IMG/VR virus record: IMGVR_UViG_3300042549_001103
Span: 1 to 61,630 of that record
Length of the DNA stretch: 61,630 bases
Direction: 5' to 3' (one strand)
DNA from: a virus
In this document: positions 1-61,630 of the stretch, in pieces
How positions within the stretch are numbered: the first letter of the stretch is position 1
How the letters are laid out: each line of letters begins with the position of its first letter
Translations under genes and position numbers: made by a program
Notes under the pieces: model-generated
Told to the model about the DNA's origin: nothing
Database searches by the model: none
The model's input: the letters and a program-made list of their open reading frames with translations, nothing else

Positions 1-144
1 GCTGACCCTGTTGAGCTAATTGAAAAGTTTAGTCAGGCTAAGGAAGACTTTTATCGCGGCCTTGACGATTTTAAGGTATACGGTACGGGATGGTTAAACA
101 GGGTTGCGGCTGTTAAAATCAAAGCTACTACGATGCTGGGATAA
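1..144 (+). CDS. Endolysin, GH108-type (3' part; gene continues from 61211)
   Basis: Frame 1 is open from the first base to TAA at 142-144 and gives the last 47 residues of the endolysin that starts at 61211. Because bases 1-27 equal 61604-61630, the two parts join in frame into one protein of about 178 residues. This part looks like the C-terminal peptidoglycan-binding half of GH108 enzymes (residues around GTGWLNR). The gp10-like tail gene follows after 3 bp. The product would cut the glycan backbone of murein at the end of infection. The split is only where the circular sequence was opened, not a broken gene. Confidence 0.85.
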   Translation, partial: ADPVELIEKFSQAKEDFYRGLDDFKVYGTGWLNRVAAVKIKATTMLG

Positions 145-147
145 ACC

Positions 148-2568
148 ATGCCATTACAGAAGATCACTCTCACACCGGGGCTTTACAGGGAAGGTACTGC
201 CTATTCTGCTGAAGGCAGATGGTACGACGGCGATAAGATTCGTTTTCGTTCTGGTCAGCCTGAAAAGATCGGTGGGTGGGTGCGTCTGTCTAGTAACCAG
301 TACTTAGGTGTTACACGAGCATTGTGGAACTGGGCGACCTTGGCTGGGCGCAACCTGCTTGGTCTTGGCACGAACCTAAAGTATTACATTGAAGAGGGTG
401 GTAATTATAACGACATCACCCCAATCCGCAAGACTGTAAATCCAATGCTTGGCCCTGTGCCACCCAGTACTGGAAATCCTTTTGCTAGTGCGTATAGTAC
501 GCTGGCGGCAGCTGTAAACAGCACAGTAACAAGCTTAACTTTAACCGCCGCCGCTTCTTTTCCAAACTCTGGCGGTTTAATAAAAATTGATTCAGAAGAG
601 ATCCTGTATACCGGTGTATCAGGCAATGTATTAACTGGCGTTGAACGTGGGTATAACGGGACAACCGCCGCTTCTCATTTAATTAGCGCCCCAGTTGGCT
701 GCGCTACAGTCACTGTTACGGATCTTGGTAATGGTGTCGTGCAAGACGATTTTGTAACTTTTAGCGGCGCAACCGGTTTTGGTGGGTTTACTGCCGCGCA
801 GATCAATACTGAGAAACAAGTTTTTCGTGTTGTTGATTTATCAAAATACACGGTTAATATTTCTGGCGGGTTTTCTACCAGCGCGGCTTCGGGCGGTGGC
901 ACAGTTGCTATTGCTGCATACCAAGTAACCACGGGGCTGGATGTCTACGTTGTTGGTGTAGGTTGGGGTGCTGGTATTTGGCCTACTCCATTGGTTTATA
1001 CGCTAACAAATCCATTCACTACATCTTCTGGCAGCGGTACGGTTGTGGTAACACATAATTCTCATGGATTAACTAATGGTCAAGCTGTTCGTTTTTCTGG
1101 CGCTGCTGCTGTTGGTGGCTTGTCAAGTGCGCTTTTAAATCGCGGGTTCTCGATTACGTATATCAATGCCAACTCATACTCTATCGCAATGGGTAATGAC
1201 GGTTATGGCACACCAATTACCGCGTCTTCTCCTGCTTCTGGCGGCGGAACAGTAACTGCTTACTACCAAAATGGGTCTCGTGGTTGGGGTAGCGGTGCTT
1301 CTACGACAGTCGGTGTAGGGTTGCAACTTCTTTTATGGACTGCGGATAACTTTGGCGAGGATCTTGTCTTTGCTCAACGTGGTGGCGCAATCTTTTACTG
1401 GGACGCAACACTTGGCACGGCTACGCGCGGGCAGTATTTAAGTGTATTGTCTACCGCAGCTGGGCTTGCCGGACAGTTTGTACCGACTGCTACAAACCAA
1501 ATATTGTCTTCGCCTATTCAAAGATTTGTAATTGCAATCGGCGCTAATCCATACGACCCGACAGATCCGAATACAGACTTTGACCCGATGCTTGTACGTT
1601 GGTCTGACCAAGAAGATCCTTTTCAGTGGGTACCTGCGATTACCAATCAGTCTGGTGAATTTAGGCTGTCACATGGGTCTTATACCGTTACTTCTATTAA
1701 CGCCCGCCAAGAAATTCTAGTCTGGACTGACGCAGCGCTGTACTCCATGCAGTATCTAGGGCCACCTTATGTCTGGGGGTTTACATCTCTGTCCGACGAC
1801 ATTTCTATTATGTCTCCCAACTCTGTTACGACTGCTAACAACGTTGTGTACTGGATGGGTAGAGATAAGTTTTACAGCTACAACGGACGTGTTGATACGT
1901 TGCCATGTGCTGTACGGCAGTATGTCTTTGAGGATTTAAACAAGGATCAAGCGTACCAAGTGTTTGCTGGTTCAAACGAGGGCTACAACGAGGTGTGGTG
2001 GTTCTACTGCGGTCAGAACTCAAACACAGTTAACAAGTACGTTGTGTATAACTACTTAGATCAGGTCTGGTACTACGGCACATTGGCTCGCACAGCTTGG
2101 CTAGATTCTCCACTTAGGGAGTATCCTATTGCGGCAGATTACAATAACCGCACCCTGTATCATGAAGTAGATAACGATGACGTGTCTGGGTTGACTCCAG
2201 TACCTATTAATGCGTACGTACAGTCGGCTGACTTTGATATTGGGGATGGGCAAACATTTGGATTTGTGTGGCGTATCTTGCCGGATATTAACTTTAACGG
2301 CTCTACCGTGCTAGCACCGTCTGTCACGATGCAAGTTAAACCTCGCAGGAACTCAGGCGCACCTTACGGTACAGCGGACAATCCAACTGTAACTAGCGAC
2401 AATAACTATACTGTACAGCGCGTTTACACAGTCCAAGAGTTTGATGGGCAGGTTTACACAAGGCTGCGTGGTCGCCAGATGGCGCTGCGAGTAGAGTCTA
2501 CTGGGCTGGGTGTGTCGTGGCAGCTAGGTAATGTGCGTATTGATGTGCGCCCTGATGGCAGGAGGTGA
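148..2568 (+). CDS. Large tail/virion protein, P22 gp10-like (packaged-DNA stabilisation / tail hub)
   Basis: The 806-residue protein starts 3 bp after the endolysin stop. The N-terminus (residues 1-75, with TPGLYREGTAY, KIRFRSGQPEKIGGW and LLGLGTNLKYYIE) is a pattern I know from many environmental short-tailed phages, where this protein sits with portal, gp4-like and ejection proteins and is thought to correspond to P22 gp10, part of the tail plug. Residues about 110-410 are Gly/Ser/Thr-rich repeats with bacterial-adhesin character (VTHNSHGLTNGQAVRFSG), probably inserted beta domains. The C-terminal half is Trp/Tyr-rich and beta-like. The stop overlaps a strong Shine-Dalgarno sequence (AGGAGGTGA) that has no start at the normal distance, see the HNH insertion just downstream. 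The specific gp10 assignment is inference. Confidence 0.65.
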   Translation: MPLQKITLTPGLYREGTAYSAEGRWYDGDKIRFRSGQPEKIGGWVRLSSNQYLGVTRALWNWATLAGRNLLGLGTNLKYYIEEGGNYNDITPIRKTVNPMLGPVPPSTGNPFASAYSTLAAAVNSTVTSLTLTAAASFPNSGGLIKIDSEEILYTGVSGNVLTGVERGYNGTTAASHLISAPVGCATVTVTDLGNGVVQDDFVTFSGATGFGGFTAAQINTEKQVFRVVDLSKYTVNISGGFSTSAASGGGTVAIAAYQVTTGLDVYVVGVGWGAGIWPTPLVYTLTNPFTTSSGSGTVVVTHNSHGLTNGQAVRFSGAAAVGGLSSALLNRGFSITYINANSYSIAMGNDGYGTPITASSPASGGGTVTAYYQNGSRGWGSGASTTVGVGLQLLLWTADNFGEDLVFAQRGGAIFYWDATLGTATRGQYLSVLSTAAGLAGQFVPTATNQILSSPIQRFVIAIGANPYDPTDPNTDFDPMLVRWSDQEDPFQWVPAITNQSGEFRLSHGSYTVTSINARQEILVWTDAALYSMQYLGPPYVWGFTSLSDDISIMSPNSVTTANNVVYWMGRDKFYSYNGRVDTLPCAVRQYVFEDLNKDQAYQVFAGSNEGYNEVWWFYCGQNSNTVNKYVVYNYLDQVWYYGTLARTAWLDSPLREYPIAADYNNRTLYHEVDNDDVSGLTPVPINAYVQSADFDIGDGQTFGFVWRILPDINFNGSTVLAPSVTMQVKPRRNSGAPYGTADNPTVTSDNNYTVQRVYTVQEFDGQVYTRLRGRQMALRVESTGLGVSWQLGNVRIDVRPDGRR

Positions 2569-2588
2569 CTTCCCATCCGTTTAAATGT

Positions 2589-2597
2589 TGATATAAT
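2589..2597 (+). promoter_or_regulatory. Extended -10 promoter for the HNH gene
   Basis: TGATATAAT matches the extended -10 consensus (TGnTATAAT) 25 bp before the HNH start at 2622. A poor -35 (TTCCCA) lies 16 bp further upstream. It sits inside the presumed inserted cassette, so it may give the endonuclease its own transcript within the late operon. Confidence 0.45.
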
Positions 2598-2621
2598 AAG
2601 GCTTCTTAAAAGGAGTTTATT

Positions 2622-3248
2622 ATGCCAAGATTTATAGATAGAGCAGGGAAGAGGTTTGAAAGACTGACCGTAATAGAAAGAGCTGGAACGAGTAAAAGCA
2701 AGAAGGTACTATGGCGTTGTATGTGCGATTGCGGAACAGAGACGGTTGTTGATACCTGTAGTCTGGTTACAAAAAATACAACGTCATGTGGCTGCTTACT
2801 GAAAGAAAAAATTACCAAGCATGGCGGTTGGAATAAAGGTTCTTACAATACATGGCGAGCAATGATTAGAAGATGTAACAACCCAGAAGACAAAGACTAC
2901 CCAAAATATGGTGGTAGGGGTGTGTCCGTGTGCCAACAATGGCTTGACTACACTATTTTTGCAAAAGATATGGGCGAGCCGCAAGGCGACGAGACGCTCG
3001 ATAGAATTGACACTTACGGAAACTATACGCCAGAAAATTGTAGGTGGGCTGGAGTAAAAACACAAAATAGGAACACAAGATTGCGTGTTAATAGCACGAC
3101 AGGTTTCACGGGGGTTTCTGTTGTTGGGAAAAAATTTCTAGCAAAAGTTACTGTTGGTAAGAAGGCATACTATTCAAAACTATGTAGCACTGTGGAAGAA
3201 GCCGCCGCTGCCCGCAAAGAACTTGAACTACTGCATTGGACAACGTAA
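2622..3248 (+). CDS. HNH homing endonuclease with AP2-like domain
   Basis: The 208-residue protein has three parts. Residues 1-62 hold a Cys-rich N-terminal module (CMCDCG, then SCGC). Residues 70-150 are the HNH-type nuclease core of the phage AP2/HNH family (YNTWRAMIRRC, LDRIDTYGNYTPENCRW, QNRNTR). Residues 160-205 resemble an AP2 DNA-binding domain (GFTGVSV..KFLAKVTVGKK, then a STVEEAAAAR tail). SD AAAAGGAG lies 7 bp before ATG. It is more A-rich than its neighbours and lies between two virion genes that would otherwise be adjacent. Such freestanding endonucleases cut sites lacking the insertion and spread by repair. Confidence is high for the family and moderate for activity. Confidence 0.85.
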   Translation: MPRFIDRAGKRFERLTVIERAGTSKSKKVLWRCMCDCGTETVVDTCSLVTKNTTSCGCLLKEKITKHGGWNKGSYNTWRAMIRRCNNPEDKDYPKYGGRGVSVCQQWLDYTIFAKDMGEPQGDETLDRIDTYGNYTPENCRWAGVKTQNRNTRLRVNSTTGFTGVSVVGKKFLAKVTVGKKAYYSKLCSTVEEAAAARKELELLHWTT

Positions 3249-3914
3249 ATGACAACCCTACGCACAACCAAAGCCCCGAACCTACCTATTGCGCCGGTTG
3301 TTTATGATTCTCGCCAGCAAGACTTGTTTAGCAACGCGCTGCGTCTGTACTTCACTCAAAATGACAACGACTGGCAAGCTATTCTTGGTACGGATGGTCT
3401 TAAGTACATCCAAGCCCCTCACATAGCTGCATCAGATTCAGTCACTCAATACGCCTCGGGCAACAACATTCCCACTTTGGTAGGCTTTAATACTGTGGAA
3501 TCCATCAGTGGGTTTACGCTAGACATAACAGGGTACGCTACCGCCGCAAATGAAGGTGTGTATAAAATAGACTACAGCTTACAGCTCGCTAATACAGACA
3601 ACGCACAACATGATGTATTTGTTTGGTTGCAAACTAACGGCACGGTAGTACCCGGATCTTCAAGCCGCTTTACAGTTCCAGCGCGTAAGAGCGCAGGTGT
3701 TTTTGGCTATGTTGTTGCGTACTCTTCTGTTGAGTTTGAGATTGCTAAAGACGATGAAATCCGCTTGTGGTGGGCGACCGAACAAGCCGCTACTTCTGGT
3801 GGCACACTAGGTGTATACATGCCCGCCCTAGCCGCTCAAACAGTGCCATATGTTAGACCTTCAAATCCTTCCGCAGTTGGTAGCATAAACTTTGTATCTA
3901 GGCTACCCGCATGA
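3249..3914 (+). CDS. Probable virion protein, beta-sandwich (C1q/TNF-like pattern)
   Basis: The 221-residue protein has an N-terminal arm (VYDSRQQDLFSNALRLYFTQ) followed by a domain of about 140 residues of alternating beta strands (YKIDYSLQLAN, HDVFVWLQTNG, GYVVAYSSVEFE, DEIRLWWAT), reminiscent of C1q/TNF-like jelly rolls found in phage structural and receptor-binding proteins. Its ATG follows the HNH stop TAA directly and has only a weak SD, so it may rely on translational coupling to the HNH gene. The position between gp10-like and ejection proteins supports a virion role. Exact function unknown. Confidence 0.6.
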   Translation: MTTLRTTKAPNLPIAPVVYDSRQQDLFSNALRLYFTQNDNDWQAILGTDGLKYIQAPHIAASDSVTQYASGNNIPTLVGFNTVESISGFTLDITGYATAANEGVYKIDYSLQLANTDNAQHDVFVWLQTNGTVVPGSSSRFTVPARKSAGVFGYVVAYSSVEFEIAKDDEIRLWWATEQAATSGGTLGVYMPALAAQTVPYVRPSNPSAVGSINFVSRLPA

Positions 3915-3948
3915 TAATATTAACTAAATTGACCCACTGGGTGACACT

Positions 3949-6486
3949 ATGAGTTTAAATAAAGTTGCCAGCCATTTAGCTGCGCAAGGCCGTGGGCCTG
4001 ATACAACACTGGTACACATGTCACCCCGTGAGGTTGGTGCACTTCAAGGCATTGCTCGCCAGCATGGTGGCAGCTTAACAATTAATCCACAAACTGGGTT
4101 GGCTGAAGCTGGATTCCTTGATGCCATACTCCCTATGATTGCAGGTGCTGGGCTCAGTTTAATCCCCGGTGTCGGCCCACTCATGGCTGCGGGTATTGTC
4201 GGCGCGGGTACAGGACTGCTTACTAAGGATTTAAACAAGGGTCTGATGGCAGGTCTCGGCGCGTTCGGTGGCGCAAGCCTTGCTGGGGGCTTAATGAGTG
4301 CTGGTACTGCTGCTGGAAGTACCGCCGCTGCAGGTGAAGCTGCTACCGCCGTTGGGTCGTTGTATACCCCCGCTGAAATGGCTTCTATGCAGGCTGCTGG
4401 TATGACCCCCGCTCAAATTACTGCGTCTGCGGCTGACTTTGTAGGAGGCCCTTCTGGTATTGGCACTGCAAACATGCCGTTCTCACAAGCAACACAAAGT
4501 GCATTAAACAATCCGGCTACTGCGGGAATGAGCGAAATAGCTAAAGCCCCCGGCGAGTTCTTAAAAAAGAACATGTTCCCAATTGGTGCGGCAGCAGCTC
4601 CGTTGTTACTGGGTGGAGGTAACTTGCTTGGTGGCGGGAAGAAGGAAGAAGAGAAGTCCGACAGCTATATCCGTCCTCAGACATACTCACAGATACGCAA
4701 CCCGAATTACACTGGTGCGGGCACTCCGTACTTTACACAATCGTATACACCACAGACTCCAATCGTAGCTTCTGAGTATGGGGATCGGTCGTTCGCCGGA
4801 GGCGGTATTGTTGCTTTAGCTAAGGGTGGGTCTAGATCGTTTGCTGAAGAACAAGCTAGTCCCGGTGCTCTGGGCCAGCGTGATGACAACGACGCACCTA
4901 CAGTTCGAGAATTATTAGAAGTTCTTGGTGGTGATAAACGCGAAAAATACGAACGTTTAGCCAGTGGAGAAAAATTTAATCCTAAAGACTATTCCGATAA
5001 AGAAATACAAGCTGCAAAACTGTTGTTTGCTGCGAACAAAACCAAAGATCCTGAACGGTACCTGAGTTCACTTAGCCCATTTTATGATGCTCAACTTAAC
5101 TTTGCGTTGAAAAACACTAACTTGAGTGGGTTTGTTAACCTTCTAGAGCCGAACACCGCGGTTATTCGCAGCTTGACCGACTCGGCTGATACTGTTGCGC
5201 ATGAATTAACCCACACCCTACAATTGCATAACGAAGCTAAGGGTAACAAAATTGGTACAGAAATTTACCCTTATGTTCGTAAGTTAGATAGCGACCAACG
5301 GGATGAAGCATTTGGTAAAGCGCTTAACCGTTTTGATAGTCCAAGAGAAGTGTATGCAAATTTAAATACAGGAGCGTTGCTGGCAAGTACTGAAGGTGGA
5401 GATTTTGTAAATTCTTCGGCGGGCCGTGCATTGTTACCCGATAGAAAATCGCAAGGTGAATACTACGCAAACACAATGCCGGGGGTACAAAGCATTTATG
5501 GGTACCGAGAGGACTCAGAAATTCCCCAAGACAAGTTTAAACGTGACTCGCGGGATTCCTACGCGACGCAAGCTATGAAATACGCTAAACATAAAACACA
5601 AAAGAACGCTGCTGGTGGCGCAGTACATGCTTATGCAGAAGGTGGTACGGTTGACCCTCTTGGTATTGCTGCACTAGGCCCGCAATCGAGTGGAGAAAGT
5701 TTTGCACCTGTAATGACGTACGACCCTGTAACAAAACAATACGTGAACGCCGTACCCACTGCGGCTCCAATGCCAAACAACATGGTGTACGACCCTGTCA
5801 CTCAACGCTATGTAACTCCAACCCCCGACGCCACTGCGGGCTTATCTGCTATTGGTAATAACCAAGCCAACTATATGTACGACGGTGGTGGTGGTGATGT
5901 TAGTGGAAACTCTAATAGTATGGGAGATCAAGGAGACCCGGCGGGCGATGATGGCAGTGAAGGTGCTGATGGCGGTGATGATGGTAGTGATGGTAGTGAT
6001 GGCGGAAATCTAGCAGAAGGTGGTATTACTAATTCCAAGATGGCTGCGGTACAGAAGTATATGTCCCAAGCCCAAAGCAGCACACAAGGTATGCAGCAAG
6101 TACTGGCGCTTGCTAAAGCTGGGGATTACAACGCCTCGGTTGCTTTGAACCAATTAAATGCTAGTCCGAATCAGAACTACGCTATGGGTGGGGGTATTTC
6201 TTCGCTGGGTGGCTATTCTGATGGTGGGCGCATGCTAAAAGGCCCCGGAGATGGTGTGAGTGATAGTATCCCCGGAATAATCGGTGCTAAACAACCTGCT
6301 CGATTAGCTGATGGCGAGTTCGTAATTCCTGCCCGTATTGTTTCTGAGGTAGGTAACGGCTCGTCAGAAGCAGGCGCTAAGCGTTTCTACGCCATGATGG
6401 AGCGTATACAAGATGGGCGTAAAAAATCTATCGGTAAAGATAAAGTTGCGGTGGACTCTAAAGCATACAAACACCTGCCAGCATGA
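3949..6486 (+). CDS. Internal/ejection-type virion protein with embedded zinc-protease motif
   Basis: The 845-residue protein has a hydrophobic Gly/Ala-rich segment at residues 45-120 (LSLIPGVGPLMAAGIVGAG) that could insert in membranes during DNA ejection. Short AGGGIVALAKGG-type motifs, frequent in ejection proteins of environmental podoviruses, occur near residue 280. HELTH at residues 418-422 is a complete HExxH zinc-metalloprotease signature inside a helical domain (residues 310-540). The C-terminus (RLADGEFVIPARIVSEVGNG...AKRFYAMM) is a conserved ending shared by such phage proteins. Residues about 640-690 are Gly/Asp-rich linkers. SD GGGTGA precedes ATG. The stop overlaps the next gene by an ATGA. 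Virion role is inferred from context. Confidence 0.65.
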   Translation: MSLNKVASHLAAQGRGPDTTLVHMSPREVGALQGIARQHGGSLTINPQTGLAEAGFLDAILPMIAGAGLSLIPGVGPLMAAGIVGAGTGLLTKDLNKGLMAGLGAFGGASLAGGLMSAGTAAGSTAAAGEAATAVGSLYTPAEMASMQAAGMTPAQITASAADFVGGPSGIGTANMPFSQATQSALNNPATAGMSEIAKAPGEFLKKNMFPIGAAAAPLLLGGGNLLGGGKKEEEKSDSYIRPQTYSQIRNPNYTGAGTPYFTQSYTPQTPIVASEYGDRSFAGGGIVALAKGGSRSFAEEQASPGALGQRDDNDAPTVRELLEVLGGDKREKYERLASGEKFNPKDYSDKEIQAAKLLFAANKTKDPERYLSSLSPFYDAQLNFALKNTNLSGFVNLLEPNTAVIRSLTDSADTVAHELTHTLQLHNEAKGNKIGTEIYPYVRKLDSDQRDEAFGKALNRFDSPREVYANLNTGALLASTEGGDFVNSSAGRALLPDRKSQGEYYANTMPGVQSIYGYREDSEIPQDKFKRDSRDSYATQAMKYAKHKTQKNAAGGAVHAYAEGGTVDPLGIAALGPQSSGESFAPVMTYDPVTKQYVNAVPTAAPMPNNMVYDPVTQRYVTPTPDATAGLSAIGNNQANYMYDGGGGDVSGNSNSMGDQGDPAGDDGSEGADGGDDGSDGSDGGNLAEGGITNSKMAAVQKYMSQAQSSTQGMQQVLALAKAGDYNASVALNQLNASPNQNYAMGGGISSLGGYSDGGRMLKGPGDGVSDSIPGIIGAKQPARLADGEFVIPARIVSEVGNGSSEAGAKRFYAMMERIQDGRKKSIGKDKVAVDSKAYKHLPA

Positions 6487-6896
6487 AGATACAACACGTA
6501 GCGTTTAATTACGTAAATCAAGTATGGCCTGAGATTTCCGAGTACCTGAAGGCAGCAGTTGAAAAACAGCAGGGAGTGCCAGACTACACGCTGGAACAAG
6601 TTAAAGTTTATGTAACTACTGGGCAGTGGCTACTATTGGTTGCAGTTGACGATGAAAGTATAATACGTGGTGCGGCAACAGTAGACCTGTTTAACCGCCC
6701 ATCCCATCGGGTAGCGTTTGTTACGTGTGCTGGCGGACGGCTGATGTCAAACTTAGACTCTGCTGCGAATTTAAAATTAGTATTAAAAGGTTTTGGTGCT
6801 ACATCAATTGAATGCGCAGCTAATGGCAGCACAGAGCGGTTGTGGCAACGTCTAGGGTTTACCGAGAAATATAAGATACTTGAGGTAACAATATGA
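6483..6896 (+). CDS. GNAT-like N-acetyltransferase
   Basis: The 137-residue protein begins inside the previous stop (ATGA overlap). The pattern VWPEI...TLEQVKVYV..GQWLLLVAVD..IRGAATV, then HRVAFVTCAGG and a C-terminal RLWQRLGFTEKY, matches a small GNAT acetyltransferase family that many podophages carry next to internal virion proteins. GNATs move an acetyl group from acetyl-CoA to an amine; the substrate here is unknown. The length fits a single GNAT fold. The next gene again overlaps by ATGA, so it is translated with the two virion genes. Confidence 0.7.
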   Translation: MKIQHVAFNYVNQVWPEISEYLKAAVEKQQGVPDYTLEQVKVYVTTGQWLLLVAVDDESIIRGAATVDLFNRPSHRVAFVTCAGGRLMSNLDSAANLKLVLKGFGATSIECAANGSTERLWQRLGFTEKYKILEVTI

Positions 6897-9736
6897 ATTT
6901 AATCTCCACCATCAAAAGCCTATTTAATTACCTCACGTTATACATGGGGGGTGGGGGGTCTTCTGCACCAACTCAACAAAACGTTACCCAAACGTCCATC
7001 CCCGATTATGCGCGTCCATATGTTGAAACCGCGCTAGGTAAAACCGCTGCGCTGACAGACATCAATCAGAACCCTTATCAGCCGTACCAAGGGCAGCAAG
7101 TTGCAGACCTAAGCGCTTTACAGCAACAAGCTATGGGGTCTATCGGTGGGCAGCAAGTGGCTTCACAGCTGGGTGATGCAACCAACTTAGCTTATAACGT
7201 TGGACAGCAGGGCTTTAACGCAGGTAACGCTTACCGTCAGCAAGCCACCTCAGCGGATGCAATGAGTCAGTACATGTCGCCCTACATGCAGAATGTGGTA
7301 GATGTGCAGTCTCAAGAAGCCCGCCGTCAGGCAGACATTACCCGTCAAGGTACACAAGCACAAGCCGCTAGATCTGGCGCTTTCGGTGGGTCGCGTTCAG
7401 CTATTGTTCAAGCAGAGGGAGATCGTAATTTAGCCACACAACTCGGGCAGATCCAAGCTCAGGGTTCACAGAATGCGTTTCAACAGGCACAACAGGCACA
7501 ACAGTTTGGCGCAAACCTCGGGCTTCAGGGTCTAAATGCAGCGGGTTCCGCAGCCTCTACGTTGGGCGCTCTCGGTCAAACCCAGTTTGGTCAGCAGATG
7601 GGTATCAACCAAGCTCAAATGCAAGCTGGTGCACTGCAACAAGCTCAGCAACAACGTGGTTTGGACGTTGCATTCCAGCAGTATCAGGATCAGCTTAACT
7701 ACCCATACAAGCAGCTGGCGTTTCAATCGGATATGTTCCGTGGTTTGCCTCTGTCGCAAAGTGCTACAACTATGTACCAGAACACGGGCGCTATGGCTCC
7801 TCAGCTTTTGGGTGCAGGTATCGCAGCTTATGGTGCAACGCAGCGAGCCAAAGAAGGCGGCTTAATGAAAGGCTACGCCGAAGGCGGTATAACTACTGTT
7901 GACCCATCAGTGCCCTCGTCCATTGGCCCACAAGCCTTGTCTAACCGCTTAGCAAAACTCTCTGATGAGCAGTTAATGGCTTACGCCCGCACCGTTAAGG
8001 ATGCCGTGGCGCTCGCAGAAGTTAAAGGCGAGATTCAGCGCCGTCAAGAAGCCCGTGAACCGCAGGGCCAGATGCCAACAGGTACAGTAGCTCAAGGCAT
8101 CGCACCTAGCGAAGAGCAAGGACAGATGCAACCCCCAATGATGGCAGGTGGCGGTATTGTTGCTTTGGCTGGTGGTACAACGCCAGAAATCATAGAAGAC
8201 TTGGGGAAAGCAAACAAAGCACTAGGTAATACTCCTGAAGATAAAGAAAGACGCGACGCACTAGCCCAACTTAATAGGTCTGGTTCGTTATTTGGGTATG
8301 TGACACAACCCGGGGCGCAGCGCGCTGCTAATAGAGCTACTTTAGCTGAGTTACAAAATGCTCCAATAGAAGACATTAGAGCATACCGAGATACCGGAGC
8401 TATCCCACGTTCAGAAGACCCTTTTGGTACCCCTGCACAAATGGCTGCTTTAGAAGCATCAAACGCCCAAGAAGCCGAACGTCGCCAAGCTAACGCTCAA
8501 GCCCGTGCGCAAGGTTCTATGGCAGACAGCACAGATCCACTCGGGGACTCTTCCGCAGTACCACTCCCACCACCCCCAACAGAATTTCCAGAAGAAGGTG
8601 CGTCCCCCGTTACTGGCACTACTCCTTCTAGCGCACCTCCCGGCACCGTTCCCGGTGGTATTGTTCCTAGCCGTGCTCCTGCCGGGCAAGCTCCTGTCGC
8701 CGCCGCTCCTGCTGGTCAAGCTCCTGCGGGTCAAGCTCCTGCTGCGTCTACTGGTATCGTTTCTTCTTCTAAAGCTCCTACGGCAATGGCTACTGGTGCG
8801 ATCCCGATTGCTAATCCCGGTGATCCGATGGGTTGGGGTGCGTACAAGGCAAGCGTTGAAGACGCAGCTAAGCTTGATCCTGAGCAGAAAGCTGTTCTTG
8901 AAGACATGCGTAAACGTTCTGAACGCAAGATGGGTCGTGCCGAGAAGCAAGAAAAGAACGTGTTTAGTGAGTCATTAATTGCTGGTGGTTTGGCGATGAT
9001 GGGTGGTCTGAACTTGTCTGACGGTGTACGTCGCCTTGCCGAAGGTGGTGGTAAAAAGTACTTCGAGTCTTCTGCTGCAGCTAATAAAGCTATTGAAGCC
9101 GCTGATGATGCACAAAGCGCATTCGATCAGTACCAGTTGTCACTCAAGCAAGGCAACAAGAAAGTCGCTGCCGATATGTACGGCAAGTTCCATAACTCTA
9201 TGCTGGATTATCAGGGCAAGATTCAAGCGGCAAGTATCAGTGCAGCGGCAAGTGGTGCGGCTACAGCTGAAGCCGCTAAGTCCAGAACTGCAAATATGGA
9301 GATGCAAGAACGTCGTTACGATCTTGACCGTGATGCACTAATGCAGCGCCATGCAGAGAACGTGGCTGCACGGGAAAACGAGTTTAAAGTTCGTATGGAA
9401 CAAGAAGGCAATACCAAGATGTATCAGCAAATGCAATTACTAGATGGTAGGCAAAGAGATTTAATGGCGGAACGTCGCCTTACTGAAAAAACGGTTTATG
9501 ACCGTTATGCCACACAAATCGACCAGATAAGAATGGCGGAATCTACTGGTAAGCCGTTGTCAGAAGCTTTGCGCCGTCAGAAAGTGGCTCTCGAAGCACA
9601 AGTAAACGCTGACCTTATAGCCAAACTTGCACCCATTAATAAGCAATTAGAAGATGTGGTGCTTAGAAAAGGGGAAATGATGAATATTCCTGCCCCATCG
9701 TCTAGTGGTGGGTTTAGAATTGTCGGTGTACGATAA
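6893..9736 (+). CDS. Internal/ejection-type virion protein, Gln/Ala-rich
   Basis: The 947-residue protein starts with an ATGA overlap and SD GAGG 8 bp upstream. A second in-frame ATG at 6944 (MGGGGSSAPTQQ) resembles the usual N-terminus of this family and could be used. Residues 20-280 are Gln/Ala-rich helix (SIPDYARPYVETALGKTAAL, ARSGAFGGSRSAIVQAEGDRN), typical of podovirus core proteins. AGGGIVALAGG occurs near residue 420, followed by a Pro/Ala-rich linker with GQAPAGQAPA repeats (about 585-640). The last 280 residues are charged coiled coil. Probably ejected with DNA. Function is inferred from architecture and neighbours. Confidence 0.6.
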   Translation: MNLISTIKSLFNYLTLYMGGGGSSAPTQQNVTQTSIPDYARPYVETALGKTAALTDINQNPYQPYQGQQVADLSALQQQAMGSIGGQQVASQLGDATNLAYNVGQQGFNAGNAYRQQATSADAMSQYMSPYMQNVVDVQSQEARRQADITRQGTQAQAARSGAFGGSRSAIVQAEGDRNLATQLGQIQAQGSQNAFQQAQQAQQFGANLGLQGLNAAGSAASTLGALGQTQFGQQMGINQAQMQAGALQQAQQQRGLDVAFQQYQDQLNYPYKQLAFQSDMFRGLPLSQSATTMYQNTGAMAPQLLGAGIAAYGATQRAKEGGLMKGYAEGGITTVDPSVPSSIGPQALSNRLAKLSDEQLMAYARTVKDAVALAEVKGEIQRRQEAREPQGQMPTGTVAQGIAPSEEQGQMQPPMMAGGGIVALAGGTTPEIIEDLGKANKALGNTPEDKERRDALAQLNRSGSLFGYVTQPGAQRAANRATLAELQNAPIEDIRAYRDTGAIPRSEDPFGTPAQMAALEASNAQEAERRQANAQARAQGSMADSTDPLGDSSAVPLPPPPTEFPEEGASPVTGTTPSSAPPGTVPGGIVPSRAPAGQAPVAAAPAGQAPAGQAPAASTGIVSSSKAPTAMATGAIPIANPGDPMGWGAYKASVEDAAKLDPEQKAVLEDMRKRSERKMGRAEKQEKNVFSESLIAGGLAMMGGLNLSDGVRRLAEGGGKKYFESSAAANKAIEAADDAQSAFDQYQLSLKQGNKKVAADMYGKFHNSMLDYQGKIQAASISAAASGAATAEAAKSRTANMEMQERRYDLDRDALMQRHAENVAARENEFKVRMEQEGNTKMYQQMQLLDGRQRDLMAERRLTEKTVYDRYATQIDQIRMAESTGKPLSEALRRQKVALEAQVNADLIAKLAPINKQLEDVVLRKGEMMNIPAPSSSGGFRIVGVR

Positions 9737-9755
9737 ATACAACTAGGAGTGTGGT

Positions 9756-12700
9756 ATGCCGATCTATTCAATTGAAGGCCCTGATAAACGTATTTATGAC
9801 ATTGAGGGCCCTGAAGGGGCATCTGAACAAGATCTAATTTCCGCTGCGCAGCAATACGCTAAACAGACGCAGAGGCAGGAAAGAGACGAGCGTAGCGCAA
9901 AAGAACTAGCCGAAGCCGACGCTGCCGCGGTAAAAGCAAGAGAAGAGCTAAGTAAGCCAATACCAGAAGGTGGTTTTAAAGCCGCCGCTCGTGCCAGTCT
10001 TGAGCGTGTGCAGGGTGACATTGCTGGTGTTGCTGGACGTGCCGGTGCTGTTGATATTGATACAGCTGAGAAGTTTAAAACCGAAAAAGAAAAACGTGCT
10101 GGGGAGATTTTCCAAGGCACGGAAGATGGTTGGCTAGAATCCCCATGGACTAAATTTAAAGAGACGTTGGGTAGCTCGGTTGGCTACATGGCTGCTCCTA
10201 TTGTCGCTGGTGGCGTGGCTACGCTTGCTGGTGCGTCTGCCCCTATTTCACTCACCGCTGCTGGCTTGGCGTCACTTGCTCAGTTCACGGGTTCAAACCT
10301 GTCTAGGCAGATGCAAGAAAAGGGTCTTGGCTTAGCTGATACCGATCTACTGTCTGCGGGTGCTGCGGCTATCCCTCAAGCGGCACTGGACGTGGTGTCT
10401 TTTAGAATGCTGCCCGGTATTAACCGCATCTTTAAATCTGCTGGTAAAGAGTTATCAGAAGACCAACTTAAAGCTATCGCTCAACGCAACCTGCTAACGA
10501 ACGTAGGTATGAGTGGCGGTAAGATTGCCGGTGTCGAGGGTCTGACTGAAGTTGGTCAACAATTCCTTGAACGCTTACAAGCAGGCATCAGCACAACCGA
10601 TGCAGAAGCACGGGATGAATATTTAGAAAGCCTGATTGGTGGTGCGGTACTCGGTGGCGCTTTCGGCGGTGTAAGTGGTATTGGTGCGCGTGGTCGTGCA
10701 CGGTCAAAGTTAGAAGGTATTGAATCTAGACGTGCAGCGGAGGAAGAAGCTGCTGGTATTACCCCACAATACACAGGGCAAGGGGAGATGTTCCCCACAG
10801 AGTTACAGCAAGCTCAAGAAACTATTGCAGGTATACAAGGCCCTGCTGCACCAGAAGTAACTACTCCCGAACTCACCACTACCCCTGCTGGTGTTGCACC
10901 GGGACAAGGTGAATTATTTGGCCCTGCGTCTGGTGCCCAGCCTGATTTGTTTGGGGATACAATCCCTGCGCGTCAGGAACAGATAGAAGTTGACCCTTTT
11001 GAAGTAAGAGTCAAAGAGTTAACCGAAGAATTCATCGCTGCGGGAGTGCCCCCAAAACAAGCTGCAGTTGTTGCATTCCAACAAGCGCGTAATGAATCTC
11101 GGGATGACACACTCGCCACCATGCAAAGTGGGGTAGGGGCAGATCCTAGACAAGGCGCATTACAGTTTGCGCCCGCCGCACCGGAATCGGTTGCAAGTAA
11201 TCAGCCAATTACCCCCATGCAACGGGAAATGGGTTTTACTGCCGCGGAGTCCCAGCGCGAAGCACAAAAGCAAGCCCAGATAGAACAAATTGCGCGTCAG
11301 GCACAAATTCAAAACCAGCTACAACTTGCCGAAACCGACCTACAAGCTGCGGGGATTACGCCTGCTGCACCTACAGCGTTTCCTGCCGCACGTCAGGGGC
11401 AACCTACCCAACCTCAACAGATTGATTTGTTTAAGCGTGGTGAAGCCCCTAAGCCTTCACGCGGTGAGATGCTTCGTGCAGGAGTTGCACTTGAATCAGA
11501 AGTACCAGCACCTAGTCAACCTGCGGCTCTTATTACTGAAGAATCACTCGATGTACTCAAGCTACCAAAAGCAGCGGCGTTGCGTAAGCGGTTATTGGGT
11601 AAAGACATGAACGATCCGGCGCAGAGCCAGCAAGTCAACACTGAACTTCGTGCTGCACTGCAAAACCCCAACCTGCCGGACGATACTAGACAAGCAATTA
11701 AAGATGTGCTTCAGCAGTCAGAATTTACACGTCAAGACGAGATATTTGGCCCGCGTGGTGGTGTATTACCTCAACCTAAATCCTCAGCACAGGGAGCGCA
11801 AGATGCTAATCAGCGACCTACCCCTAAGCCACCCGCTCAGCCCGGAACAAGTCAGCCGCCTGTGGGAGTGGGTGGTGTGGGCGTCGGCACAGGAGCCGCA
11901 GGAAAGACTGGTACCGGAGGAGTTTCAGGAACTGGAAAGCGAGGATTGGCTGATACTGGTGGGGGAGCTAAATCTGACGCTGCTGGAGCAAAAGGTAAGC
12001 CCGCTACAGTAAGTAAAAAAGACGCCTACGCCGAAGGAGTTCAGTCAGCCAAAGACGGTCAATCCGCGCTAGGTAGCCCTTATCCTGAAGGTACTGCTGA
12101 GCATGAAGAATTTAGTAAAGGTTATTTAGATACTAAATACCCTAGCTCGAAAGCCAAACCAAAAACCGAAGCTAAGAAAGAAGCGCCTAAGAAACCCGAA
12201 GCTAAGAAAGAAGCGCCCAAAGCTCCGGTAGACCCGATTGCCGCACTGGTGCAACAGACTCAAGCAGCGATAGATAAGGCACCGAAGAAAGAAACTACGG
12301 AAGCAGCACCGGTAGCAGCTAAAGGGAAACCAGTTAGCGCGTTTGATGCGCCAATTGATGGAACTGTTAAACCACTTCCTAAAAACGAAAAGTTCGACCC
12401 TCTCATCAACACCGAAAGCGACAAAATTACTCCTCCGCTATCCGCTGCGGTGGAAAAGCTTCTTCGTGCGGGTGATCTTGTCGGTGCGCTGCGTGCGTAT
12501 GCCAAAGAGACTAGGGGTGTAGCTGGGCGTATCGCGATGCTCTTGTCTTCTGTTCTTGGTACTACGAAAGTATTTGTAGTCTCTGATGCCCAACTGAAAA
12601 AGATTATTAAAGATCGCACTGGTGTAGACGCAAATAAAACGGAAGGCGCGTACTTTTACCAAGGTAATGAAATCTTTATCAACGCTGATATTGGTCTAGA

Positions 12701-15700
12701 TGGGCATACGTTGCTACATGAGGCTGTACATGCTGCGACCAAACGGATACTCAGTAACCCAAACCATCCTGTTACTAAACAACTGACTAAGTTGTTTGAC
12801 GACGTAAAAGACAAGCTCGGTAAAGCCTACGGTGCCAAAAGTCTTGATGAATTTGTTGCTGAAGCTTTCGGCAACATGGAGTTCCGTACCGAGCTAGATA
12901 CTATCACGCCATCTGGTCAGCGTATTTCTGCACTGGCGCGGTTCGGTAACATCATTAGCAACATGGTACGCCGCCTTGTCGGTGCACAGCCTAAAGCGTT
13001 GGGTTCGGTAATGGACGAAACCGACCGGCTGATTGCATCTATTATTTCCCCTGCACCAGATGCGGTGTTGGGCATGGGGTACGAGCCTGTTGCGTTCTTG
13101 AACACTGCCGGTAAAGTTAATAAAGCACTCCCCGCGTTTACTGAGCGCACAGTAGATAGCTTCCATAAAGTGTTTACTAGCAGTGTGCCTGACTGGGTAA
13201 AGAAAGCGTTGCGCATGTCGCTGCCAAGTAACGCGCTCGAAGACATTGCTGTTAAGTATTTGCCCGAAGCTCCTGAGTATGAGAAGTTAATTAACGCACG
13301 TAGTGGTGCAGAGCAGAAACTCACAAAGGCGGTCAACGCCTCTCTTACTCGCGCCGAGCAGTGGGCTGCAAAGCAACCACAAGCCAAGATCGACAACTTT
13401 AACAACGTCGTAAACTCCAGTACGCTCAAGCAGGTAGATCCTAGTAAGCCAATGTCAGCGTATGAGAAGGACGCGGAGAAGCTTAAAGCGTGGAAAGAGC
13501 TAGAGCCTAAATGGAAAGCTCTCGGTGTTGATGGGCAAAAGATGTACACCGACTTACGTGACTCGTACAAAACTCTGTATGACAAGATTGCTGATCTACT
13601 TAAAGTCAAGATGGACGGCGAGATGGGTAGTGCCGGTGCCGCAAAAGCCGTTAATGATGCACTGCGCAAAATCATGGACAACGCTGGCAAGATAGAGCCG
13701 TACTTCCCGTTGACCCGTGTGGGTGATTTTTGGTTGGAGTACAACGCACTTGCCCCGGACGGTAAATCTACAGAGAAGTATGTAGAATCGTTTGAGACTC
13801 CCCGTGCCCGTGCCCGTGCTATAGAGGAACTGAAAAAAGATTCTAGCGTAAAAAATATTACGCCGTTCGCTAAGCCGACAATGAAGACTTACCGTAACGC
13901 ACCTAGCGGTTCGTTTATGAGTAGTGTGCTGCAGACCCTAGAGCTAAACAAAGTATCAGACACGACTACCGAAGAGATTATGAATCTGTTCTTAAACGTG
14001 ATGCCTGAGACAGCGTTTGCTCAATCATTTCGGCAACGTGAGGGTGTGTTAGGATTTAACGCAGATGCTATAAGCGCCATGCGTTTGCGCACTCCTGCTA
14101 TCGGGCGTCAGCTAGTGAACCTAGAGTACGGTGCTAAGTTGTCCCGCCTTAATTCTAAGATGCAAGAGTCGGCTAAAGCCAGTAGAGATGACACCGCGAA
14201 AGCGTTTGCGGCTGAGTACGATAAGCGCATTCAGTTAGCAAATAGTCCAGATAACCCAGCATGGTCGCAAGTTAGTAAGACGTTTGCTTTCGGTATGACC
14301 CTCGGGTTTAACGTCTCTTCCGCACTGGTTAACGTAACGCAAATACCACTGGTCGTTATGCCCTATCTGGGTGGTAAATACGGATACGGAGATACTGCTT
14401 CTGCGATAGCTCGTGCAACGCGTGTGTTTATGGGTAGTGGTTTTAGCCGGACAGATAAAGACTTGTTAGGGCAAGATACTGAAGCGCGCGCAGCACCATC
14501 GTTGGAGAACATCGACTTCAGTAAAGCCCCTGCAAAGATGAAACACTACGCAACACTAGCACGACTCGCTGGTGATAACGGTGTGTTTGGTCGCTCGTTA
14601 ACACAGGACATACTGAACGTCGATGGTAGCGTACCCTTACTTGACAAAGTAAATGCGGTGTCTGGGTTTGTGTTTCACCACGGTGAGCGCATGAACCGAC
14701 AGATCGGTATGATCGCAACGTACGACCTCGAACTCAAGCGTATGAAAGATAAGCCTACCGCTCCTGAGAAAGGTATGAATGAGGCTCAGAGGGAAGAAGC
14801 TGCAGCGATAAACGCTATTAATATGACCAACCTGCTTAACGGCAGCTCGTCTACCGCCGGTGCGCCACGTATCGCACAGAACGCGCTTGGTTCGGTTGCG
14901 CTTATGTATAAACGTTACGGCGTGTCTATGTACTACATGATGTTTAAGACAGCACGTGAAGCGTTGAAGTCTCAGGATTCAAAGGTACGAAAAGCCGCGA
15001 TGTTACAGATAGGAGGTATTTTTGGTTCAGCTGCGTTGATCGCCGGAGTGCGTGGCGTACCTATGTTTGGTGTAGCTGCACTTTTATACGACATGGCTAA
15101 AGACGATGACGAAGATGATTTCCGCACGGTCGTAAACAAGTGGGTCGGTGCCACCGCGTACAGTGGTGGGTTAAACGCCATAACTGGACTTGAGATTGGT
15201 TCGCGTGTTGGGTTAAGTGATTTGCTCTTCCGTGACAACAACTCAAAACCTGACCAGTCCACGATCCTATCCATGGTTGAGATGCTTGGAGGCCCTGCAC
15301 TGGGTATTGGATTACGCGCCGAGCGGGGTATAAAGATGATTAACGATGGGGAAGTCTCCCGTGGTATCGAGCAGATGTTACCCGCTGCATTCGGTAACGG
15401 ACTTAAAGCTTTGCGTTACGCCACCGAGGGTGCTACCACTGTGCGTGGTGATCCAATTATGGATGAGGTTAGCGCATGGAACGTTGCGGGTCAGGCGTTT
15501 GGTTTTGCACCTGCCGAATACACTCGACAGCTTGAGATTAACGCTAATGAGAAGGGTAAGGATAAAGCCACAACAGAAGCTAGAACTAAACTCTTGCGTA
15601 AGTTCTACACTGCTACACGCTTAGGTGATTCTTCAGAAGCACAGGATGTCATGGAAGATATTGTGAAGTTTAATTCCAAGCATCCGTCGATTGCGATCAC

Positions 15701-15830
15701 TGGGTCAACAATTAAAGACTCTATGAAAAAACACGCTCAAACATCTATGATGATGCAAAAGGGTGTGGTCTACAACAAGAAGCGGTACTCCGAAGTGATG
15801 CAGAGTCTGTCAGAGTTTAACGAGGATTAA
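9756..15830 (+). CDS. Giant internal virion protein (2024 aa) with HExxH protease motif
   Basis: SD AGGAG precedes ATG. The N-terminus (IYSIEGPDKRIYDIEGPEGASEQDL) is common to large phage internal proteins. Residues 130-260 hold hydrophobic helices (VGYMAAPIVAGGVATLAG). A long Gln/Pro/Ala/Lys-rich linker spans about residues 290-860. A compact region at 890-1080 contains HEAVH (988-992), an HExxH motif, in a setting like other phage polyvalent peptidase domains (FINADIGLDGHTLLHEAVHA). The C-terminal third is helical and resembles LPD38-type polyvalent-protein domains (NALGSVALMYKRYGVSMYYM). It ends the + strand late block, right at the terminator. Likely an ejected core or murein/protein-degrading factor; the activity is inference. 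Confidence 0.65.
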   Translation: MPIYSIEGPDKRIYDIEGPEGASEQDLISAAQQYAKQTQRQERDERSAKELAEADAAAVKAREELSKPIPEGGFKAAARASLERVQGDIAGVAGRAGAVDIDTAEKFKTEKEKRAGEIFQGTEDGWLESPWTKFKETLGSSVGYMAAPIVAGGVATLAGASAPISLTAAGLASLAQFTGSNLSRQMQEKGLGLADTDLLSAGAAAIPQAALDVVSFRMLPGINRIFKSAGKELSEDQLKAIAQRNLLTNVGMSGGKIAGVEGLTEVGQQFLERLQAGISTTDAEARDEYLESLIGGAVLGGAFGGVSGIGARGRARSKLEGIESRRAAEEEAAGITPQYTGQGEMFPTELQQAQETIAGIQGPAAPEVTTPELTTTPAGVAPGQGELFGPASGAQPDLFGDTIPARQEQIEVDPFEVRVKELTEEFIAAGVPPKQAAVVAFQQARNESRDDTLATMQSGVGADPRQGALQFAPAAPESVASNQPITPMQREMGFTAAESQREAQKQAQIEQIARQAQIQNQLQLAETDLQAAGITPAAPTAFPAARQGQPTQPQQIDLFKRGEAPKPSRGEMLRAGVALESEVPAPSQPAALITEESLDVLKLPKAAALRKRLLGKDMNDPAQSQQVNTELRAALQNPNLPDDTRQAIKDVLQQSEFTRQDEIFGPRGGVLPQPKSSAQGAQDANQRPTPKPPAQPGTSQPPVGVGGVGVGTGAAGKTGTGGVSGTGKRGLADTGGGAKSDAAGAKGKPATVSKKDAYAEGVQSAKDGQSALGSPYPEGTAEHEEFSKGYLDTKYPSSKAKPKTEAKKEAPKKPEAKKEAPKAPVDPIAALVQQTQAAIDKAPKKETTEAAPVAAKGKPVSAFDAPIDGTVKPLPKNEKFDPLINTESDKITPPLSAAVEKLLRAGDLVGALRAYAKETRGVAGRIAMLLSSVLGTTKVFVVSDAQLKKIIKDRTGVDANKTEGAYFYQGNEIFINADIGLDGHTLLHEAVHAATKRILSNPNHPVTKQLTKLFDDVKDKLGKAYGAKSLDEFVAEAFGNMEFRTELDTITPSGQRISALARFGNIISNMVRRLVGAQPKALGSVMDETDRLIASIISPAPDAVLGMGYEPVAFLNTAGKVNKALPAFTERTVDSFHKVFTSSVPDWVKKALRMSLPSNALEDIAVKYLPEAPEYEKLINARSGAEQKLTKAVNASLTRAEQWAAKQPQAKIDNFNNVVNSSTLKQVDPSKPMSAYEKDAEKLKAWKELEPKWKALGVDGQKMYTDLRDSYKTLYDKIADLLKVKMDGEMGSAGAAKAVNDALRKIMDNAGKIEPYFPLTRVGDFWLEYNALAPDGKSTEKYVESFETPRARARAIEELKKDSSVKNITPFAKPTMKTYRNAPSGSFMSSVLQTLELNKVSDTTTEEIMNLFLNVMPETAFAQSFRQREGVLGFNADAISAMRLRTPAIGRQLVNLEYGAKLSRLNSKMQESAKASRDDTAKAFAAEYDKRIQLANSPDNPAWSQVSKTFAFGMTLGFNVSSALVNVTQIPLVVMPYLGGKYGYGDTASAIARATRVFMGSGFSRTDKDLLGQDTEARAAPSLENIDFSKAPAKMKHYATLARLAGDNGVFGRSLTQDILNVDGSVPLLDKVNAVSGFVFHHGERMNRQIGMIATYDLELKRMKDKPTAPEKGMNEAQREEAAAINAINMTNLLNGSSSTAGAPRIAQNALGSVALMYKRYGVSMYYMMFKTAREALKSQDSKVRKAAMLQIGGIFGSAALIAGVRGVPMFGVAALLYDMAKDDDEDDFRTVVNKWVGATAYSGGLNAITGLEIGSRVGLSDLLFRDNNSKPDQSTILSMVEMLGGPALGIGLRAERGIKMINDGEVSRGIEQMLPAAFGNGLKALRYATEGATTVRGDPIMDEVSAWNVAGQAFGFAPAEYTRQLEINANEKGKDKATTEARTKLLRKFYTATRLGDSSEAQDVMEDIVKFNSKHPSIAITGSTIKDSMKKHAQTSMMMQKGVVYNKKRYSEVMQSLSEFNED

Positions 15831-15858
15831 AAAAACCCCCCGGGGACAAACCGAGGGG
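15829..15858 (-). terminator. Rho-independent terminator of the - strand replication block
   Basis: On the - strand the sequence reads CCCCTCGG, loop of 7, CCGGGGGG, then seven T. The stem is 8 bp with one mismatch (15836-15843 with 15851-15858) and the T run is 15829-15835. It lies 58 bp beyond the last - strand gene and abuts the stop of the giant + strand gene, so it marks where the two transcription units converge. Confidence 0.8.
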
Positions 15859-15915
15859 CTAAGGGACAACTAAGGAGAACAAGTAACGGACAAGGCCACT
15901 TGTGCTTGTATTTTA

Positions 15916-16182
15916 TCACAGCAATCTCCAGAAACGTACCCCCCAGCGCTTGTCTTCAATACGCTCCACAGCGGTAAGCTTCCACCCTTGCTCCTGCGCT
16001 ATCGCATACATCTGGTGCTTTAACTTAGCCGTGTTGATAGCAGGCACAAACAAAGACGAACCAACAAGAAAAGTACCCCAGTCAACGTGCATTTGTACGC
16101 CATCTGGGGCGATGACTTTACTCGTCGGTTGATTCCTTAAGAACGGGTGCCGCGTTAACGTAAGAACTTTCTTTGTCGTCAT
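15916..16182 (-). CDS. Unknown protein, 88 aa, last gene of the replication block
   Basis: The frame overlaps the end of the primase-helicase gene by 65 bp, so the true start could be later (ATG for residue 31 is the next choice), though neither start has a clear SD. The mature-looking part (VIAPDGVQMHVDWGTFLVGSSLFVPAIN, then KHQMYAIAQEQGWKL) has the look of a small sensor or DNA-binding fold with a C-terminal RWGVRFWRLL. I do not recognise the family. A terminator follows at 15858. Confidence 0.55.
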   Translation of the reverse strand: MTTKKVLTLTRHPFLRNQPTSKVIAPDGVQMHVDWGTFLVGSSLFVPAINTAKLKHQMYAIAQEQGWKLTAVERIEDKRWGVRFWRLL

Positions 16183-18958
16183 CCATGAAATCCGTAAAGT
16201 CTAATAACCATACATCGGCAGCGGGCAAATTCACGTGTGTACCCTTACCCATACGCTGCTTAGCTTTTTGAGCTTTCATACGTCCGGTTCTAAGGCTATC
16301 GGTAAACGCGTTGTAATTAATCTGCTGCTTAACGCACCAAGACTTAAGAGGTTTGACTATTAAGAACATCTTCTTTACGTCGTACTCGTACCGACCAATC
16401 ATAGCACCACGTGGGATGGCATCAGGGATGTTAATGTCCTTACGCAGATCCTGAGTACTCTTGATGCGTAAAACGTTGTTGTAGTTCTCAGCCAAGTAAT
16501 CACTTAGGATGCTTTCGGTATCGCCCGCCATTGTTTCCATCTCAACGTTTGAGTCTTGCATAGTGCGAATAATCCACCGGAATAATGCTGCGGTATCGTA
16601 CTGTGTAAGATTTAACTTGTTGGCAAGAATCAATCCGGTCAACGCCGACGCCGCTTGTGCAGACCAATAACGATTTTCAGCCTTCAATCCCGCTGCGACG
16701 TCGATTCGTTTCTGTGTAGCCTTCAGTAGTTCACCTACTTCATCTACGTTGTTCATCACGTACTGCACAAATATAGGCCCTGCATGACCGTAGTGATCCT
16801 TGATGTCGCTACTGAATTCGTCGGTTTCGGACTTAGTTGGGAACACAATCTTCGGTGCGCGGTGCGATAGAACCCGTTGCGCTTCAGCTTTTGGGAGTGC
16901 CTTATACGTTGAGATACGCTCAAGCATATCGGTGTTGCCGTTAGTCGCGCAGTTGTTCTTCCATGGCATACCACGCAGACGCTCGACGTTACTTTTGACA
17001 GACATCCGGTTGCGCTGAAACCCACTTGGAATTTGATAAACAAAGTCACTCAAATCTTTCGGTGCGGTGTTAGTCATCTCGTCAAAGAAGCACGGTAGGT
17101 TTTTCATTACCTCCATACGGTTCATCTTCGAGTTCATTGTGTCGCGCTCGTTCATCACGAGGATTTCTGGATCGCCCCATACCGATGCACCTGCGTACAT
17201 GGCAGTGGATTTTCCTAAGCCGCTATCCTTACTGTGCAAGTGAAACACGGAACTATTAAGCGGCAGATATTGAATCAATACCGAACCGAACGAGAGCCCC
17301 ATCATGTATTGATGCACTTCAAAACCCGGACGATTGTAGAAGTTCGCCGTCTTAGCCCACCCTTCCAATGTTCCTTTCGGTGCGAACGCAGGGAATAACC
17401 CAAGCGTACTACTAGAAGGTGGATTGACTTCAACTCGGTCTTTAAATATTTCAGTACCACCAAGCACAAAGGATGATAAGTTATCATCCGTCCACCCAAA
17501 CTGGCGTCGTGCTTCAGCAGCGGTTGTAGTCATTTGTAGGTCGTTGACCCATTTAGAAACGTAATTCATAAGCTCATCCATTTTAATTAAACCAACACCC
17601 TGCATAGCCATATAACGCCGAAATTCTTCCTTAGCGTAGATTGCTGTTAGTGGTACCGTGAACTGTCGCACCCCATCTTTCGGGAGGTGTAGCCGCATAA
17701 CAACCGCTTCGCCTATTTCAGGATCGCGGAGTCTGTTTACAACGTATAAATCATTGTGATACACAGGTACTTCAATTTCTTCGTCTTCCTTACGTACAAC
17801 TTTAAATATGCCCCCATTGACACCCCGACGATATGGCTCAGGGTATTTGGGGATAAGAAACTTCTGCAGGGGAGCGCTTGGTAGATCGAGTACTTTCTCT
17901 TCTACTTCTACGGGTTCCTCTGATACTTCCAACTCACGCCCAAGTGTGATCGGGCTTTTAAACTTACCTTTGTTTACACAGTCTCCACATATACCGGGGT
18001 TGTATCCGTTAAACGTCTCACACGTGTAAGGCCCTCGTATAGCATCTGCTTTGCGCTCCGTCGAATCCGGTGAGTAGTCTGGGTGCTTAGAAGATATTTT
18101 ATGTACAGCTTTATCACGATCAACACAGAAGGCAGCGATGGATAATCCTGCTCTCCACATTGGTTCCGGCATTGTGGTCTGATTCTCATAAACCCACTTC
18201 AACTGATTACAGCCCTTACCGTCAATGGTCTTGAGCATGATCGTCTTAAACCGACTACGAAAGCTCCCCATCATCTGGTCAAGTACTGGATCAGGCCCTC
18301 GTGGGGTAAACGACTTCTTACGTAAGAACGAACCCGCGCCAAGCAAATCTCGAAACGTCTCGAACTCTACTACTGGTGCAATTTCCCCAATAAACTCCAC
18401 GAAACGTGGTGGTGTATCTTTATGGTTATGTGTACCCGGCACACGTAACACCCGTGCCGAATCGGACGTAACAGCGGGGTCAGCCCGCAGTCCATGTTCC
18501 GTGCAAAGTTCTTTTAGTCGCTCGGCAACAGGCACCCATGTCTCACGTAAAACAGGTTCAGCCAATGCCCAATATACGTGTATACCACGACCTGAATTAA
18601 TAAGCGTAGGTTTTGGTAACTTAAGTTCTTTACAGAAAGCCCGCAGACCTGTCAGCGCAGCCGACTGTGTATCGTAGTCTTTGTTTGCACCGCAATCTAG
18701 ATCTAAAAAGAACGAACGTAATTGATGCACATTATTGTTGCGTCGTGAGCCGGATTCTACAAAAGTAGCAAGCGCAAAGTAAGCGTTACGTCCTGTGGTA
18801 TCAAACGCTTGCGCACTGTCTATGGCATCACTCAAATCTGTATAGAATTTTTGTTTTACGTCTGGGTCACGTTTTTCTCCATGTAGTTCTTCTATTCCGG
18901 TAACGCAGTAAAATCCCTCGTCACCAAGTATTGTCCTAAGAAATCTCTTTGTGTCCAT
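16118..18958 (-). CDS. Primase-helicase fusion (AEP/PrimPol-like plus superfamily 3-type helicase)
   Basis: In this 946-residue protein, residues 1-200 look like an archaeo-eukaryotic primase domain: FFLDLDCG (acidic pair D86/D88), NSGRGIHVYW with H127, and SARVLRVPGTHNHK. Residues 313-327 carry Cys residues (C313, C324, C327) of a probable zinc finger. The helicase half has Walker A DSGLGKST (K583) and a Walker B-like LPCFFDEMTN about 60 residues on. It would make primers and unwind DNA at the fork, working with the polymerase and SNF2-like helicase encoded upstream. The start follows an 81 bp gap without clear SD. Confidence 0.8.
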   Translation of the reverse strand: MDTKRFLRTILGDEGFYCVTGIEELHGEKRDPDVKQKFYTDLSDAIDSAQAFDTTGRNAYFALATFVESGSRRNNNVHQLRSFFLDLDCGANKDYDTQSAALTGLRAFCKELKLPKPTLINSGRGIHVYWALAEPVLRETWVPVAERLKELCTEHGLRADPAVTSDSARVLRVPGTHNHKDTPPRFVEFIGEIAPVVEFETFRDLLGAGSFLRKKSFTPRGPDPVLDQMMGSFRSRFKTIMLKTIDGKGCNQLKWVYENQTTMPEPMWRAGLSIAAFCVDRDKAVHKISSKHPDYSPDSTERKADAIRGPYTCETFNGYNPGICGDCVNKGKFKSPITLGRELEVSEEPVEVEEKVLDLPSAPLQKFLIPKYPEPYRRGVNGGIFKVVRKEDEEIEVPVYHNDLYVVNRLRDPEIGEAVVMRLHLPKDGVRQFTVPLTAIYAKEEFRRYMAMQGVGLIKMDELMNYVSKWVNDLQMTTTAAEARRQFGWTDDNLSSFVLGGTEIFKDRVEVNPPSSSTLGLFPAFAPKGTLEGWAKTANFYNRPGFEVHQYMMGLSFGSVLIQYLPLNSSVFHLHSKDSGLGKSTAMYAGASVWGDPEILVMNERDTMNSKMNRMEVMKNLPCFFDEMTNTAPKDLSDFVYQIPSGFQRNRMSVKSNVERLRGMPWKNNCATNGNTDMLERISTYKALPKAEAQRVLSHRAPKIVFPTKSETDEFSSDIKDHYGHAGPIFVQYVMNNVDEVGELLKATQKRIDVAAGLKAENRYWSAQAASALTGLILANKLNLTQYDTAALFRWIIRTMQDSNVEMETMAGDTESILSDYLAENYNNVLRIKSTQDLRKDINIPDAIPRGAMIGRYEYDVKKMFLIVKPLKSWCVKQQINYNAFTDSLRTGRMKAQKAKQRMGKGTHVNLPAADVWLLDFTDFMDDDKESSYVNAAPVLKESTDE

Positions 18959-19039
18959 AGCTGCGCCCGCCTGTCATTGTAAAAGTGTGGGGTACTCGCT
19001 GCACCGTGTGACGGCATCCGCTTTCCCCCCTAGGGATAC

Positions 19040-19942
19040 TTAATCGTCCCAATCACCCACAATGTCAGCAAGCTCAGCTTTATCTTCTACAGGTGCAGCC
19101 GTTTTCTTGACCATCTTTTTAGGCTCAGCAACAGGCTCTTCGGCTTCAGCTTTCGGAGCTTCAAGTTTAGGAGCAGCTTTCTTCTCAAACAGGTCAGCTT
19201 TCGGTGCAGGGATTACACCATCCATCTGTGACACGTTAAGTGTGATGGCTTTGATCGTATCGGGGTGGTCACGCATTTCCAATACAACTTCGATCTCGCT
19301 ATCTTCCAAACGACGCACAGGCTTGAACGTCAGTTTCGGCGTTGCACTTGCGGTGTCAAAACGCATCTCGGTCACGATACCTGCGGGGGCTTCGCCGTGC
19401 GCTTTGAGGTGACGTCCGTATGCCTGTAAGGGCATCTTGTTCTTATCACCTTCGCCGAACACAGACATACCGGGCAGTGTGACTTGATATACTTCACGCT
19501 TGTCAATCTCACCTTCAATCTGCACAGCAATACGCTGTTGGAATCGGCACGCGCGGCCCTCACCACCACTGCTCGAACCCTTGATGTTTTGTTTACAGTC
19601 AAGGCACCGTGATGCTTGGCGCTGGTCTTCTGGTACGGAGGTATCAGGTTTCTGTGTGTCGGACGACCAGCAAGTAGGCTTAGTAACTTCACCTTCGCTA
19701 TACGTACCTGCAAAGTACATACGTGATACCGGTGCAGCGTTAACGATCACCACGTTCATCGAACGCTCTTCCGATACTCGGTATTCTTTACCGCCGATCA
19801 TCTCGCGAAATACTCCGCCTTTAATCGACATGCGGCGGCTACCACCGGACATACTGCCACCAGAAAGGGTGTCGGACAAAGAGTCCTGCAGTTGTGAGGC
19901 CAAAGCCGATTTTGTACCACCAAACAAAGTCATAGCAGTCAT
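19040..19942 (-). CDS. Probable single-stranded DNA-binding protein
   Basis: The 300-residue protein with SD AGGAG has a central beta-rich part (MNVVIVNAAPVSRMYF, VYQVTLPGMSVFG, LTFKPVRRLED) compatible with an OB fold. A Cys cluster (SRCLDC...RACRF, around 112-132) may bind zinc. A Lys/Ala/Pro/Glu-rich linker precedes an acidic tail ending DIVGDWDD, the typical tip by which SSBs contact replication proteins. It lies directly upstream of the primase-helicase in the same direction. The family is seen in many environmental phages in this position; the SSB role is inference from tail, fold pattern and context. Confidence 0.55.
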   Translation of the reverse strand: MTAMTLFGGTKSALASQLQDSLSDTLSGGSMSGGSRRMSIKGGVFREMIGGKEYRVSEERSMNVVIVNAAPVSRMYFAGTYSEGEVTKPTCWSSDTQKPDTSVPEDQRQASRCLDCKQNIKGSSSGGEGRACRFQQRIAVQIEGEIDKREVYQVTLPGMSVFGEGDKNKMPLQAYGRHLKAHGEAPAGIVTEMRFDTASATPKLTFKPVRRLEDSEIEVVLEMRDHPDTIKAITLNVSQMDGVIPAPKADLFEKKAAPKLEAPKAEAEEPVAEPKKMVKKTAAPVEDKAELADIVGDWDD

Positions 19943-19952
19943 TTACTTCTCC

Positions 19953-20225
19953 TTAGATGTCATCATCAGGGTTGAAATTCAGCTCAAGCTGAACGGGGGC
20001 AGGGATGTTGCTGACTGGTGCTTCATCCACTGGTTTTACTTCTTCATCAGGTATTGCTGTCAGGGCATCTACGATAGCAGGAATATTGAACCTGTACGTA
20101 TTACCGACCTTAATATATGTACTCTTAGGGATTTTCCCTAGTCGTACCCAACCACGAATGCACGATACGGTTACGGTAAAATGCTCCGCGACTTTCTCGA
20201 CTGGTACTAACGGCGTCTGTGTCAT
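19953..20225 (-). CDS. Small MerR/excisionase-like HTH DNA-binding protein
   Basis: In this 90-residue protein, residues 7-50 (VEKVAEHFTVTVSCIRGWVRLGKIPKSTYIKVGNTYRF) are a clear HTH_17/excisionase-type winged helix: helix-turn-helix, a GKIP wing and a final strand. The C-terminal 40 residues are acidic and Pro-rich. SD AAGGAG precedes ATG. No integrase is present in the genome, so a transcription-regulator or replication-accessory role is more likely than excision. It lies between the coiled-coil protein and the probable SSB. Confidence 0.75.
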   Translation of the reverse strand: MTQTPLVPVEKVAEHFTVTVSCIRGWVRLGKIPKSTYIKVGNTYRFNIPAIVDALTAIPDEEVKPVDEAPVSNIPAPVQLELNFNPDDDI

Positions 20226-20620
20226 TATTTTCTCCTTACAGTCACAGAATATTGGCTGTCCACATTTAGTCCCGGTGGTAGCAAATCGGGATGCTCTTCT
20301 AAAAATTGCTTCATGTTGCCTTGGTTAAGACGTTTCTCTAATAGCTCAGGGGCTTGATGTTCAACAACAAACCTCCCCATCGCTTCCCAGTCGTTCGTCC
20401 AGTAGCTCTGCTTAACAGTGCGAAAAAACAAACCCTCGGCAGTACGCACGCTGTCTATATCGTTCTCTTTACAGAACTCTAGAAGTGCTGCCTTGACCTT
20501 ATCCATCTTAGTCTTTAGCGCCGATTCATTCTCTTTAAACTCGTGCAACATCTCGGCGTGTTTCTCGCGCATCTTGATGTAAATCTTTACTAGTTTCTCT
20601 ACGGGTACTTGATTGTCCAT
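20225..20620 (-). CDS. Conserved phage coiled-coil protein (Gp157/Gam-like pattern)
   Basis: ATG at 20620 has SD GGAG 7 bp upstream; a longer reading from TTG at 20632 would put that SD inside the gene, so I prefer 131 residues. Residues 8-62 are a charged coiled coil (MREKHAEMLHEFKENESALKTK). The second half (SVRTAEGLFFRTVKQSYWTNDW, PELLEKRLNQGNMKQFLEEH, LLPPGLNVDS) is a familiar phage domain found near recombination or ssDNA-binding genes and resembles Gp157/Gam-like proteins. Function unproven; a nuclease-inhibitor or resistance role is only a guess. It is the first gene after the promoter at 20644-20680. Confidence 0.65.
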   Translation of the reverse strand: MDNQVPVEKLVKIYIKMREKHAEMLHEFKENESALKTKMDKVKAALLEFCKENDIDSVRTAEGLFFRTVKQSYWTNDWEAMGRFVVEHQAPELLEKRLNQGNMKQFLEEHPDLLPPGLNVDSQYSVTVRRK

Positions 20621-20643
20621 GATGTTCTCCAAGTGATAACGAT

Positions 20644-20680
20644 TTAATTATAACACATTACTATTAGTTATTGTAACAAA
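20644..20680 (-). promoter_or_regulatory. Sigma70-like promoter for the 20620-15916 genes
   Basis: On the - strand TTACAA and TATAAT are separated by 18 bp (TATAAT is the complement of the ATTATA at about 20650), about 30 bp upstream of the start at 20620, in an AT-rich gap following the helicase gene. The -10 is perfect and the -35 is weak. Confidence 0.5.
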
Positions 20681-22206
20681 TCTTTATATAAATCTACAAC
20701 CTTTGTATGTACGTCTATTTTATTGTCAAGAAGTTGGTAAACGTGACGTTCTACATACGATCCCTGAAGCTGTACCACCGTTGTTGGATGGCGTTGCCCA
20801 GAGCGATGAACCCTAGCGTTTGCTTGTGCGTATGTTTCAAGCGATGCAACAGGCCCCCACCACACCACCGTATCCGCAGCAGTGAGTGTTACCCCGTGCG
20901 CCGCTGACTGTGGCTGTATAACCAGAACTCGTGGTTCCGGCGTGTTTTGAAACCGTGTAAAAATATCCGTGCGCTTACCGGCGCTTACGTCCCCGGAGAT
21001 AATCTCGGTGGAAATACCGTCTGCAATCAATTTCTGGGTCAGGATTTGGATAATGTGCTTGTATGGCACAAACACCAGTACCTTCTGGTTAGTCTCGTCT
21101 ATAACCTCTTTTAGTGCCCTGTACCGATTCTTAATATCAAACTCAATTGTCTCACCCGTATCGGAGTACACCGCCCCGCACGATATTTGCAGCAGCTTAC
21201 TCATGTTGACTGCGGCGTTGACAGACGTAACAGACTCCCCTGCGGCTTCCATAATCATCTTGCCTTTGAGAAGTGCGTAGTACTTCTGCTGTTGTTTAGT
21301 CAATTCCACAGTACGCTTTACATACGTCATTTCCGGTAAGTCAAGGCACTCATCCTTCGTAAATCGAATAGCGGGTTGCAATGCCGTAAACACTGTGTTA
21401 GTAGCATCTGGTCTTGGTACCCATCGAAACTGCGCTATCTTGGTCATCACCATGTCTTTAAACGAACTCGCATATCGAGGCACAGCAGTCGGGTTGACGA
21501 GCCTAGCTAACCCATAGGCGTCCATGGGCGATTGCGCGGCGGGAGTACCTGTAAGCATCCACAGCCATGTATCAGGCGTCAGTAATCCATTGAGGACTTT
21601 CCACCGCTTGGCTTGTGCATTCTTGTATGCGTTAGCTTCGTCAATAACAATCAGGTCAAACTTAGCTGCGGCAATCTCGTCGCGCACGATCTCAACACCG
21701 TCGTAGTTAATGATGACAAACTCAGCGTCGCCATTGATGACTTGTTTACGCTTGGCTGCACTACCGTATGCGATGTCAACCGAACGGTGCATAGCAAATG
21801 AGAACAAATCCTTTCGCCATGCTATGTCCATAATTGACATTGGGCAGATCACCAACACACGCTTAATCCGTTGTTGCCGCATCAAATAATCCGCAGCCCA
21901 TATGACGCTTCCGGTCTTGCCAGTACCCTGCTCGTTAAAGCAGAACGCCCGCTTGTGCAATGTCAGGAACGCAGAAGTTGTACGTTGATGATCGAACGGC
22001 CTGTACTGCCCGGGCCAATCGTACTGCCCCAAAATTGGACTCGGCACGTTTCGTATCTTCAGGTTCTTCAAAACTTGTGCTTCGTCTAGTCCCCAACGCA
22101 CCAACACCTTACCATTACCTAAGTCCTTACTCTTTGGGATAACCGTTGTAATTTTTTGTGGGTTACGCAAACTGAGTAATAAGTTCTTATTGTCAATAAT
22201 TTCCAA
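20668..22206 (-). CDS. SNF2/superfamily 2 DNA helicase
   Basis: No ATG opens this frame. TTG at 22206 with GGAG 6 bp upstream is my choice (512 residues); another TTG at 22233 lacks an SD. Counted from 22233, motif I is NEQGTGKT (103-107), motif II DEAN (198-201), motif III LTGTPA, and the C-terminal lobe has GVTLTAADTVVWWGP and HRSGQRH, the SNF2-type motif VI. It is an ATP-driven DNA translocase or helicase, probably for replication or recombination with the nearby polymerase and nucleases. It is preceded by a structured noncoding stretch. Confidence 0.85.
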   Translation of the reverse strand: MEIIDNKNLLLSLRNPQKITTVIPKSKDLGNGKVLVRWGLDEAQVLKNLKIRNVPSPILGQYDWPGQYRPFDHQRTTSAFLTLHKRAFCFNEQGTGKTGSVIWAADYLMRQQRIKRVLVICPMSIMDIAWRKDLFSFAMHRSVDIAYGSAAKRKQVINGDAEFVIINYDGVEIVRDEIAAAKFDLIVIDEANAYKNAQAKRWKVLNGLLTPDTWLWMLTGTPAAQSPMDAYGLARLVNPTAVPRYASSFKDMVMTKIAQFRWVPRPDATNTVFTALQPAIRFTKDECLDLPEMTYVKRTVELTKQQQKYYALLKGKMIMEAAGESVTSVNAAVNMSKLLQISCGAVYSDTGETIEFDIKNRYRALKEVIDETNQKVLVFVPYKHIIQILTQKLIADGISTEIISGDVSAGKRTDIFTRFQNTPEPRVLVIQPQSAAHGVTLTAADTVVWWGPVASLETYAQANARVHRSGQRHPTTVVQLQGSYVERHVYQLLDNKIDVHTKVVDLYKDLLQ

Positions 22207-22233
22207 CTTGTTCTCCGATGCCAAAACAACCAA

Positions 22234-22438
22234 ACACGGTGTGCATGGTTTAAAAAGTGTGGGCTCCCATAAAGCAGGGTTCCATAGAAAATTAAAACAC
22301 TAACAGTCCAGAGTGCAGGTGCCTGCCAAGAAACCTAGGTCTGCGAGACTGCTGTTGTTTAAATCAGGTCGCTAACACCTGATACCCACAAGTATAAAGA
22401 CTTAGTTAATCCTTATACCTATAGGTACCACGTACCCA
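22234..22438 (-). other. Structured noncoding leader or small RNA candidate upstream of the helicase
   Basis: This 205 bp holds no gene. Two stem-loops are visible. One has a perfect 7 bp stem ATCAGGT/ACCTGAT (22363-22369 with 22377-22383). The other is nested: CAGTC/GACTG (22304-22308 with 22347-22351), CAGA/TCTG inside it with a 3-base bulge, and AGGT/ACCT inside that, around the palindrome GCAGGTGCCTGC. No T run follows, so they are not simple terminators. Neighbouring genes here are otherwise tightly packed. No known riboswitch or tRNA pattern was recognised. Confidence 0.4.
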
Positions 22439-22735
22439 CTACTTCTTGCGTTCTCTCTTGCTAACTTCTGATACTAGGTTGCGCTTTGCATCGCGCTTAA
22501 ACGATCTGTTAGCACTTGCGTTCTCGACCTTCAAGCCATCTTTAATCGAGCCGCCTTTATCTTTTGCTTTGACATGTGCAACATCGTTGCCGTCGCCTTT
22601 AGATACTTTACCAGCTTTCATCATTTGTGCACGAGCCTTGTTGCGCTCAGCACGATTCTTTAATTGTTCAGGAGAGCCTTGATACTTATCGTATTCGGTC
22701 TTGTAATCTCTATCTGCTTTGTTCTTGTAAGGCAT
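22439..22735 (-). CDS. Small HNH-like protein
   Basis: The 98-residue, very basic protein shows RAERNKARAQMMKAGKVSKGDGNDVAHVKAKDKGGS, then GLKVENASANRSFKR. This matches the small HNH-type proteins that many T7-like and marine phages encode beside DNA polymerase: the first His sits in DVAH, then a GG turn, Asn residues and NRS. The usual second His (HH) is replaced (AHV), so catalysis is uncertain. It starts 1 bp after the Cas4-like nuclease ends. Confidence 0.65.
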   Translation of the reverse strand: MPYKNKADRDYKTEYDKYQGSPEQLKNRAERNKARAQMMKAGKVSKGDGNDVAHVKAKDKGGSIKDGLKVENASANRSFKRDAKRNLVSEVSKRERKK

Positions 22736-22736
22736 A

Positions 22737-23408
22737 TTAGTTCCTTCCGTTATGTGGGCAACTTAGCACCACACAGTGTTTTTTACAAAGCCCTGATGGG
22801 CGTGGGTTCCATACGTTGCTTGCGTATGCTTCTTTCATGCGGTTGTATTGCTGTAACCATTTTTCCCACAACGCCGCTTCGCTTTCAATTGGGTACTGGT
22901 CTTTAACAAAGTCTTTACTAACAACAAACAGTAAGCCCGCTTTTACATGAGTCACCATCGGGAAGTGCTTAAACACCGCAAGCGCCATTAACTCAAGTTG
23001 ACCCTTATCTGCGTACTTAGCACTCTTACCTGTCTTGTAATCTAATACGTGTGCAACTTTTGTATCGTAGTTAATTATGAGTAAGTCGGCAATACCCCGC
23101 CACCACACGTGCTCATCTTTAAACTTACAGGGCTCTAAGTTTTCGGTCAAGCCCATCTCGTACTCGCACAACTTATCACCGGGAATAACGTTCAACTTAT
23201 CCAGTGCACCTTTAGCATAAGAAAAATGCGCGGGTAGCGGTGTGCCGTCCTTGATGTACAACTCTGCTGCTGTGTGAAACTCTGTACCGTACATAGTCGC
23301 GGTAGTGGGGGGTTCGGAAAAGTCTCTGATTACTTTTAGGTGGTAAAACTTCCTAGGGCAATCGTTAAACGATTTCATACCACTATACGACCATGTAGGT
23401 ACACTCAT
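22737..23408 (-). CDS. PD-(D/E)XK exonuclease, RecB/Cas4-like
   Basis: ATG at 23408 overlaps the polymerase stop (TAATG); the frame is open further upstream but only across the polymerase gene. The 223 residues have H45 in TEFHTAAELY, E82, GIADLL (D108) and VLDYKTGKS (D123, K125), the RecB-family nuclease core. C17 together with C208, C212 and C217 have the spacing of the four cysteines that hold an iron-sulfur cluster in Cas4/AddB nucleases. Likely a 5'-3' exonuclease for recombination or end processing during replication. Confidence 0.85.
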   Translation of the reverse strand: MSVPTWSYSGMKSFNDCPRKFYHLKVIRDFSEPPTTATMYGTEFHTAAELYIKDGTPLPAHFSYAKGALDKLNVIPGDKLCEYEMGLTENLEPCKFKDEHVWWRGIADLLIINYDTKVAHVLDYKTGKSAKYADKGQLELMALAVFKHFPMVTHVKAGLLFVVSKDFVKDQYPIESEAALWEKWLQQYNRMKEAYASNVWNPRPSGLCKKHCVVLSCPHNGRN

Positions 23409-25234
23409 TAACAATCTCCGTACGACTTCCCGTGGCCTGATTCGCAATTGAGTGGGAGGCCCGTCGCCCACGTTGGTGTCCACCGCATACTTTCTTCTAC
23501 GTACGCAACAGCTTCACCCACCATCTCATCCGGCACGACACAAGCAATCGCGTCATGGACAGTCAACACAACTTTGTATCGCTTTGCGATGCGCAACATC
23601 TGCTCACCAATGATACACCTTGCTACTGCTTGACACACATTCTCAACTACTTTGCCACCGTATATGCGAGTGCGCCCCTTGCGAGTAGCGTAGCTAAACT
23701 CAATACCTTTTTCGCCCTGCTCAAATTCAAGTCCATCATACCGCATCAGTAAACCGGATGGAAGCCTTATACCCGATGTTTTTGGTTCTATTGTCAGCAC
23801 ACCTTCTGGTAGCCCTAGACGCATCTCATCTCCGTTCGCCATACGCACTAAAGCCGATTGTGCATCGCGCCATAAATTAACGATGTCGTCGTTTGCCCTG
23901 CGGTAAATATCAATAACGCGCCGCGCTTCGCTAAGTTCCATATCAAACCCAAACGTCTTAAGTTGTGCTTGAAACTTGGGCGCACCCATACCGTACCCTG
24001 CACCGAGAATCGTGGTCTTACCCACAAACCGCTGATCTTTGGATACTTGGTCTTCTGGCACGTCATAAATGATTGACGCCATCTTCTTGTACACATCTTC
24101 CTTGTTTGTAAAGCCCGCGAGTAGATCGGTTTGTCCTGCTAACCACGCCAGTACCCGTGCCTCGATCTGTGCAGAGTCAGCGTCAATGATGGTGTAACCC
24201 TCTGGTGCAACGATAGAGTGCTTGAGCTTGTTTGCATTAGCCCCGCGACTGGGTAAGTTTTGCAAGTTAATCTTATCGTCCCCACCCCATCGCCCCGTGT
24301 GCGCTGCGTAATATCGAATCGGTACAGGCATGAGCCCGCGTTTGGCAATGTCAATGAACCGTTGCGTCCTAGTTTCTTCAAGTGTGCTCTTAGTGCCAAG
24401 GCGTGCCGACACCAGTGTTTGCACCCGCACATCTTCGTGTTCGGCTAGTGCTTTAAATCCCTCGTCGCTCTTAGCCAAAGCAAGGGCTTCTTTACCTGTG
24501 GTCAGACTAATTTTTGTTGGGGGTGTCACGCCTAAACTTGTCAGCAACTCAGCAAACTTCAGGTTCGACATCAGCACCTCACGTGTTGCACCACACTCTT
24601 CAAGCAGCGCCGCCTTACGTTCTTTGATGTCAGACAAGTGATGCTCAAGCAGCGGTAGGTTCAGGTCAAGCACGGGCTCGATAAACATACGCAACGTACA
24701 GTCGATCAGTTTGTATTCCTGCTTTGGAAAGTTTGCCGCCATCAAATTAAAAATCTTATACGTAAGATCGACGTCGTTGATGCAGTAGTCTCCGTACAAT
24801 GATAGTTCCTCTTCGCTGAAATCGGCGCGGCGCTTACCTTTAGCGTTGATTACTTCTGTCCCCTTGACACCCACTTGGTAGCGCTCCGCCATAGCTTTGA
24901 GTGAGCCACCCACCTCGATACCGTGCAGAGCCCTTCCCATACACAAAGTATCAGCCCATACACGAGGAGTAACACCAAAGCGCCAATTAAGAATGGCACC
25001 ATCGAACATAGTGTTATGGCATACCACCATCGCATTTGCCCAGTTGAAAGTCTGTAACCATTCGTTGATTTGTTCATACGTGCCACTCGCCCATTCCGTT
25101 GGGTTGTTGTTTACTTTTATAGCTAATCCAATCACTTCAAACCGGTAGTCGCGCACGTACTCTTCTGTCGTTAGCTTTGTCAGACTAAACTCTTGATCGT
25201 AGTAAGTTTCAAAATCAATTACAATTAAGTCCAT
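23408..25234 (-). CDS. polA: DNA polymerase I-type (family A) with 3'-5' exonuclease
   Basis: In this 608-residue protein, the exonuclease domain has DFE (D7/E9), HNTMFDGA (D78) and YCINDVDLTY (D154). The polymerase domain has motif A DADSAQIEAR (D351), motif B RFVGKTTILGAGYG (R402, K406, Y414) and motif C VHDA (H560, D561). It lacks a 5'-3' exonuclease domain, as usual for phage enzymes. It is the replicative polymerase candidate. The start overlaps the stop of the 71-residue gene upstream, and the Cas4-like gene overlaps its end. Confidence 0.95.
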   Translation of the reverse strand: MDLIVIDFETYYDQEFSLTKLTTEEYVRDYRFEVIGLAIKVNNNPTEWASGTYEQINEWLQTFNWANAMVVCHNTMFDGAILNWRFGVTPRVWADTLCMGRALHGIEVGGSLKAMAERYQVGVKGTEVINAKGKRRADFSEEELSLYGDYCINDVDLTYKIFNLMAANFPKQEYKLIDCTLRMFIEPVLDLNLPLLEHHLSDIKERKAALLEECGATREVLMSNLKFAELLTSLGVTPPTKISLTTGKEALALAKSDEGFKALAEHEDVRVQTLVSARLGTKSTLEETRTQRFIDIAKRGLMPVPIRYYAAHTGRWGGDDKINLQNLPSRGANANKLKHSIVAPEGYTIIDADSAQIEARVLAWLAGQTDLLAGFTNKEDVYKKMASIIYDVPEDQVSKDQRFVGKTTILGAGYGMGAPKFQAQLKTFGFDMELSEARRVIDIYRRANDDIVNLWRDAQSALVRMANGDEMRLGLPEGVLTIEPKTSGIRLPSGLLMRYDGLEFEQGEKGIEFSYATRKGRTRIYGGKVVENVCQAVARCIIGEQMLRIAKRYKVVLTVHDAIACVVPDEMVGEAVAYVEESMRWTPTWATGLPLNCESGHGKSYGDC

Positions 25235-25449
25235 TAGGTTTCCTTAGTTGCTTTACGCTTTCTTTTAAGTGCAGTGATGCCCGCTTGTGGTTCTTCAGGT
25301 TCTTCGTCATACTTAGCTTCGATCATTGCGTCTGCTAGGACATAACACCACGTAGCAACACGCGGCTCACTACCCTCCATGACACCTCGACTAGACAGCC
25401 CCATCAATGCTAATCCCGCAAACAAGTCTCTCAGGTCTTCGTCATTCAT
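25234..25449 (-). CDS. Unknown protein, 71 aa
   Basis: ATG overlaps the DUF3310 gene's stop by ATGA, and its own stop touches the polymerase start, so it belongs to a tightly coupled operon. Sequence: acidic N-terminus (NDEDLRDLF), a hydrophobic stretch (AGLALMGLSSRG), a helix ATWCYVLADAMIEA and a basic tail KRKRKATK. I do not recognise a family with confidence; similar short proteins occur beside DUF3310 genes in other phages. Confidence 0.7.
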   Translation of the reverse strand: MNDEDLRDLFAGLALMGLSSRGVMEGSEPRVATWCYVLADAMIEAKYDEEPEEPQAGITALKRKRKATKET

Positions 25450-25829
25450 TTTGGCTCCTTTAAAACTTCTAATAACTTCTCAAGGTAATGGATGCCCTTA
25501 CCAATCTCTTGTTCGGACTGATCCTTTGAGCCCATGCGCATGATGTACTTTAGCGCACCCGCACGATACGCACCAACTCGCTGCTCGACAGGCCAAGTGT
25601 CGATTACATCCCAAGGCTCAACACCCATGGCTTTGTAGTGTGTACCGCCAACTTGTTTAGCGTTGGCGGTCTTGACCTCATGCTCGATAGAGCCACGCCG
25701 TTCTTCTATAGCTTCTTTGTGCGCCGCAAGGCTGTAGGCTTCTGCAATGTTCTTTGGGTAGCTCATTTCTTTTTCCTTTTGTTTGTTTAAGCGTATTTCT
25801 AAAAGATTGAATTCGTCATCCTCAGTCAT
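25446..25829 (-). CDS. DUF3310 / SaV-like protein
   Basis: The 127-residue protein has a C-terminal DUF3310 domain with the signature KQVGGTHYKAMGVEPWDVIDTW, then RAGALKYIMRMGSKDQSEQEIGKGIHYLEKLLE. DUF3310 is widespread in phages and once named a nucleotide kinase, but its biochemical role is not firmly established. The N-terminal 55 residues are charged and may be a linker. The start overlaps the previous gene's end by 8 bp. Confidence 0.85.
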   Translation of the reverse strand: MTEDDEFNLLEIRLNKQKEKEMSYPKNIAEAYSLAAHKEAIEERRGSIEHEVKTANAKQVGGTHYKAMGVEPWDVIDTWPVEQRVGAYRAGALKYIMRMGSKDQSEQEIGKGIHYLEKLLEVLKEPK

Positions 25830-26289
25830 ACTTCGCTCCTAGTAACTCGACTCTTGGTTTGTTAAACAGCCATGTTGATGCATGGTCTGGGTGTGGTTGG
25901 AAACGTTCCATAAACTTAATGTGTTCACCGTGCTGCATGGCGTAATCTTTGCTGTGAATCGTGGAGCGCCATCCGTTGTTCGTCGCGAGGGGGGCGTAGG
26001 GGTCATAAGTGTTGCGCCTGTTAATTTCTTTGCGTGCTTCGTTTTGTGTCTTTTTCTTCTTGCTTATGAGCATAACGGACTCCCCCTTGCCGAGTTTGTA
26101 CACTTTGGTGAGAACATTATGCTTGCCCTTACGCCACTCGCATACATGAATCTCCCCCATCTCTTCTAGCAGACGTAGGTGCTTGGATGTGGCTTTGGTC
26201 TCTGACTTTAACTCTATTGCAATTTCTGATGCGCTCATGTCTTTGGTTGCGAGGATGTCGAGAACCTGTTCTTGTCTTTGGCTAATCAT
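25822..26289 (-). CDS. Winged-helix DNA-binding protein
   Basis: In this 155-residue protein, residues 3-68 (RQEQVLDILATKDMSASEIAIEL, KATSKHLRLLEEMGEI, then a basic wing) form a clear MarR/ArsR-like winged helix. The C-terminal half (NRRNTYDPYAPLATNNGW, HGEHIKFMERF) is unknown. It may regulate phage or host transcription. It is embedded in the operon with overlaps on both sides. Confidence 0.75.
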   Translation of the reverse strand: MISQRQEQVLDILATKDMSASEIAIELKSETKATSKHLRLLEEMGEIHVCEWRKGKHNVLTKVYKLGKGESVMLISKKKKTQNEARKEINRRNTYDPYAPLATNNGWRSTIHSKDYAMQHGEHIKFMERFQPHPDHASTWLFNKPRVELLGAKYD

Positions 26290-26647
26290 TTTTTTCCTTT
26301 AGCTTGGCTTCAACAGCAAGTATGGCTATTGAAAAATCAATTAGTTCTTCTAACTCTGCTTCATCGGAAGTGCAATCGTCAATGATTTTATGTACTTCAT
26401 CATCCGTCAGCCCGACCCATTTACGCTTGGGTGGCAGTGAAGACATAGACAATACGTCATGCGCTTGTCTGAGTAATGCGCATGCTGTTTCCGTTGTGGT
26501 TACAGGCTCTTGCTTCTCTGCTTGCTCAATTGCTTGGCGCAGTGCTTCTATCTCGGGCAGCAACTCGACTTTATACTCAGCGTCAATGCCAATCTCCCAC
26601 AGGTGTTCAAACTTAGCCAACGCTTGTTTCATTGCTTCGATGCTCAT
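26282..26647 (-). CDS. Conserved phage protein, 121 aa, function unknown
   Basis: The N-terminus MSIEAMKQALAKFEHLWEIG and LPEIEALRQAIEQAEKQEPV is a helical segment repeated in many phage accessory proteins. The middle PPKRKWVGLTDDEVHKIIDDC is another common phage module also seen in the next gene upstream (PWIGMSDVEVETY). Overlaps by ATGA with the gene before. No function can be assigned. Confidence 0.75.
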   Translation of the reverse strand: MSIEAMKQALAKFEHLWEIGIDAEYKVELLPEIEALRQAIEQAEKQEPVTTTETACALLRQAHDVLSMSSLPPKRKWVGLTDDEVHKIIDDCTSDEAELEELIDFSIAILAVEAKLKEKND

Positions 26648-27012
26648 GTGTTGCGCTCCTTTAATAGGGCTTCAATCATTCTCGCCAAGCTAATACCACT
26701 ATACACATTGCTATATGTTTCAACCTCTACATCAGACATCCCAATCCAAGGCCTTTTGTATTCTTGGATGTCGTCGTCAATCGTCAGACCGTTTGGACGA
26801 TGCGCCATGTCGTTTTCGGGTACATATTCTTCGGACGTGTCGCTGTTTTGCTCTTTTGTGTGCATAGCGTATTCCTCGTCCCCGCTAATAAAATGAAAGC
26901 CTGACCCACGCAGAAACTGTTCAAACATTTCGTGGATTTCAACAAGAGTCACGCCCTCAAAGTTCATCTCGACTATCGTGCCGTATTGCTCTGATTTAAA
27001 AACGAATTTCAT
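26644..27012 (-). CDS. Conserved phage protein, 122 aa, function unknown
   Basis: ATG at 27012 overlaps the previous stop (ATGA), so I prefer it over the longer reading frame. N-terminal domain MKFVFKSEQYGTIVEMNFEG, EIHEMFEQFLRGSGFHF is a recurrent phage module of unknown role. The C-terminal RPWIGMSDVEVETYSN parallels the module in the following gene, so this pair seems built from shared parts. Confidence 0.75.
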   Translation of the reverse strand: MKFVFKSEQYGTIVEMNFEGVTLVEIHEMFEQFLRGSGFHFISGDEEYAMHTKEQNSDTSEEYVPENDMAHRPNGLTIDDDIQEYKRPWIGMSDVEVETYSNVYSGISLARMIEALLKERNT

Positions 27013-27221
27013 TTCTCGCCCCTGTGCATAGCCCGATCCATCTGCTCGTCTAAGCCTTTCTCTGTACACATAAACAGGTGTGCTGTGTATTTGTTCAGCC
27101 ACTTGTAACGCTCGGCATCACGTTGCAAGGCTCGGACTTCACGGGCAATCTCTGCCATCTCTTCGCTTGTAACGAACGCACCCTCGTCCAGTATCTTTAG
27201 TAGTTTGTCCAAGATGTTCAT
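27009..27221 (-). CDS. Conserved small phage protein, 70 aa
   Basis: MNILDKLLKILDEGAF, EIAREVRALQRDAERYKWL contains the RDAERYKWL helix common in Ead/Ea22-like and other short phage proteins. The 70 residues are mainly helical. ATGA overlap with the next gene. Function unknown. Confidence 0.75.
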   Translation of the reverse strand: MNILDKLLKILDEGAFVTSEEMAEIAREVRALQRDAERYKWLNKYTAHLFMCTEKGLDEQMDRAMHRGEK

Positions 27222-27223
27222 AC

Positions 27224-27445
27224 TTATCTCCTTATGATTACTTCAGCCTCTGTTTCAATCCATACCCTTGCACCACAAGATAAAGGCTTGTCAGGGGAGT
27301 ACACAATCCTGCTACCCCCCATGATCTCTACCTCGTGTGCGTAGGTATTGCTCTTGTATGTCTTAACGGTCAGGATAGGGTTGTCCGTACCGTTTTTGAC
27401 ATTAGCTTTAACCTCATGTTGGTTAACGTGGATGATGGTTTTCAT
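27224..27445 (-). CDS. Unknown protein, 73 aa
   Basis: ATG at 27445 lies 4 bp after the stop of the Cys-rich microprotein gene; the frame is open further but only across that gene. The sequence KTIIHVNQHEVKANVKNG, TYAHEVEIMGGSRIVYSP, GARVWIETEAEVIIRR suggests a small all-beta fold. No SD, so translation probably depends on coupling to the gene before it. Family not recognised. Confidence 0.65.
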   Translation of the reverse strand: MKTIIHVNQHEVKANVKNGTDNPILTVKTYKSNTYAHEVEIMGGSRIVYSPDKPLSCGARVWIETEAEVIIRR

Positions 27446-27449
27446 ATTT

Positions 27450-27599
27450 TTACATGCAAGTGGTTGTGCAGTTTGTTCCATAGCAGCACGTAGTGCATAC
27501 CGTCATACGTCCGCCAGAGATCACCGTGTTGGTGACACAGTTTGCATAAGCAGCTGTAGTAACTGTTGCAAAAATAATTCCCATCAATAGTTGTTTCAT
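27450..27599 (-). CDS. Exported Cys-rich microprotein, 49 aa
   Basis: ATG is coupled by an ATGA overlap to the stop of the DGQHR protein. Residues 1-19 (MKQLLMGIIFATVTTAAYA) form a classic Sec signal peptide with an AYA cleavage site. The mature part of 30 residues has six Cys (in NCV, TVCTTCC, TNCTTTC) and many Thr, fitting a disulfide-bonded periplasmic peptide. Phage early operons seldom encode such a product. No family is recognised. A role at the envelope, such as superinfection exclusion, is only a guess. Confidence 0.65.
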   Translation of the reverse strand: MKQLLMGIIFATVTTAAYANCVTNTVISGGRMTVCTTCCYGTNCTTTCM

Positions 27600-28435
27600 T
27601 CTAAATCCTCCGATTCACCCATGTTAATTTTCTTTTGGAGGTTCTTGTTAACTTCTTTCATTACACCCTCCGCCCATATACGTTGACCGCGCCTCTCGTG
27701 ATACTCCACTGCTTTATCCGCGGCTTTCATAATACCCACCGCCCCGATCTTTTTCAGTCGAGTTCGTAAACGAAGGTCGGTTAAATCAACCTCTGCATTT
27801 TTATGGATGTACCACAAACTACCCAATACTTTTTCATGTAAAGGGACATTACCGCTAATATCAATTGCCGCATCAAGTACGGCTTCCAACATAGCGGCAT
27901 CTTCTTTAGTTCGATTCAGCGCCCAAGCAACACACTTCAAGTCTCGTGCCTTATTCGCTGTTGAACTAACTCGGATATTTAAGCGTGAACAGATACCGTT
28001 AAACTTTACCGCTGTCGGATCATCTGCTGCAAGTGCCGCACGATACTTATCTGTACTAAACACAGGGCGACGTCCAGTGTTGGCGTCTAGAAATCCTTGT
28101 GCCTCTTGCGCGATACTAGCGGACTCAAACACTAAGCAAGGTAACGTCTTAATATCTGAACGTCGTTTAGCTGCTGCAACTCGGTGCTGCCCGTCAATCA
28201 CCCAAAATACTCCATTGCGTTTACCGACAATGATTGTGCCACAAGCAAACCATGACCATGCGCTTGCCATGCTAACTGCTTTGGACTCAACCAAATTACG
28301 TTGGTACGCAGGGGACACTTGCAACAACCCCTTGTTGAGCATACCGAATCGACCCGGCTCATCTTTGACTGTCCACCCGTAAATCTTTACCTTGTCCTGT
28401 ATAGAACCGTTAATGCCTACACGTGTTTCACTCAT
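27596..28435 (-). CDS. DGQHR-type ParB-like protein (DUF6551-like)
   Basis: In this 279-residue protein, VIDGQHRVAAAKRR (81-85 is DGQHR) is the hallmark of ParB/Srx-fold proteins related to DndB and phage DGQHR proteins. LLQVSPAYQRNLVESK upstream and LDANTGRRPVFSTDKYRAAL downstream fit the DUF6551-like branch. ParB-like folds bind nucleotides or act as nucleases; the precise role in phages is unknown. A chromosome-partition function is unlikely because no ParA is present. Confidence 0.75.
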   Translation of the reverse strand: MSETRVGINGSIQDKVKIYGWTVKDEPGRFGMLNKGLLQVSPAYQRNLVESKAVSMASAWSWFACGTIIVGKRNGVFWVIDGQHRVAAAKRRSDIKTLPCLVFESASIAQEAQGFLDANTGRRPVFSTDKYRAALAADDPTAVKFNGICSRLNIRVSSTANKARDLKCVAWALNRTKEDAAMLEAVLDAAIDISGNVPLHEKVLGSLWYIHKNAEVDLTDLRLRTRLKKIGAVGIMKAADKAVEYHERRGQRIWAEGVMKEVNKNLQKKINMGESEDLE

Positions 28436-28444
28436 GTCGTTCTC

Positions 28445-28672
28445 CTAGAAATATGTAATTAAATAAATTAAAGCAACTACTGCAACTGCACTTACTGCAA
28501 CCCATATTCTGCTGGGTTTACTACGTTCAAACTGAGTACCAAGCAATACGTTTTGCAAGTTCATCGCATCCGCATCGAGTGCTACGTTCTTACCGCTGTA
28601 CGTGCCTTGGGTTTGTCTACGCTCAAACCACTTAGGTTCGTACGCTATGCCAATCTTCACTTTGCATTCCAT
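28445..28672 (-). CDS. Small tail-anchored membrane protein, 75 aa
   Basis: ATG at 28672 has SD AAGGA and lies next to the previous stop. Residues 1-53 are soluble (MECKVKIGIAYEPKWFERRQ, LDADAMNLQNVLLG). Residues 55-74 are one transmembrane helix ending at the C-terminus, so the protein is likely tail-anchored in the inner membrane with its N-terminus in the cytoplasm. Family unknown. Confidence 0.65.
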   Translation of the reverse strand: MECKVKIGIAYEPKWFERRQTQGTYSGKNVALDADAMNLQNVLLGTQFERSKPSRIWVAVSAVAVVALIYLITYF

Positions 28673-28673
28673 C

Positions 28674-28862
28674 TCATTCTTCCTTGTTTGTTGTGCCGTC
28701 TGGGTAGAACAGCGTGTTATGTACACGACTTGGTTTACGCAGTATGTCCATTGAATTCGGCCTCGTAGCTATGACCGACAACTTCATACCTTTGTACTGC
28801 CCCTTATTGAACCTATCAATATCTCGGGGCGGCGTCTTTACTTGCTTAGGTTTGTTAACCAT
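28674..28862 (-). CDS. Unknown protein, 62 aa
   Basis: ATG at 28862 with GAGG upstream overlaps the end of the VRR-NUC gene. Basic protein (VNKPKQVKTPPRDIDRF, KGQYKGMKLSVIATRPN) ending NTLFYPDGTTNKEE. No recognisable domain. It is placed between the nuclease and the membrane protein in the same operon. Confidence 0.65.
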   Translation of the reverse strand: MVNKPKQVKTPPRDIDRFNKGQYKGMKLSVIATRPNSMDILRKPSRVHNTLFYPDGTTNKEE

Positions 28863-29134
28863 TCGTGTACCTCGTCCATGTTGCCTTCGTTGACAACGAT
28901 AGCTGCGCCACCGCATTGCCTTATGTTGGCGAGTTCGCGGTCTTGCAGTGCTGTTGTTGTGTTCTTACCTGCCTTGCATTCGATGGCAAAGAACGCACCC
29001 TGATAACAACCTATGATGTCAGGCACTCCACTTCTACCGAAACCACCTGTAGCGGGGAAAAAGTAGTAAGCACCTAGTAGATCGAGTTGTTTCTGGACTG
29101 CTTTCTTCACCCGTTTTTCGGGTGTCATAGCCAT
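28838..29134 (-). CDS. VRR-NUC domain nuclease
   Basis: In this 98-residue protein, PEKRVKKAVQKQLDLLGAYYFFPATGG, then GVPDIIG (D39) and AIECKAG (E52, K54), with Q64 region LQDRELANIRQCGG, is the full VRR-NUC core of the PD-(D/E)XK superfamily. Stand-alone phage VRR-NUC proteins cut branched DNA such as Holliday junctions. It fits a role in resolving recombination intermediates before packaging. Confidence 0.9.
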   Translation of the reverse strand: MAMTPEKRVKKAVQKQLDLLGAYYFFPATGGFGRSGVPDIIGCYQGAFFAIECKAGKNTTTALQDRELANIRQCGGAAIVVNEGNMDEVHEWLTNLSK

Positions 29135-29136
29135 GA

Positions 29137-29418
29137 TTATTTAAACTTTTCGACAACACGTTTGATGGCACGGACGAATATGTTTTCCGGCTCAGGCGCG
29201 GGCTCTTGTTTAATCGGCGCGGGCGTTGTTGGCTCAAGGTCGAGCGTTAACTGCTCAGGCTTTTTACTTATGACAGTTCCCGTATTTCTTAGCCGTGAAC
29301 GTAAGTTGTATACGTACTGCGGGCTAACCGTTAAGGACTTAACGATTGTTGCTGTTGACGCACCTTGGTTAATCATTTTAGTTGCGCGTTCAATTTTAGT
29401 CAGGCGTGGCTTGCTCAT
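29137..29418 (-). CDS. HTH DNA-binding protein, 93 aa
   Basis: Residues 4-43 (RLTKIERATKMINQGASTATIVKSLTVSPQYVYNLRSRLR) are a basic helix-turn-helix of the resolvase-tail/sigma-like type. The C-terminal half is Pro/Glu-rich followed by a basic amphipathic tail (IFVRAIKRVVEKFK). One copy of the CCTTAC/GTAAGG palindrome lies 22 bp before its start, with SD AGGAG between. It is a candidate for the protein that reads those palindromes; this is a guess from proximity. Confidence 0.75.
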   Translation of the reverse strand: MSKPRLTKIERATKMINQGASTATIVKSLTVSPQYVYNLRSRLRNTGTVISKKPEQLTLDLEPTTPAPIKQEPAPEPENIFVRAIKRVVEKFK

Positions 29419-29439
29419 TACTTTCTCCTAGATCGCAAT

Positions 29440-29454
29440 CCTTACACTGTAAGG
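29440..29454. promoter_or_regulatory. Palindrome site a (CCTTACACTGTAAGG)
   Basis: Perfect 15 bp palindrome, extended to 19 bp by AT/AT. It lies upstream of the HTH gene starting at 29418, with SD AGGAG in between. One of eight copies in the early region; as RNA it folds to a 6 bp stem with a 3-base loop. Confidence 0.7.
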
Positions 29455-29488
29455 ATGTTGTACTGATTGTTTATAAAGTTACTGCTGC

Positions 29489-29863
29489 CTACGTAGTGGG
29501 CTTGTACACCCAATACGTACGATTTGTAATGCGCCTACCCACACTTGGTATGTCTTGAGTAGGCGGTGTAGCTGATAGCATACTGAGTACTGCAATACGT
29601 TCTTGTACCCATTCGGGTAGTGTGTCTAATGAATCATACGTACCTTCTAATGCGGAGTCAATACTTTCTAACCCTATGCAAGTAACATCTACCACATTGT
29701 CATGCTCGATATGTATACGGTAGATCGTTGATGCAGGTTGATCGGTGAGCATTTTTAGCTTTTCATATGTATTCCCCAAATCTATTCCCGTGCTAGGTAA
29801 GAGCGTTATCATATCCAGAAATAACTTTAGACAACGTTTCTGCGATACGCTATACGACATCAC
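29489..29863 (-). CDS. Unknown protein, 124 aa, sharing a C-terminal module with its neighbour
   Basis: The start overlaps the end of the upstream gene by 14 bp. N-terminus SVSQKRCLKLFLDMITLLPS is helical. The last 45 residues (LPEWVQERIAVLSMLSAT, VGRRITNRTYWV) align by eye with the end of the preceding 321-residue protein (MPEDIAGKLAVLDMLSKD, VGVNVGKGVYWV), which suggests duplication of a C-terminal domain. Family unknown. Confidence 0.7.
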   Translation of the reverse strand: MMSYSVSQKRCLKLFLDMITLLPSTGIDLGNTYEKLKMLTDQPASTIYRIHIEHDNVVDVTCIGLESIDSALEGTYDSLDTLPEWVQERIAVLSMLSATPPTQDIPSVGRRITNRTYWVYKPTT

Positions 29864-30815
29864 GATCTACCCAGTAGACACCCTTACCCACATTCACCCC
29901 GACACCATCCACGTACTCATCCTTGGATAGCATATCAAGTACCGCAAGTTTACCAGCAATATCTTCCGGCATATCTGCCACAGGGATAGTCTGTAGGGTA
30001 GGGGGCGTAGAGTTAGACACATCGGGAAACATCAACACATCAGCCATTACTACCCCCACTCGTTCATACAAGCGCACGTTATAACTACTTACTGCGCGCG
30101 TACCCTCCGCCTTGTACTTGTCAAGCGCCTCCTCATACTTGTCTACGTACTCCTTGACCTTTGGGCTGTCGAACGAATAGCCCTTGTCCTTAGCCGCAAC
30201 TAATTCATTCAATACCATACTAACTAAGCTAGATGAGTTCCTTGACAACTCGTACTTAACGTCAACGAGTTTACTTTCTAGATCACGTACCCTGCTTGTT
30301 GCTTTCAGCGAGTAGTCCAACCTACTCTCGTTTGCTATCTCCACAGGTGTACACGTCTTGAGATGTTTCAGTGCAAGTGTTACCGCGGCGTTCAAGCGTT
30401 TAGATGCACGAGTCCTATACGCTGCGTTGTGTGCTCTGTACTTAGTGTTCTCGATGTCACGACTGTACACAGTGTATGCAGAATCATCCGTATTACTACG
30501 CCGCCCCTCTAAGTTCGGGTTGTGATACCCGATACGACCCATGGCATACACATCCCCCTCACGATACACGAGCAGCTGTAAAAACAACGTGCCGAGGTGT
30601 GTGATACCCGAGGATACCCACGAACTTGTTGTGTTCCTACACACACCGAACCGCAGTGAACCGTTCTTCGCTTGTAGTGCTTGCATAAACTCATACAACT
30701 CTTTGACCACAGGAAACCCACCCACTAGGTAGGGTGTTACCTCCGGCGCTGTTGGCTCATTCACAGCTGCGTACTCAGCGATACTGCTTACTTCGTTTTG
30801 CCATTGTCTGTACAT
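29850..30815 (-). CDS. Unknown protein, 321 aa
   Basis: ATG at 30815 has a full SD (AAGGAG) 6 bp upstream; the frame is open 13 codons further but without SD. N-terminal part MYRQWQNEVSSIAEYAAV, LVGGFPVVKELYEFMQALQAKNGSLRFG; a middle of Arg/Ala-rich helix (YRAHNAAYRTRASKRLNAAV) and a coiled-coil-like stretch; C-terminal module shared with the next gene. Not recognised. It belongs to a group of unknowns downstream of the AAA+/VWA genes. Confidence 0.7.
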   Translation of the reverse strand: MYRQWQNEVSSIAEYAAVNEPTAPEVTPYLVGGFPVVKELYEFMQALQAKNGSLRFGVCRNTTSSWVSSGITHLGTLFLQLLVYREGDVYAMGRIGYHNPNLEGRRSNTDDSAYTVYSRDIENTKYRAHNAAYRTRASKRLNAAVTLALKHLKTCTPVEIANESRLDYSLKATSRVRDLESKLVDVKYELSRNSSSLVSMVLNELVAAKDKGYSFDSPKVKEYVDKYEEALDKYKAEGTRAVSSYNVRLYERVGVVMADVLMFPDVSNSTPPTLQTIPVADMPEDIAGKLAVLDMLSKDEYVDGVGVNVGKGVYWVDRDVV

Positions 30816-30825
30816 GGTGTTCTCC

Positions 30826-31833
30826 TTAAACTTGTTCGGTTGCAAATAGGTCAAGCATCTTATTCATCAGTCTGTTGTACTGCGACTTAAACTTCCTCAT
30901 GCTATCTACATCTGAAAACGTCTTAATGCTTGCGTTGCATTCGACCAGTATCATTGTCGTCAGTGCCGTACGCAGCACGTGCTCATCGTCTTTCAATATA
31001 TCTTTAACCAACGCTGACATCTCTGGTGTTGGTATACGCATCGGTACATAGGAGTTTGCAAAGATCTTATCCCCCGCAAAATCTATGAATTCCGCCACCG
31101 CTACATCGCGCGCTCTCCATTTACTTTCCATACCCGATACAAGCATCGGCGATATTACACACATCCAGTTAAAGTAGTCACGCAACTGTTTGCGGTACGG
31201 GCTTTTTGCATCGCGGTCTATCTTGTTAGTCTTAAGCGTATACAACTCACTCGTACGCTCATACGTATCAGGTGACGTTTGCTTGAACCATAGCATCTCA
31301 CCTCCATCCTTAGTTACCACTCCTGTACTCCAGTCAACTCCGTAATCCATCCTTGGTAGTACGTGCACCTTCCTATCTACGTGTGTATGGATTGAGTTAG
31401 CACGTGTGCTACCTGCTGAACTAAACGACATACCCCGCGGGGTGTACGCCTGTAAGAACCCATAGCGCCCCATCCATACACCCTGAACTGAACCAGAACG
31501 TATGCGAATGTAATCCCCGTCAACTCTTCGCTGCACCATGATTGGTGCGAACTGTAGCTCCAACTCTAGCGGCATTGGGCTGTACGAACGTACCGAACTT
31601 AGTACGCCATCAGATAGCACGTAGGTGTTCTCATCAACTTTAATGATGCGTTCGATCTTGTTGCGTCTTGCCCCGATTGGGCGCACATCATCTTCGAGTT
31701 TGCTCTTCCTACTTACGATTGGTTTAACTGATTCGTACTTCGCACGTATGAGATCAAAGTGCATCTCGCTTGCGGGTTTAACTTTTAGTCCTGATGACAG
31801 GCTTTCGTATTCACGTATAAGTCCGTATGCCAT
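30826..31833 (-). CDS. Unknown protein, 335 aa
   Basis: ATG with SD GGGAG; palindrome site b is 29 bp upstream. Beta-rich middle (VDENTYVLSDGVLSSVRSY, GDYIRIRSGSVQGVWMGRYGFLQ) and helical C-terminus with NRLMNKMLDLFATEQ. A DUF945-like or phage-specific fold is possible but nothing specific is recognised. The gene follows the VWA protein and is followed 11 bp later by another unknown. Confidence 0.7.
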   Translation of the reverse strand: MAYGLIREYESLSSGLKVKPASEMHFDLIRAKYESVKPIVSRKSKLEDDVRPIGARRNKIERIIKVDENTYVLSDGVLSSVRSYSPMPLELELQFAPIMVQRRVDGDYIRIRSGSVQGVWMGRYGFLQAYTPRGMSFSSAGSTRANSIHTHVDRKVHVLPRMDYGVDWSTGVVTKDGGEMLWFKQTSPDTYERTSELYTLKTNKIDRDAKSPYRKQLRDYFNWMCVISPMLVSGMESKWRARDVAVAEFIDFAGDKIFANSYVPMRIPTPEMSALVKDILKDDEHVLRTALTTMILVECNASIKTFSDVDSMRKFKSQYNRLMNKMLDLFATEQV

Positions 31834-31861
31834 GATTGATACTCCCTATTAGTTTTAGATT

Positions 31862-31876
31862 CCTTACAGTGTAAGG
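31862..31876. promoter_or_regulatory. Palindrome site b (CCTTACAGTGTAAGG)
   Basis: Perfect 15 bp palindrome between the VWA gene stop (31884) and the start of the 335-residue gene (31833), about 10 bp before that gene's SD region. Confidence 0.7.
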
Positions 31877-31883
31877 ATATGGT

Positions 31884-33062
31884 TTAGTTAATGTGTACGT
31901 ACTTACCCACGCTTGGACGTGCGCCCTTGTTATTCTGAATACACCACAGCACAGGCGTTGTCCACGCGCCCCATGAGCCACCGAGATACCCATCGGTCAG
32001 CACCACTACTGCTTGCGGCTTAATGCCATGCTCTGCAATGTACTGAGGCACACACTCAACTGTTGTGCCACCACCCCCTGCGGGTTTAGTCGATGTGGTC
32101 AGGCGATCAAGATCATCTTGCTCATACACTTCATCACGACACACCTCAGTATCCCAGTACAACAAGCGCACCTTGGATGGGTGCACCGTATCGCAGATAG
32201 CCTTAACCTCCGACAAGAAGGATGACAGTTCCCTTGCGCCGATAGAGCCTGATGTGTCGATAGCCAACACCAACTCACCGACTGACTCACTGATACCCGA
32301 TGGTAAGTAATAGCCTGATGACATATACCTACGGTTAGGCTTGCGCCATGTAGAGTAATCGTTACCAGTGCACGTGGTTGATACAAACTCACGCAGCACC
32401 TCACGCCAATCTATCTGTGGTTGTAACAGTCCGTCCATGTCACGATTACCACCGCTACCCATCTTGCCCGCAGACAGCACACCTTGACGTATCGCCTTGT
32501 CAATCTCGCGCTCCAGTTCTTTGCTTTCGGCATCGCTCATCTCTTGAGCATCATCCCACCCATGCTCATCCATGCTACCCCCACCACCCCCACCACCCCC
32601 ACCGCCCTCGTCATCATCTTGCTTGAGTAAGTGGTAGACCTCGGCGCTATCCATATCACGATACTTTGTGTTGAGTAGTCCGACCTTGGGCATCACGATA
32701 AACTTCTTGCCGTTATCACCATCGACGAGCTTGACGTTAATCACGTAGTCACACGCCATATTTGCAAGGCGTGCGTTGTCCTCGTACAGATGTCGCCATG
32801 TCGTGATGTGCCTATACATCTTATGGTATGCCTCGTGCAGCACAAGAAAGCGCAGCTCTGCATCGCTCAAGCTCTCAACAAACTTGCGACCATACACTTC
32901 GTCACGCCCGTTGGTGTACGCCGTGGGTGTCTTATCACATACTGACTTGTCACCAATCATTAGCACTGGTGCGATAGCGTAGTAGTGCGGTTCAGCCATG
33001 ATGTCGATGACTGCCTTGTTCAGTCGCTGCTCGACTGTGAGTTGTTTACCTAGCATTAACAT
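31884..33062 (-). CDS. VWA-domain protein with N-terminal zinc-peptidase motif (CobT-like)
   Basis: In this 392-residue protein, residues 1-150 are a putative metallopeptidase domain with HEAYH (76-80). Then follow a ten-Gly run (153-162), an acidic linker, and a VWA domain whose MIDAS motif is DTSGS (269-273), with further elements YWDTEV and VVLTDGYLGG. This is the DUF2201/VWA-like architecture, similar to CobT-type partners of MoxR/CobS AAA+ ATPases. The AAA+ gene is encoded just upstream. Start follows the 55-residue gene by 2 bp with SD GGAGG. The pair probably forms an ATP-driven remodelling or metal-insertion machine; the target is unknown. Confidence 0.85.
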   Translation of the reverse strand: MLMLGKQLTVEQRLNKAVIDIMAEPHYYAIAPVLMIGDKSVCDKTPTAYTNGRDEVYGRKFVESLSDAELRFLVLHEAYHKMYRHITTWRHLYEDNARLANMACDYVINVKLVDGDNGKKFIVMPKVGLLNTKYRDMDSAEVYHLLKQDDDEGGGGGGGGGGSMDEHGWDDAQEMSDAESKELEREIDKAIRQGVLSAGKMGSGGNRDMDGLLQPQIDWREVLREFVSTTCTGNDYSTWRKPNRRYMSSGYYLPSGISESVGELVLAIDTSGSIGARELSSFLSEVKAICDTVHPSKVRLLYWDTEVCRDEVYEQDDLDRLTTSTKPAGGGGTTVECVPQYIAEHGIKPQAVVVLTDGYLGGSWGAWTTPVLWCIQNNKGARPSVGKYVHIN

Positions 33063-33064
33063 GA

Positions 33065-33232
33065 TTATTCCTCCACTTCATCTACGTAACCTACGGTTAT
33101 ATACAGATCGTCATACGGCAAAACTTCCTTTGCCTTTTTAAGTGCGATGATCTGGGCTTGTTCTTCGTTCTCTGCCTCAACTTCGTGATGTACGCTTGCT
33201 GAGTAGTCGATGCAAACTAAATACTTCTTCAT
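33065..33232 (-). CDS. Unknown protein, 55 aa, between AAA+ and VWA genes
   Basis: ATG has SD GGAAGGAG that directly touches palindrome site c. The sequence MKKYLVCIDYSASVHHEVEA, EEQAQIIALKKAKEVLP, YITVGYVDEVEE reads as a small beta-alpha-beta fold of a type seen in phage DUF proteins with an EAENEEQA helix. The SD of the VWA gene lies within its last codons, so the two are translationally coupled. Confidence 0.75.
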   Translation of the reverse strand: MKKYLVCIDYSASVHHEVEAENEEQAQIIALKKAKEVLPYDDLYITVGYVDEVEE

Positions 33233-33245
33233 TTCACTTCTCCTT

Positions 33246-33260
33246 CCTTACACTGTAAGG
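33246..33260. promoter_or_regulatory. Palindrome site c (CCTTACACTGTAAGG)
   Basis: Perfect 15 bp palindrome between the AAA+ gene stop and the 55-residue gene; on the - strand it runs straight into the SD GGAAGGAG. Confidence 0.7.
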
Positions 33261-33266
33261 TTTTAG

Positions 33267-34352
33267 TTAAGCCTTGTCGGCTGTGAACAAGTAGTTGTTA
33301 GCCATTGCCCACGTTGTGAACTTCTTGTTAGTCATCACGATGTTCTTGCGTGAGTACTTCTCTTGCCGTACACCGTTGGCAAACATACCCTGTGACTCCT
33401 TATCCATACGCATCATGTAGTCCATCCATGGGTCAACCCACTCACGCTCGATGTTAGTCAGCGCACGGAACACGACCATACACTTGACCGCAGCCGACGT
33501 TGGTAGTGCCGCACCCATCGGGTCTTTCTTAATAGACTCAAGGCTTGGCAACTCATCGGCTAACTTCACGAACGCCATCAGATCAAGGGCTGCACGTTCG
33601 CCTATCGTACCCATGAGTAACGCTGTCAACGATTGGTCATCGTAATGTTCGCGCTGTTTGAGCCAGTCCGATGCAGACTCCAATGAACGTGGTGTCACGA
33701 ACGCCTCGCGCTGCTGCTGTGGGTGAAAGATGTACGGGTTGTCCTCGGGTGTCTTGACCTCATCGAACGATTGAAACAATGCGGGGGTGTCCTTGCAGAA
33801 ACCCAGTAACGTGTGATCTATGCCATTGTTGATACCCCACTCGACCCACTCGATATGTGTAGGCTTGCGTGATGTCACAAGAGTCATGCGGTTACGTGCA
33901 TGGGGTGGTACTAAGTCACCTACACCCTCTGCGCCTAGGTTAGTGGTTGCGAACACAAGCCCACGCAGATCATACGAGCCGATCTTGCGCTCTAAGATAA
34001 TACGTAGCATTGCGTTCTTGACCGCAGGGTTAGCCTTACCGAACTCGTCGATCATTAAGATGATGGGCTTATTCAAGTGCACACCCAACTCTTCGTTCGG
34101 CACAAAGCGCACGAACCCTTGCTCGTCCATAGTTTGTAAGCTAGGAATGCTGATGTCGCCCAAGTCCTTAGTCGTGCAGTCAAAGTAGCAGGGCGTGTGG
34201 TCGGGTAACAACTTAGCGAGTGTCTTGAGCAGGGATGACTTACCCGTACCCATGTGTCCTCGCACAAGCACCGTGTTGTCGTAGCCACCATGCAAGATGG
34301 CGTTACTGATTTGGTCAAGTGACAGGGCGTATAGAGATGTAGCTGATGCCAT
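33267..34352 (-). CDS. MoxR/CobS-like AAA+ ATPase
   Basis: The 361-residue protein has Walker A GHMGTGKS (32-39), Walker B ILMIDE (98-103) and sensor 1 FATTN (N138), then AEGVGDLVPPHARNRMT with the arginine finger region. The pattern is of the dynein-related AAA_5/MoxR group, like the CobS protein of cobaltochelatase and cyanophage cobS. It would form a hexamer that acts on the VWA partner encoded downstream. SD AAGGAA precedes ATG; palindrome d is 57 bp upstream. Confidence 0.9.
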   Translation of the reverse strand: MASATSLYALSLDQISNAILHGGYDNTVLVRGHMGTGKSSLLKTLAKLLPDHTPCYFDCTTKDLGDISIPSLQTMDEQGFVRFVPNEELGVHLNKPIILMIDEFGKANPAVKNAMLRIILERKIGSYDLRGLVFATTNLGAEGVGDLVPPHARNRMTLVTSRKPTHIEWVEWGINNGIDHTLLGFCKDTPALFQSFDEVKTPEDNPYIFHPQQQREAFVTPRSLESASDWLKQREHYDDQSLTALLMGTIGERAALDLMAFVKLADELPSLESIKKDPMGAALPTSAAVKCMVVFRALTNIEREWVDPWMDYMMRMDKESQGMFANGVRQEKYSRKNIVMTNKKFTTWAMANNYLFTADKA

Positions 34353-34408
34353 GATAATTCCTTATAAGATGTTTGATTGTGTTACTTGTTGTACTCGGTG
34401 CTGCAAAC

Positions 34409-34424
34409 CCTTACAGCTGTAAGG
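34409..34424. promoter_or_regulatory. Palindrome site d (CCTTACAGCTGTAAGG)
   Basis: Perfect 16 bp palindrome that includes the stop codon of the DUF3150-like gene (34411-34413) and precedes the AAA+ gene by 57 bp. The centre is 2 bp rather than 1 bp, or a 4-base loop as RNA. Confidence 0.7.
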
Positions 34425-35331
34425 ATGGTAGTGCTTTCAATACTGCATCTACTTTCTGCTTCGTCTCATGGCGCAAGTAGTCGTCCTCACGCAGAGCCTC
34501 GGCTGACACACACAAGAACGTATCTTCAAGTGAGCGTGCCATTGCTGCCATCTGACTGTCGCCTGTGATATTGCACGACTTCATGATGTCCACGATTTCC
34601 ACCACGTTATCCACGAGCGAGTCACGAAACACTTTGCGCGTAGTCTTGTCACGGCTGTTGGCATAGTCAAGGCGTTCTGACATCTTAGATAACGCTGTGT
34701 ACGCCCGCTTCCATATATCGCCCATTGCGTTGTTAAGCTGCGCGGTGTAGTACTGTGTGTAGTGCGATGTTAAGAGATCATTAGCTTCCTTGCCCATGTC
34801 CACACGAAAGTCACCCACCTCTGGCACAGGCATATAGTTAGCACTGAACCGGAACTTAGACACCAAGCTGTCCGATGTCGGGTACTCATCGGCATGGAAT
34901 AACGCGCCTAGCTTGACTTGTGACTGCCCAATCTCCCACGAATACGCGTCGATAAACACTTGCACAAGCCGCACGAACTCTTGCTCGAGCTCACTGATCT
35001 GCTTGGTGTACTTGAAATACTGAGCCGTTGGCAACAGGCGCAGCCCCGAGTCCGACCATGGCATGGTCATCGCATAGTGGATGTTGCGAGCGTTCGCAGC
35101 AAACTTACTCACCGCATCCAATTCGGCACAGTCCCCAAGCAACTTCTTGTTCACGCTTGCCGTGCCACGTGCTGCGTTGTTAGCAGATGTAACCTCTGCG
35201 CTTGCTCGCTTGTCCAACTTGCGACCTGTCCACGTACTGATGTTTAGTTCCACGAGCATTGCAGCCGTACTGATTGATGGTGCGTTAATAGATGGTGCTG
35301 TGTGTGTTGCGTTAATAGATGGTGCGTTCAT
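34411..35331 (-). CDS. DUF3150-like protein
   Basis: In this 306-residue protein, from residue 25 it reads MLVELNISTWTGRKLDK, then AVSKFAANARNIHYAMTMPWSDSGLRLLP, MPVPEVGDFRVD and KVFRDSLVDNVVEIVD, a pattern I recall for DUF3150-type phage proteins encoded beside AAA+ ATPases. The first 24 residues are APSIN repeats made by a duplicated 17 bp unit. ATG at 35331 has SD AAGGAAAA abutting palindrome e; ATG at 35259 lacks SD. Role unknown, probably part of the AAA+/VWA module. Confidence 0.7.
   Translation of the reverse strand: MNAPSINATHTAPSINAPSISTAAMLVELNISTWTGRKLDKRASAEVTSANNAARGTASVNKKLLGDCAELDAVSKFAANARNIHYAMTMPWSDSGLRLLPTAQYFKYTKQISELEQEFVRLVQVFIDAYSWEIGQSQVKLGALFHADEYPTSDSLVSKFRFSANYMPVPEVGDFRVDMGKEANDLLTSHYTQYYTAQLNNAMGDIWKRAYTALSKMSERLDYANSRDKTTRKVFRDSLVDNVVEIVDIMKSCNITGDSQMAAMARSLEDTFLCVSAEALREDDYLRHETKQKVDAVLKALPSLQL
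35282..35325 (-). repeat. Two 17 bp direct repeats coding for APSIN units
   Basis: GCGTTAATAGATGGTGC occurs at 35282-35298 and 35309-35325, with a partial third copy just left of 35282 (TGATTGATGGTGC). They extend the N-terminus of the DUF3150-like protein and look like a recent slippage event. Confidence 0.8.
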
Positions 35332-35345
35332 GATGTTTTCCTTTT

Positions 35346-35360
35346 CCTTACACTGTAAGG
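35346..35360. promoter_or_regulatory. Palindrome site e (CCTTACACTGTAAGG)
   Basis: Perfect 15 bp palindrome lying in the leader between promoter 35445-35474 and the DUF3150-like start at 35331; on the - strand it directly abuts the SD. Confidence 0.7.
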
Positions 35361-35444
35361 TTCTGATTGATATTGTTAAGTGATACTCGGTCTATCGTAT
35401 AAGCAGCTTGCGCTGCCTACTTTCATTTCATTCACTACAACTAC

Positions 35445-35474
35445 ATTATAACACTATATGACACACTATGTCAA
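35445..35474 (-). promoter_or_regulatory. Sigma70 promoter (TTGACA, 18 bp, TATAAT)
   Basis: On the - strand a consensus -35 (complement of 35469-35474) and a consensus -10 (complement of 35445-35450) with an 18 bp spacer. It sits in the 163 bp gap before the DUF3150/AAA+/VWA genes and would give a leader of about 105 bases containing palindrome e. Confidence 0.8.
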
Positions 35475-35494
35475 GTTATTACACTTCTTGATAC

Positions 35495-35677
35495 TTATAC
35501 CTCATTGAATCTAAACTTACGCACCCATATAAAACGGGTGTCAAGCGGCACGTACACTCGCAGCTCAAAAGCCTTATCGCTGTAGATTTCATGGCACACA
35601 CTGATACCCCTGTCGGGCGTCACGCCTAACACCTCTACGATCTTGCCGTTGGGCAGCTTCCCTGCTGTGAATTCCAT
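35495..35677 (-). CDS. Unknown protein, 60 aa
   Basis: ATG at 35677 has SD AAGGAG 6 bp upstream, better than the longer frame. MEFTAGKLPNGKIVEVLGVTP, HEIYSDKAFELRVYVPLDTRFIWVRKFRF looks like a small beta barrel. The 20 bp around its SD and start are identical to those of the next gene upstream. Not recognised. Confidence 0.7.
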   Translation of the reverse strand: MEFTAGKLPNGKIVEVLGVTPDRGISVCHEIYSDKAFELRVYVPLDTRFIWVRKFRFNEV

Positions 35678-35687
35678 TACGTTCTCC

Positions 35688-35828
35688 TTATTCCTCACGC
35701 ATACCTACGGGCTTACGTTTCACGTACCGCACAGTCCACGGCACACCGTTAATCCACCCGCACGTACCGAGCGCTCCCGCAGGGCGTATTGCCCAACAGT
35801 TTCTTAGCCTCACCACTGTGTATTCCAT
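35688..35828 (-). CDS. Unknown protein, 46 aa
   Basis: ATG at 35828 with SD AAGGAG; the longer frame runs back into the previous gene. MEYTVVRLRNCWAIRPAGALG, GWINGVPWTVRYVKRKPVG; Trp- and Arg-rich with two Cys. Start region identical over 20 bp to that of the following gene. Not recognised. Confidence 0.6.
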   Translation of the reverse strand: MEYTVVRLRNCWAIRPAGALGTCGWINGVPWTVRYVKRKPVGMREE

Positions 35829-35838
35829 TACGTTCTCC

Positions 35839-36012
35839 TTAAAAGGGTTCAACTTCGCCTTGCTCTGCTTCCCGCACGTCCATGCATCCTGCATCAAAAC
35901 CTTTCTGGTACTGCTTGCACGTGTCGTATGCGTGGATGTTGATGGTGTTGTTCACTGCGTCCTGATAACCCATGGTGTAGTTAGCAGGGGTAGGGTTTTT
36001 GTAGTTAGTCAT
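35839..36012 (-). CDS. Unknown protein, 57 aa
   Basis: ATG overlaps the stop of the zinc-ribbon gene by ATGA. MTNYKNPTPANYTMGYQDAVN, then HAYDTCKQYQKGFDAGCMDVREAE has the GYxDA/GFDAG pattern of short phage proteins with repeated Gly-Tyr/Phe helices. Function unknown. Coupling to its neighbour supports that it is a gene. Confidence 0.7.
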   Translation of the reverse strand: MTNYKNPTPANYTMGYQDAVNNTINIHAYDTCKQYQKGFDAGCMDVREAEQGEVEPF

Positions 36013-36230
36013 TTCGCACTCCTTATGTACTTCGGGTTAAGATCTTTTAAGTCATTCATATCGGTAATAAGTACTGCGTTGGACTTGTGCAGGTTAACTA
36101 CTGTGTGCTTGCGTTGTTGCGCTTGTTGTTCACCGCATGGTAGGCACGTGCTGTATCCCAACTTGAACCGCTTGTGTGGCACGTAACCACCAAAACAAGT
36201 GGTGCATAAATATCTGGTGTCCTCACTCAT
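36009..36230 (-). CDS. Zinc-ribbon protein, 73 aa
   Basis: ATG at 36230 overlaps the previous stop by 8 bp (ATGAGTGA); the longer frame runs antiparallel through coding DNA and is not used. Two CxxC pairs, CTTC (9-12) and CLPC (29-32), with Lys/His between, form a probable zinc ribbon. The C-terminal HTVVNLHKSNAVLITDMND and LNPKYIRSAK are unknown. May bind nucleic acid or a host protein. Confidence 0.7.
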   Translation of the reverse strand: MSEDTRYLCTTCFGGYVPHKRFKLGYSTCLPCGEQQAQQRKHTVVNLHKSNAVLITDMNDLKDLNPKYIRSAK

Positions 36231-36438
36231 CGAACTTTCCAATCCCTGCGACCGCAGGGTAACGCTCACCAGTGTTGATGTCGATGCAGTTACCAAGGTC
36301 GATGTCCTTGTGCTTGTTGGCGATGTACGCCATGGCACGCAGTAAGTCCGCATCACGAAAAAGCCCTGAGTGGTAGTCACGCAGCACCATGTGAATCTCG
36401 TCGTGCATTGCGCGTTGTTGGGTAGTAGTGGCTGTCAT
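36223..36438 (-). CDS. Unknown protein, 71 aa
   Basis: SD AAGGA precedes ATG. Helical protein (QRAMHDEIHMVLRDYHSGLF, DADLLRAMAYIANKHKDIDLG) ending NTGERYPAVAGIGKFDE. No domain recognised. It lies within the promoter-36992 operon. Confidence 0.65.
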   Translation of the reverse strand: MTATTTQQRAMHDEIHMVLRDYHSGLFRDADLLRAMAYIANKHKDIDLGNCIDINTGERYPAVAGIGKFDE

Positions 36439-36453
36439 GGTATGTCCTTAGTT

Positions 36454-36660
36454 TCAATTTAGGAAAGTAAACTCTTTAGCGTCCCAGTAACGTGTGCTTG
36501 GGATGCCCTCGTGGTAAGTCACGAACCGATGTTGCTTGGGAAAGTAGGTCAGCAATTCGATACGTGCATCGTCTTTGATCTTGGTAAAGAACTTAGCTTC
36601 TGCAACTTGAAGCACCTCCTGATCTTTAGCCGATTGGCAAAACTCATAAACAACCTTCAT
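36454..36660 (-). CDS. Unknown protein, 68 aa
   Basis: SD AAAGGA precedes ATG. MKVVYEFCQSAKDQEVLQVAEAKFF, ARIELLTYFPKQHRFVTYHEG, YWDAKEFTFLN, a small mixed alpha/beta protein. No family recognised. Part of the group of small early genes. Confidence 0.65.
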   Translation of the reverse strand: MKVVYEFCQSAKDQEVLQVAEAKFFTKIKDDARIELLTYFPKQHRFVTYHEGIPSTRYWDAKEFTFLN

Positions 36661-36671
36661 CTCGTTTTCCT

Positions 36672-36893
36672 TTAGGTTTGGTTGTCGTTACGTATGGTTT
36701 CTATTTCTTGCAACATCGAAGTAAGCACGCGCTCTACCCTGTCTTGCAACACGTGGGGTTTGGGGTAGTCACCTTGTACTGCGCTTAGCCCGATGTTTAG
36801 GTTTGCGAAGTTGTCTAGCAAACATCTGAGCGTCCGTGCCCTGAGCAAGTGCAAGTCATGCCTTGCGTGAATCAACTCTGTTTCTGTACTCAT
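36672..36893 (-). CDS. Unknown protein, 73 aa, first gene of its operon
   Basis: SD AAGGAAA follows palindrome f directly; promoter 36969-36997 lies 76 bp upstream. Helical: TELIHARHDLHLLRARTLRCLL, RVERVLTSMLQEIETIRND. As the first gene behind a near-consensus promoter it may be made early, possibly as a host-takeover factor; that is inference. Confidence 0.65.
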   Translation of the reverse strand: MSTETELIHARHDLHLLRARTLRCLLDNFANLNIGLSAVQGDYPKPHVLQDRVERVLTSMLQEIETIRNDNQT

Positions 36894-36905
36894 CGTATTT
36901 CCTTT

Positions 36906-36920
36906 CCTTACACTGTAAGG
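36906..36920. promoter_or_regulatory. Palindrome site f (CCTTACACTGTAAGG)
   Basis: Perfect 15 bp palindrome in the leader of the gene starting at 36893, abutting its SD on the - strand and about 50 bp downstream of the -10. Confidence 0.7.
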
Positions 36921-36968
36921 TTTATTGTTAGGTGTCGGTCATGGTGTTTCTTCATTCACCATACCTCT

Positions 36969-36997
36969 ATTATACCCCAAGTGGCATACTATGTCAA
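36969..36997 (-). promoter_or_regulatory. Sigma70 promoter (TTGACA, 17 bp, TATAAT)
   Basis: On the - strand a perfect -35 (complement of 36992-36997), 17 bp spacer and perfect -10 (complement of 36969-36974). A second TTGACA lies about 18 bp further upstream. It should be a very strong host-polymerase promoter for the small early genes. Confidence 0.85.
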
Positions 36998-37018
36998 GTT
37001 TTGACAAATAGTGTCAAG

Positions 37019-37100
37019 GATGTGCTTTCCGAAGATGACGGGGTTCACAATGTGTAATGGAGTGTCGTAGATGTGCTTTCCGAAGATGACGGGGTTCACA
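37019..37100. repeat. 31 bp direct repeat, two copies
   Basis: A 31 bp sequence beginning GATGTGCTTTCCGAAGATGA is present identically at 37019-37049 and 37070-37100 (period 51 bp), just upstream of the strong promoter. It could be a regulator-binding site or a recent duplication. Confidence 0.85.
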
Positions 37101-37153
37101 GAGTGAAAGTTCTTGTAAAGTTCTGTATGGGGTGTGTGCAAGTCATTGATATG

Positions 37154-37462
37154 GAACGAATGTTCGAAAGTAACAATGTTCTCAGGTAATACCTGCCGGA
37201 AAGTGGTGTCCACGTTTTTGAGGCAAAATTAGAACTTTCGCAGGACTTCAAAAAGGGGCAAAAAAAATTCCTAGGTTAAAAGGCAATCTCAAATAGAACA
37301 TTAGAACATTCATAATATATTAATATAACTTACTAAAACACAAACTATGGTTTACTAAATTGTGTCAAGAATGTACGTAAAACTACGTAAAGTGGCGTAA
37401 AACTAATGTTCCTAACAAATGGAACATTCGAAGAACTTTAGAACATTTGAAGTGGAACATTC
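37154..37462. repeat. GAACATT repeat cluster with AT-rich segment; candidate replication origin
   Basis: GAACATT occurs at 37296-37302, 37304-37310, 37422-37428, 37441-37447 and 37455-37461 and inverted at 37405-37411. AATGTTCC/GGAACATT at 37405-37428 is an 8 bp inverted repeat. Further AATGTTC copies lie at 37159-37165 and 37175-37181, the former in GAACGAATGTTC. Between them 37311-37380 is very AT-rich, and ACGTAAAA-like steps repeat at 37375-37403. Iteron-like repeats beside an AT-rich stretch in a gene-free region are typical of origins; it could also be an operator cluster. Confidence 0.5.
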
Positions 37463-37507
37463 ACTTTTCCAACACACCATAACTCTGCATAGTTTAAATT
37501 TAGCCTG

Positions 37508-37790
37508 CGCTCGTCGCGACTCGTAAAACTATCATTTACCTACCCCGCAGCCTTAGAGGCGTGTGGCTCTCCGCGGTGCTGTCTTGCAGCCTTAGAGGCG
37601 TGTGGCTCTCCGCGGTGCTAAAAAACACGACCCTCAAAAAAACCACGCTCGTCGCGACTCGTACAACTATCATCGCCCCGCTAGCCTTAGAGGCGTCTAG
37701 CTCTCCGAGGTGCTACCCGCTAGCCTTAGAGGCGTCTAGCTCTCCAGCCTGCTCAAAAACTGCGCTCATCGCGACTCGAAGAACTATCAT
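37508..37790. repeat. Ordered A-B-B-A-B-B-A repeat array
   Basis: Repeat A (28 bp, beginning CGCTCGTCGCGACTCG and ending ACTATCAT) is at 37508-37535, 37646-37673 and 37763-37790. Repeat B (34-35 bp, with GCCTTAGAGGCGT and CTCTCC) is at 37547-37580 and 37586-37619 (identical) and at 37680-37714 and 37719-37753 (near identical); each B pair has a 39 bp period. B contains the small hairpin GCCT-TAG-AGGC, A contains the palindrome TCGCGA. GC content is above the surroundings. A + strand frame across it (37561-37983) encodes only the repeats and has no SD. Confidence 0.85.
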
Positions 37791-37948
37791 AAACCGCCAA
37801 GAAAAAACTGACGGAGAATTTAAGCGGCATTGTGCATGGCGTAGGTTGTTCGGTTTGGCATGGGCTGCGCCCATCGGTTTGGCAACGGGAAGGTTTTTAT
37901 TGTGCCGGATCCTTACAAGTGTAAGGTTTGTCTGGATCGTACGGACGC
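37791..37948. other. Gene-free stretch between repeat array and terminator
   Basis: Contains a perfect 6 bp hairpin ATGGGC-TGC-GCCCAT (37860-37874), GGTTTGGCA repeated on either side of it, and palindrome g. No gene seen. Confidence 0.5.
37911..37926. promoter_or_regulatory. Palindrome site g (CCTTACAAGTGTAAGG)
   Basis: Perfect outer arms CCTTACA/TGTAAGG around AG, between the repeat array and the terminator. Unlike the other sites no gene start follows closely. Confidence 0.65.
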
Positions 37949-37980
37949 AAAAAAACCCGCAAGGTTTGCACCAAGCGGGC
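37949..37980 (-). terminator. Rho-independent terminator
   Basis: On the - strand CCCGC, a 14-base loop that can pair further (TTGGTGCAAACCTT), GCGGG, then seven T (37949-37955). It ends the operon 38936-38001. Confidence 0.8.
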
Positions 37981-38000
37981 TAAGTTAAATGTAGTGTGGG

Positions 38001-38186
38001 TTAACTAAAGCATTCAAACCTTTTAGCGTTAACGTTATTTATACCCTCATAACAGTAAACACGTGAACCGGATTCTAAGGGTTTAATCCAAAAAACGTCC
38101 TGTCTTTTTCTACCAGAAATATCGCCTTTGGTTTGCCACAATAGCAGATTAGATAAGTGCGCGTCAGAGAATTTAATTTCTTGCAT
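38001..38186 (-). CDS. Unknown protein, 61 aa
   Basis: ATG with SD AGGGG 8 bp upstream. MQEIKFSDAHLSNLLLWQTKG, SGRKRQDVFWIKPLESGSRVYCYEG; basic middle and a beta-like C-terminus. Not recognised. It follows the membrane peptide gene by 14 bp and precedes the terminator. Confidence 0.65.
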   Translation of the reverse strand: MQEIKFSDAHLSNLLLWQTKGDISGRKRQDVFWIKPLESGSRVYCYEGINNVNAKRFECFS

Positions 38187-38200
38187 GGTAAACCCCTAAG

Positions 38201-38299
38201 TTATTGTGCCAAAATATCGACAATCCAGTCCATAAAAAACAAGATCATTCCAGCAATCCAAACAAAACAAAAAACATCTAAGAATTTTTTAAGCATCAT
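38201..38299 (-). CDS. Membrane micropeptide, 32 aa
   Basis: Two adjacent ATGs at 38299 and 38296, then KKFLDVFCFVWIAGMILFFM, a single transmembrane helix with a basic N-terminus, ending DWIVDILAQ. It lies between two same-strand genes with normal operon spacing. No good SD; an 8 bp hairpin (38304-38323) sits just before the start. A gene is likely but not certain. Confidence 0.45.
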   Translation of the reverse strand: MMLKKFLDVFCFVWIAGMILFFMDWIVDILAQ

Positions 38300-38303
38300 T
38301 TAG

Positions 38304-38323
38304 CGGACGGGTTTCCCCGTCCG
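38304..38323 (-). terminator. Strong hairpin after the 201 aa gene (attenuator-like)
   Basis: CGGACGGG, loop of 4, CCCGTCCG: a perfect 8 bp GC-rich stem 8 bp after the stop codon at 38331. Only a weak T-rich tail follows on the - strand, so it may reduce rather than stop transcription, or protect the upstream message, and it covers the ribosome site of the micropeptide gene. Confidence 0.55.
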
Positions 38324-38330
38324 TCCTGTT

Positions 38331-38936
38331 TTAGTTGAGAGGGATCATACCTTGCGCGGACATAATACGTTTCACGCAGTCCGCTACATCAAAATTAGCA
38401 CCTTCCATCTTTTGCAGTTTGACAATGACGGCAGCAAGTGCGGCGTGAATCTTTTGGTTTTCAGTTTTGACCGATTCGGATCCCTCGGTTTCCGTTTCAG
38501 TACTGATAGCCTCGCCGCTCTTGTCCAGTCCGTCAATGGCAAACAAGTGAGTCCGAATGCGATTTAAGTACGTATCCTTTTTGGTAAGTAAATTAGTGCG
38601 TTCCGCTTTTGTTGCAAGGTCAAGGGTTTTTGCATCCTTATGATACAGGGCATAATCTGACTTGGAGAAACCCGCGATAATAGCGTCAATCGTTTGGGTA
38701 CGCGCCGATTCGGATCCACCATTGGTAATAGTCATAAGCATATGACCGGTAAAACCATCGGCGTGCAAACCCTCGGAAATCGTGCGAAGGTTTTTGGCCT
38801 GTTTGGCCTCGACAGTCATATCAGTACTAACGTAGGACATGATGGCGGAACGGGTAGTACTGGACATAATTACATCGGCGGGTAAGAGCGTTACTGAAGT
38901 AAGAGCCGATACCAGGGAAGAGGCTTGCTTTTTCAT
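38331..38936 (-). CDS. Unknown protein, 201 aa, first gene of the rightmost early operon
   Basis: SD AAGGA lies 9 bp before ATG, with a consensus promoter at 38990-39018. The first 25 residues (KKQASSLVSALTSVTLLPAD) are mildly hydrophobic but lack a convincing cleavage site. Ser/Thr-rich, mainly helical (AEERTNLL-like charged parts, IHAALAAVIVKLQKMEG). One Cys. I do not recognise a family. Its own strong promoter and palindrome h suggest abundant early expression. Confidence 0.75.
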   Translation of the reverse strand: MKKQASSLVSALTSVTLLPADVIMSSTTRSAIMSYVSTDMTVEAKQAKNLRTISEGLHADGFTGHMLMTITNGGSESARTQTIDAIIAGFSKSDYALYHKDAKTLDLATKAERTNLLTKKDTYLNRIRTHLFAIDGLDKSGEAISTETETEGSESVKTENQKIHAALAAVIVKLQKMEGANFDVADCVKRIMSAQGMIPLN

Positions 38937-38989
38937 AACTGTACATCCTTATAAGAGTTAGAGTTACTGACTAATTTGTCAGTAAAGAT

Positions 38990-39018
38990 ATTATAGATCA
39001 AATGTCATATTGTGTCAA
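38990..39018 (-). promoter_or_regulatory. Sigma70 promoter (TTGACA, 17 bp, TATAAT)
   Basis: Perfect -35 (complement of 39013-39018) and perfect -10 (complement of 38990-38995) with 17 bp spacing, 54 bp upstream of the 201 aa gene. Confidence 0.85.
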
Positions 39019-39034
39019 GTAGTGTGATGGAATA

Positions 39035-39049
39035 CCTTACAGTGTAAGG
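39035..39049. promoter_or_regulatory. Palindrome site h (CCTTACAGTGTAAGG)
   Basis: Perfect 15 bp palindrome 17 bp upstream of the -35 of promoter 38990-39018, a position outside the transcript. This favours a DNA-binding role for the motif. Confidence 0.7.
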
Positions 39050-39109
39050 ATTTGTATTCTGGTAAACCGAGTTATGCCGAGCCCACCGTACCCCGACCCC
39101 CCTTTAGCA

Positions 39110-39139
39110 TTGTTGTTATCGTGTATCGTCTAGTATTAC
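39110..39139 (+). promoter_or_regulatory. Possible weak + strand promoter for the late block
   Basis: TTGTTG, 18 bp, TATTAC in the region before the terminase genes. The match is modest and late genes may instead use an activator; listed as a candidate only. Confidence 0.25.
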
Positions 39140-39344
39140 TATTACGCTCAAACAATTACCTTTCCTAAGCGTTCCTTACCCAGTAACTAAGCATAGCTTA
39201 ACCCCACCTCCTTAGCCCACACAGAACACCCCCCGGTGCAAAACAAACGCCCATACTAAAAAATTTTATATAAAAAAATATTGCGTTCTAAACACTAAGA
39301 AGTTACACTCCGTGCAACGACCTCACGGTGCGCAGAAGGATCTT

Positions 39345-39947
39345 ATGGCGATGTTGCTTACGCCCGACATTGGGGTGCCTCTACTACCGCAACAACCGAT
39401 TACTGACTTGTACGAACGAGTCAAGGCCACTGCGCACACCGCAGATATTCTTGCTGGCCTCGGAATGCAGATCGACCCACCTAGCAATTCAGATAATGAT
39501 ACGGCTGCAACACTAGCTGCGGCGTACGCTGCTGACCCTGAAAAGACTTCCCGTGCGGTATCCAACACCCGTGCGGCGACTATGACTCCTGCTTCACTTA
39601 TCCAGACGCGCAGTATTCTCGATGAGTTCGGTACGGCTGTTGTGCGCCATAGTGTTGAGATCCGCCATCTGGTAACAAATAAGTTACTAATAGAGTCGGA
39701 GAACCCAGACCCCCGTGTGCGCATTCGTGCGTTGGAGCTGCTGGGCAAGATTAGCGATGTGGGGCTCTTCACAGAACGCAGTGAGGTGCTGATTACACAC
39801 CAGTCTACAGATGACTTGCGTAAGAAGCTACGCGAAAAATTTAACCGCATACTAGATAATGACAGGCCAGATGTGGTTGATGCCGTCATGGTGGGTGGCG
39901 ATGTGATCGACCTAGACAAAGAACTAGGTATTGTGCCAAATGAGTGA
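39345..39947 (+). CDS. terS: Terminase small subunit
   Basis: ATG at 39345 has SD AGAAGG 5 bp upstream (200 residues); a GTG at 39312 would add 11 residues with poor SD. The protein is helical and charged (TSRAVSNTRAATMTPASLIQ, RIRALELLGKISDVGLF, STDDLRKKLREKFNRIL), as expected of a DNA-recognition subunit, and directly precedes the large subunit with an 8 bp overlap. Assignment rests mainly on position and this pattern, common in environmental podophages. Confidence 0.75.
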   Translation: MAMLLTPDIGVPLLPQQPITDLYERVKATAHTADILAGLGMQIDPPSNSDNDTAATLAAAYAADPEKTSRAVSNTRAATMTPASLIQTRSILDEFGTAVVRHSVEIRHLVTNKLLIESENPDPRVRIRALELLGKISDVGLFTERSEVLITHQSTDDLRKKLREKFNRILDNDRPDVVDAVMVGGDVIDLDKELGIVPNE

Positions 39948-41478
39948 AGCAATAGATTTTAGTCTTGCTGAAATTGAGCTGATGCTACAGCGACTGGATG
40001 AGTTTTCCCTCGAAGAACAACTCGAAATAGAACAACTTGCCGATGTGCTGGAACAACGCAAACTTGCACAGACCTGCCGAAATGACTTAATTGAGTTCTG
40101 TAAGCACATGGATCCCAACTATAAAGTTGGACGACACCACCGCAGGCTTGCGGATCTGCTAATGAAGATGGAACGCGGCGAAGAAGACCGCATCGGGGTA
40201 TCAGTACCACCTCGTCATGGTAAGTCTCAGATGGTTTCCATCTATTTTCCTGCATGGTACCTAGGGCGTAACCCCGATAAGAAGGTGCTGATGGTCTCGC
40301 ACACGGCTGATTTGGCTGTGGATTTCGGTCGCAAGGTGCGTAACATCGTCGATAGCCCTGCGTATAAGGCAATTTTCCCAACAGTCACACTTGCGGCAGA
40401 CTCTAAATCAGCGGGACGCTGGAACACCAACATGGGTGGTGAGTATTTTGCCTGTGGTGTGGGCGCTGCCTTGGCGGGTCGTGGTGCACACTTCCTAATT
40501 GTTGACGATCCGTTCTCAGAACAGGACGTGCTAAATGGTAACTACGAGGTTTTTGACCGAGTGTACGAGTGGTTTACGTACGGTGCGCGTACGCGTCTGA
40601 TGCCACAAGGTAAAGTTGCTATTGTGCACACCCGCTGGCACCCAAATGACTTGATCGGGCGCTTAGGTAAGGACATGGGGCGCATTACGAACTCAGATCA
40701 GTACGAAATGTTCGAGTTTCCAGCCATATTTAATGAAAATACCGACAATGAGAAGGCTTTATGGCCTGACTTCTACGATTTAGAGGCACTGCACCGCACA
40801 AAAGCGTCTATGCCGTTGTTCCAATGGAACGCGCAGTTCCAACAATCCCCTACTGCAGAAGAAGGTGCACTTGTTAAGCGGGAATGGTGGAAGCGTTGGG
40901 ACGCGGATGACCCACCGAGCTGTGAGTATGTCATTATGACGCTCGATGCCGCTGCTGAAAAGAACACCAGAGCTGACTTCACTGCACTTTTGACGTGGGG
41001 GGTCTTTAATGACGAGCGATATACCGATGGCTCAAGCCATATAATCTTGCTTAATTCGATAAATGTCAGGGTAGAGTTCCATGAGCTCAAGGAGCTTGCG
41101 CTTAGAGAGTATAAAGAGTGGCAACCCGACTCGTTTATCGTGGAAAAGAAGTCTAGTGGCACACCGCTCTTTCAAGAACTGCGCAGAATGGGTATCCCCG
41201 TCTCCGAATTCACTCCACATAGGGGTACAGGCGATAAAATTGCACGTATTAACGCAATATCAGATATATTTAGATCCGGTATGGTGTGGTACCCAGCAGG
41301 GCGCAAGTGGGCAGAAGAGGTTGTGGAGCAGGTAGCTGCTTTTCCAGCGTCAGATCACGACGACATGGTTGACTGCGTGTCCATGGCACTTGCGAGATTT
41401 CGCAGTGGTGGGTTCATACGACTAGATACAGATGCACAAGACGAAATCATGCGCCCACGGGTAGCGGCTTACTATTAA
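39940..41478 (+). CDS. terL: Terminase large subunit (packaging ATPase-nuclease)
   Basis: ATG at 39940 (512 residues) overlaps the small subunit; a TTG 9 bp earlier is less likely. Walker A PPRHGKS (90-96) and Walker B FLIVDDP (D189, D190), followed by the RNase H-like nuclease with MTLDAAAEK and late acidic residues in SDHDDMVD. It pumps DNA into the procapsid through the portal and cuts it. The family is P22/T4-like, consistent with headful packaging and a circularly permuted assembly. Confidence 0.95.
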   Translation: MSEAIDFSLAEIELMLQRLDEFSLEEQLEIEQLADVLEQRKLAQTCRNDLIEFCKHMDPNYKVGRHHRRLADLLMKMERGEEDRIGVSVPPRHGKSQMVSIYFPAWYLGRNPDKKVLMVSHTADLAVDFGRKVRNIVDSPAYKAIFPTVTLAADSKSAGRWNTNMGGEYFACGVGAALAGRGAHFLIVDDPFSEQDVLNGNYEVFDRVYEWFTYGARTRLMPQGKVAIVHTRWHPNDLIGRLGKDMGRITNSDQYEMFEFPAIFNENTDNEKALWPDFYDLEALHRTKASMPLFQWNAQFQQSPTAEEGALVKREWWKRWDADDPPSCEYVIMTLDAAAEKNTRADFTALLTWGVFNDERYTDGSSHIILLNSINVRVEFHELKELALREYKEWQPDSFIVEKKSSGTPLFQELRRMGIPVSEFTPHRGTGDKIARINAISDIFRSGMVWYPAGRKWAEEVVEQVAAFPASDHDDMVDCVSMALARFRSGGFIRLDTDAQDEIMRPRVAAYY

Positions 41479-41488
41479 AGGTTAAATT

Positions 41489-44017
41489 ATGGCAATCGAG
41501 AAAAGTTTGTACCAAGCGCCCTTGGGTATCGAGGAAGGTGAGGCTCCAGAGTTGGAGATAGAGATTGTTAATCCCGACATGGTGACGCTAGATGATGGCA
41601 GTGTTGAGATCACAATTATTCCCGGCGAGCTTGATGACGAGGAAGAAGGCGACATTGCGTTTGATGCAAACTTAGCCGAGCTAATGTCTGATGGGGATCT
41701 CTCTAAACTGGCCTCTGACTTACTTGCGGACTACGAGAATGATGTGGGTTCACGCAAAGACTGGGAGCAGACGTACACAGACGGTATTAAGTTACTAGGT
41801 CTAAAGTACGAGGAGCGCACAGAGCCTTGGCCCGGAGCATGTGGTGTGCACTCACCACTGATTGCAGAAGCTGCAGTGCGCTTCCAAGCCGAAGCGATTA
41901 TGGAAACATTTCCAGCCGCAGGCCCAGTCAAGACGCAGATCATCGGTAAGATTACTCCTGAGAACACGGATGCTGCACAACGTGTACAGGACGACATGAA
42001 CTATGAGCTCACGATGGTGATGAAAGAGTACCGCTCAGAGCATGAGAAGATGTTATGGAACCTGCCAATTGCAGGATCTGCGTTTAAGAAAGTGTATTTT
42101 GACCCAAGCATTGGGCGTCAGGTGTCTATGTTTGTGCCCGCAGAGGATGTCATTTTGCCATACGGTACAAGCGAAGTTAGTATGTGTGAGCGTATTACTC
42201 ATCGTATGCGTAAGACCCGCAATCAGTTGTTGAAGCTGCAAGAAAGTGGGTTCTACCGTGAAGACATCGACATCGTAGATGGCCCGGTTATGCAGCCTGA
42301 TTCTATTCAGAAAGCTAAGGACGAAGAGACTGGGTTTAGCGCCACATACGATGACCGCCCGCTCTTACTTGAGATGCAAGTAGAGATTGATATTACCCAG
42401 TTTAGAATCAAGAATGCTAAGGGTGAGAAGACCGAAATCGCCCTGCCGTATGTCGTGACAATCCTTAAAGATACGGGAGATGTGCTGGCTGTTCGCCGTA
42501 ACTGGGAGCCAGATGGTGAGGACTCGTTCCCCGCGAAAGTTCTGCATGAGGAAGATGATGACGAGGACTTTGATCCTAAGATGCCGCGCCAGTACTTCGT
42601 GCATTACCAGTATGTGCCGGGCTTTGGTTCATACGGCTATGGCCTCATCCACCTGATTGGTAACAGCGCCAAGAGCGCGACATCCATAACACGCCAGTTG
42701 GTAGACGCTGGTACGCTGGCTAACTTGCCCGGTGGTATGAAGACTCGCGGCTTGCGCATCAAGGGCGACGACACACCGATTTCTCCCGGAGAGTTTAGAG
42801 ATGTTGATGTGAGCTCAGGCACACTGCGCGATAACATCATGCCACTGCCATATAAAGAGCCAAGCCAAGTGCTACTTGCACTGCGCGGGATTATCTCTGA
42901 CGAGGCACAGAAGTTTTCTGCAGCACCTGACATGAAGATTAGTGACATGTCGGCAAACGCCCCAGTGGGCACAACGCTTGCGCTAATTGAACGTAATTTG
43001 AAAGTGATGTCGGCAGTGCAGGCGCGTATGCACTTCAGTATGAAGCAAGAGCTTCGCTTACTTGCGCGTCTCATTCGCGACTACGCTAGACGTGAATACG
43101 GCTACCAGCCGATTGAGGGTTCACCTCGTGACCGCAATGCCGATTACGCCCTAGTGGAAGTTATTCCTGTTAGTGACCCTAACGCGTCTACCCTTGCACA
43201 ACGTGTGGTGCAGTATCAGGCTGTGATGCAGCTTGCACAGATGGCACCTCAGATTTACAACTTGCCTAAGTTGCATCGCCAGATGTTGGAAGTGTTAAAC
43301 ATCAAGCAAGCAGATCAGCTTGTGCCACTAGAGGATGACCAGAAGCCCACCGACCCAGTATCTGAGAATATGAACATTCTTATGGGTAAGCCGGTCAAGG
43401 CGTTCCAGTACCAAGATCACGAGGCGCACATCCGCACTCACATGGCGGCTATGCAGGATCCGCAGATTGCACAAGTCATGGGGCAGAACCCACAAGCTCA
43501 GGTGCTCATGCAAGCAGCAAGCGCTCACATTACCGAGCACGTTGCCATGGCTTACCGCCAGAAGATCGAGCAGCAGTTGGGTGTGTCGTTGCCAGAACCC
43601 GATGCAGAACTCCCACGTCAGATCGAGTATCAGATGTCTGGACTCATCGCTCAAGCTGCAAGCCAGCTCTTAGGTAAGAACCAAGCCGAGGCGCAAGCTC
43701 AGCAGAACGCACAGACGCAGCAAGATCCGATTGTGCAGATGCAGCAAGCTGAACTCCAGATCAAGAGCAAGGAAGTCGAGATCAAAGAGAAGCAGATGAT
43801 GATTGACGCGGCAGCTCAAGCTGACAGGTTGGCACTTGACCGTGAGAAGCTTAAAGCTGACCAAGAACGTGAAGGATTAAAGCTTGGCCTTAAGGCTCAA
43901 AACGACCAACGCAAGATGGAAGCTGACCAAGAACGTGAAGGTCTACGCATCGGTGTGGACGTTGCAAAAACTAAAGCGCAAATGGCGCGAGACGCTATGA
44001 AAGGAGATTCTAGATAA
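41489..44017 (+). CDS. Portal protein, P22-like
   Basis: The 842-residue protein starts 10 bp after the terminase stop. Acidic N-terminus, then a core with GACGVHSPLIAEAAVRFQAEAIMETFPA, GYGLIHLIGNSAKSATSITRQLVDAG and GTTLALIERNLKVMSAVQARMH, all typical of P22-type portals. The C-terminal 170 residues are Gln/Ala/Lys-rich coiled coil with a repeated ADQEREGL(K/R)(L/I)G unit, matching the long helical barrel of such portals. It forms the dodecameric vertex through which DNA is packaged and ejected. Confidence 0.9.
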   Translation: MAIEKSLYQAPLGIEEGEAPELEIEIVNPDMVTLDDGSVEITIIPGELDDEEEGDIAFDANLAELMSDGDLSKLASDLLADYENDVGSRKDWEQTYTDGIKLLGLKYEERTEPWPGACGVHSPLIAEAAVRFQAEAIMETFPAAGPVKTQIIGKITPENTDAAQRVQDDMNYELTMVMKEYRSEHEKMLWNLPIAGSAFKKVYFDPSIGRQVSMFVPAEDVILPYGTSEVSMCERITHRMRKTRNQLLKLQESGFYREDIDIVDGPVMQPDSIQKAKDEETGFSATYDDRPLLLEMQVEIDITQFRIKNAKGEKTEIALPYVVTILKDTGDVLAVRRNWEPDGEDSFPAKVLHEEDDDEDFDPKMPRQYFVHYQYVPGFGSYGYGLIHLIGNSAKSATSITRQLVDAGTLANLPGGMKTRGLRIKGDDTPISPGEFRDVDVSSGTLRDNIMPLPYKEPSQVLLALRGIISDEAQKFSAAPDMKISDMSANAPVGTTLALIERNLKVMSAVQARMHFSMKQELRLLARLIRDYARREYGYQPIEGSPRDRNADYALVEVIPVSDPNASTLAQRVVQYQAVMQLAQMAPQIYNLPKLHRQMLEVLNIKQADQLVPLEDDQKPTDPVSENMNILMGKPVKAFQYQDHEAHIRTHMAAMQDPQIAQVMGQNPQAQVLMQAASAHITEHVAMAYRQKIEQQLGVSLPEPDAELPRQIEYQMSGLIAQAASQLLGKNQAEAQAQQNAQTQQDPIVQMQQAELQIKSKEVEIKEKQMMIDAAAQADRLALDREKLKADQEREGLKLGLKAQNDQRKMEADQEREGLRIGVDVAKTKAQMARDAMKGDSR

Positions 44018-44208
44018 TGGATGCATTTGACGTTTTACGTAAAAAAATTCGTGAACGCATGAACGCCCTAGCCGACGATGTTGCGACAGGGCGCTGTACT
44101 GATTTTGGTATGTACCAAAAACTTTGCGGGGTAATAGAGGGATTGGCCTACGCAGAGCGAGACTTGCTTGACCTCAAGCAAACAATGGAAGACCACGACA
44201 ATGAGTGA
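44017..44208 (+). CDS. Small conserved protein, 63 aa
   Basis: ATG overlaps the portal stop (TAATG), with SD AAAGGAG. Helical: DVLRKKIRERMNALADDVATG, YQKLCGVIEGLAYAERDLLDL. Similar small helical proteins between portal and scaffold genes are common in these phages. Function unknown. It overlaps the co-chaperonin gene. Confidence 0.75.
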   Translation: MDAFDVLRKKIRERMNALADDVATGRCTDFGMYQKLCGVIEGLAYAERDLLDLKQTMEDHDNE

Positions 44209-44617
44209 AATACTAATTGGCGCTAACCCCGACAACCCACAAGTTGTTGGTATGTACCAACCCGAGGCTACGGCTGAGGAAAAGGCTAGACAGCTCCCAA
44301 AACCTTCTGGCTACCACATCCTGTGTGCTATCCCTGAAAAGGAAGCTGAATATGAAAGTGGGTTGTTAAAAGCTGACGAGACCATTCGCAATGAAGAGAT
44401 CCTTACAACGGTTCTGTTCGTAGTTGACATGGGCCCTGACTGCTATAAAGACGTGAATAAGTTTCCATCTGGCCCTTGGTGTCAGCAGGGAGATTTCATC
44501 TTGGTTCGTCCAAACTCAGGATCAAGGTTGATTATTCATGGGCGCGAGTTCCGACTCATTAACGATGACACTGTTGAGGGTACTGTTCAAGACCCCCGCG
44601 GTATCAGACGCAAATAG
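44201..44617 (+). CDS. GroES/gp31-like co-chaperonin
   Basis: ATG at 44201 overlaps the previous stop. In these 138 residues, GYHILCAIPEKEAEYESGLLKADETIRNEE, then TTVLFVVDMGPDCYKD and GDFILVRPNSGSRLIIHGREFRLINDDTVEG follow the Cpn10 fold, with the residues around ESGLLKADET where GroES has its mobile loop. Phage versions (T4 gp31) replace or assist host GroES to fold the capsid protein. Its place among portal, scaffold and capsid genes fits that use. Confidence 0.85.
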   Translation: MSEILIGANPDNPQVVGMYQPEATAEEKARQLPKPSGYHILCAIPEKEAEYESGLLKADETIRNEEILTTVLFVVDMGPDCYKDVNKFPSGPWCQQGDFILVRPNSGSRLIIHGREFRLINDDTVEGTVQDPRGIRRK

Positions 44618-44626
44618 GAGTAAATA

Positions 44627-45616
44627 ATGCCTACATACGACGAATTTAAGTTCCCCGACGAGCAAGACGGGGATGACCAGAAAGACCAAATTGAACTTGA
44701 TCTTGAGACCGACGGCACAAATGTCGAGATTGAGATTGTTGACGACACGCCTGTACAAGACCGCAACCGGAAACCCCTTGACCGGGAAGTAGCGGATCCG
44801 ACTGACGATGAGCTTAATGAGTACAGTGCCAAAGTCCAGAAACGGATGAAGGAACTGACCCACAAAAGCCACGACGAGCGGCGTAAAGCTGAGTCCCTTG
44901 CGCGTGAAAAGGTCGAGCTTGAACGTGCTGCAAAGGTACTAGCGGAGGAAAATCGACGCCTGCAAGAGTATGTGCACGTAGGTCAGAACGCGTATATCGA
45001 CAAATCTAAGTCTTTAGCCCAGATCGCTATGGACAACGCCAAGGCTAAGTTCAAGTCCGCGCTAGATATTGGTGACACCGACGCCGCAACATCCGCCCAG
45101 CAGGAGATGATGGCAGCGCAGATGGAAATGGAGCAGGTAAATAATTTTAAGCCTACCCCCTTGCGCGAACCAGAACAATCTGCGTATACTCAGGCATCAC
45201 GTCCTACACAGTCAGCACAAAACGCAGTAGATGATCGCAGTGTCGATTGGGCAAGCAAGAATCCATGGTTTGAGCGACGCGGTGATGAGGATATGACAGG
45301 TTATGCGTACGGTGTGCATAACAAGCTAGTACGAGAGTATGGGCCTGAGTACACACGTACCGATGAGTATTTTACTAAAATCGACTCTGCTGTAAGGCGG
45401 GCATTCCCCGAACGCTTTGATGACCTCGAAGATACTGCGGGTACCCAACGTAAAAAGCAGAGCCGCCCAAACAACGTTGTTGCTCCGGCGCAACGCTCAA
45501 CGGCACCGAAAAAAATTCGGTTGTCGCTTACCCAACAAAACGTAGCCAAGCGGTTAGGTATCCCACTTGAGCTTTACGCTAAGAAGTTAGCAGAATTGGA
45601 GAATTCAAATGGCTGA
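44627..45616 (+). CDS. Scaffolding protein
   Basis: The 329-residue protein is very acidic N-terminally (DEFKFPDEQDGDDQKDQIEL), then a long charged coiled coil (KRMKELTHKSHDERRKAESLAREKVE...), and a basic C-terminus (APKKIRLSLTQQNVAKRLG). Composition, size and location just before the capsid genes are those of phage scaffold proteins that shape the procapsid and leave before maturation. No protease domain seen. It overlaps the next gene by 8 bp. Confidence 0.75.
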   Translation: MPTYDEFKFPDEQDGDDQKDQIELDLETDGTNVEIEIVDDTPVQDRNRKPLDREVADPTDDELNEYSAKVQKRMKELTHKSHDERRKAESLAREKVELERAAKVLAEENRRLQEYVHVGQNAYIDKSKSLAQIAMDNAKAKFKSALDIGDTDAATSAQQEMMAAQMEMEQVNNFKPTPLREPEQSAYTQASRPTQSAQNAVDDRSVDWASKNPWFERRGDEDMTGYAYGVHNKLVREYGPEYTRTDEYFTKIDSAVRRAFPERFDDLEDTAGTQRKKQSRPNNVVAPAQRSTAPKKIRLSLTQQNVAKRLGIPLELYAKKLAELENSNG

Positions 45617-46058
45617 AAACCGTATTACTCGTGATTTAGAGACCCGAACAACTCAACAGCGTCCCAAGCAGTGGGCACCCGCGGAGTTGTTGCCTGAGCC
45701 AGATCAACAGGCTGGGTTTAAATACCGTTGGATCCGTGTCTCCATGCTCGACAAGGCTGACCCCCGTAATCTTTCGGCTAAAATTCGAGAGGGATGGGAG
45801 CCAGTAAAAATTGAAGAGCAACCTAAATTTCAACTGCTAATCGATCCCAATAGTCGTTTTAAAGACAACATTGAGATCGGTGGATTACTGCTTTGTAAGA
45901 CTCCAGTTGAGTTCGTGGAACAGCGTACGGCACACTTTGCCCGCCAAACACAAGCCCAAACGGAAGCTGTAGACAGTAATTTAATGCGCCAGAGCGACGC
46001 TCGTATGCCTCTTTTTAAAGAAGGTAAGTCTACGACTAGTTTTGGTAAAGGATCTTAA
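45609..46058 (+). CDS. Conserved virion-assembly protein, 149 aa
   Basis: AENRITRDLETRTTQQRPKQW, FKYRWIRVSMLDKADPRNLSAKIREGWEPV, IEIGGLLLCKTPVEFVEQRTAHF is a family found between scaffold and major capsid genes in many environmental podophages. No function is established; minor capsid or assembly factor is the natural guess. Start overlaps the scaffold end. Confidence 0.7.
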   Translation: MAENRITRDLETRTTQQRPKQWAPAELLPEPDQQAGFKYRWIRVSMLDKADPRNLSAKIREGWEPVKIEEQPKFQLLIDPNSRFKDNIEIGGLLLCKTPVEFVEQRTAHFARQTQAQTEAVDSNLMRQSDARMPLFKEGKSTTSFGKGS

Positions 46059-46079
46059 ATTTAATTTTTGGAGTTAAAC

Positions 46080-46700
46080 ATGGCTTACCCCACTATTGAC
46101 AAGCCTTATGGCTTTAAGCCAATCAATCTGATTGGTGGTCAGGTATTCGCCGGTTCCACTCGTAAAATGCGTATTGCTAGTGCATATGCAACTTCGATTG
46201 GTTTCGGTGATCTGCTAGTTCGCGCATCCGACGGTACTGTCGAGCGCTCTGCTGCAACCGCTGCTAAACCTACTGGCGGCTTCGCTGGTGTGTTTCTTGG
46301 TTGTGAATTTATCAACTCAAGCACAGGTCAACTGCAATTCCAACAGAACTTTGTTGGCGGAACAACAGTGACAACCGGCTTCATTACAGCTTATGTTTGT
46401 GATGATCCAGATGCATTGTTCCAAGTTGCTGTCGTTTCTGGCACAACAGTTGTGACTGGCGTTCAATATACTTCTGTCGGCAATAACGCCACAATCGTAA
46501 ACAACACCACAATCACTAACGCTGGTAACTCACAAGTTGCTTTGAACGCCACAACCGCTACAACTGATACATTGACAATTCGCATTGTTGACGTTGTACC
46601 TGATACCGCCTATATTTCTGGCGGCAACACGCTGTTTCCTGAAGTGATCGTAAAGTTCAACTTCGGTATGCATGCTTACGAAACCGCCGTCGGCGTATAA
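46080..46700 (+). CDS. Capsid-associated (decoration or minor head) protein
   Basis: ATG at 46080 has SD GGAG 7 bp upstream (206 residues); an upstream TTG frame start is unlikely. MAYPTIDKPYGFKPINLIGGQVFAG is the familiar N-terminus of a beta-rich protein encoded just before the capsid protein in many phages. The rest is strand-rich and Thr/Gly-rich. Virion location is inferred from context. Confidence 0.7.
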   Translation: MAYPTIDKPYGFKPINLIGGQVFAGSTRKMRIASAYATSIGFGDLLVRASDGTVERSAATAAKPTGGFAGVFLGCEFINSSTGQLQFQQNFVGGTTVTTGFITAYVCDDPDALFQVAVVSGTTVVTGVQYTSVGNNATIVNNTTITNAGNSQVALNATTATTDTLTIRIVDVVPDTAYISGGNTLFPEVIVKFNFGMHAYETAVGV

Positions 46701-46711
46701 GGAGCTAAATC

Positions 46712-47620
46712 ATGGCTATTTCACGCGCACAACTATTGAAAGAGCTGCTCCCCGGCCTGAACGCTTTGTTCGGTTTGGAGTACGCCCGTTATGGTGAACA
46801 GCACAAAGAGATCTACGAAACAGAGACCTCCGAGCGTTCGTTTGAAGAAGAGACCAAACTTTCTGGCTTCTCGGCTGCACCTGTTAAGAACGAAGGTTCT
46901 GCAATTGCATACGACAACGCTCAAGAAGCTTGGACTGCTCGCTATAACCACGAAACCATCGCTTTGGGCTTTTCGCTCACGGAAGAGGCAATTGAAGATA
47001 ACCTGTACGACTCTTTGTCTGCTCGTTATACAAAGGCTCTCGCCCGCGCAATGGCTTACACCAAGCAGGTTAAAGGTGCTTCTGTCTTGAACAACGGTTT
47101 TAGCTCCAGCTATGTTGGTGGTGACGGCGTTGCTCTATTCAGCGCTTCACATCCCTTGGTTGGTGGTGGTTCTAACAGTAACATCCCTTCAGTCCCTGCT
47201 GACTTGAACGAAACATCATTGGAAAACGCTGTGATTCAGATCGCTGCGTGGACTGACGAACGTGGTCTCTTGATCGCTGCTAAGCCTAAGAAACTCATTA
47301 TCCCATCAGCACTGCAATTCGTTGCAACAAAGCTGTTAGAAACTGAGCTTCAGGTTGGTTCGGCAGACAACACGATCAACGCTATCAAGAACAACGGTTC
47401 GATTCCAGATGGTTACACTGTTAACAACTGGTTGACAGACACAAACGCTTGGTTCTTGACAACCGATGTGCCTAACGGCATGAAGCACTTCGTTCGTATG
47501 CCTTTGAGCAACTCTATGGACGGCGACTTCGATACAGGTAACGTACGTTACAAGTCTCGCGAGCGTTATTCGTTCGGCTGGTCTGACCCACTCTCGATGT
47601 TCGGGTCGCAGGGTGCATAA
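46712..47620 (+). CDS. Major capsid protein, HK97-fold (Mu gpT-like)
   Basis: In these 302 residues, SRAQLLKELLPGLNALFGLEYARYGEQHKEIYE, TARYNHETIALGFSLTEEAIEDNLY, LFSASHPLVGGGSNSN, KPKKLIIPSALQFVATKLLETELQ and KSRERYSFGWSDP match the Mu gpT-type major head subunit family. SD AAGGAG precedes ATG, and a strong terminator follows. Expected to be the most abundant virion protein. Confidence 0.9.
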   Translation: MAISRAQLLKELLPGLNALFGLEYARYGEQHKEIYETETSERSFEEETKLSGFSAAPVKNEGSAIAYDNAQEAWTARYNHETIALGFSLTEEAIEDNLYDSLSARYTKALARAMAYTKQVKGASVLNNGFSSSYVGGDGVALFSASHPLVGGGSNSNIPSVPADLNETSLENAVIQIAAWTDERGLLIAAKPKKLIIPSALQFVATKLLETELQVGSADNTINAIKNNGSIPDGYTVNNWLTDTNAWFLTTDVPNGMKHFVRMPLSNSMDGDFDTGNVRYKSRERYSFGWSDPLSMFGSQGA

Positions 47621-47691
47621 GTAAATTAAGGGGCGCACAGCTGAAGGTCGTCGCGCTTAAAAGAGTACCCTAAGAATCGCCCTTGATTTAG

Positions 47692-47717
47692 ACCCCACTC
47701 AAAAGGTGGGGTTTTTT
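47692..47717 (+). terminator. Rho-independent terminator after the capsid gene
   Basis: ACCCCAC, 7-base loop, GTGGGGT with six T. It separates the head operon from the downstream structural genes. Confidence 0.9.
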
Positions 47718-47722
47718 ATTGC

Positions 47723-47750
47723 TTGCATTTATTGTTGTATAGGTTATTAT
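47723..47750 (+). promoter_or_regulatory. Candidate promoter after the capsid terminator
   Basis: TTGCAT, 16 bp, TATTAT about 6 bp after the terminator T run, giving a leader of about 85 bases to the gene at 47843. Moderate match. Confidence 0.35.
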
Positions 47751-47842
47751 TAAAGAAATCTGGGAACCTCCAGCTTTACTGACCGCCCCAGCGGACGATG
47801 CAGAGACAGTAGAGCGTAGTACTGCATATACAAGGAATTATT

Positions 47843-48292
47843 ATGGCCTCGACTACTTTTTCTGGTCCAGTCACATCGACAAATGGTTTTATTGGCACAC
47901 TTACTGGCAACATTGTAGGTACCAGCGCTGTCACACATGAGACAACTGCTGCAATTAACGCCACAGCTACAGCCACAGCCGCTCAAGTCGCAACCGGCTA
48001 TATCACTTCCACATCCGCCGCTGCAACGATAATCACGCTTCCTACAGGCACATTGCTTGGCGCTGCTCTTGGCGCTACTCAAGGTACTGTGTTTGATCTG
48101 TACATTGACAATACTGGCGGCGCTAACATCGTAACCGTTGCTGTTGCAGTGAATGGCATCTTGTCCTCTGGTGCAGCTGATACCCCCGGAAGCTTTGGCG
48201 ACTTGACTATTGCTGCTGGCGCAACAGGCATTGCTCGGTTTACGCTGATGTTTGCAAGCGCAACTGCTTACGTCTTTACACGTACAGCTTAA
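47843..48292 (+). CDS. Probable capsid decoration/structural protein, 149 aa
   Basis: SD AAGGAA lies 6 bp upstream of ATG. Ala/Thr/Gly-rich, strand-rich sequence (TTFSGPVTSTNGFIGTLTGN, VFDLYIDNTGGANIVTVAVAV, GIARFTLMFASATAYVF). It sits between two strong terminators as a single-gene unit, as often seen for very abundant proteins. Virion role is inference. Confidence 0.65.
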   Translation: MASTTFSGPVTSTNGFIGTLTGNIVGTSAVTHETTAAINATATATAAQVATGYITSTSAAATIITLPTGTLLGAALGATQGTVFDLYIDNTGGANIVTVAVAVNGILSSGAADTPGSFGDLTIAAGATGIARFTLMFASATAYVFTRTA

Positions 48293-48298
48293 TTAGCT

Positions 48299-48318
48299 AC
48301 CCACTTCGGTGGGTTTTT
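48299..48318 (+). terminator. Rho-independent terminator with UUCG loop
   Basis: ACCCAC-TTCG-GTGGGT followed by five T. The UUCG loop gives extra stability. Confidence 0.9.
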
Positions 48319-48338
48319 CTACTTCTTAGGAGCTAATT

Positions 48339-48632
48339 ATGGCAATGCAAACTGACGTTAAAAGCGAACATACCAACGGCACACAAACCAATCAAGCCCT
48401 TATTACCGGTCGTGTTCGGGTTAAGGCTGTGGTTATTACTGGTGGCGTTGGCGCTGGCAAGGCTAGATTTTTAGACGCTTCTGGCGGAAACATTCTTTTA
48501 GAGCTAGATACAGGGTCAAACTCAAACATGACTAATGTCATTTTGCCGGGGGAAGGAATTTTGTTCCCTAACGGCGTTTGGTATACCTCGGTATCCGTTG
48601 CTCCTCTTGGCGTTACGGTTATTTATGGCTAA
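48339..48632 (+). CDS. Small beta-rich structural-type protein, 97 aa
   Basis: SD TTAGGAG precedes ATG. TDVKSEHTNGTQTNQALITGRVRVKAVVITGG, NILLELDTGSNSNMTNVILPGEG, GVWYTSVSVAPLGVTVIYG; a recurring small virion-associated protein in environmental phages. Function unknown. Confidence 0.65.
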   Translation: MAMQTDVKSEHTNGTQTNQALITGRVRVKAVVITGGVGAGKARFLDASGGNILLELDTGSNSNMTNVILPGEGILFPNGVWYTSVSVAPLGVTVIYG

Positions 48633-48879
48633 GAAGACCCCATCCCTTGCTGTCGGTCGTGGCGAAAAACTGCCAGTCAAGCAAGGGGCTGGGTTAACTG
48701 CCAAAGGCCGTGCTAAATATAATGCAGCAACTGGGTCAAACCTAAAGGCTCCACAGCCCGAGGGTGGCCCGCGTAAGAAGTCATTTTGTGCCAGAATGAG
48801 TGGTATGCCCGGCCCTATGAAAGACGAGAAAGGCAGACCAACACGCAAAGCCGCAAGTCTCAAACGATGGAAATGTTGA
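48625..48879 (+). CDS. Small basic protein, DUF6321-like
   Basis: ATG at 48625 overlaps the preceding gene by 8 bp. The 84 residues are very basic; the C-terminal half KKSFCARMSGMPGPMKDEKGRP, KAASLKRWKC matches a small phage family I recall as DUF6321. Role unknown. It heads a series of small Lys/Gly-rich proteins. Confidence 0.7.
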   Translation: MAKKTPSLAVGRGEKLPVKQGAGLTAKGRAKYNAATGSNLKAPQPEGGPRKKSFCARMSGMPGPMKDEKGRPTRKAASLKRWKC

Positions 48880-48880
48880 A

Positions 48881-49120
48881 ATGGAAGATACAGTGCAAAC
48901 AGCTCGCGAACTAGCTACGCATGCTAATGAAATAAAACATATCCAGTTTGACATGGATAGGGTTTTAGAAGAACTTGATGCCATGAAAACAACGATTGAC
49001 TCTATTAACCAAAAGCTTGACCGAGCTGAAGGCGGATGGAAAACCTTAATCTGGATTGGCGGGCTTGCCACAAGCGTCACCGGTATTATTGGTTATATTA
49101 TTGGACAAGTTCGAGGTTAA
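48881..49120 (+). CDS. XhlA-like coiled-coil membrane protein
   Basis: In these 79 residues, a coiled coil (about 10-48, EIKHIQFDMDRVLEELDAMKT) is followed by one transmembrane helix (about 55-75). This is the layout of XhlA/haemolysin-type phage proteins that assist holins. The main lysis cassette is elsewhere (60.0-61.6 kb), so this could be an accessory lysis or a virion membrane factor. Confidence 0.65.
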   Translation: MEDTVQTARELATHANEIKHIQFDMDRVLEELDAMKTTIDSINQKLDRAEGGWKTLIWIGGLATSVTGIIGYIIGQVRG

Positions 49121-49121
49121 T

Positions 49122-49535
49122 ATGCCAGCCACCTCTGCAAAACAAAAGAAGTTCATGGATGCGGCAGCAAACAACCCTGCGTTCGCTAAGAAGGTCGGTG
49201 TACCGGTTAAAGTAGCAAAAGAATATTCACAGGCCAGTAAAGGCCAATCTTTTAAGGAAGGTGGCGTTATGAAAAACGATATGAAACAAGACAAATCAAT
49301 GGCTAAGAAAGCTGTTGGCATGCACGAGTCACAGTTGCACGGTGGCAAGAAGTCAGATATGTCCAAGCTCAAGAAGGGCGGCATGCCTATGGCTATGAAA
49401 GACGGTAAAAAAGTCCCAGCATTCGCAGCTAAGAGCGGTGGCATGACTAAGATGGCTCGCGGCGGTGGCATTGAGTCCAAGGGTAAGACCAAAGGCACAA
49501 TGATTAAGATGAAGTCTGGCGGCAAAACTTGCTAA
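49122..49535 (+). CDS. Lys/Gly-rich basic protein, 137 aa
   Basis: ATG at 49122 follows the previous stop by 1 bp. N-terminal KQKKFMDAAANNPAFAKKVGVPVKVAKEY is a recognisable phage module. The remainder is low-complexity Lys/Gly/Met, ending GKTKGTMIKMKSGGKTC, an ending shared with the next gene. Strong positive charge suggests DNA or RNA contact, possibly packaged with DNA. Function unknown. Confidence 0.7.
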   Translation: MPATSAKQKKFMDAAANNPAFAKKVGVPVKVAKEYSQASKGQSFKEGGVMKNDMKQDKSMAKKAVGMHESQLHGGKKSDMSKLKKGGMPMAMKDGKKVPAFAAKSGGMTKMARGGGIESKGKTKGTMIKMKSGGKTC

Positions 49536-49543
49536 GGTGACGT

Positions 49544-49885
49544 ATGAAAAAGATGACCCAAGATGATATTGACGCCGGGCTAACACAAGAAGATGTTAAT
49601 CTTGGGTTGCGTGGGAAAGTGATTAAGGGCGGTAGCGACGCAGCTATGAAGTCGCGTATGGCTTCGGAAAAGTACGATAGCCCGAGCATCGTTGACCAGT
49701 ACCGTGATCTTAAAAAGAACCCCCCAGCTAAAGCTTTTTCTGTTGCTGAGCCTATTGGTGCGCGCAAGGGCGGAGCGGTTAAAATGGCAAAAGGCGGTTC
49801 AGCCTCAAGCCGTGCTGATGGCTGCGCTATGAAAGGCAAGACCAAAGGCATGATGGTCAAGATGAAGTCCGGTGGGATGTGTTGA
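49544..49885 (+). CDS. Lys/Gly-rich basic protein, 113 aa
   Basis: N-terminus MTQDDIDAGLTQEDVNLGLRGKV contains a short duplicated acidic motif (DIDAGLTQEDVNLGL). The C-terminus DGCAMKGKTKGMMVKMKSGG repeats the ending of the preceding protein. Function unknown. Confidence 0.7.
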   Translation: MKKMTQDDIDAGLTQEDVNLGLRGKVIKGGSDAAMKSRMASEKYDSPSIVDQYRDLKKNPPAKAFSVAEPIGARKGGAVKMAKGGSASSRADGCAMKGKTKGMMVKMKSGGMC

Positions 49886-49886
49886 G

Positions 49887-50162
49887 ATGAGAGCCTCTCG
49901 CGGAATGGGCGATATTAACCCGTCTAAAATGCCCGGAGCTAAGAAAGCTAAGCGCAAAGACGGCGATGAGTTTGCCATGTACGCCGAGGGCGGCAAAGTA
50001 AATGCCGCTGGCAACTACACCAAGCCTAGCTTGCGCAAGAAGATTGTGTCTCAAGTTAAAGCCGCAGCTACGCACGGCACAGGCGCTGGTCAATGGAGCG
50101 GTAGAAAGGCACAGCTAGTGGCTAAGAAATATAAAGCAGCAGGCGGCGGGTATCGTGATTAA
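49887..50162 (+). CDS. DUF5872-type protein, N-terminal part
   Basis: ATG at 49887 just after the previous stop (91 residues). NYTKPSLRKKIVSQVKAAATHGTGAGQWSGRKAQLVAKKYKAAGGGY is the front half of a protein that in other phages continues as a single chain into the sequence encoded by the next frame. It ends at TAA 50160-50162, overlapping the next ORF in the +1 frame. Confidence 0.7.
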   Translation: MRASRGMGDINPSKMPGAKKAKRKDGDEFAMYAEGGKVNAAGNYTKPSLRKKIVSQVKAAATHGTGAGQWSGRKAQLVAKKYKAAGGGYRD

Positions 50163-50391
50163 AAAGCCGCAGCAATCCTTAAAAGCTTGGGGAGATCAGA
50201 AATGGCAAACCAAGTCCGGCAAGAAGTCCTCGGAAACGGGTGAGCGGTATCTGCCAGAGAAGGCGATTAAAGCATTAAGCCCTGCGGAGTATGCAGCCAC
50301 AACCAAGGCTAAACGAGCAGGTAAAGCGGCAGGTAAGCAGTTTGTAGCCCAGCCAAAACGTATTGCAAAGAAAACGGCAGGATTTAGATGA
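50155..50391 (+). CDS. DUF5872-type protein, C-terminal part
   Basis: GTG start at 50155 inside the preceding gene. In these 78 residues, SLKAWGDQKWQTKSGKKSSETGERYLPEKAIKAL, EYAATTKAKRAGKAAGKQFVAQPKRIAKKTAGFR is the well-known second half of the DUF5872-type family. No SD, so translation is probably by reinitiation or frameshift. The next gene overlaps by ATGA. Confidence 0.75.
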   Translation: MIKKPQQSLKAWGDQKWQTKSGKKSSETGERYLPEKAIKALSPAEYAATTKAKRAGKAAGKQFVAQPKRIAKKTAGFR

Positions 50392-51104
50392 CTACTTCAG
50401 GCACCGCAGGCTTTAATCTTGACCTCTCCGAGTTGGTGGAAGAGGCGTTTGAGCGTTGCGGAAAAGAACTGCGTACTGGATACGACCTACGTACAGCACG
50501 TCGCAGTTTAAACTTGCTGACGATTGAGTGGGCAAATCGTGGAATTAACCTCTGGACGATTGAGCAAGGCTCGATCCCGATGGTGACAGGGCAGTCTACA
50601 TACAACCTACCAGTAGATACGATTGATTTACTTGATACCGTTATTCGTACGGGTACAGGTCAGGGTCAGATTGACATCAACATCTCGCGCATTTCAGAGT
50701 CTACGTACTCCACTATCCCAACAAAGAACGCACAGGGTCGCCCAATTCAGGTGTGGATTAACCGCCAGTCCGGTGCAGACTATCCAACTACTGGCACGAA
50801 CGCTCCAAAGATTGTGGTGTGGCCTACGCCAAACGCACCGGGCAATCAGTATACTTTCGTGTATTTTCGCCTAAGACGTATTCAGGACGCTGGTAGTGGT
50901 GTTTCTACTCAAGATATTCCTTTCCGCTTTCTTACCTGCATGGTTGCAGGCTTGGCATTTTACTTGGCGTCTAAGCTTCCCGATGTAACGCCAGACCGTA
51001 TTTTGTTTTTAAAGTCTGAGTACGAACAACAATTTCAACTTGCTGCCGACGAGGATCGAGAAAAAGCACCGATTCGTTTGGTGCCAAGACTGTTGAATTA
51101 TTGA
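50388..51104 (+). CDS. Head-tail adaptor, P22 gp4-like
   Basis: In these 238 residues, LSELVEEAFERCGKELRTGYDLRTARRSLNLLTIEWANRGINLWTIEQ is a classic N-terminus for gp4-like adaptors of podophages, followed by LPVDTIDLLDTVIR, VVWPTPN and FVYFRLRRIQDAG. The ring it forms attaches under the portal and stabilises packaged DNA. ATGA overlap with the previous gene. Confidence 0.85.
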   Translation: MTTSGTAGFNLDLSELVEEAFERCGKELRTGYDLRTARRSLNLLTIEWANRGINLWTIEQGSIPMVTGQSTYNLPVDTIDLLDTVIRTGTGQGQIDINISRISESTYSTIPTKNAQGRPIQVWINRQSGADYPTTGTNAPKIVVWPTPNAPGNQYTFVYFRLRRIQDAGSGVSTQDIPFRFLTCMVAGLAFYLASKLPDVTPDRILFLKSEYEQQFQLAADEDREKAPIRLVPRLLNY

Positions 51105-51112
51105 GGTGAGTC

Positions 51113-51496
51113 ATGCCCTCTAAATTTGCTTCTGGTAAATATGCGATTGCAGAATGTGATCGGTGTGGGTTTAGGTTTAAGTTAAAACAACTAAAGAAAG
51201 AGGTTGTTAAGACTAAACTGTATCAGGTCAAAGTATGTAACGCGTGTTGGAACCCGGATCAGCCTCAGTTGCAGTTAGGTATGTATCCTGTGAACGATCC
51301 GCAGGCTGTACGTGAACCAAGGCCGGATACCAGTTATGTTGTTTCAGGTTTAGATGTTGACGGTGATCCGTCTGGTGGCAGCAGAATATTTCAGTGGGGC
51401 TTTAACCCAGTCGGCGGTGCAAGAGATGGTGGTCTTACGCCTAATGACTTGATTATCCAAGCCCAGCTTGGTACAGTTACAGTACTTACATCCTAG
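51113..51496 (+). CDS. Zinc-ribbon structural-type protein, 127 aa
   Basis: AECDRCGFRFKLKQLKKE and VCNACWNPDQPQLQLG give two CxxC pairs (CDRC, CNAC) of a zinc ribbon. This family with the ending SRIFQWGFNPVGG lies beside the gp4-like gene in many environmental phages. Probably a virion or tail-assembly part; unproven. Confidence 0.7.
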   Translation: MPSKFASGKYAIAECDRCGFRFKLKQLKKEVVKTKLYQVKVCNACWNPDQPQLQLGMYPVNDPQAVREPRPDTSYVVSGLDVDGDPSGGSRIFQWGFNPVGGARDGGLTPNDLIIQAQLGTVTVLTS

Positions 51497-51505
51497 GGGA
51501 TAGCA

Positions 51506-51688
51506 ATGTATAAACGTGGCGCAGATGGCGTAGCAAAGAAAGGTAAAACTGAGGGTAAGAATCTCGGTAATGATGGCCCAAAGGTCGGCATGATGCATGG
51601 TGGAAAAAAGACCGCTGGTGTCAAAAACATCGACTTAAAAACGATGGGTCGTGGCTTGGCGAAGGTCAAGAACCAAAAAGGTGGTTGA
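51506..51688 (+). CDS. Small basic protein, 60 aa
   Basis: KRGADGVAKKGKTEGKNLGND, GMMHGGKKTAGVKNIDLKTMGRGLAKVKNQKGG; Lys/Gly-rich with the same style as the 49-50 kb proteins. SD GGGGA precedes ATG. Unknown function. Confidence 0.65.
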   Translation: MYKRGADGVAKKGKTEGKNLGNDGPKVGMMHGGKKTAGVKNIDLKTMGRGLAKVKNQKGG

Positions 51689-51689
51689 T

Positions 51690-51971
51690 ATGGCTAAATT
51701 TAGTCAAAAACTAATGGGTAAAGAAGTTGGCTCGGCAGCGGTTTATGCTGAACCCCACACAATGAAAGGTGGCCCTGTGAACGTAAAAGAATCTATTAGC
51801 CGTAAGCCCGACCCGAACACCTTAAAGGCAACGGATGTAAATTGTTGCACCCCTGCTATGCGTGTTAGCACTGGAGATCCAGCCCGTGAAGATGTCAAAA
51901 CTACCGGCATTAAGATTCGTGGTACCGGCTGCGCGACGAAAGGCACAATGGCTCGTGGGCCAATGGGTTAA
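51690..51971 (+). CDS. Small basic protein, 93 aa
   Basis: ATG at 51690, 1 bp after the previous stop. KFSQKLMGKEVGSAAVYAEPHTM, then DPAREDVKTTGIKIRGTGCATKGTMARGPMG; the GCATKG ending recalls the DGCAMKGKTKG tail of the protein at 49544. Function unknown. Confidence 0.65.
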   Translation: MAKFSQKLMGKEVGSAAVYAEPHTMKGGPVNVKESISRKPDPNTLKATDVNCCTPAMRVSTGDPAREDVKTTGIKIRGTGCATKGTMARGPMG

Positions 51972-51973
51972 AC

Positions 51974-52648
51974 ATGAACTATACCCAGCTCACCCAAGCG
52001 ATTATCTCGTACGCAGAAAGCAGTGAACCAGAGTTCGTTGCTAATATTCCTGTGTTCGTGCAAATTGCTGAGCAACGTATATACAACTCTGTTCAACTGT
52101 CCTACCTGCGCAAGAACGTTACGGGAACCGTAAGTCTTAGTAATAAGTATCTTTCTGCGCCAGACGACTTTTTGTCGGTGTATTCATTTGCCGTTATTAA
52201 ACCGAACGGTGAGTATGAGTACCTGTTAAATAAAGACGTTAACTTTATTCGGCAAGCTTATCCTGCTCCTACAGACATAGGTGTGCCAAAGTACTACGCT
52301 ATTTTTGGCCCTACAACAACTGCCACTTCCATACCAGCGATAACCAACGAACTGTCTTTCTTGCTTGGCCCGACGCCAGACATTAGTTACAACGTTGAGC
52401 TGCATTACTTCTTCTACCCTGAATCAATTGTGACTGCTGGTACGACGTGGCTTGGTGATAACTTTGACACTGTTTTGCTTTATGGTGCGCTGCGTGAAGC
52501 TGTGATCTTCCAGAAAGGCGAGGCAGACGTGGTCGCAATGTATGAGCAGAAGTACATGGAAGGTATGGCGTTACTCAAGCAGTTGGGTGATGGAAAAGAA
52601 AGACAGGATGCGTACAGAAGCGGGCAAGTGAGGTATCCCGTCCGATGA
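51974..52648 (+). CDS. Tail/adaptor protein, 224 aa
   Basis: NYTQLTQAIISYAESSEPEFVANIPVFVQIAEQRIYNSVQL is a known N-terminus of a phage neck or tail-accessory family. Further parts DDFLSVYSFAVI, FLLGPTPDISYNVELHYFFYPESI and the helical end fit. It lies 3 bp after the small basic gene and its stop overlaps the HNH start as ATGA. Confidence 0.8.
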   Translation: MNYTQLTQAIISYAESSEPEFVANIPVFVQIAEQRIYNSVQLSYLRKNVTGTVSLSNKYLSAPDDFLSVYSFAVIKPNGEYEYLLNKDVNFIRQAYPAPTDIGVPKYYAIFGPTTTATSIPAITNELSFLLGPTPDISYNVELHYFFYPESIVTAGTTWLGDNFDTVLLYGALREAVIFQKGEADVVAMYEQKYMEGMALLKQLGDGKERQDAYRSGQVRYPVR

Positions 52649-53298
52649 AACGCTTAAATCCTAAAACCGCTGTACTTTTTAAAAAGGGTGACGTTCGAGA
52701 GGACGGGTATGTGTTTGGGTATTATCAAAATACAAGAATTAAAAAAGATGGTTTTTGTAAAGAAGTTTGGCTTTCTCCAGAAATGTTTGCTAAAGACGTT
52801 GAGTTACATAAAGCGGCGTCAAAAGCCTATTATGCAAAAAATGCAGATAAAGAGAATGCTAGATCAATTGCATGGAAGCAAAAAAATAGAAGTAGGGCAA
52901 ATGAACTTAAACGGCAGTCGTGGCATAAACACGCCGAAAGCAACCAAGAAAAATTACGTGTACGTTATATTGGAAACAAACAATACTATCTAAATCAAGC
53001 TTTATTATGGCAAAAACAAAACCCATCAAAAGTTGCAGCCAGAACAATGCGTCGTAATTTAGCAAAAATACAACGCACTCCGCCGTGGTTAGGTGGTGAC
53101 GATCACTGGATGATTGAGCAAGCATACGAATTAGCTGCCTTACGTACTAAAATGTTTGGGTTTGTGTGGCATGTTGACCATATAATCCCATTGCGGGGTA
53201 AAACTGTTTCTGGATTGCATGTGCCGTGGAATTTGCAAGTGATTCCGGGCGTAGAAAACAACCGTAAAGGGAACAGACTTATGGGGAACGTATCTTGA
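52645..53298 (+). CDS. HNH homing endonuclease, 217 aa
   Basis: The N-terminal 150 residues are Lys/Asn-rich helix (KAASKAYYAKNADKENARSIAW) typical of phage HNH proteins. The nuclease core WHVDHIIPLRG (D178, H179), VPWNLQVI, and NNRKGN has all HNH elements. It starts on the ATGA overlapping the previous stop and ends in a TTGA that overlaps the next gene's start. Base composition is more AT-rich than neighbours. A mobile freestanding endonuclease inserted between two tail genes. Confidence 0.9.
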   Translation: MKRLNPKTAVLFKKGDVREDGYVFGYYQNTRIKKDGFCKEVWLSPEMFAKDVELHKAASKAYYAKNADKENARSIAWKQKNRSRANELKRQSWHKHAESNQEKLRVRYIGNKQYYLNQALLWQKQNPSKVAARTMRRNLAKIQRTPPWLGGDDHWMIEQAYELAALRTKMFGFVWHVDHIIPLRGKTVSGLHVPWNLQVIPGVENNRKGNRLMGNVS

Positions 53299-53714
53299 GC
53301 TTTACTGGAAACTTCCTTTGCAATAGCTTTAACCCCGGACTTGTTTCCGGCAGATTTGATTTTGTTGTTCCAACGCCGGATACATACTACATAGCGTTGT
53401 ACACCAATGCTGCTGCTCTTGACCAAACTACTACTGCTTACACAACAGCAGGCGAGGTGGTTGCCGCAGGATACACAGCAGGTGGTAACGTCATTACCCC
53501 CGTGTATTACACTGAGTCTGGTGGCGCGTACATTAGCTTTGCCAACACATCTTGGGCGGGATCCTTTACGGCTCGTGGCGCTTTAATCTATAAGCCCGGC
53601 AGTGATGGCGCTATCTGTGTGTTGGACTTTGGTTCGGACAAAACAGCAGCAAATACATTTACCTTAATTTTCCCGGCGGCTACCACAACTAATGCCCTTA
53701 TAAGGATTGCATAA
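53295..53714 (+). CDS. Tail structural protein, 139 aa
   Basis: TTG start at 53295 (SFTGNFLCNSFNPGLVSG) within the HNH stop. Strand-rich sequence (TYYIALYTNAAALDQTTTAY, GAYISFANTSWAGSFTARGALIY, NTFTLIFPAATTTNALIRIA) of a common podophage tail protein family. The TTG probably replaces an original ATG lost by the HNH insertion. Confidence 0.7.
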   Translation: MSFTGNFLCNSFNPGLVSGRFDFVVPTPDTYYIALYTNAAALDQTTTAYTTAGEVVAAGYTAGGNVITPVYYTESGGAYISFANTSWAGSFTARGALIYKPGSDGAICVLDFGSDKTAANTFTLIFPAATTTNALIRIA

Positions 53715-53715
53715 C

Positions 53716-54294
53716 ATGAGCAGTGAAAAAACAACATTTGGGGATGCAGTTGATGCGACTGTTATCCGTGGTGCTGGACAGACCGAAGTTATTGGGCTGG
53801 AAGGCGTTTACACAGCAGAATGCTACGATGTACAAGGCAATCTAAAGTGGTCTGACAGCATTAAGAACCTGACAACGAACGTTGGGCGAGCAAGCTTACT
53901 TAACTCGTATTTTGCAAACAGCGGTGCTGGCGCAATCGTTATGGGTCTTAAAGGCACAGGCACAGCCGTTGTCGCTGACACGCAAGCAAGTCATTCTTCA
54001 TGGCTAGAAGTAGGATTGGCAAATGCCCCTACGTACTCAGGCACACGCAAGACTCCGTTGTTTGCCTCCGCTACTACTGCTAACCCTTCTGTGTTGGCTA
54101 CTAGCGCTGCTGTAGTGTTTGCAATCACTGGTTCTGGAACGGTTGCCGGCGCGTTTATTAACGTTGGTGGCTCGGCTGTGGTTGACAGCACAACTGGCGT
54201 CTTGTTCTCTGCTGGTGACTTTACTGCCGGGTCAAAGACTGTTTCTTCAGGCGATACAATTAACGTTACGTACACTCTTAGCGCCGCTGGTTAA
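53716..54294 (+). CDS. Tail/virion structural protein, 192 aa
   Basis: ATG at 53716, just after the previous stop (53712-53714). AECYDVQGNLKWSDSIKNLTTNVGRASLLNSYF, GLKGTGTAVVADTQASHSSWLEVGL and TGVLFSAGDFTAGSKTVSSGDTINVTYTLSA match a widely found phage tail-protein family. Function unproven. Confidence 0.7.
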   Translation: MSSEKTTFGDAVDATVIRGAGQTEVIGLEGVYTAECYDVQGNLKWSDSIKNLTTNVGRASLLNSYFANSGAGAIVMGLKGTGTAVVADTQASHSSWLEVGLANAPTYSGTRKTPLFASATTANPSVLATSAAVVFAITGSGTVAGAFINVGGSAVVDSTTGVLFSAGDFTAGSKTVSSGDTINVTYTLSAAG

Positions 54295-54306
54295 CAGGGA
54301 ATTGTC

Positions 54307-54546
54307 ATGGTCACTCCAGTTATTGTTAGCGATCCGCCAATTACCAACCCTAACGGCTCAATGTCGATTGATTTTGTTGCGTCTTATGAAGGCTATGTGC
54401 TGAAAGACGCAATTGTCGGCACACCCGAATACATCAACTCTCTTTCTGCGGAAGAAATTAACACGATTGAGGTTGATCGGTTTAATGTCTGGTACGACAT
54501 TGTTAACCCACCGGCGGAAGTTGTTGAAGAACAGGGAGAAGCATAA
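54307..54546 (+). CDS. Small protein between tail genes, 79 aa
   Basis: SD AGGGA precedes ATG. VTPVIVSDPPITNPNGSMSIDF, YEGYVLKDAIVGTPEYINSLSAEEINTIEVDRFNVW; acidic. It may be a chaperone or accessory to the adhesin that follows 1 bp later. Unknown. Confidence 0.65.
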   Translation: MVTPVIVSDPPITNPNGSMSIDFVASYEGYVLKDAIVGTPEYINSLSAEEINTIEVDRFNVWYDIVNPPAEVVEEQGEA

Positions 54547-54547
54547 A

Positions 54548-57500
54548 ATGGATCGCTATTGGGTAGGCGGTGCGGGTACTTGGGATGCAACCACAACTAC
54601 AAACTGGTCGGCTACTTCTGGTGGTGCTGGCGGTGCTTCTGCCCCTACGTCTGCTGATAATGTCATCTTTGATTCTGCGTCTAATGCAACACTATACACG
54701 GTCACAGTAGGCACGAACGCTGTCTGTGAGGACTTAACGGTTGCTGCTCCGCTTACGGGGGCTGTCACATTTTCTTTGGCTGCTACGGCAAGAATAGATT
54801 GCTATGGCTCAATGACGTTGCCAGCCGCTAACTGCACTTGGACAGGTGTTACTGGTGCGCTTGTAACATTTAGGGCAACCACTACAGGTAAAACAATTAC
54901 CACCAATGGAGTAACTTTAACTTTAACATCTTTAACCTTTAATGGTGTTGGCGGTGCGTGGACTTTAGGTTCGGCGTTAACATTTACTGGCTCAACTACA
55001 GGATTGATAGTCACTAACGGGACATTTAATAGCGGTAATTTTAATATAACTGGCGTTGTTTTTGCTGTTAATGCCGTTGGAACACAAGTAATTAACTTAG
55101 GTTCTTCTACCGTAACATTATCTGCCTCGGGTTCTATTACTTTTTCACAAACAGCAGGTCTTACATTTAACGCTGGTACTTCACAGATTAATTGCTCTAC
55201 TGCCTCACCAACATTTACTGGTGGTGGACAGACTTTCTACAATGTATCGTTTACAAGTGCTAGTGCTGGAAACACAACCATTTCTGGCGCAAATACATTT
55301 AATGATTTAAACCAAACAAGCAGGAGTGCTACTTCGATAAGAGGTTTTTCTTTAGGCGCAAACCAAACTGTATCTGGAACGCTAACTCTAGGCGCAGCAA
55401 ATACTTCTATTCGCAGAATACAGGTTCAATCCGACATCATTGGAACACGACGCACTATTGCGCTTAACGGAACGCTCGCCGCTTTAGCTGATATTGACTT
55501 TAGAGATATTGGTGCAGCTGGAACTGTAGCAACCCCTTGGACAGGGACTCGTCTTGGTGATGGCTTAAACAATAGCAACATTACATTTGACGCAGCTAAA
55601 GATGTGTATTGGAATTTGGTTGCTGGTGGTGATTGGTCTGGTACAGGATGGGCATTATCTTCTGGTGGAACTCCTGATGCTAATAACTTTCCACTAGCAC
55701 AAGACAAAGCAATTATTGAAAACACAGGTCTAAACACTAGCGCAACAATTACGCTAGGTGTAGCGTGGTGGATTGGCGAATTTGATGCTTCTACCCGCAG
55801 TAATGCTATGACGTTTAGCAATTCAACAGCAACACCAATAGTATATAAAAACGTCACGCTATCTTCTGCTGTCACAATGACAGGCACAGGTGTATGGAGC
55901 TTTGTTGGTCAAGGCATTACGCAGATTTTAGATACCAACACCGCTACGTTCGTGCCACCTATTACTGTCAATTCTGCAACCGGAACGCTTCAGTTAGCAG
56001 AGGATACAACTTGCTCTGCTACGGTTACTTTGACCAGCGGTACATTAAGCCTAAATAACTTTAACTTAACTTGTAATATATTTACTTACAGTAGTACTCT
56101 TACAAGAGCTATTGCGTTTGGCACTGGCGTAATTAACGTTACAGGAACAAATGCTGCGGTTTTAAGTGCTGGTTCAAATAGTACTGGGTTTAGCTATACA
56201 GGAACGCCTAGATTTAATCTAACTGGCGCAGGAGTAGGTGGGCAAACGAGAACCTTACTTTTTGCTCAAGCTGGAATTACCGAAGCAAATGCAGTTGACG
56301 TATATGTTACAGCGGGCGCTGATACTATTGCTTCTAGTGGCACAGGATTTTTTCTTAAAACTTTAGATTTTACTGGCTTTACTGGAGCGTTTACTAGGGC
56401 AACAGGTTCTTCACTGTTTGGCAATTTAGTAATCAGCAGTGGTATGACATTAACTGCTGGAATAGGCACAACTACATTTGCAGCCACATCAGGAACGCAA
56501 CTAGTCACCACAAATGGTGTTGTTTTAGATTTCCCGATTACTCAAAACGGCATTGGCGGTACTGTACAGCTACAAGACAACCTAACGATGGGTTCTACCC
56601 GCACATTTACGCTGACCAACGGAACACTAGACCTTGATGACAACACGCTAACAACTGGGCTGTTTAATTCAAATAACGTTAATACTCGTGCTATCGCTTT
56701 TGGGACTGGGAATATTACAACAACTGGAAGTGGAATTGCTTGGACTACAGCAACGCCTATAAACTTTAGTTATACAGGAACACCAACCGTAAACATTTCC
56801 AACAACTCAGCTACCTCAACCACCATTAATACAGGGCTACTGACTGAGTTGCAAGCGTTAAACTTTAATTACACTATTGGAACTTACACCTTAATTGATA
56901 GCACTAATTGTGTTTACGGGTCTGTGAACTTTACAGGTTTTGCTGGAACAATAGCGGGTACTGCTAGAGCTGTTTTTGGTAACTATACCTTAAGTACAGG
57001 CATGACATTAACTGCTGGAACAGGCGTAACTACATTTGCAGCTACGTCAGGTACGCAACTAGTCACTACCAACGGCAAAACTTTAGACTTTCCCATTGTT
57101 CAAAGCGGAGTAGGCGGTACTGTCCAATTGCAAGACAACCTCACGATGGGTTCTACTCGTCAATTTACGCTGACCAATGGAACATTTAATGTCAACGGCA
57201 AGGTATTTACTACGGGGATATTTAGCTCCGCTAACTCTAATACCCGCACCTTAAATCTAGGTGCTAATGGAACGCTTGCGATTAACGGTGGTGGCTGGAC
57301 AGCTCCGACTGCTACAGGCTTAACATTAAGTGGCACAGGCACGATTAGTATGGATTTGGCAACGGCTAAGACTTTTGCTGGCGGTGGTCTTGTCTATCCG
57401 TACACACTCAATCAGGGCGGTGCTGGTACGCTTTCGATTACTGGTGCTAATACATTTGCCGACATGACTAACACCGTACAGCCCACTACGATTACATTCC

Positions 57501-57613
57501 CAGCGTCTACAACTACAACGGTGTTGGATTTTAACGTAAACGGTACGGCGGGTAATTTAGTGACGCTGAACTCTAGCATTCCCGGAACTAGATTTACACT
57601 TGTAAGAGCTTAG
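54548..57613 (+). CDS. Large repetitive beta-helix tail adhesin, 1021 aa
   Basis: ATG at 54548, 1 bp after the previous stop; the frame is open further upstream but only across that gene. The N-terminus MDRYWVGGAGTWDATTTTNWSATSGG with ADNVIFD is a common carbohydrate- or surface-binding phage protein motif. The rest consists of Thr/Asn/Gly-rich units (TLTNGTLDL.., TRAIAFGTGNITTTG, GTQLVTTNG) that predict a solenoid. Two long near-identical repeats are annotated separately. Probable host-recognition or decoration fibre. Confidence 0.75.
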   Translation: MDRYWVGGAGTWDATTTTNWSATSGGAGGASAPTSADNVIFDSASNATLYTVTVGTNAVCEDLTVAAPLTGAVTFSLAATARIDCYGSMTLPAANCTWTGVTGALVTFRATTTGKTITTNGVTLTLTSLTFNGVGGAWTLGSALTFTGSTTGLIVTNGTFNSGNFNITGVVFAVNAVGTQVINLGSSTVTLSASGSITFSQTAGLTFNAGTSQINCSTASPTFTGGGQTFYNVSFTSASAGNTTISGANTFNDLNQTSRSATSIRGFSLGANQTVSGTLTLGAANTSIRRIQVQSDIIGTRRTIALNGTLAALADIDFRDIGAAGTVATPWTGTRLGDGLNNSNITFDAAKDVYWNLVAGGDWSGTGWALSSGGTPDANNFPLAQDKAIIENTGLNTSATITLGVAWWIGEFDASTRSNAMTFSNSTATPIVYKNVTLSSAVTMTGTGVWSFVGQGITQILDTNTATFVPPITVNSATGTLQLAEDTTCSATVTLTSGTLSLNNFNLTCNIFTYSSTLTRAIAFGTGVINVTGTNAAVLSAGSNSTGFSYTGTPRFNLTGAGVGGQTRTLLFAQAGITEANAVDVYVTAGADTIASSGTGFFLKTLDFTGFTGAFTRATGSSLFGNLVISSGMTLTAGIGTTTFAATSGTQLVTTNGVVLDFPITQNGIGGTVQLQDNLTMGSTRTFTLTNGTLDLDDNTLTTGLFNSNNVNTRAIAFGTGNITTTGSGIAWTTATPINFSYTGTPTVNISNNSATSTTINTGLLTELQALNFNYTIGTYTLIDSTNCVYGSVNFTGFAGTIAGTARAVFGNYTLSTGMTLTAGTGVTTFAATSGTQLVTTNGKTLDFPIVQSGVGGTVQLQDNLTMGSTRQFTLTNGTFNVNGKVFTTGIFSSANSNTRTLNLGANGTLAINGGGWTAPTATGLTLSGTGTISMDLATAKTFAGGGLVYPYTLNQGGAGTLSITGANTFADMTNTVQPTTITFPASTTTTVLDFNVNGTAGNLVTLNSSIPGTRFTLVRA
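56441..57183 (+). repeat. Two approx. 183 bp repeats inside the adhesin gene
   Basis: 56443-56625 and 57001-57183 encode near-identical blocks (GMTLTAGxGxTTFAATSGTQ through NLTMGSTRxFTLTNGT). Differences are mostly synonymous or in solvent-type residues, so the copies likely arose by duplication and are kept similar by recombination or selection. Confidence 0.8.
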
Positions 57614-57615
57614 CC

Positions 57616-58155
57616 ATGAGCTTTATTCGCAGTTACCTAAGCATCACCGATAGCGCGGCTTCACCAACAAGTCTTTGGTACGCCGAAAACTCTGTTAACG
57701 GCGGCAATAACACCGGGTGGAATATAAATACGGGTATCATAATATTTTGTAATTATTTAAATATACAAGATAGCGTTGCGTCCCCCACTCTGACTTGGTA
57801 TGCCAACACATCTACAGATAGCGGTAACAACCTTGACTGGATATTTGTTAACTATTACGAAGTAGATGCATCAGATACGATTACACTTACAGACATACAG
57901 GACGCAACTAGAACTCAGTTTGGCTCGATTTCTGAGTCAATTAGTTTTACCGATACTCAGAGCGCCATATTCGATTTTGCGCCGCAGATTGCGGAGTCGT
58001 TAACGTTGACCGATTCGGAATCGGCTATTGCTGTGTATGTGCCAACAGTAACAGACACCATTACGCTTGTTGACGCCCCAGTTCAACGAGGCTGGATTAA
58101 GATTGTTAACAGCCAAAACCCGAATTGGGTTGATATTAATAATTATCAAGGATAA
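57616..58155 (+). CDS. Tail-associated repeat protein, 179 aa
   Basis: ATG 2 bp after the adhesin stop. Residues 1-76 contain a duplicated unit (YLSITDSAASPTSLWYAENS and YLNIQDSVASPTLTWYANTS). Residues 80-150 contain four ESxxxTDxxSA units (DTITLTDIQDA, ESISFTDTQSA, ESLTLTDSESA). The tail GWIKIVNSQNPNWVDI is of the type seen in phage fibre-attached domains. Probable tail-tip or fibre part. Confidence 0.7.
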   Translation: MSFIRSYLSITDSAASPTSLWYAENSVNGGNNTGWNINTGIIIFCNYLNIQDSVASPTLTWYANTSTDSGNNLDWIFVNYYEVDASDTITLTDIQDATRTQFGSISESISFTDTQSAIFDFAPQIAESLTLTDSESAIAVYVPTVTDTITLVDAPVQRGWIKIVNSQNPNWVDINNYQG

Positions 58156-58158
58156 AAC

Positions 58159-60003
58159 ATGCCAAGTACCTTCTCGCCCTCGCTAAGAATTGAACTCATC
58201 GGTGATGGTGAGCAGTCTGGCGTTTGGGGACAAACTACCAATAACAACTTAGGCGACTTGCTTGAGCAAGCTATTGCCGGGCGTACAGCTTTAAACGTCA
58301 CCGCTGGCGACCTTACGCTCACATCGTTAAACGGCGTAGTGGATGAGGCGCGAAGCGCTGTGCTTGCGGTGACTGGCACACCCGGCGTGACTCGGATCCT
58401 TACGATCCCTAACGTCAAAAAGACTTACACGGTAATCAACAGCACCGCTAACATCGTTCAGATCAAGACCCCATCAGGTACAGCTTATGATTGCGCACCG
58501 TTATCACAGTCGTATGTGAACTGTGATGGTGTTAACGTTGTTACTGGGCGCTCGATTACAGACGGCGCTAATTTAATCACTTCTCTTGCTGCACCATTTA
58601 ACTCGCCGTCATTTACTGGCAACGTGGGTATTGGTACAGCTACGGCTACACTGCCACTAACCATTGGGGATTCTACGCTCCCCGCTGGGGCAACGATTGC
58701 TGGGCAAATGATTAGTTCTGATGTAGCTGCTGCAACGGCGCTGTTAAGCATTCGTCGTTCTTCTGCTTCTGGAAATGCGGGCTTAGCCCAATTCGTTTCT
58801 TCAGGAACCGCAGCTGCCCCTACAGCGGTTGCACTTAATCGTGGTCTGGGAAGAAATGATTGGTTGGGTTTTGATGGCACTAACTATATCAACGCCGCTG
58901 CGATAACAACTGCTGTAGATGGAGCGGTATCCACTGGTGTTGTCCCCGGCAGAATGATTTTTTCAACATCTACAACTAATACCCCAGTAGAACGTATGCG
59001 CATTACTAGCGCAGGCGACGTAGGCATTGGTACAAGTACGCCTTTTACAGCATCTACAACTTTTGACAACGGTAAAAACCCGTTGGTTGCTGATGGTGGC
59101 TATTACGGTGGCGGCGCGTACTACAACTCCACAGACTGGTTCAACACAACCTCATCGCAAGGTGGTTGGGTTATTAGAAACAGCGGTGGTGTGTTTACTT
59201 TATATACGGGGCCAAACTCCGGCGTAGCAGGCACAGCGTTTACGGATTTCGCTGAGCGTGTGCGCGTAGACAGCGCTGGCAAAGTAGGGATTGGTACAAA
59301 TGCTCCCGCATGTTCACTTCAAGTAAACGGTAGTATTCGCGCAAGGGGTGGCGCACCGGGGGCGCTGGGGGTAAATAATAACGGTTTCGCATTTGCTGGC
59401 AACGGGGGAGACGCTGATTCAGGTATGTATAGCTCTGCTGATGGACAACTTGAGTTTTATACAAATGCCGTAGAAGGAATGCGTGTAGACGGCGCAGGTA
59501 ACGTGGGAATCGGTACAAGTACGCCAGCTTCCAAACTAGAGGTTAACGGTTTGATTAGGGCGACTGGCATTACTGGTAAAGCAGGTACAAGTGGTGCGTT
59601 TAGTAATCCCTTTAATATAAATTGGACTGGTTCTGATGCAGAACTCTGGATTGATGCGGTAAATCTTGGAAATATTGCATTATTTTCTGACTATCGTATT
59701 AAACGTAACATTCAAACACAAACCATACCTGCGCTTGAGCGTGTAATGCAATTGCGCCCAGTCACTTATCAGATGGCTGATTACGGCACATTGTTTAAAC
59801 AAAACGAAGACATCAAAGAAGGTTTTATTGCTCACGAAGTTCAAGCGGTAATTCCAAGCGGTGTTGAAGGCGCTAAAGATGACGAAACAAAAATACAATC
59901 TTTGCGTTTAGACGCTATGCTCGCTGTCGCAATAAAAGCAATCCAAGAGCAACAAGCAATCATATCCGCAATGGAAGCACGACTAGCAGCGCTGGAGGCG
60001 TAA
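58159..60003 (+). CDS. Tail fibre with C-terminal S74 self-cleaving chaperone
   Basis: In these 614 residues, the N-terminus (TFSPSLRIELIGDGEQSGVWG) is a widespread phage fibre start for attachment to the virion. The middle repeats GNVGIGTSTP and MRVDGAGNVGIGT, a tail-spike-like pattern. The C-terminal 105 residues are an S74 intramolecular chaperone domain, FSDYRIKRNI (S510, K515), then GFIAHEVQAVIP, LRLDAMLAVAIKAIQEQQ. In this family Ser-Lys self-cleavage releases the chaperone after trimer folding. Confidence 0.9.
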   Translation: MPSTFSPSLRIELIGDGEQSGVWGQTTNNNLGDLLEQAIAGRTALNVTAGDLTLTSLNGVVDEARSAVLAVTGTPGVTRILTIPNVKKTYTVINSTANIVQIKTPSGTAYDCAPLSQSYVNCDGVNVVTGRSITDGANLITSLAAPFNSPSFTGNVGIGTATATLPLTIGDSTLPAGATIAGQMISSDVAAATALLSIRRSSASGNAGLAQFVSSGTAAAPTAVALNRGLGRNDWLGFDGTNYINAAAITTAVDGAVSTGVVPGRMIFSTSTTNTPVERMRITSAGDVGIGTSTPFTASTTFDNGKNPLVADGGYYGGGAYYNSTDWFNTTSSQGGWVIRNSGGVFTLYTGPNSGVAGTAFTDFAERVRVDSAGKVGIGTNAPACSLQVNGSIRARGGAPGALGVNNNGFAFAGNGGDADSGMYSSADGQLEFYTNAVEGMRVDGAGNVGIGTSTPASKLEVNGLIRATGITGKAGTSGAFSNPFNINWTGSDAELWIDAVNLGNIALFSDYRIKRNIQTQTIPALERVMQLRPVTYQMADYGTLFKQNEDIKEGFIAHEVQAVIPSGVEGAKDDETKIQSLRLDAMLAVAIKAIQEQQAIISAMEARLAALEA

Positions 60004-60705
60004 ATGGTTGTAGCAAAGAAACCAGTTGCCAAGACCGCTGCTAAAAAGGCAGTGGTTAAACGCGCACCTGTTAAGAGCCTTCCAATCAAGCGAGCCAAAC
60101 CCGCCGCTAAGCAGGACATGACGGACAAGATTTTTGACCTTATCAAGTGGGTAGACAACCCGTTTAAACTTGTTTCTGTCATTCTCTTGTCTACTATTGT
60201 GTTTGCTGGATACTTTGCTTGGGACAGCCGTCAGGTCATTCTGGCAGCTATTCAGTCTAACAACTCGATGCCACAGTTAAAGACCCATGACGAGCTTTTG
60301 CCTTTGGCGACCAAGTTAGTTAAAGATATTAACGCTGTGGGTATCGTAGTCAACAAGGTCAACCTAGCCACCAACAGTCGCACAACCGTACTTGCCATCG
60401 CCAACGGCGAGCGTAACCCAAAGCTAGAGGGCGTGACTGTATCTTTGTTTGCTGCGAGTCCAGAGCGCAACGCAGACATTGTGTCCATGCTTAACAACGA
60501 AGTGTCCTGCAAACCCTTTCAATCATCGTCACCAGTTGGCGAATGGGCAAAGTCACAAGGCGTGACCTATATGTGCAGAGCCTCAATCCCGAACGAGATT
60601 GGCAAGTTTGCCGGATACATTGCAGTTGGCTTTAAGTCTGAGCCATTAGATATTAACTCTGTCAAAACCCGCATGATTTTAACCGCTACGGAGATGGACA
60701 AATGA
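60004..60705 (+). CDS. Membrane-anchored protein of the lysis cassette, 233 aa
   Basis: ATG follows the fibre stop directly. Residues 1-38 are Lys/Ala/Pro-rich; residues about 54-73 are one transmembrane helix; residues 75-233 form a likely periplasmic domain (LLPLATKLVKDINAVGIVVNKVNL, GERNPKLEGVTVSLFAASPERN). The order before holin and endolysin suggests a lysis role, for example spanin-like or regulator, but no spanin signature is seen. Confidence 0.65.
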   Translation: MVVAKKPVAKTAAKKAVVKRAPVKSLPIKRAKPAAKQDMTDKIFDLIKWVDNPFKLVSVILLSTIVFAGYFAWDSRQVILAAIQSNNSMPQLKTHDELLPLATKLVKDINAVGIVVNKVNLATNSRTTVLAIANGERNPKLEGVTVSLFAASPERNADIVSMLNNEVSCKPFQSSSPVGEWAKSQGVTYMCRASIPNEIGKFAGYIAVGFKSEPLDINSVKTRMILTATEMDK

Positions 60706-60788
60706 AAGCAAAATGGGAAGCAATTAAGACTTGGTGTGATGCCAAGTGGACAGCAATTAAAATCCGGTTTTCAGGCGTGAGGTTCTAA
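60702..60788 (+). CDS. Coupled micropeptide in the lysis cassette, 28 aa
   Basis: ATGA overlap with the preceding gene and TAA 1 bp before the holin ATG. MKAKWEAIKTWCDAKWTAIK then IRFSGVRF is a Trp/Lys-rich amphipathic helix, consisting of a near-repeat AKWEAIKTW / AKWTAIKIR. It could bind membranes or only couple translation. Likely translated; function unknown. Confidence 0.5.
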   Translation: MKAKWEAIKTWCDAKWTAIKIRFSGVRF

Positions 60789-60789
60789 C

Positions 60790-61221
60790 ATGATACCGAT
60801 TATGGAAATATTTAATATTGGTGGCAAGATCATTGACAAGATCTGGCCCGATCCCGCGCAGGCAGACCAAGCCAAACTCAAGCTGTTAGAGCTTCAGCAG
60901 AATGGCGACCTTGCCAAGATTCAAGCGGATATGCAGGAGCAGGGAGAGCTTACCAAGCGCCAAGAAAACGACATGAGGTCTGACTCTTGGTTGTCTAAAA
61001 ACATCCGCCCAATGACCTTGATTGCTATTCTATCTGGCTACTTCACGTTTGCCATGATGTCTGCTTTTGACATAGAAACAAACAAGGCGTATGTCGAACT
61101 GCTTGGTCAGTGGGGAATGTTGATTATGTCCTTCTATTTCGGCGGACGAACACTAGAAAAGATTATTGACATGAAAGCTAAAGAAAAGATTACTGAAACG
61201 GAGATTAAAAATGCAAAGTAA
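60790..61221 (+). CDS. Holin, GTA-holin 3TM type
   Basis: In these 143 residues, GGKIIDKIWPDPAQADQAKLKLLELQQNGDLAKI, then RSDSWLSKNIRPMTLIAILSGYFTFAMM and LLGQWGMLIMSFYFGGRTLEKI, a full match to the pattern of the three-helix holins named for gene-transfer-agent release. It would open the inner membrane to let the endolysin out. The endolysin gene overlaps its last 11 bp. Confidence 0.85.
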   Translation: MIPIMEIFNIGGKIIDKIWPDPAQADQAKLKLLELQQNGDLAKIQADMQEQGELTKRQENDMRSDSWLSKNIRPMTLIAILSGYFTFAMMSAFDIETNKAYVELLGQWGMLIMSFYFGGRTLEKIIDMKAKEKITETEIKNAK

Positions 61222-61630
61222 TTGGCAACAAGCGTTTAAACAGATGCTTGCCTCTGAGGGCGGTTTTACTGATGATGAGCGCGATAAAGGCAACAAGCTT
61301 CCAGATGGGCGCAAAGGCTCCACTATGCTTGGCGTTACGCAATTCAACTGGGAAAACCATATTGGACACCAAGTCACGCACGATCAAATGCGTAAGCTGA
61401 CTGCTGCTGACGTTGAGCCGTTGTACAAAAAGAAGTACTGGGACGTTGTTCGCGCCGACGAGCTACCAAGCGGGATTGATTATTTGGTGTTTGATATGGG
61501 CGTTAACGCAGGCCCCGGTCGTTCTATTAAACTATTGCAAACCGCTGTAGGCGTCCCTGCTGATGGTGGACTTGGGCCAATCTCCATGAAAGCGATTTTA
61601 GCTGCTGACCCTGTTGAGCTAATTGAAAAG
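61211..61630 (+). CDS. Endolysin, GH108-type (5' part; continues at base 1)
   Basis: ATG at 61211 overlaps the holin. SWQQ-like start, then LASEGGFTDD with the catalytic Glu (E16) of glycoside hydrolase 108 enzymes, KGSTMLGVTQFNW, KKKYWDVVRADELPSGIDYLVFDMGVNAGPG, and a peptidoglycan-binding-type end. No signal peptide, so release needs the holin. The last 27 bases repeat 1-27; the complete gene is about 178 codons. Confidence 0.9.
   Translation, partial: MQSNWQQAFKQMLASEGGFTDDERDKGNKLPDGRKGSTMLGVTQFNWENHIGHQVTHDQMRKLTAADVEPLYKKKYWDVVRADELPSGIDYLVFDMGVNAGPGRSIKLLQTAVGVPADGGLGPISMKAILAADPVELIEK
61604..61630. repeat. 27 bp identity with the left end (circular closure)
   Basis: 61604-61630 is identical to 1-27 and joins the endolysin frame correctly, showing that the contig is circular. 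The short overlap is likely an assembly k-mer overlap rather than a biological terminal repeat. Confidence 0.9.

Follow-up and report, generated by a model that had tools for sequence, protein, structure and literature searches.

A two-family repeat array adjoining a candidate replication origin in a 61.6-kb phage record

The window analysed here is the whole of IMG/VR record IMGVR_UViG_3300042549_001103 (61,630 nt), and the alternating A-B-B-A-B-B-A array that the initial annotation had placed at 37508-37790 is real and sited as given there. All units lie on the + strand, namely A1 (37508-37535; CTCGTAAAACTATCAT), B1 (37549-37580), B2 (37588-37619), A2 (37646-37673; CTCGTACAACTATCAT), B3 (37683-37714), B4 (37722-37753) and A3 (37763-37790; CTCGAAGAACTATCAT), the B coordinates being those of 32-nt cores. 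A1 and the additional copy A2 are of a first type and A3 is of a last type, just as B4 carries a last-type end (AGCCTGCT). The motifs and spacing of the earlier description hold up: TCGCGA occurs in three of three A copies and the GCCT-TAG-AGGC inverted repeat in four of four B copies, B1 matches B2 at all 32 nt, and the B spacing is 39 bp within each pair. Tandem repeat detection with TRF (period 134, score 342) ranks the array first in the record, where the runner-up scores 90, and the best 78-nt self-match at offsets of 30-300 across the whole record is again the array (62/78 as against 53 for the runner-up). A CRISPR array, which needs one repeat family and unique spacers, can be dismissed, as had been proposed, since two families recur here in fixed order and the spacers are themselves repeated. 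Nor is there a convincing gene across the array, again as previously judged, because the 134 nt by which it differs in length from its relatives (see below) are not divisible by three.

Together with a group of short iterons the array sits between two leftward (- strand) signals: a terminator-like hairpin with U-tract (37950-37981) and a sigma-70 promoter with a 12/12 consensus match (36969-36997), the latter serving leftward genes beyond the iterons. The hairpin was read from the sequence (the terminator scan does not accommodate so long a loop) and is kept in relatives; a leftward unit running from 38936 to 38001 ends at it, so that leftward transcription would be kept out of the island. Promoter prediction gave none of the island's own and none reading into the array. 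Genes diverge from the island and a GC-skew minimum lies nearby, although skew and gene direction are confounded. Beside the leftward promoter the window also carries two 48-nt direct repeats (37010-37108) that are 88% alike at a 51-bp spacing. Eight perfect CCTTACA-N(1-2)-TGTAAGG palindromes (29440, 31862, 33246, 34409, 35346, 36906, 37911 and 39035) are found only within 29-39 kb of the window, and most of them immediately precede the ribosome site and start of a leftward gene. The L031/L035 clade has CCTGACCATGGTCAGG at comparable places, and both may represent a clade-specific operator or leader hairpin.

Left of the array, an AT-rich peak (37291-37360; 81% A+T over 70 bp) forms a candidate unwinding element, which itself holds two + strand GAACATT sites (37296, 37304) and is flanked by two sets of GAACWTT iterons. 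The left set (37106-37181) has - strand sites at 37106, 37117, 37159 and 37175, and the right set (37405-37461) has + strand sites at 37422, 37433, 37441 and 37455 plus one on the - strand at 37405, so that the sites are mostly - to the left of the peak and mostly + to its right. Where the rest of the record would predict 0.04 GAACATT sites, an interval of 321 bp that was picked after the fact has eight. This two-set inverted layout is clearest in the relatives L031, L035 and L036, where it is nearly perfect with 24-bp periods; the iterons of the window's clade are sparser and less regular, and more distant relatives (L063, L066, L101) have GAAC-core sites around the AT peak. When all of IMG/VR was searched with the 24-bp iteron pattern, eight contigs were found, every one a relative of the window phage and each with a pair of direct repeats immediately beyond the right iterons.

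A candidate initiator for these iterons is a 946-aa primase-helicase (16118-18958, - strand) that combines a primase-like part with a DUF927 domain (PF06048, E=1e-20). It resembles the solved SaPI and SCC helicases in the PDB (8tch, E=1e-13; 5dgk, E=4e-6) and by these likenesses belongs with the SaPI Rep family of initiator helicases; its AlphaFold model (mean pLDDT 45) is too poor for fold comparison. The protein is a plausible GAACATT-binding factor, though we infer this by analogy with SaPI Rep. The primase-helicase is absent from DSL-LC04 and pelagiphage HTVC023P, two of the closest named phages in terms of terminase, and a cultured phage with such an origin was thus not found.

How widely is the array shared? 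Exact scans of IMG/VR with B and with a 22-nt A pattern each gave the same four contigs; a shorter A pattern had 25 matches, most apparently by chance, which the fuller A and B patterns reduced to these four. All four are close relatives with A-B-B-A in the same flanking DNA, and the window is longer than them by 134 nt, that is, by one extra A-B-B module. In the window and in every close relative seen, the first A is CGTANAAC and the last A CGAAGAAC, and the last B ends in AGCCTGCT while other B copies end in GCGGTGCT or GAGGTGCT. Since A and B ends are thus position-specific across close relatives, the copies have not simply been homogenised by pair. Furthermore, the two B-pair stretches of the window are 79% alike, and the divergence between its two modules exceeds that between the window and its relatives at the array locus: the extra module is no recent exact duplication. 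Hence the pairwise duplication put forward in the initial annotation stands as far as duplication goes, but what was duplicated is the A-B-B module rather than the B pair alone, and the modules are 79% alike. Because the copies keep position-specific sequence and the extra module is no recent exact duplicate, misassembly of identical copies, the kind of artefact that had been named as a potential refutation, is an unlikely source of the array. The other potential refutation, a host-derived or widespread intergenic repeat, is countered by exact searches in which A and B matched IMG/VR relatives only, with no match in named phages or plasmids nor in bacterial genomes (one genome per species, 84,980 species).

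Further out, B is absent from every relative with an 83-89% identical terminase, and A-type repeats are found in the place next to the right iterons. Two A copies, 89-91 bp apart, are present in each of L034, L039 and L040, and a matrix built solely from the A copies of the window's clade ranks them top at 18.9-26 bits; elsewhere in the loci it scores at most 7.6. A repeat pair about 81 bp apart (L031, L033, L035, L036) or three repeat copies (L045) occupy the same place with partly similar sequence. The A matrix misses these, and their homology to A would rest on position, layout and partial likeness. In the more distant L066 and L101, iterons and an AT peak occur without a clear A pair, from which it follows that A is dispensable for some such origins. 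One further locus, L113, fits the two-copy A pattern but lacks both iterons and a repeat family, and was put down to chance. A therefore appears to be the conserved element, present as 2-3 direct copies just outside the right iteron set of relatives, with B confined to the window's clade; B and the extra module look like clade-specific expansions.

Conservation of the DNA points the same way as position. Compared with three relatives, identity is 100% at 37471-37507, 96-100% in A1 and A3 and 95-96% in the iteron region (37290-37470); in the same relatives terL reaches 86-92% and the adjacent 201-aa gene 79-83%. Greater conservation than in these genes, both in the stretch running from the iterons to the end of A1 and in A3, suggests that selection acts on the island DNA itself.

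Taken together, the array adjoins what is, judging by sequence, a candidate origin, and of the options listed in the initial annotation, being part of the origin is the one favoured by the iterons, the AT-rich peak, the SaPI-type initiator and the conserved position. So to our minds, the array probably forms an accessory, outer part of the phage's replication origin. In such an origin the DUF927 primase-helicase would bind both iteron sets, open up the AT-rich DNA in the manner of SaPI Rep and be loaded there. The A elements, as putative sites for the initiator-primase or for another replication protein, might then fix where synthesis or priming starts, or else limit or control firing; that A is a primase site placing the start of synthesis is a possibility we raise with more doubt than conviction. 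B pairs, for their part, may be spacers or modulating elements which in one clade change the spacing or provide extra sites and which would grow and shrink through recombination between repeats. These biochemical roles of A and B are our reading of their layout.

The closest parallel is found in PICIs, whose origins always place an AT-rich region between two sets of iterons, an organisation said to be shared by no other known bacterial replicon (PMC6092414), and whose SaPI Rep, apparently in the form of two hexamers, contacts origin iterons with its C-terminal domain (PMC7581432). Like the SaPIbov1-type rep-ori, the window has two short-iteron sets around an AT-rich region and a DUF927-family initiator helicase, with a primase present in both cases, albeit fused in the window phage. 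The window, however, is no satellite: its 61.6 kb represent a phage that encodes a terminase, a portal and a DNA polymerase of its own, and beyond the right set of iterons it carries the additional A/B repeats. Moreover, the SaPI origin is just downstream of rep, whereas the window's initiator gene (16118-18958) and its origin (~37.1-37.5 kb) are ~18 kb apart. As the origin does not directly follow the initiator gene, we class it as working like a PICI origin rather than as a member of the PICI group.

Two other replicons share separate aspects of the layout. RSF1010-type origins consist of iterons and AT-rich DNA with adjacent, separate ssi sites for a dedicated primase. The window resembles them in having iterons, AT-rich DNA and separate sites alongside, but each strand there has one ssi site in the form of a large inverted hairpin, whereas the A elements are direct repeats and not long hairpins. 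In phage P4, accessory direct repeats (crr) are needed in cis with ori and lie kilobases away from it. P4 and the window thus have in common accessory direct repeats and one fused primase-helicase initiator, which in P4 is the alpha protein (PMC7145576); in contrast to crr, the A/B array adjoins the iterons, and the likeness drawn between the initiators is that of fusion.

Among competing explanations, a packaging site is the main rival to an origin: the repeats would be bound by small terminase, like cosB or pac repeats, and mark the start of packaging. Repeated small-terminase sites near terS are common among phages, and the island lies ~1.5 kb upstream of a candidate small-terminase gene (39312-39947; large terminase, 39931-41478). 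A three-gene leftward unit with its promoter (38001-39018), however, separates the array from terS, and the array goes with the iterons rather than with terS. In addition, homologues of the window's two end regions are ~3 kb apart in L004, so the record ends are arbitrary and there is no linear genome with ends here, all of which makes packaging unlikely. Little credence is also due to a selfish or neutral tandem expansion, in which function would be limited to the A pair and B and the extra module would be drift. Restriction of B to one clade and the variable module number are what such a scenario would produce, but 25 columns are invariant among ten copies of the B core, the last-copy ends are position-specific across relatives, and nearby genes drift more.

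That the array is transcribed and its B hairpins act as RNA structures, another option raised initially, draws on the short inverted repeat in every B and on the conserved position and core sequence. Against such a noncoding RNA, folding energy is no better than that of shuffled sequences on either strand (z 0.57 and 0.43), the window has no Rfam match at gathering scores, no promoter into the array is predicted, the stem is invariant with (by eye) no compensatory change at variable positions, and the hairpin is missing in lineages without B; we regard it as quite improbable. A partition centromere or site-specific recombination site has least to commend it and seems highly improbable. Direct repeats near an origin do look like plasmid centromeres, and a protein with a ParB-like domain is encoded at 27596-28435 (ParB-like/DUF6551), yet ParA (PF13614), tyrosine recombinase (PF00589) and resolvase (PF00239) domains are absent from the record in searches whose controls worked.

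The layout of the candidate origin, previously described as unique to satellite islands, appears here in full-size phages. A PICI-like layout with a related initiator in an uncultivated 60-kb-class phage family bears on the source of the replicons of satellite islands, and the A elements are a concrete candidate for a new part of PICI-like origins. One may speculate, tentatively, that a full-size phage family uses a PICI-type origin plus an undescribed element (paired A, in one clade with B pairs) which is read by the fused primase-helicase or a partner for first priming or firing control, and that the origins of PICIs and of phages like these may have a common ancestor. Window and close relatives, with A-B-B-A-B-B-A and A-B-B-A, respectively, offer a natural, ready-made comparison.

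Other features came to light in the window and its relatives. A 2024-aa protein (9756-15830 of the window) matches DarB-like antirestriction in its C-terminal part. Near the junction that corresponds to the island, L063 (6159-6330) has an 81-bp tandem duplication containing AGTGATAGTAGTGATAGTTTT, and at the same junction of a 66-kb relative (L130, G001; 2540-2640) a long inverted repeat surrounds an N run beside an AT-rich stretch. The arrays upstream of terS in L043, L054 and L057 lie beyond the leftward gene and were left out as not being the same element. Those of L043 (7018-7280) and L057 (7018-7250), which precede the small-terminase gene, consist of GC-rich direct repeats of another kind (CATCACGCCACGCGC) and are perhaps better candidates for a packaging-site array than the A and B repeats of the window.
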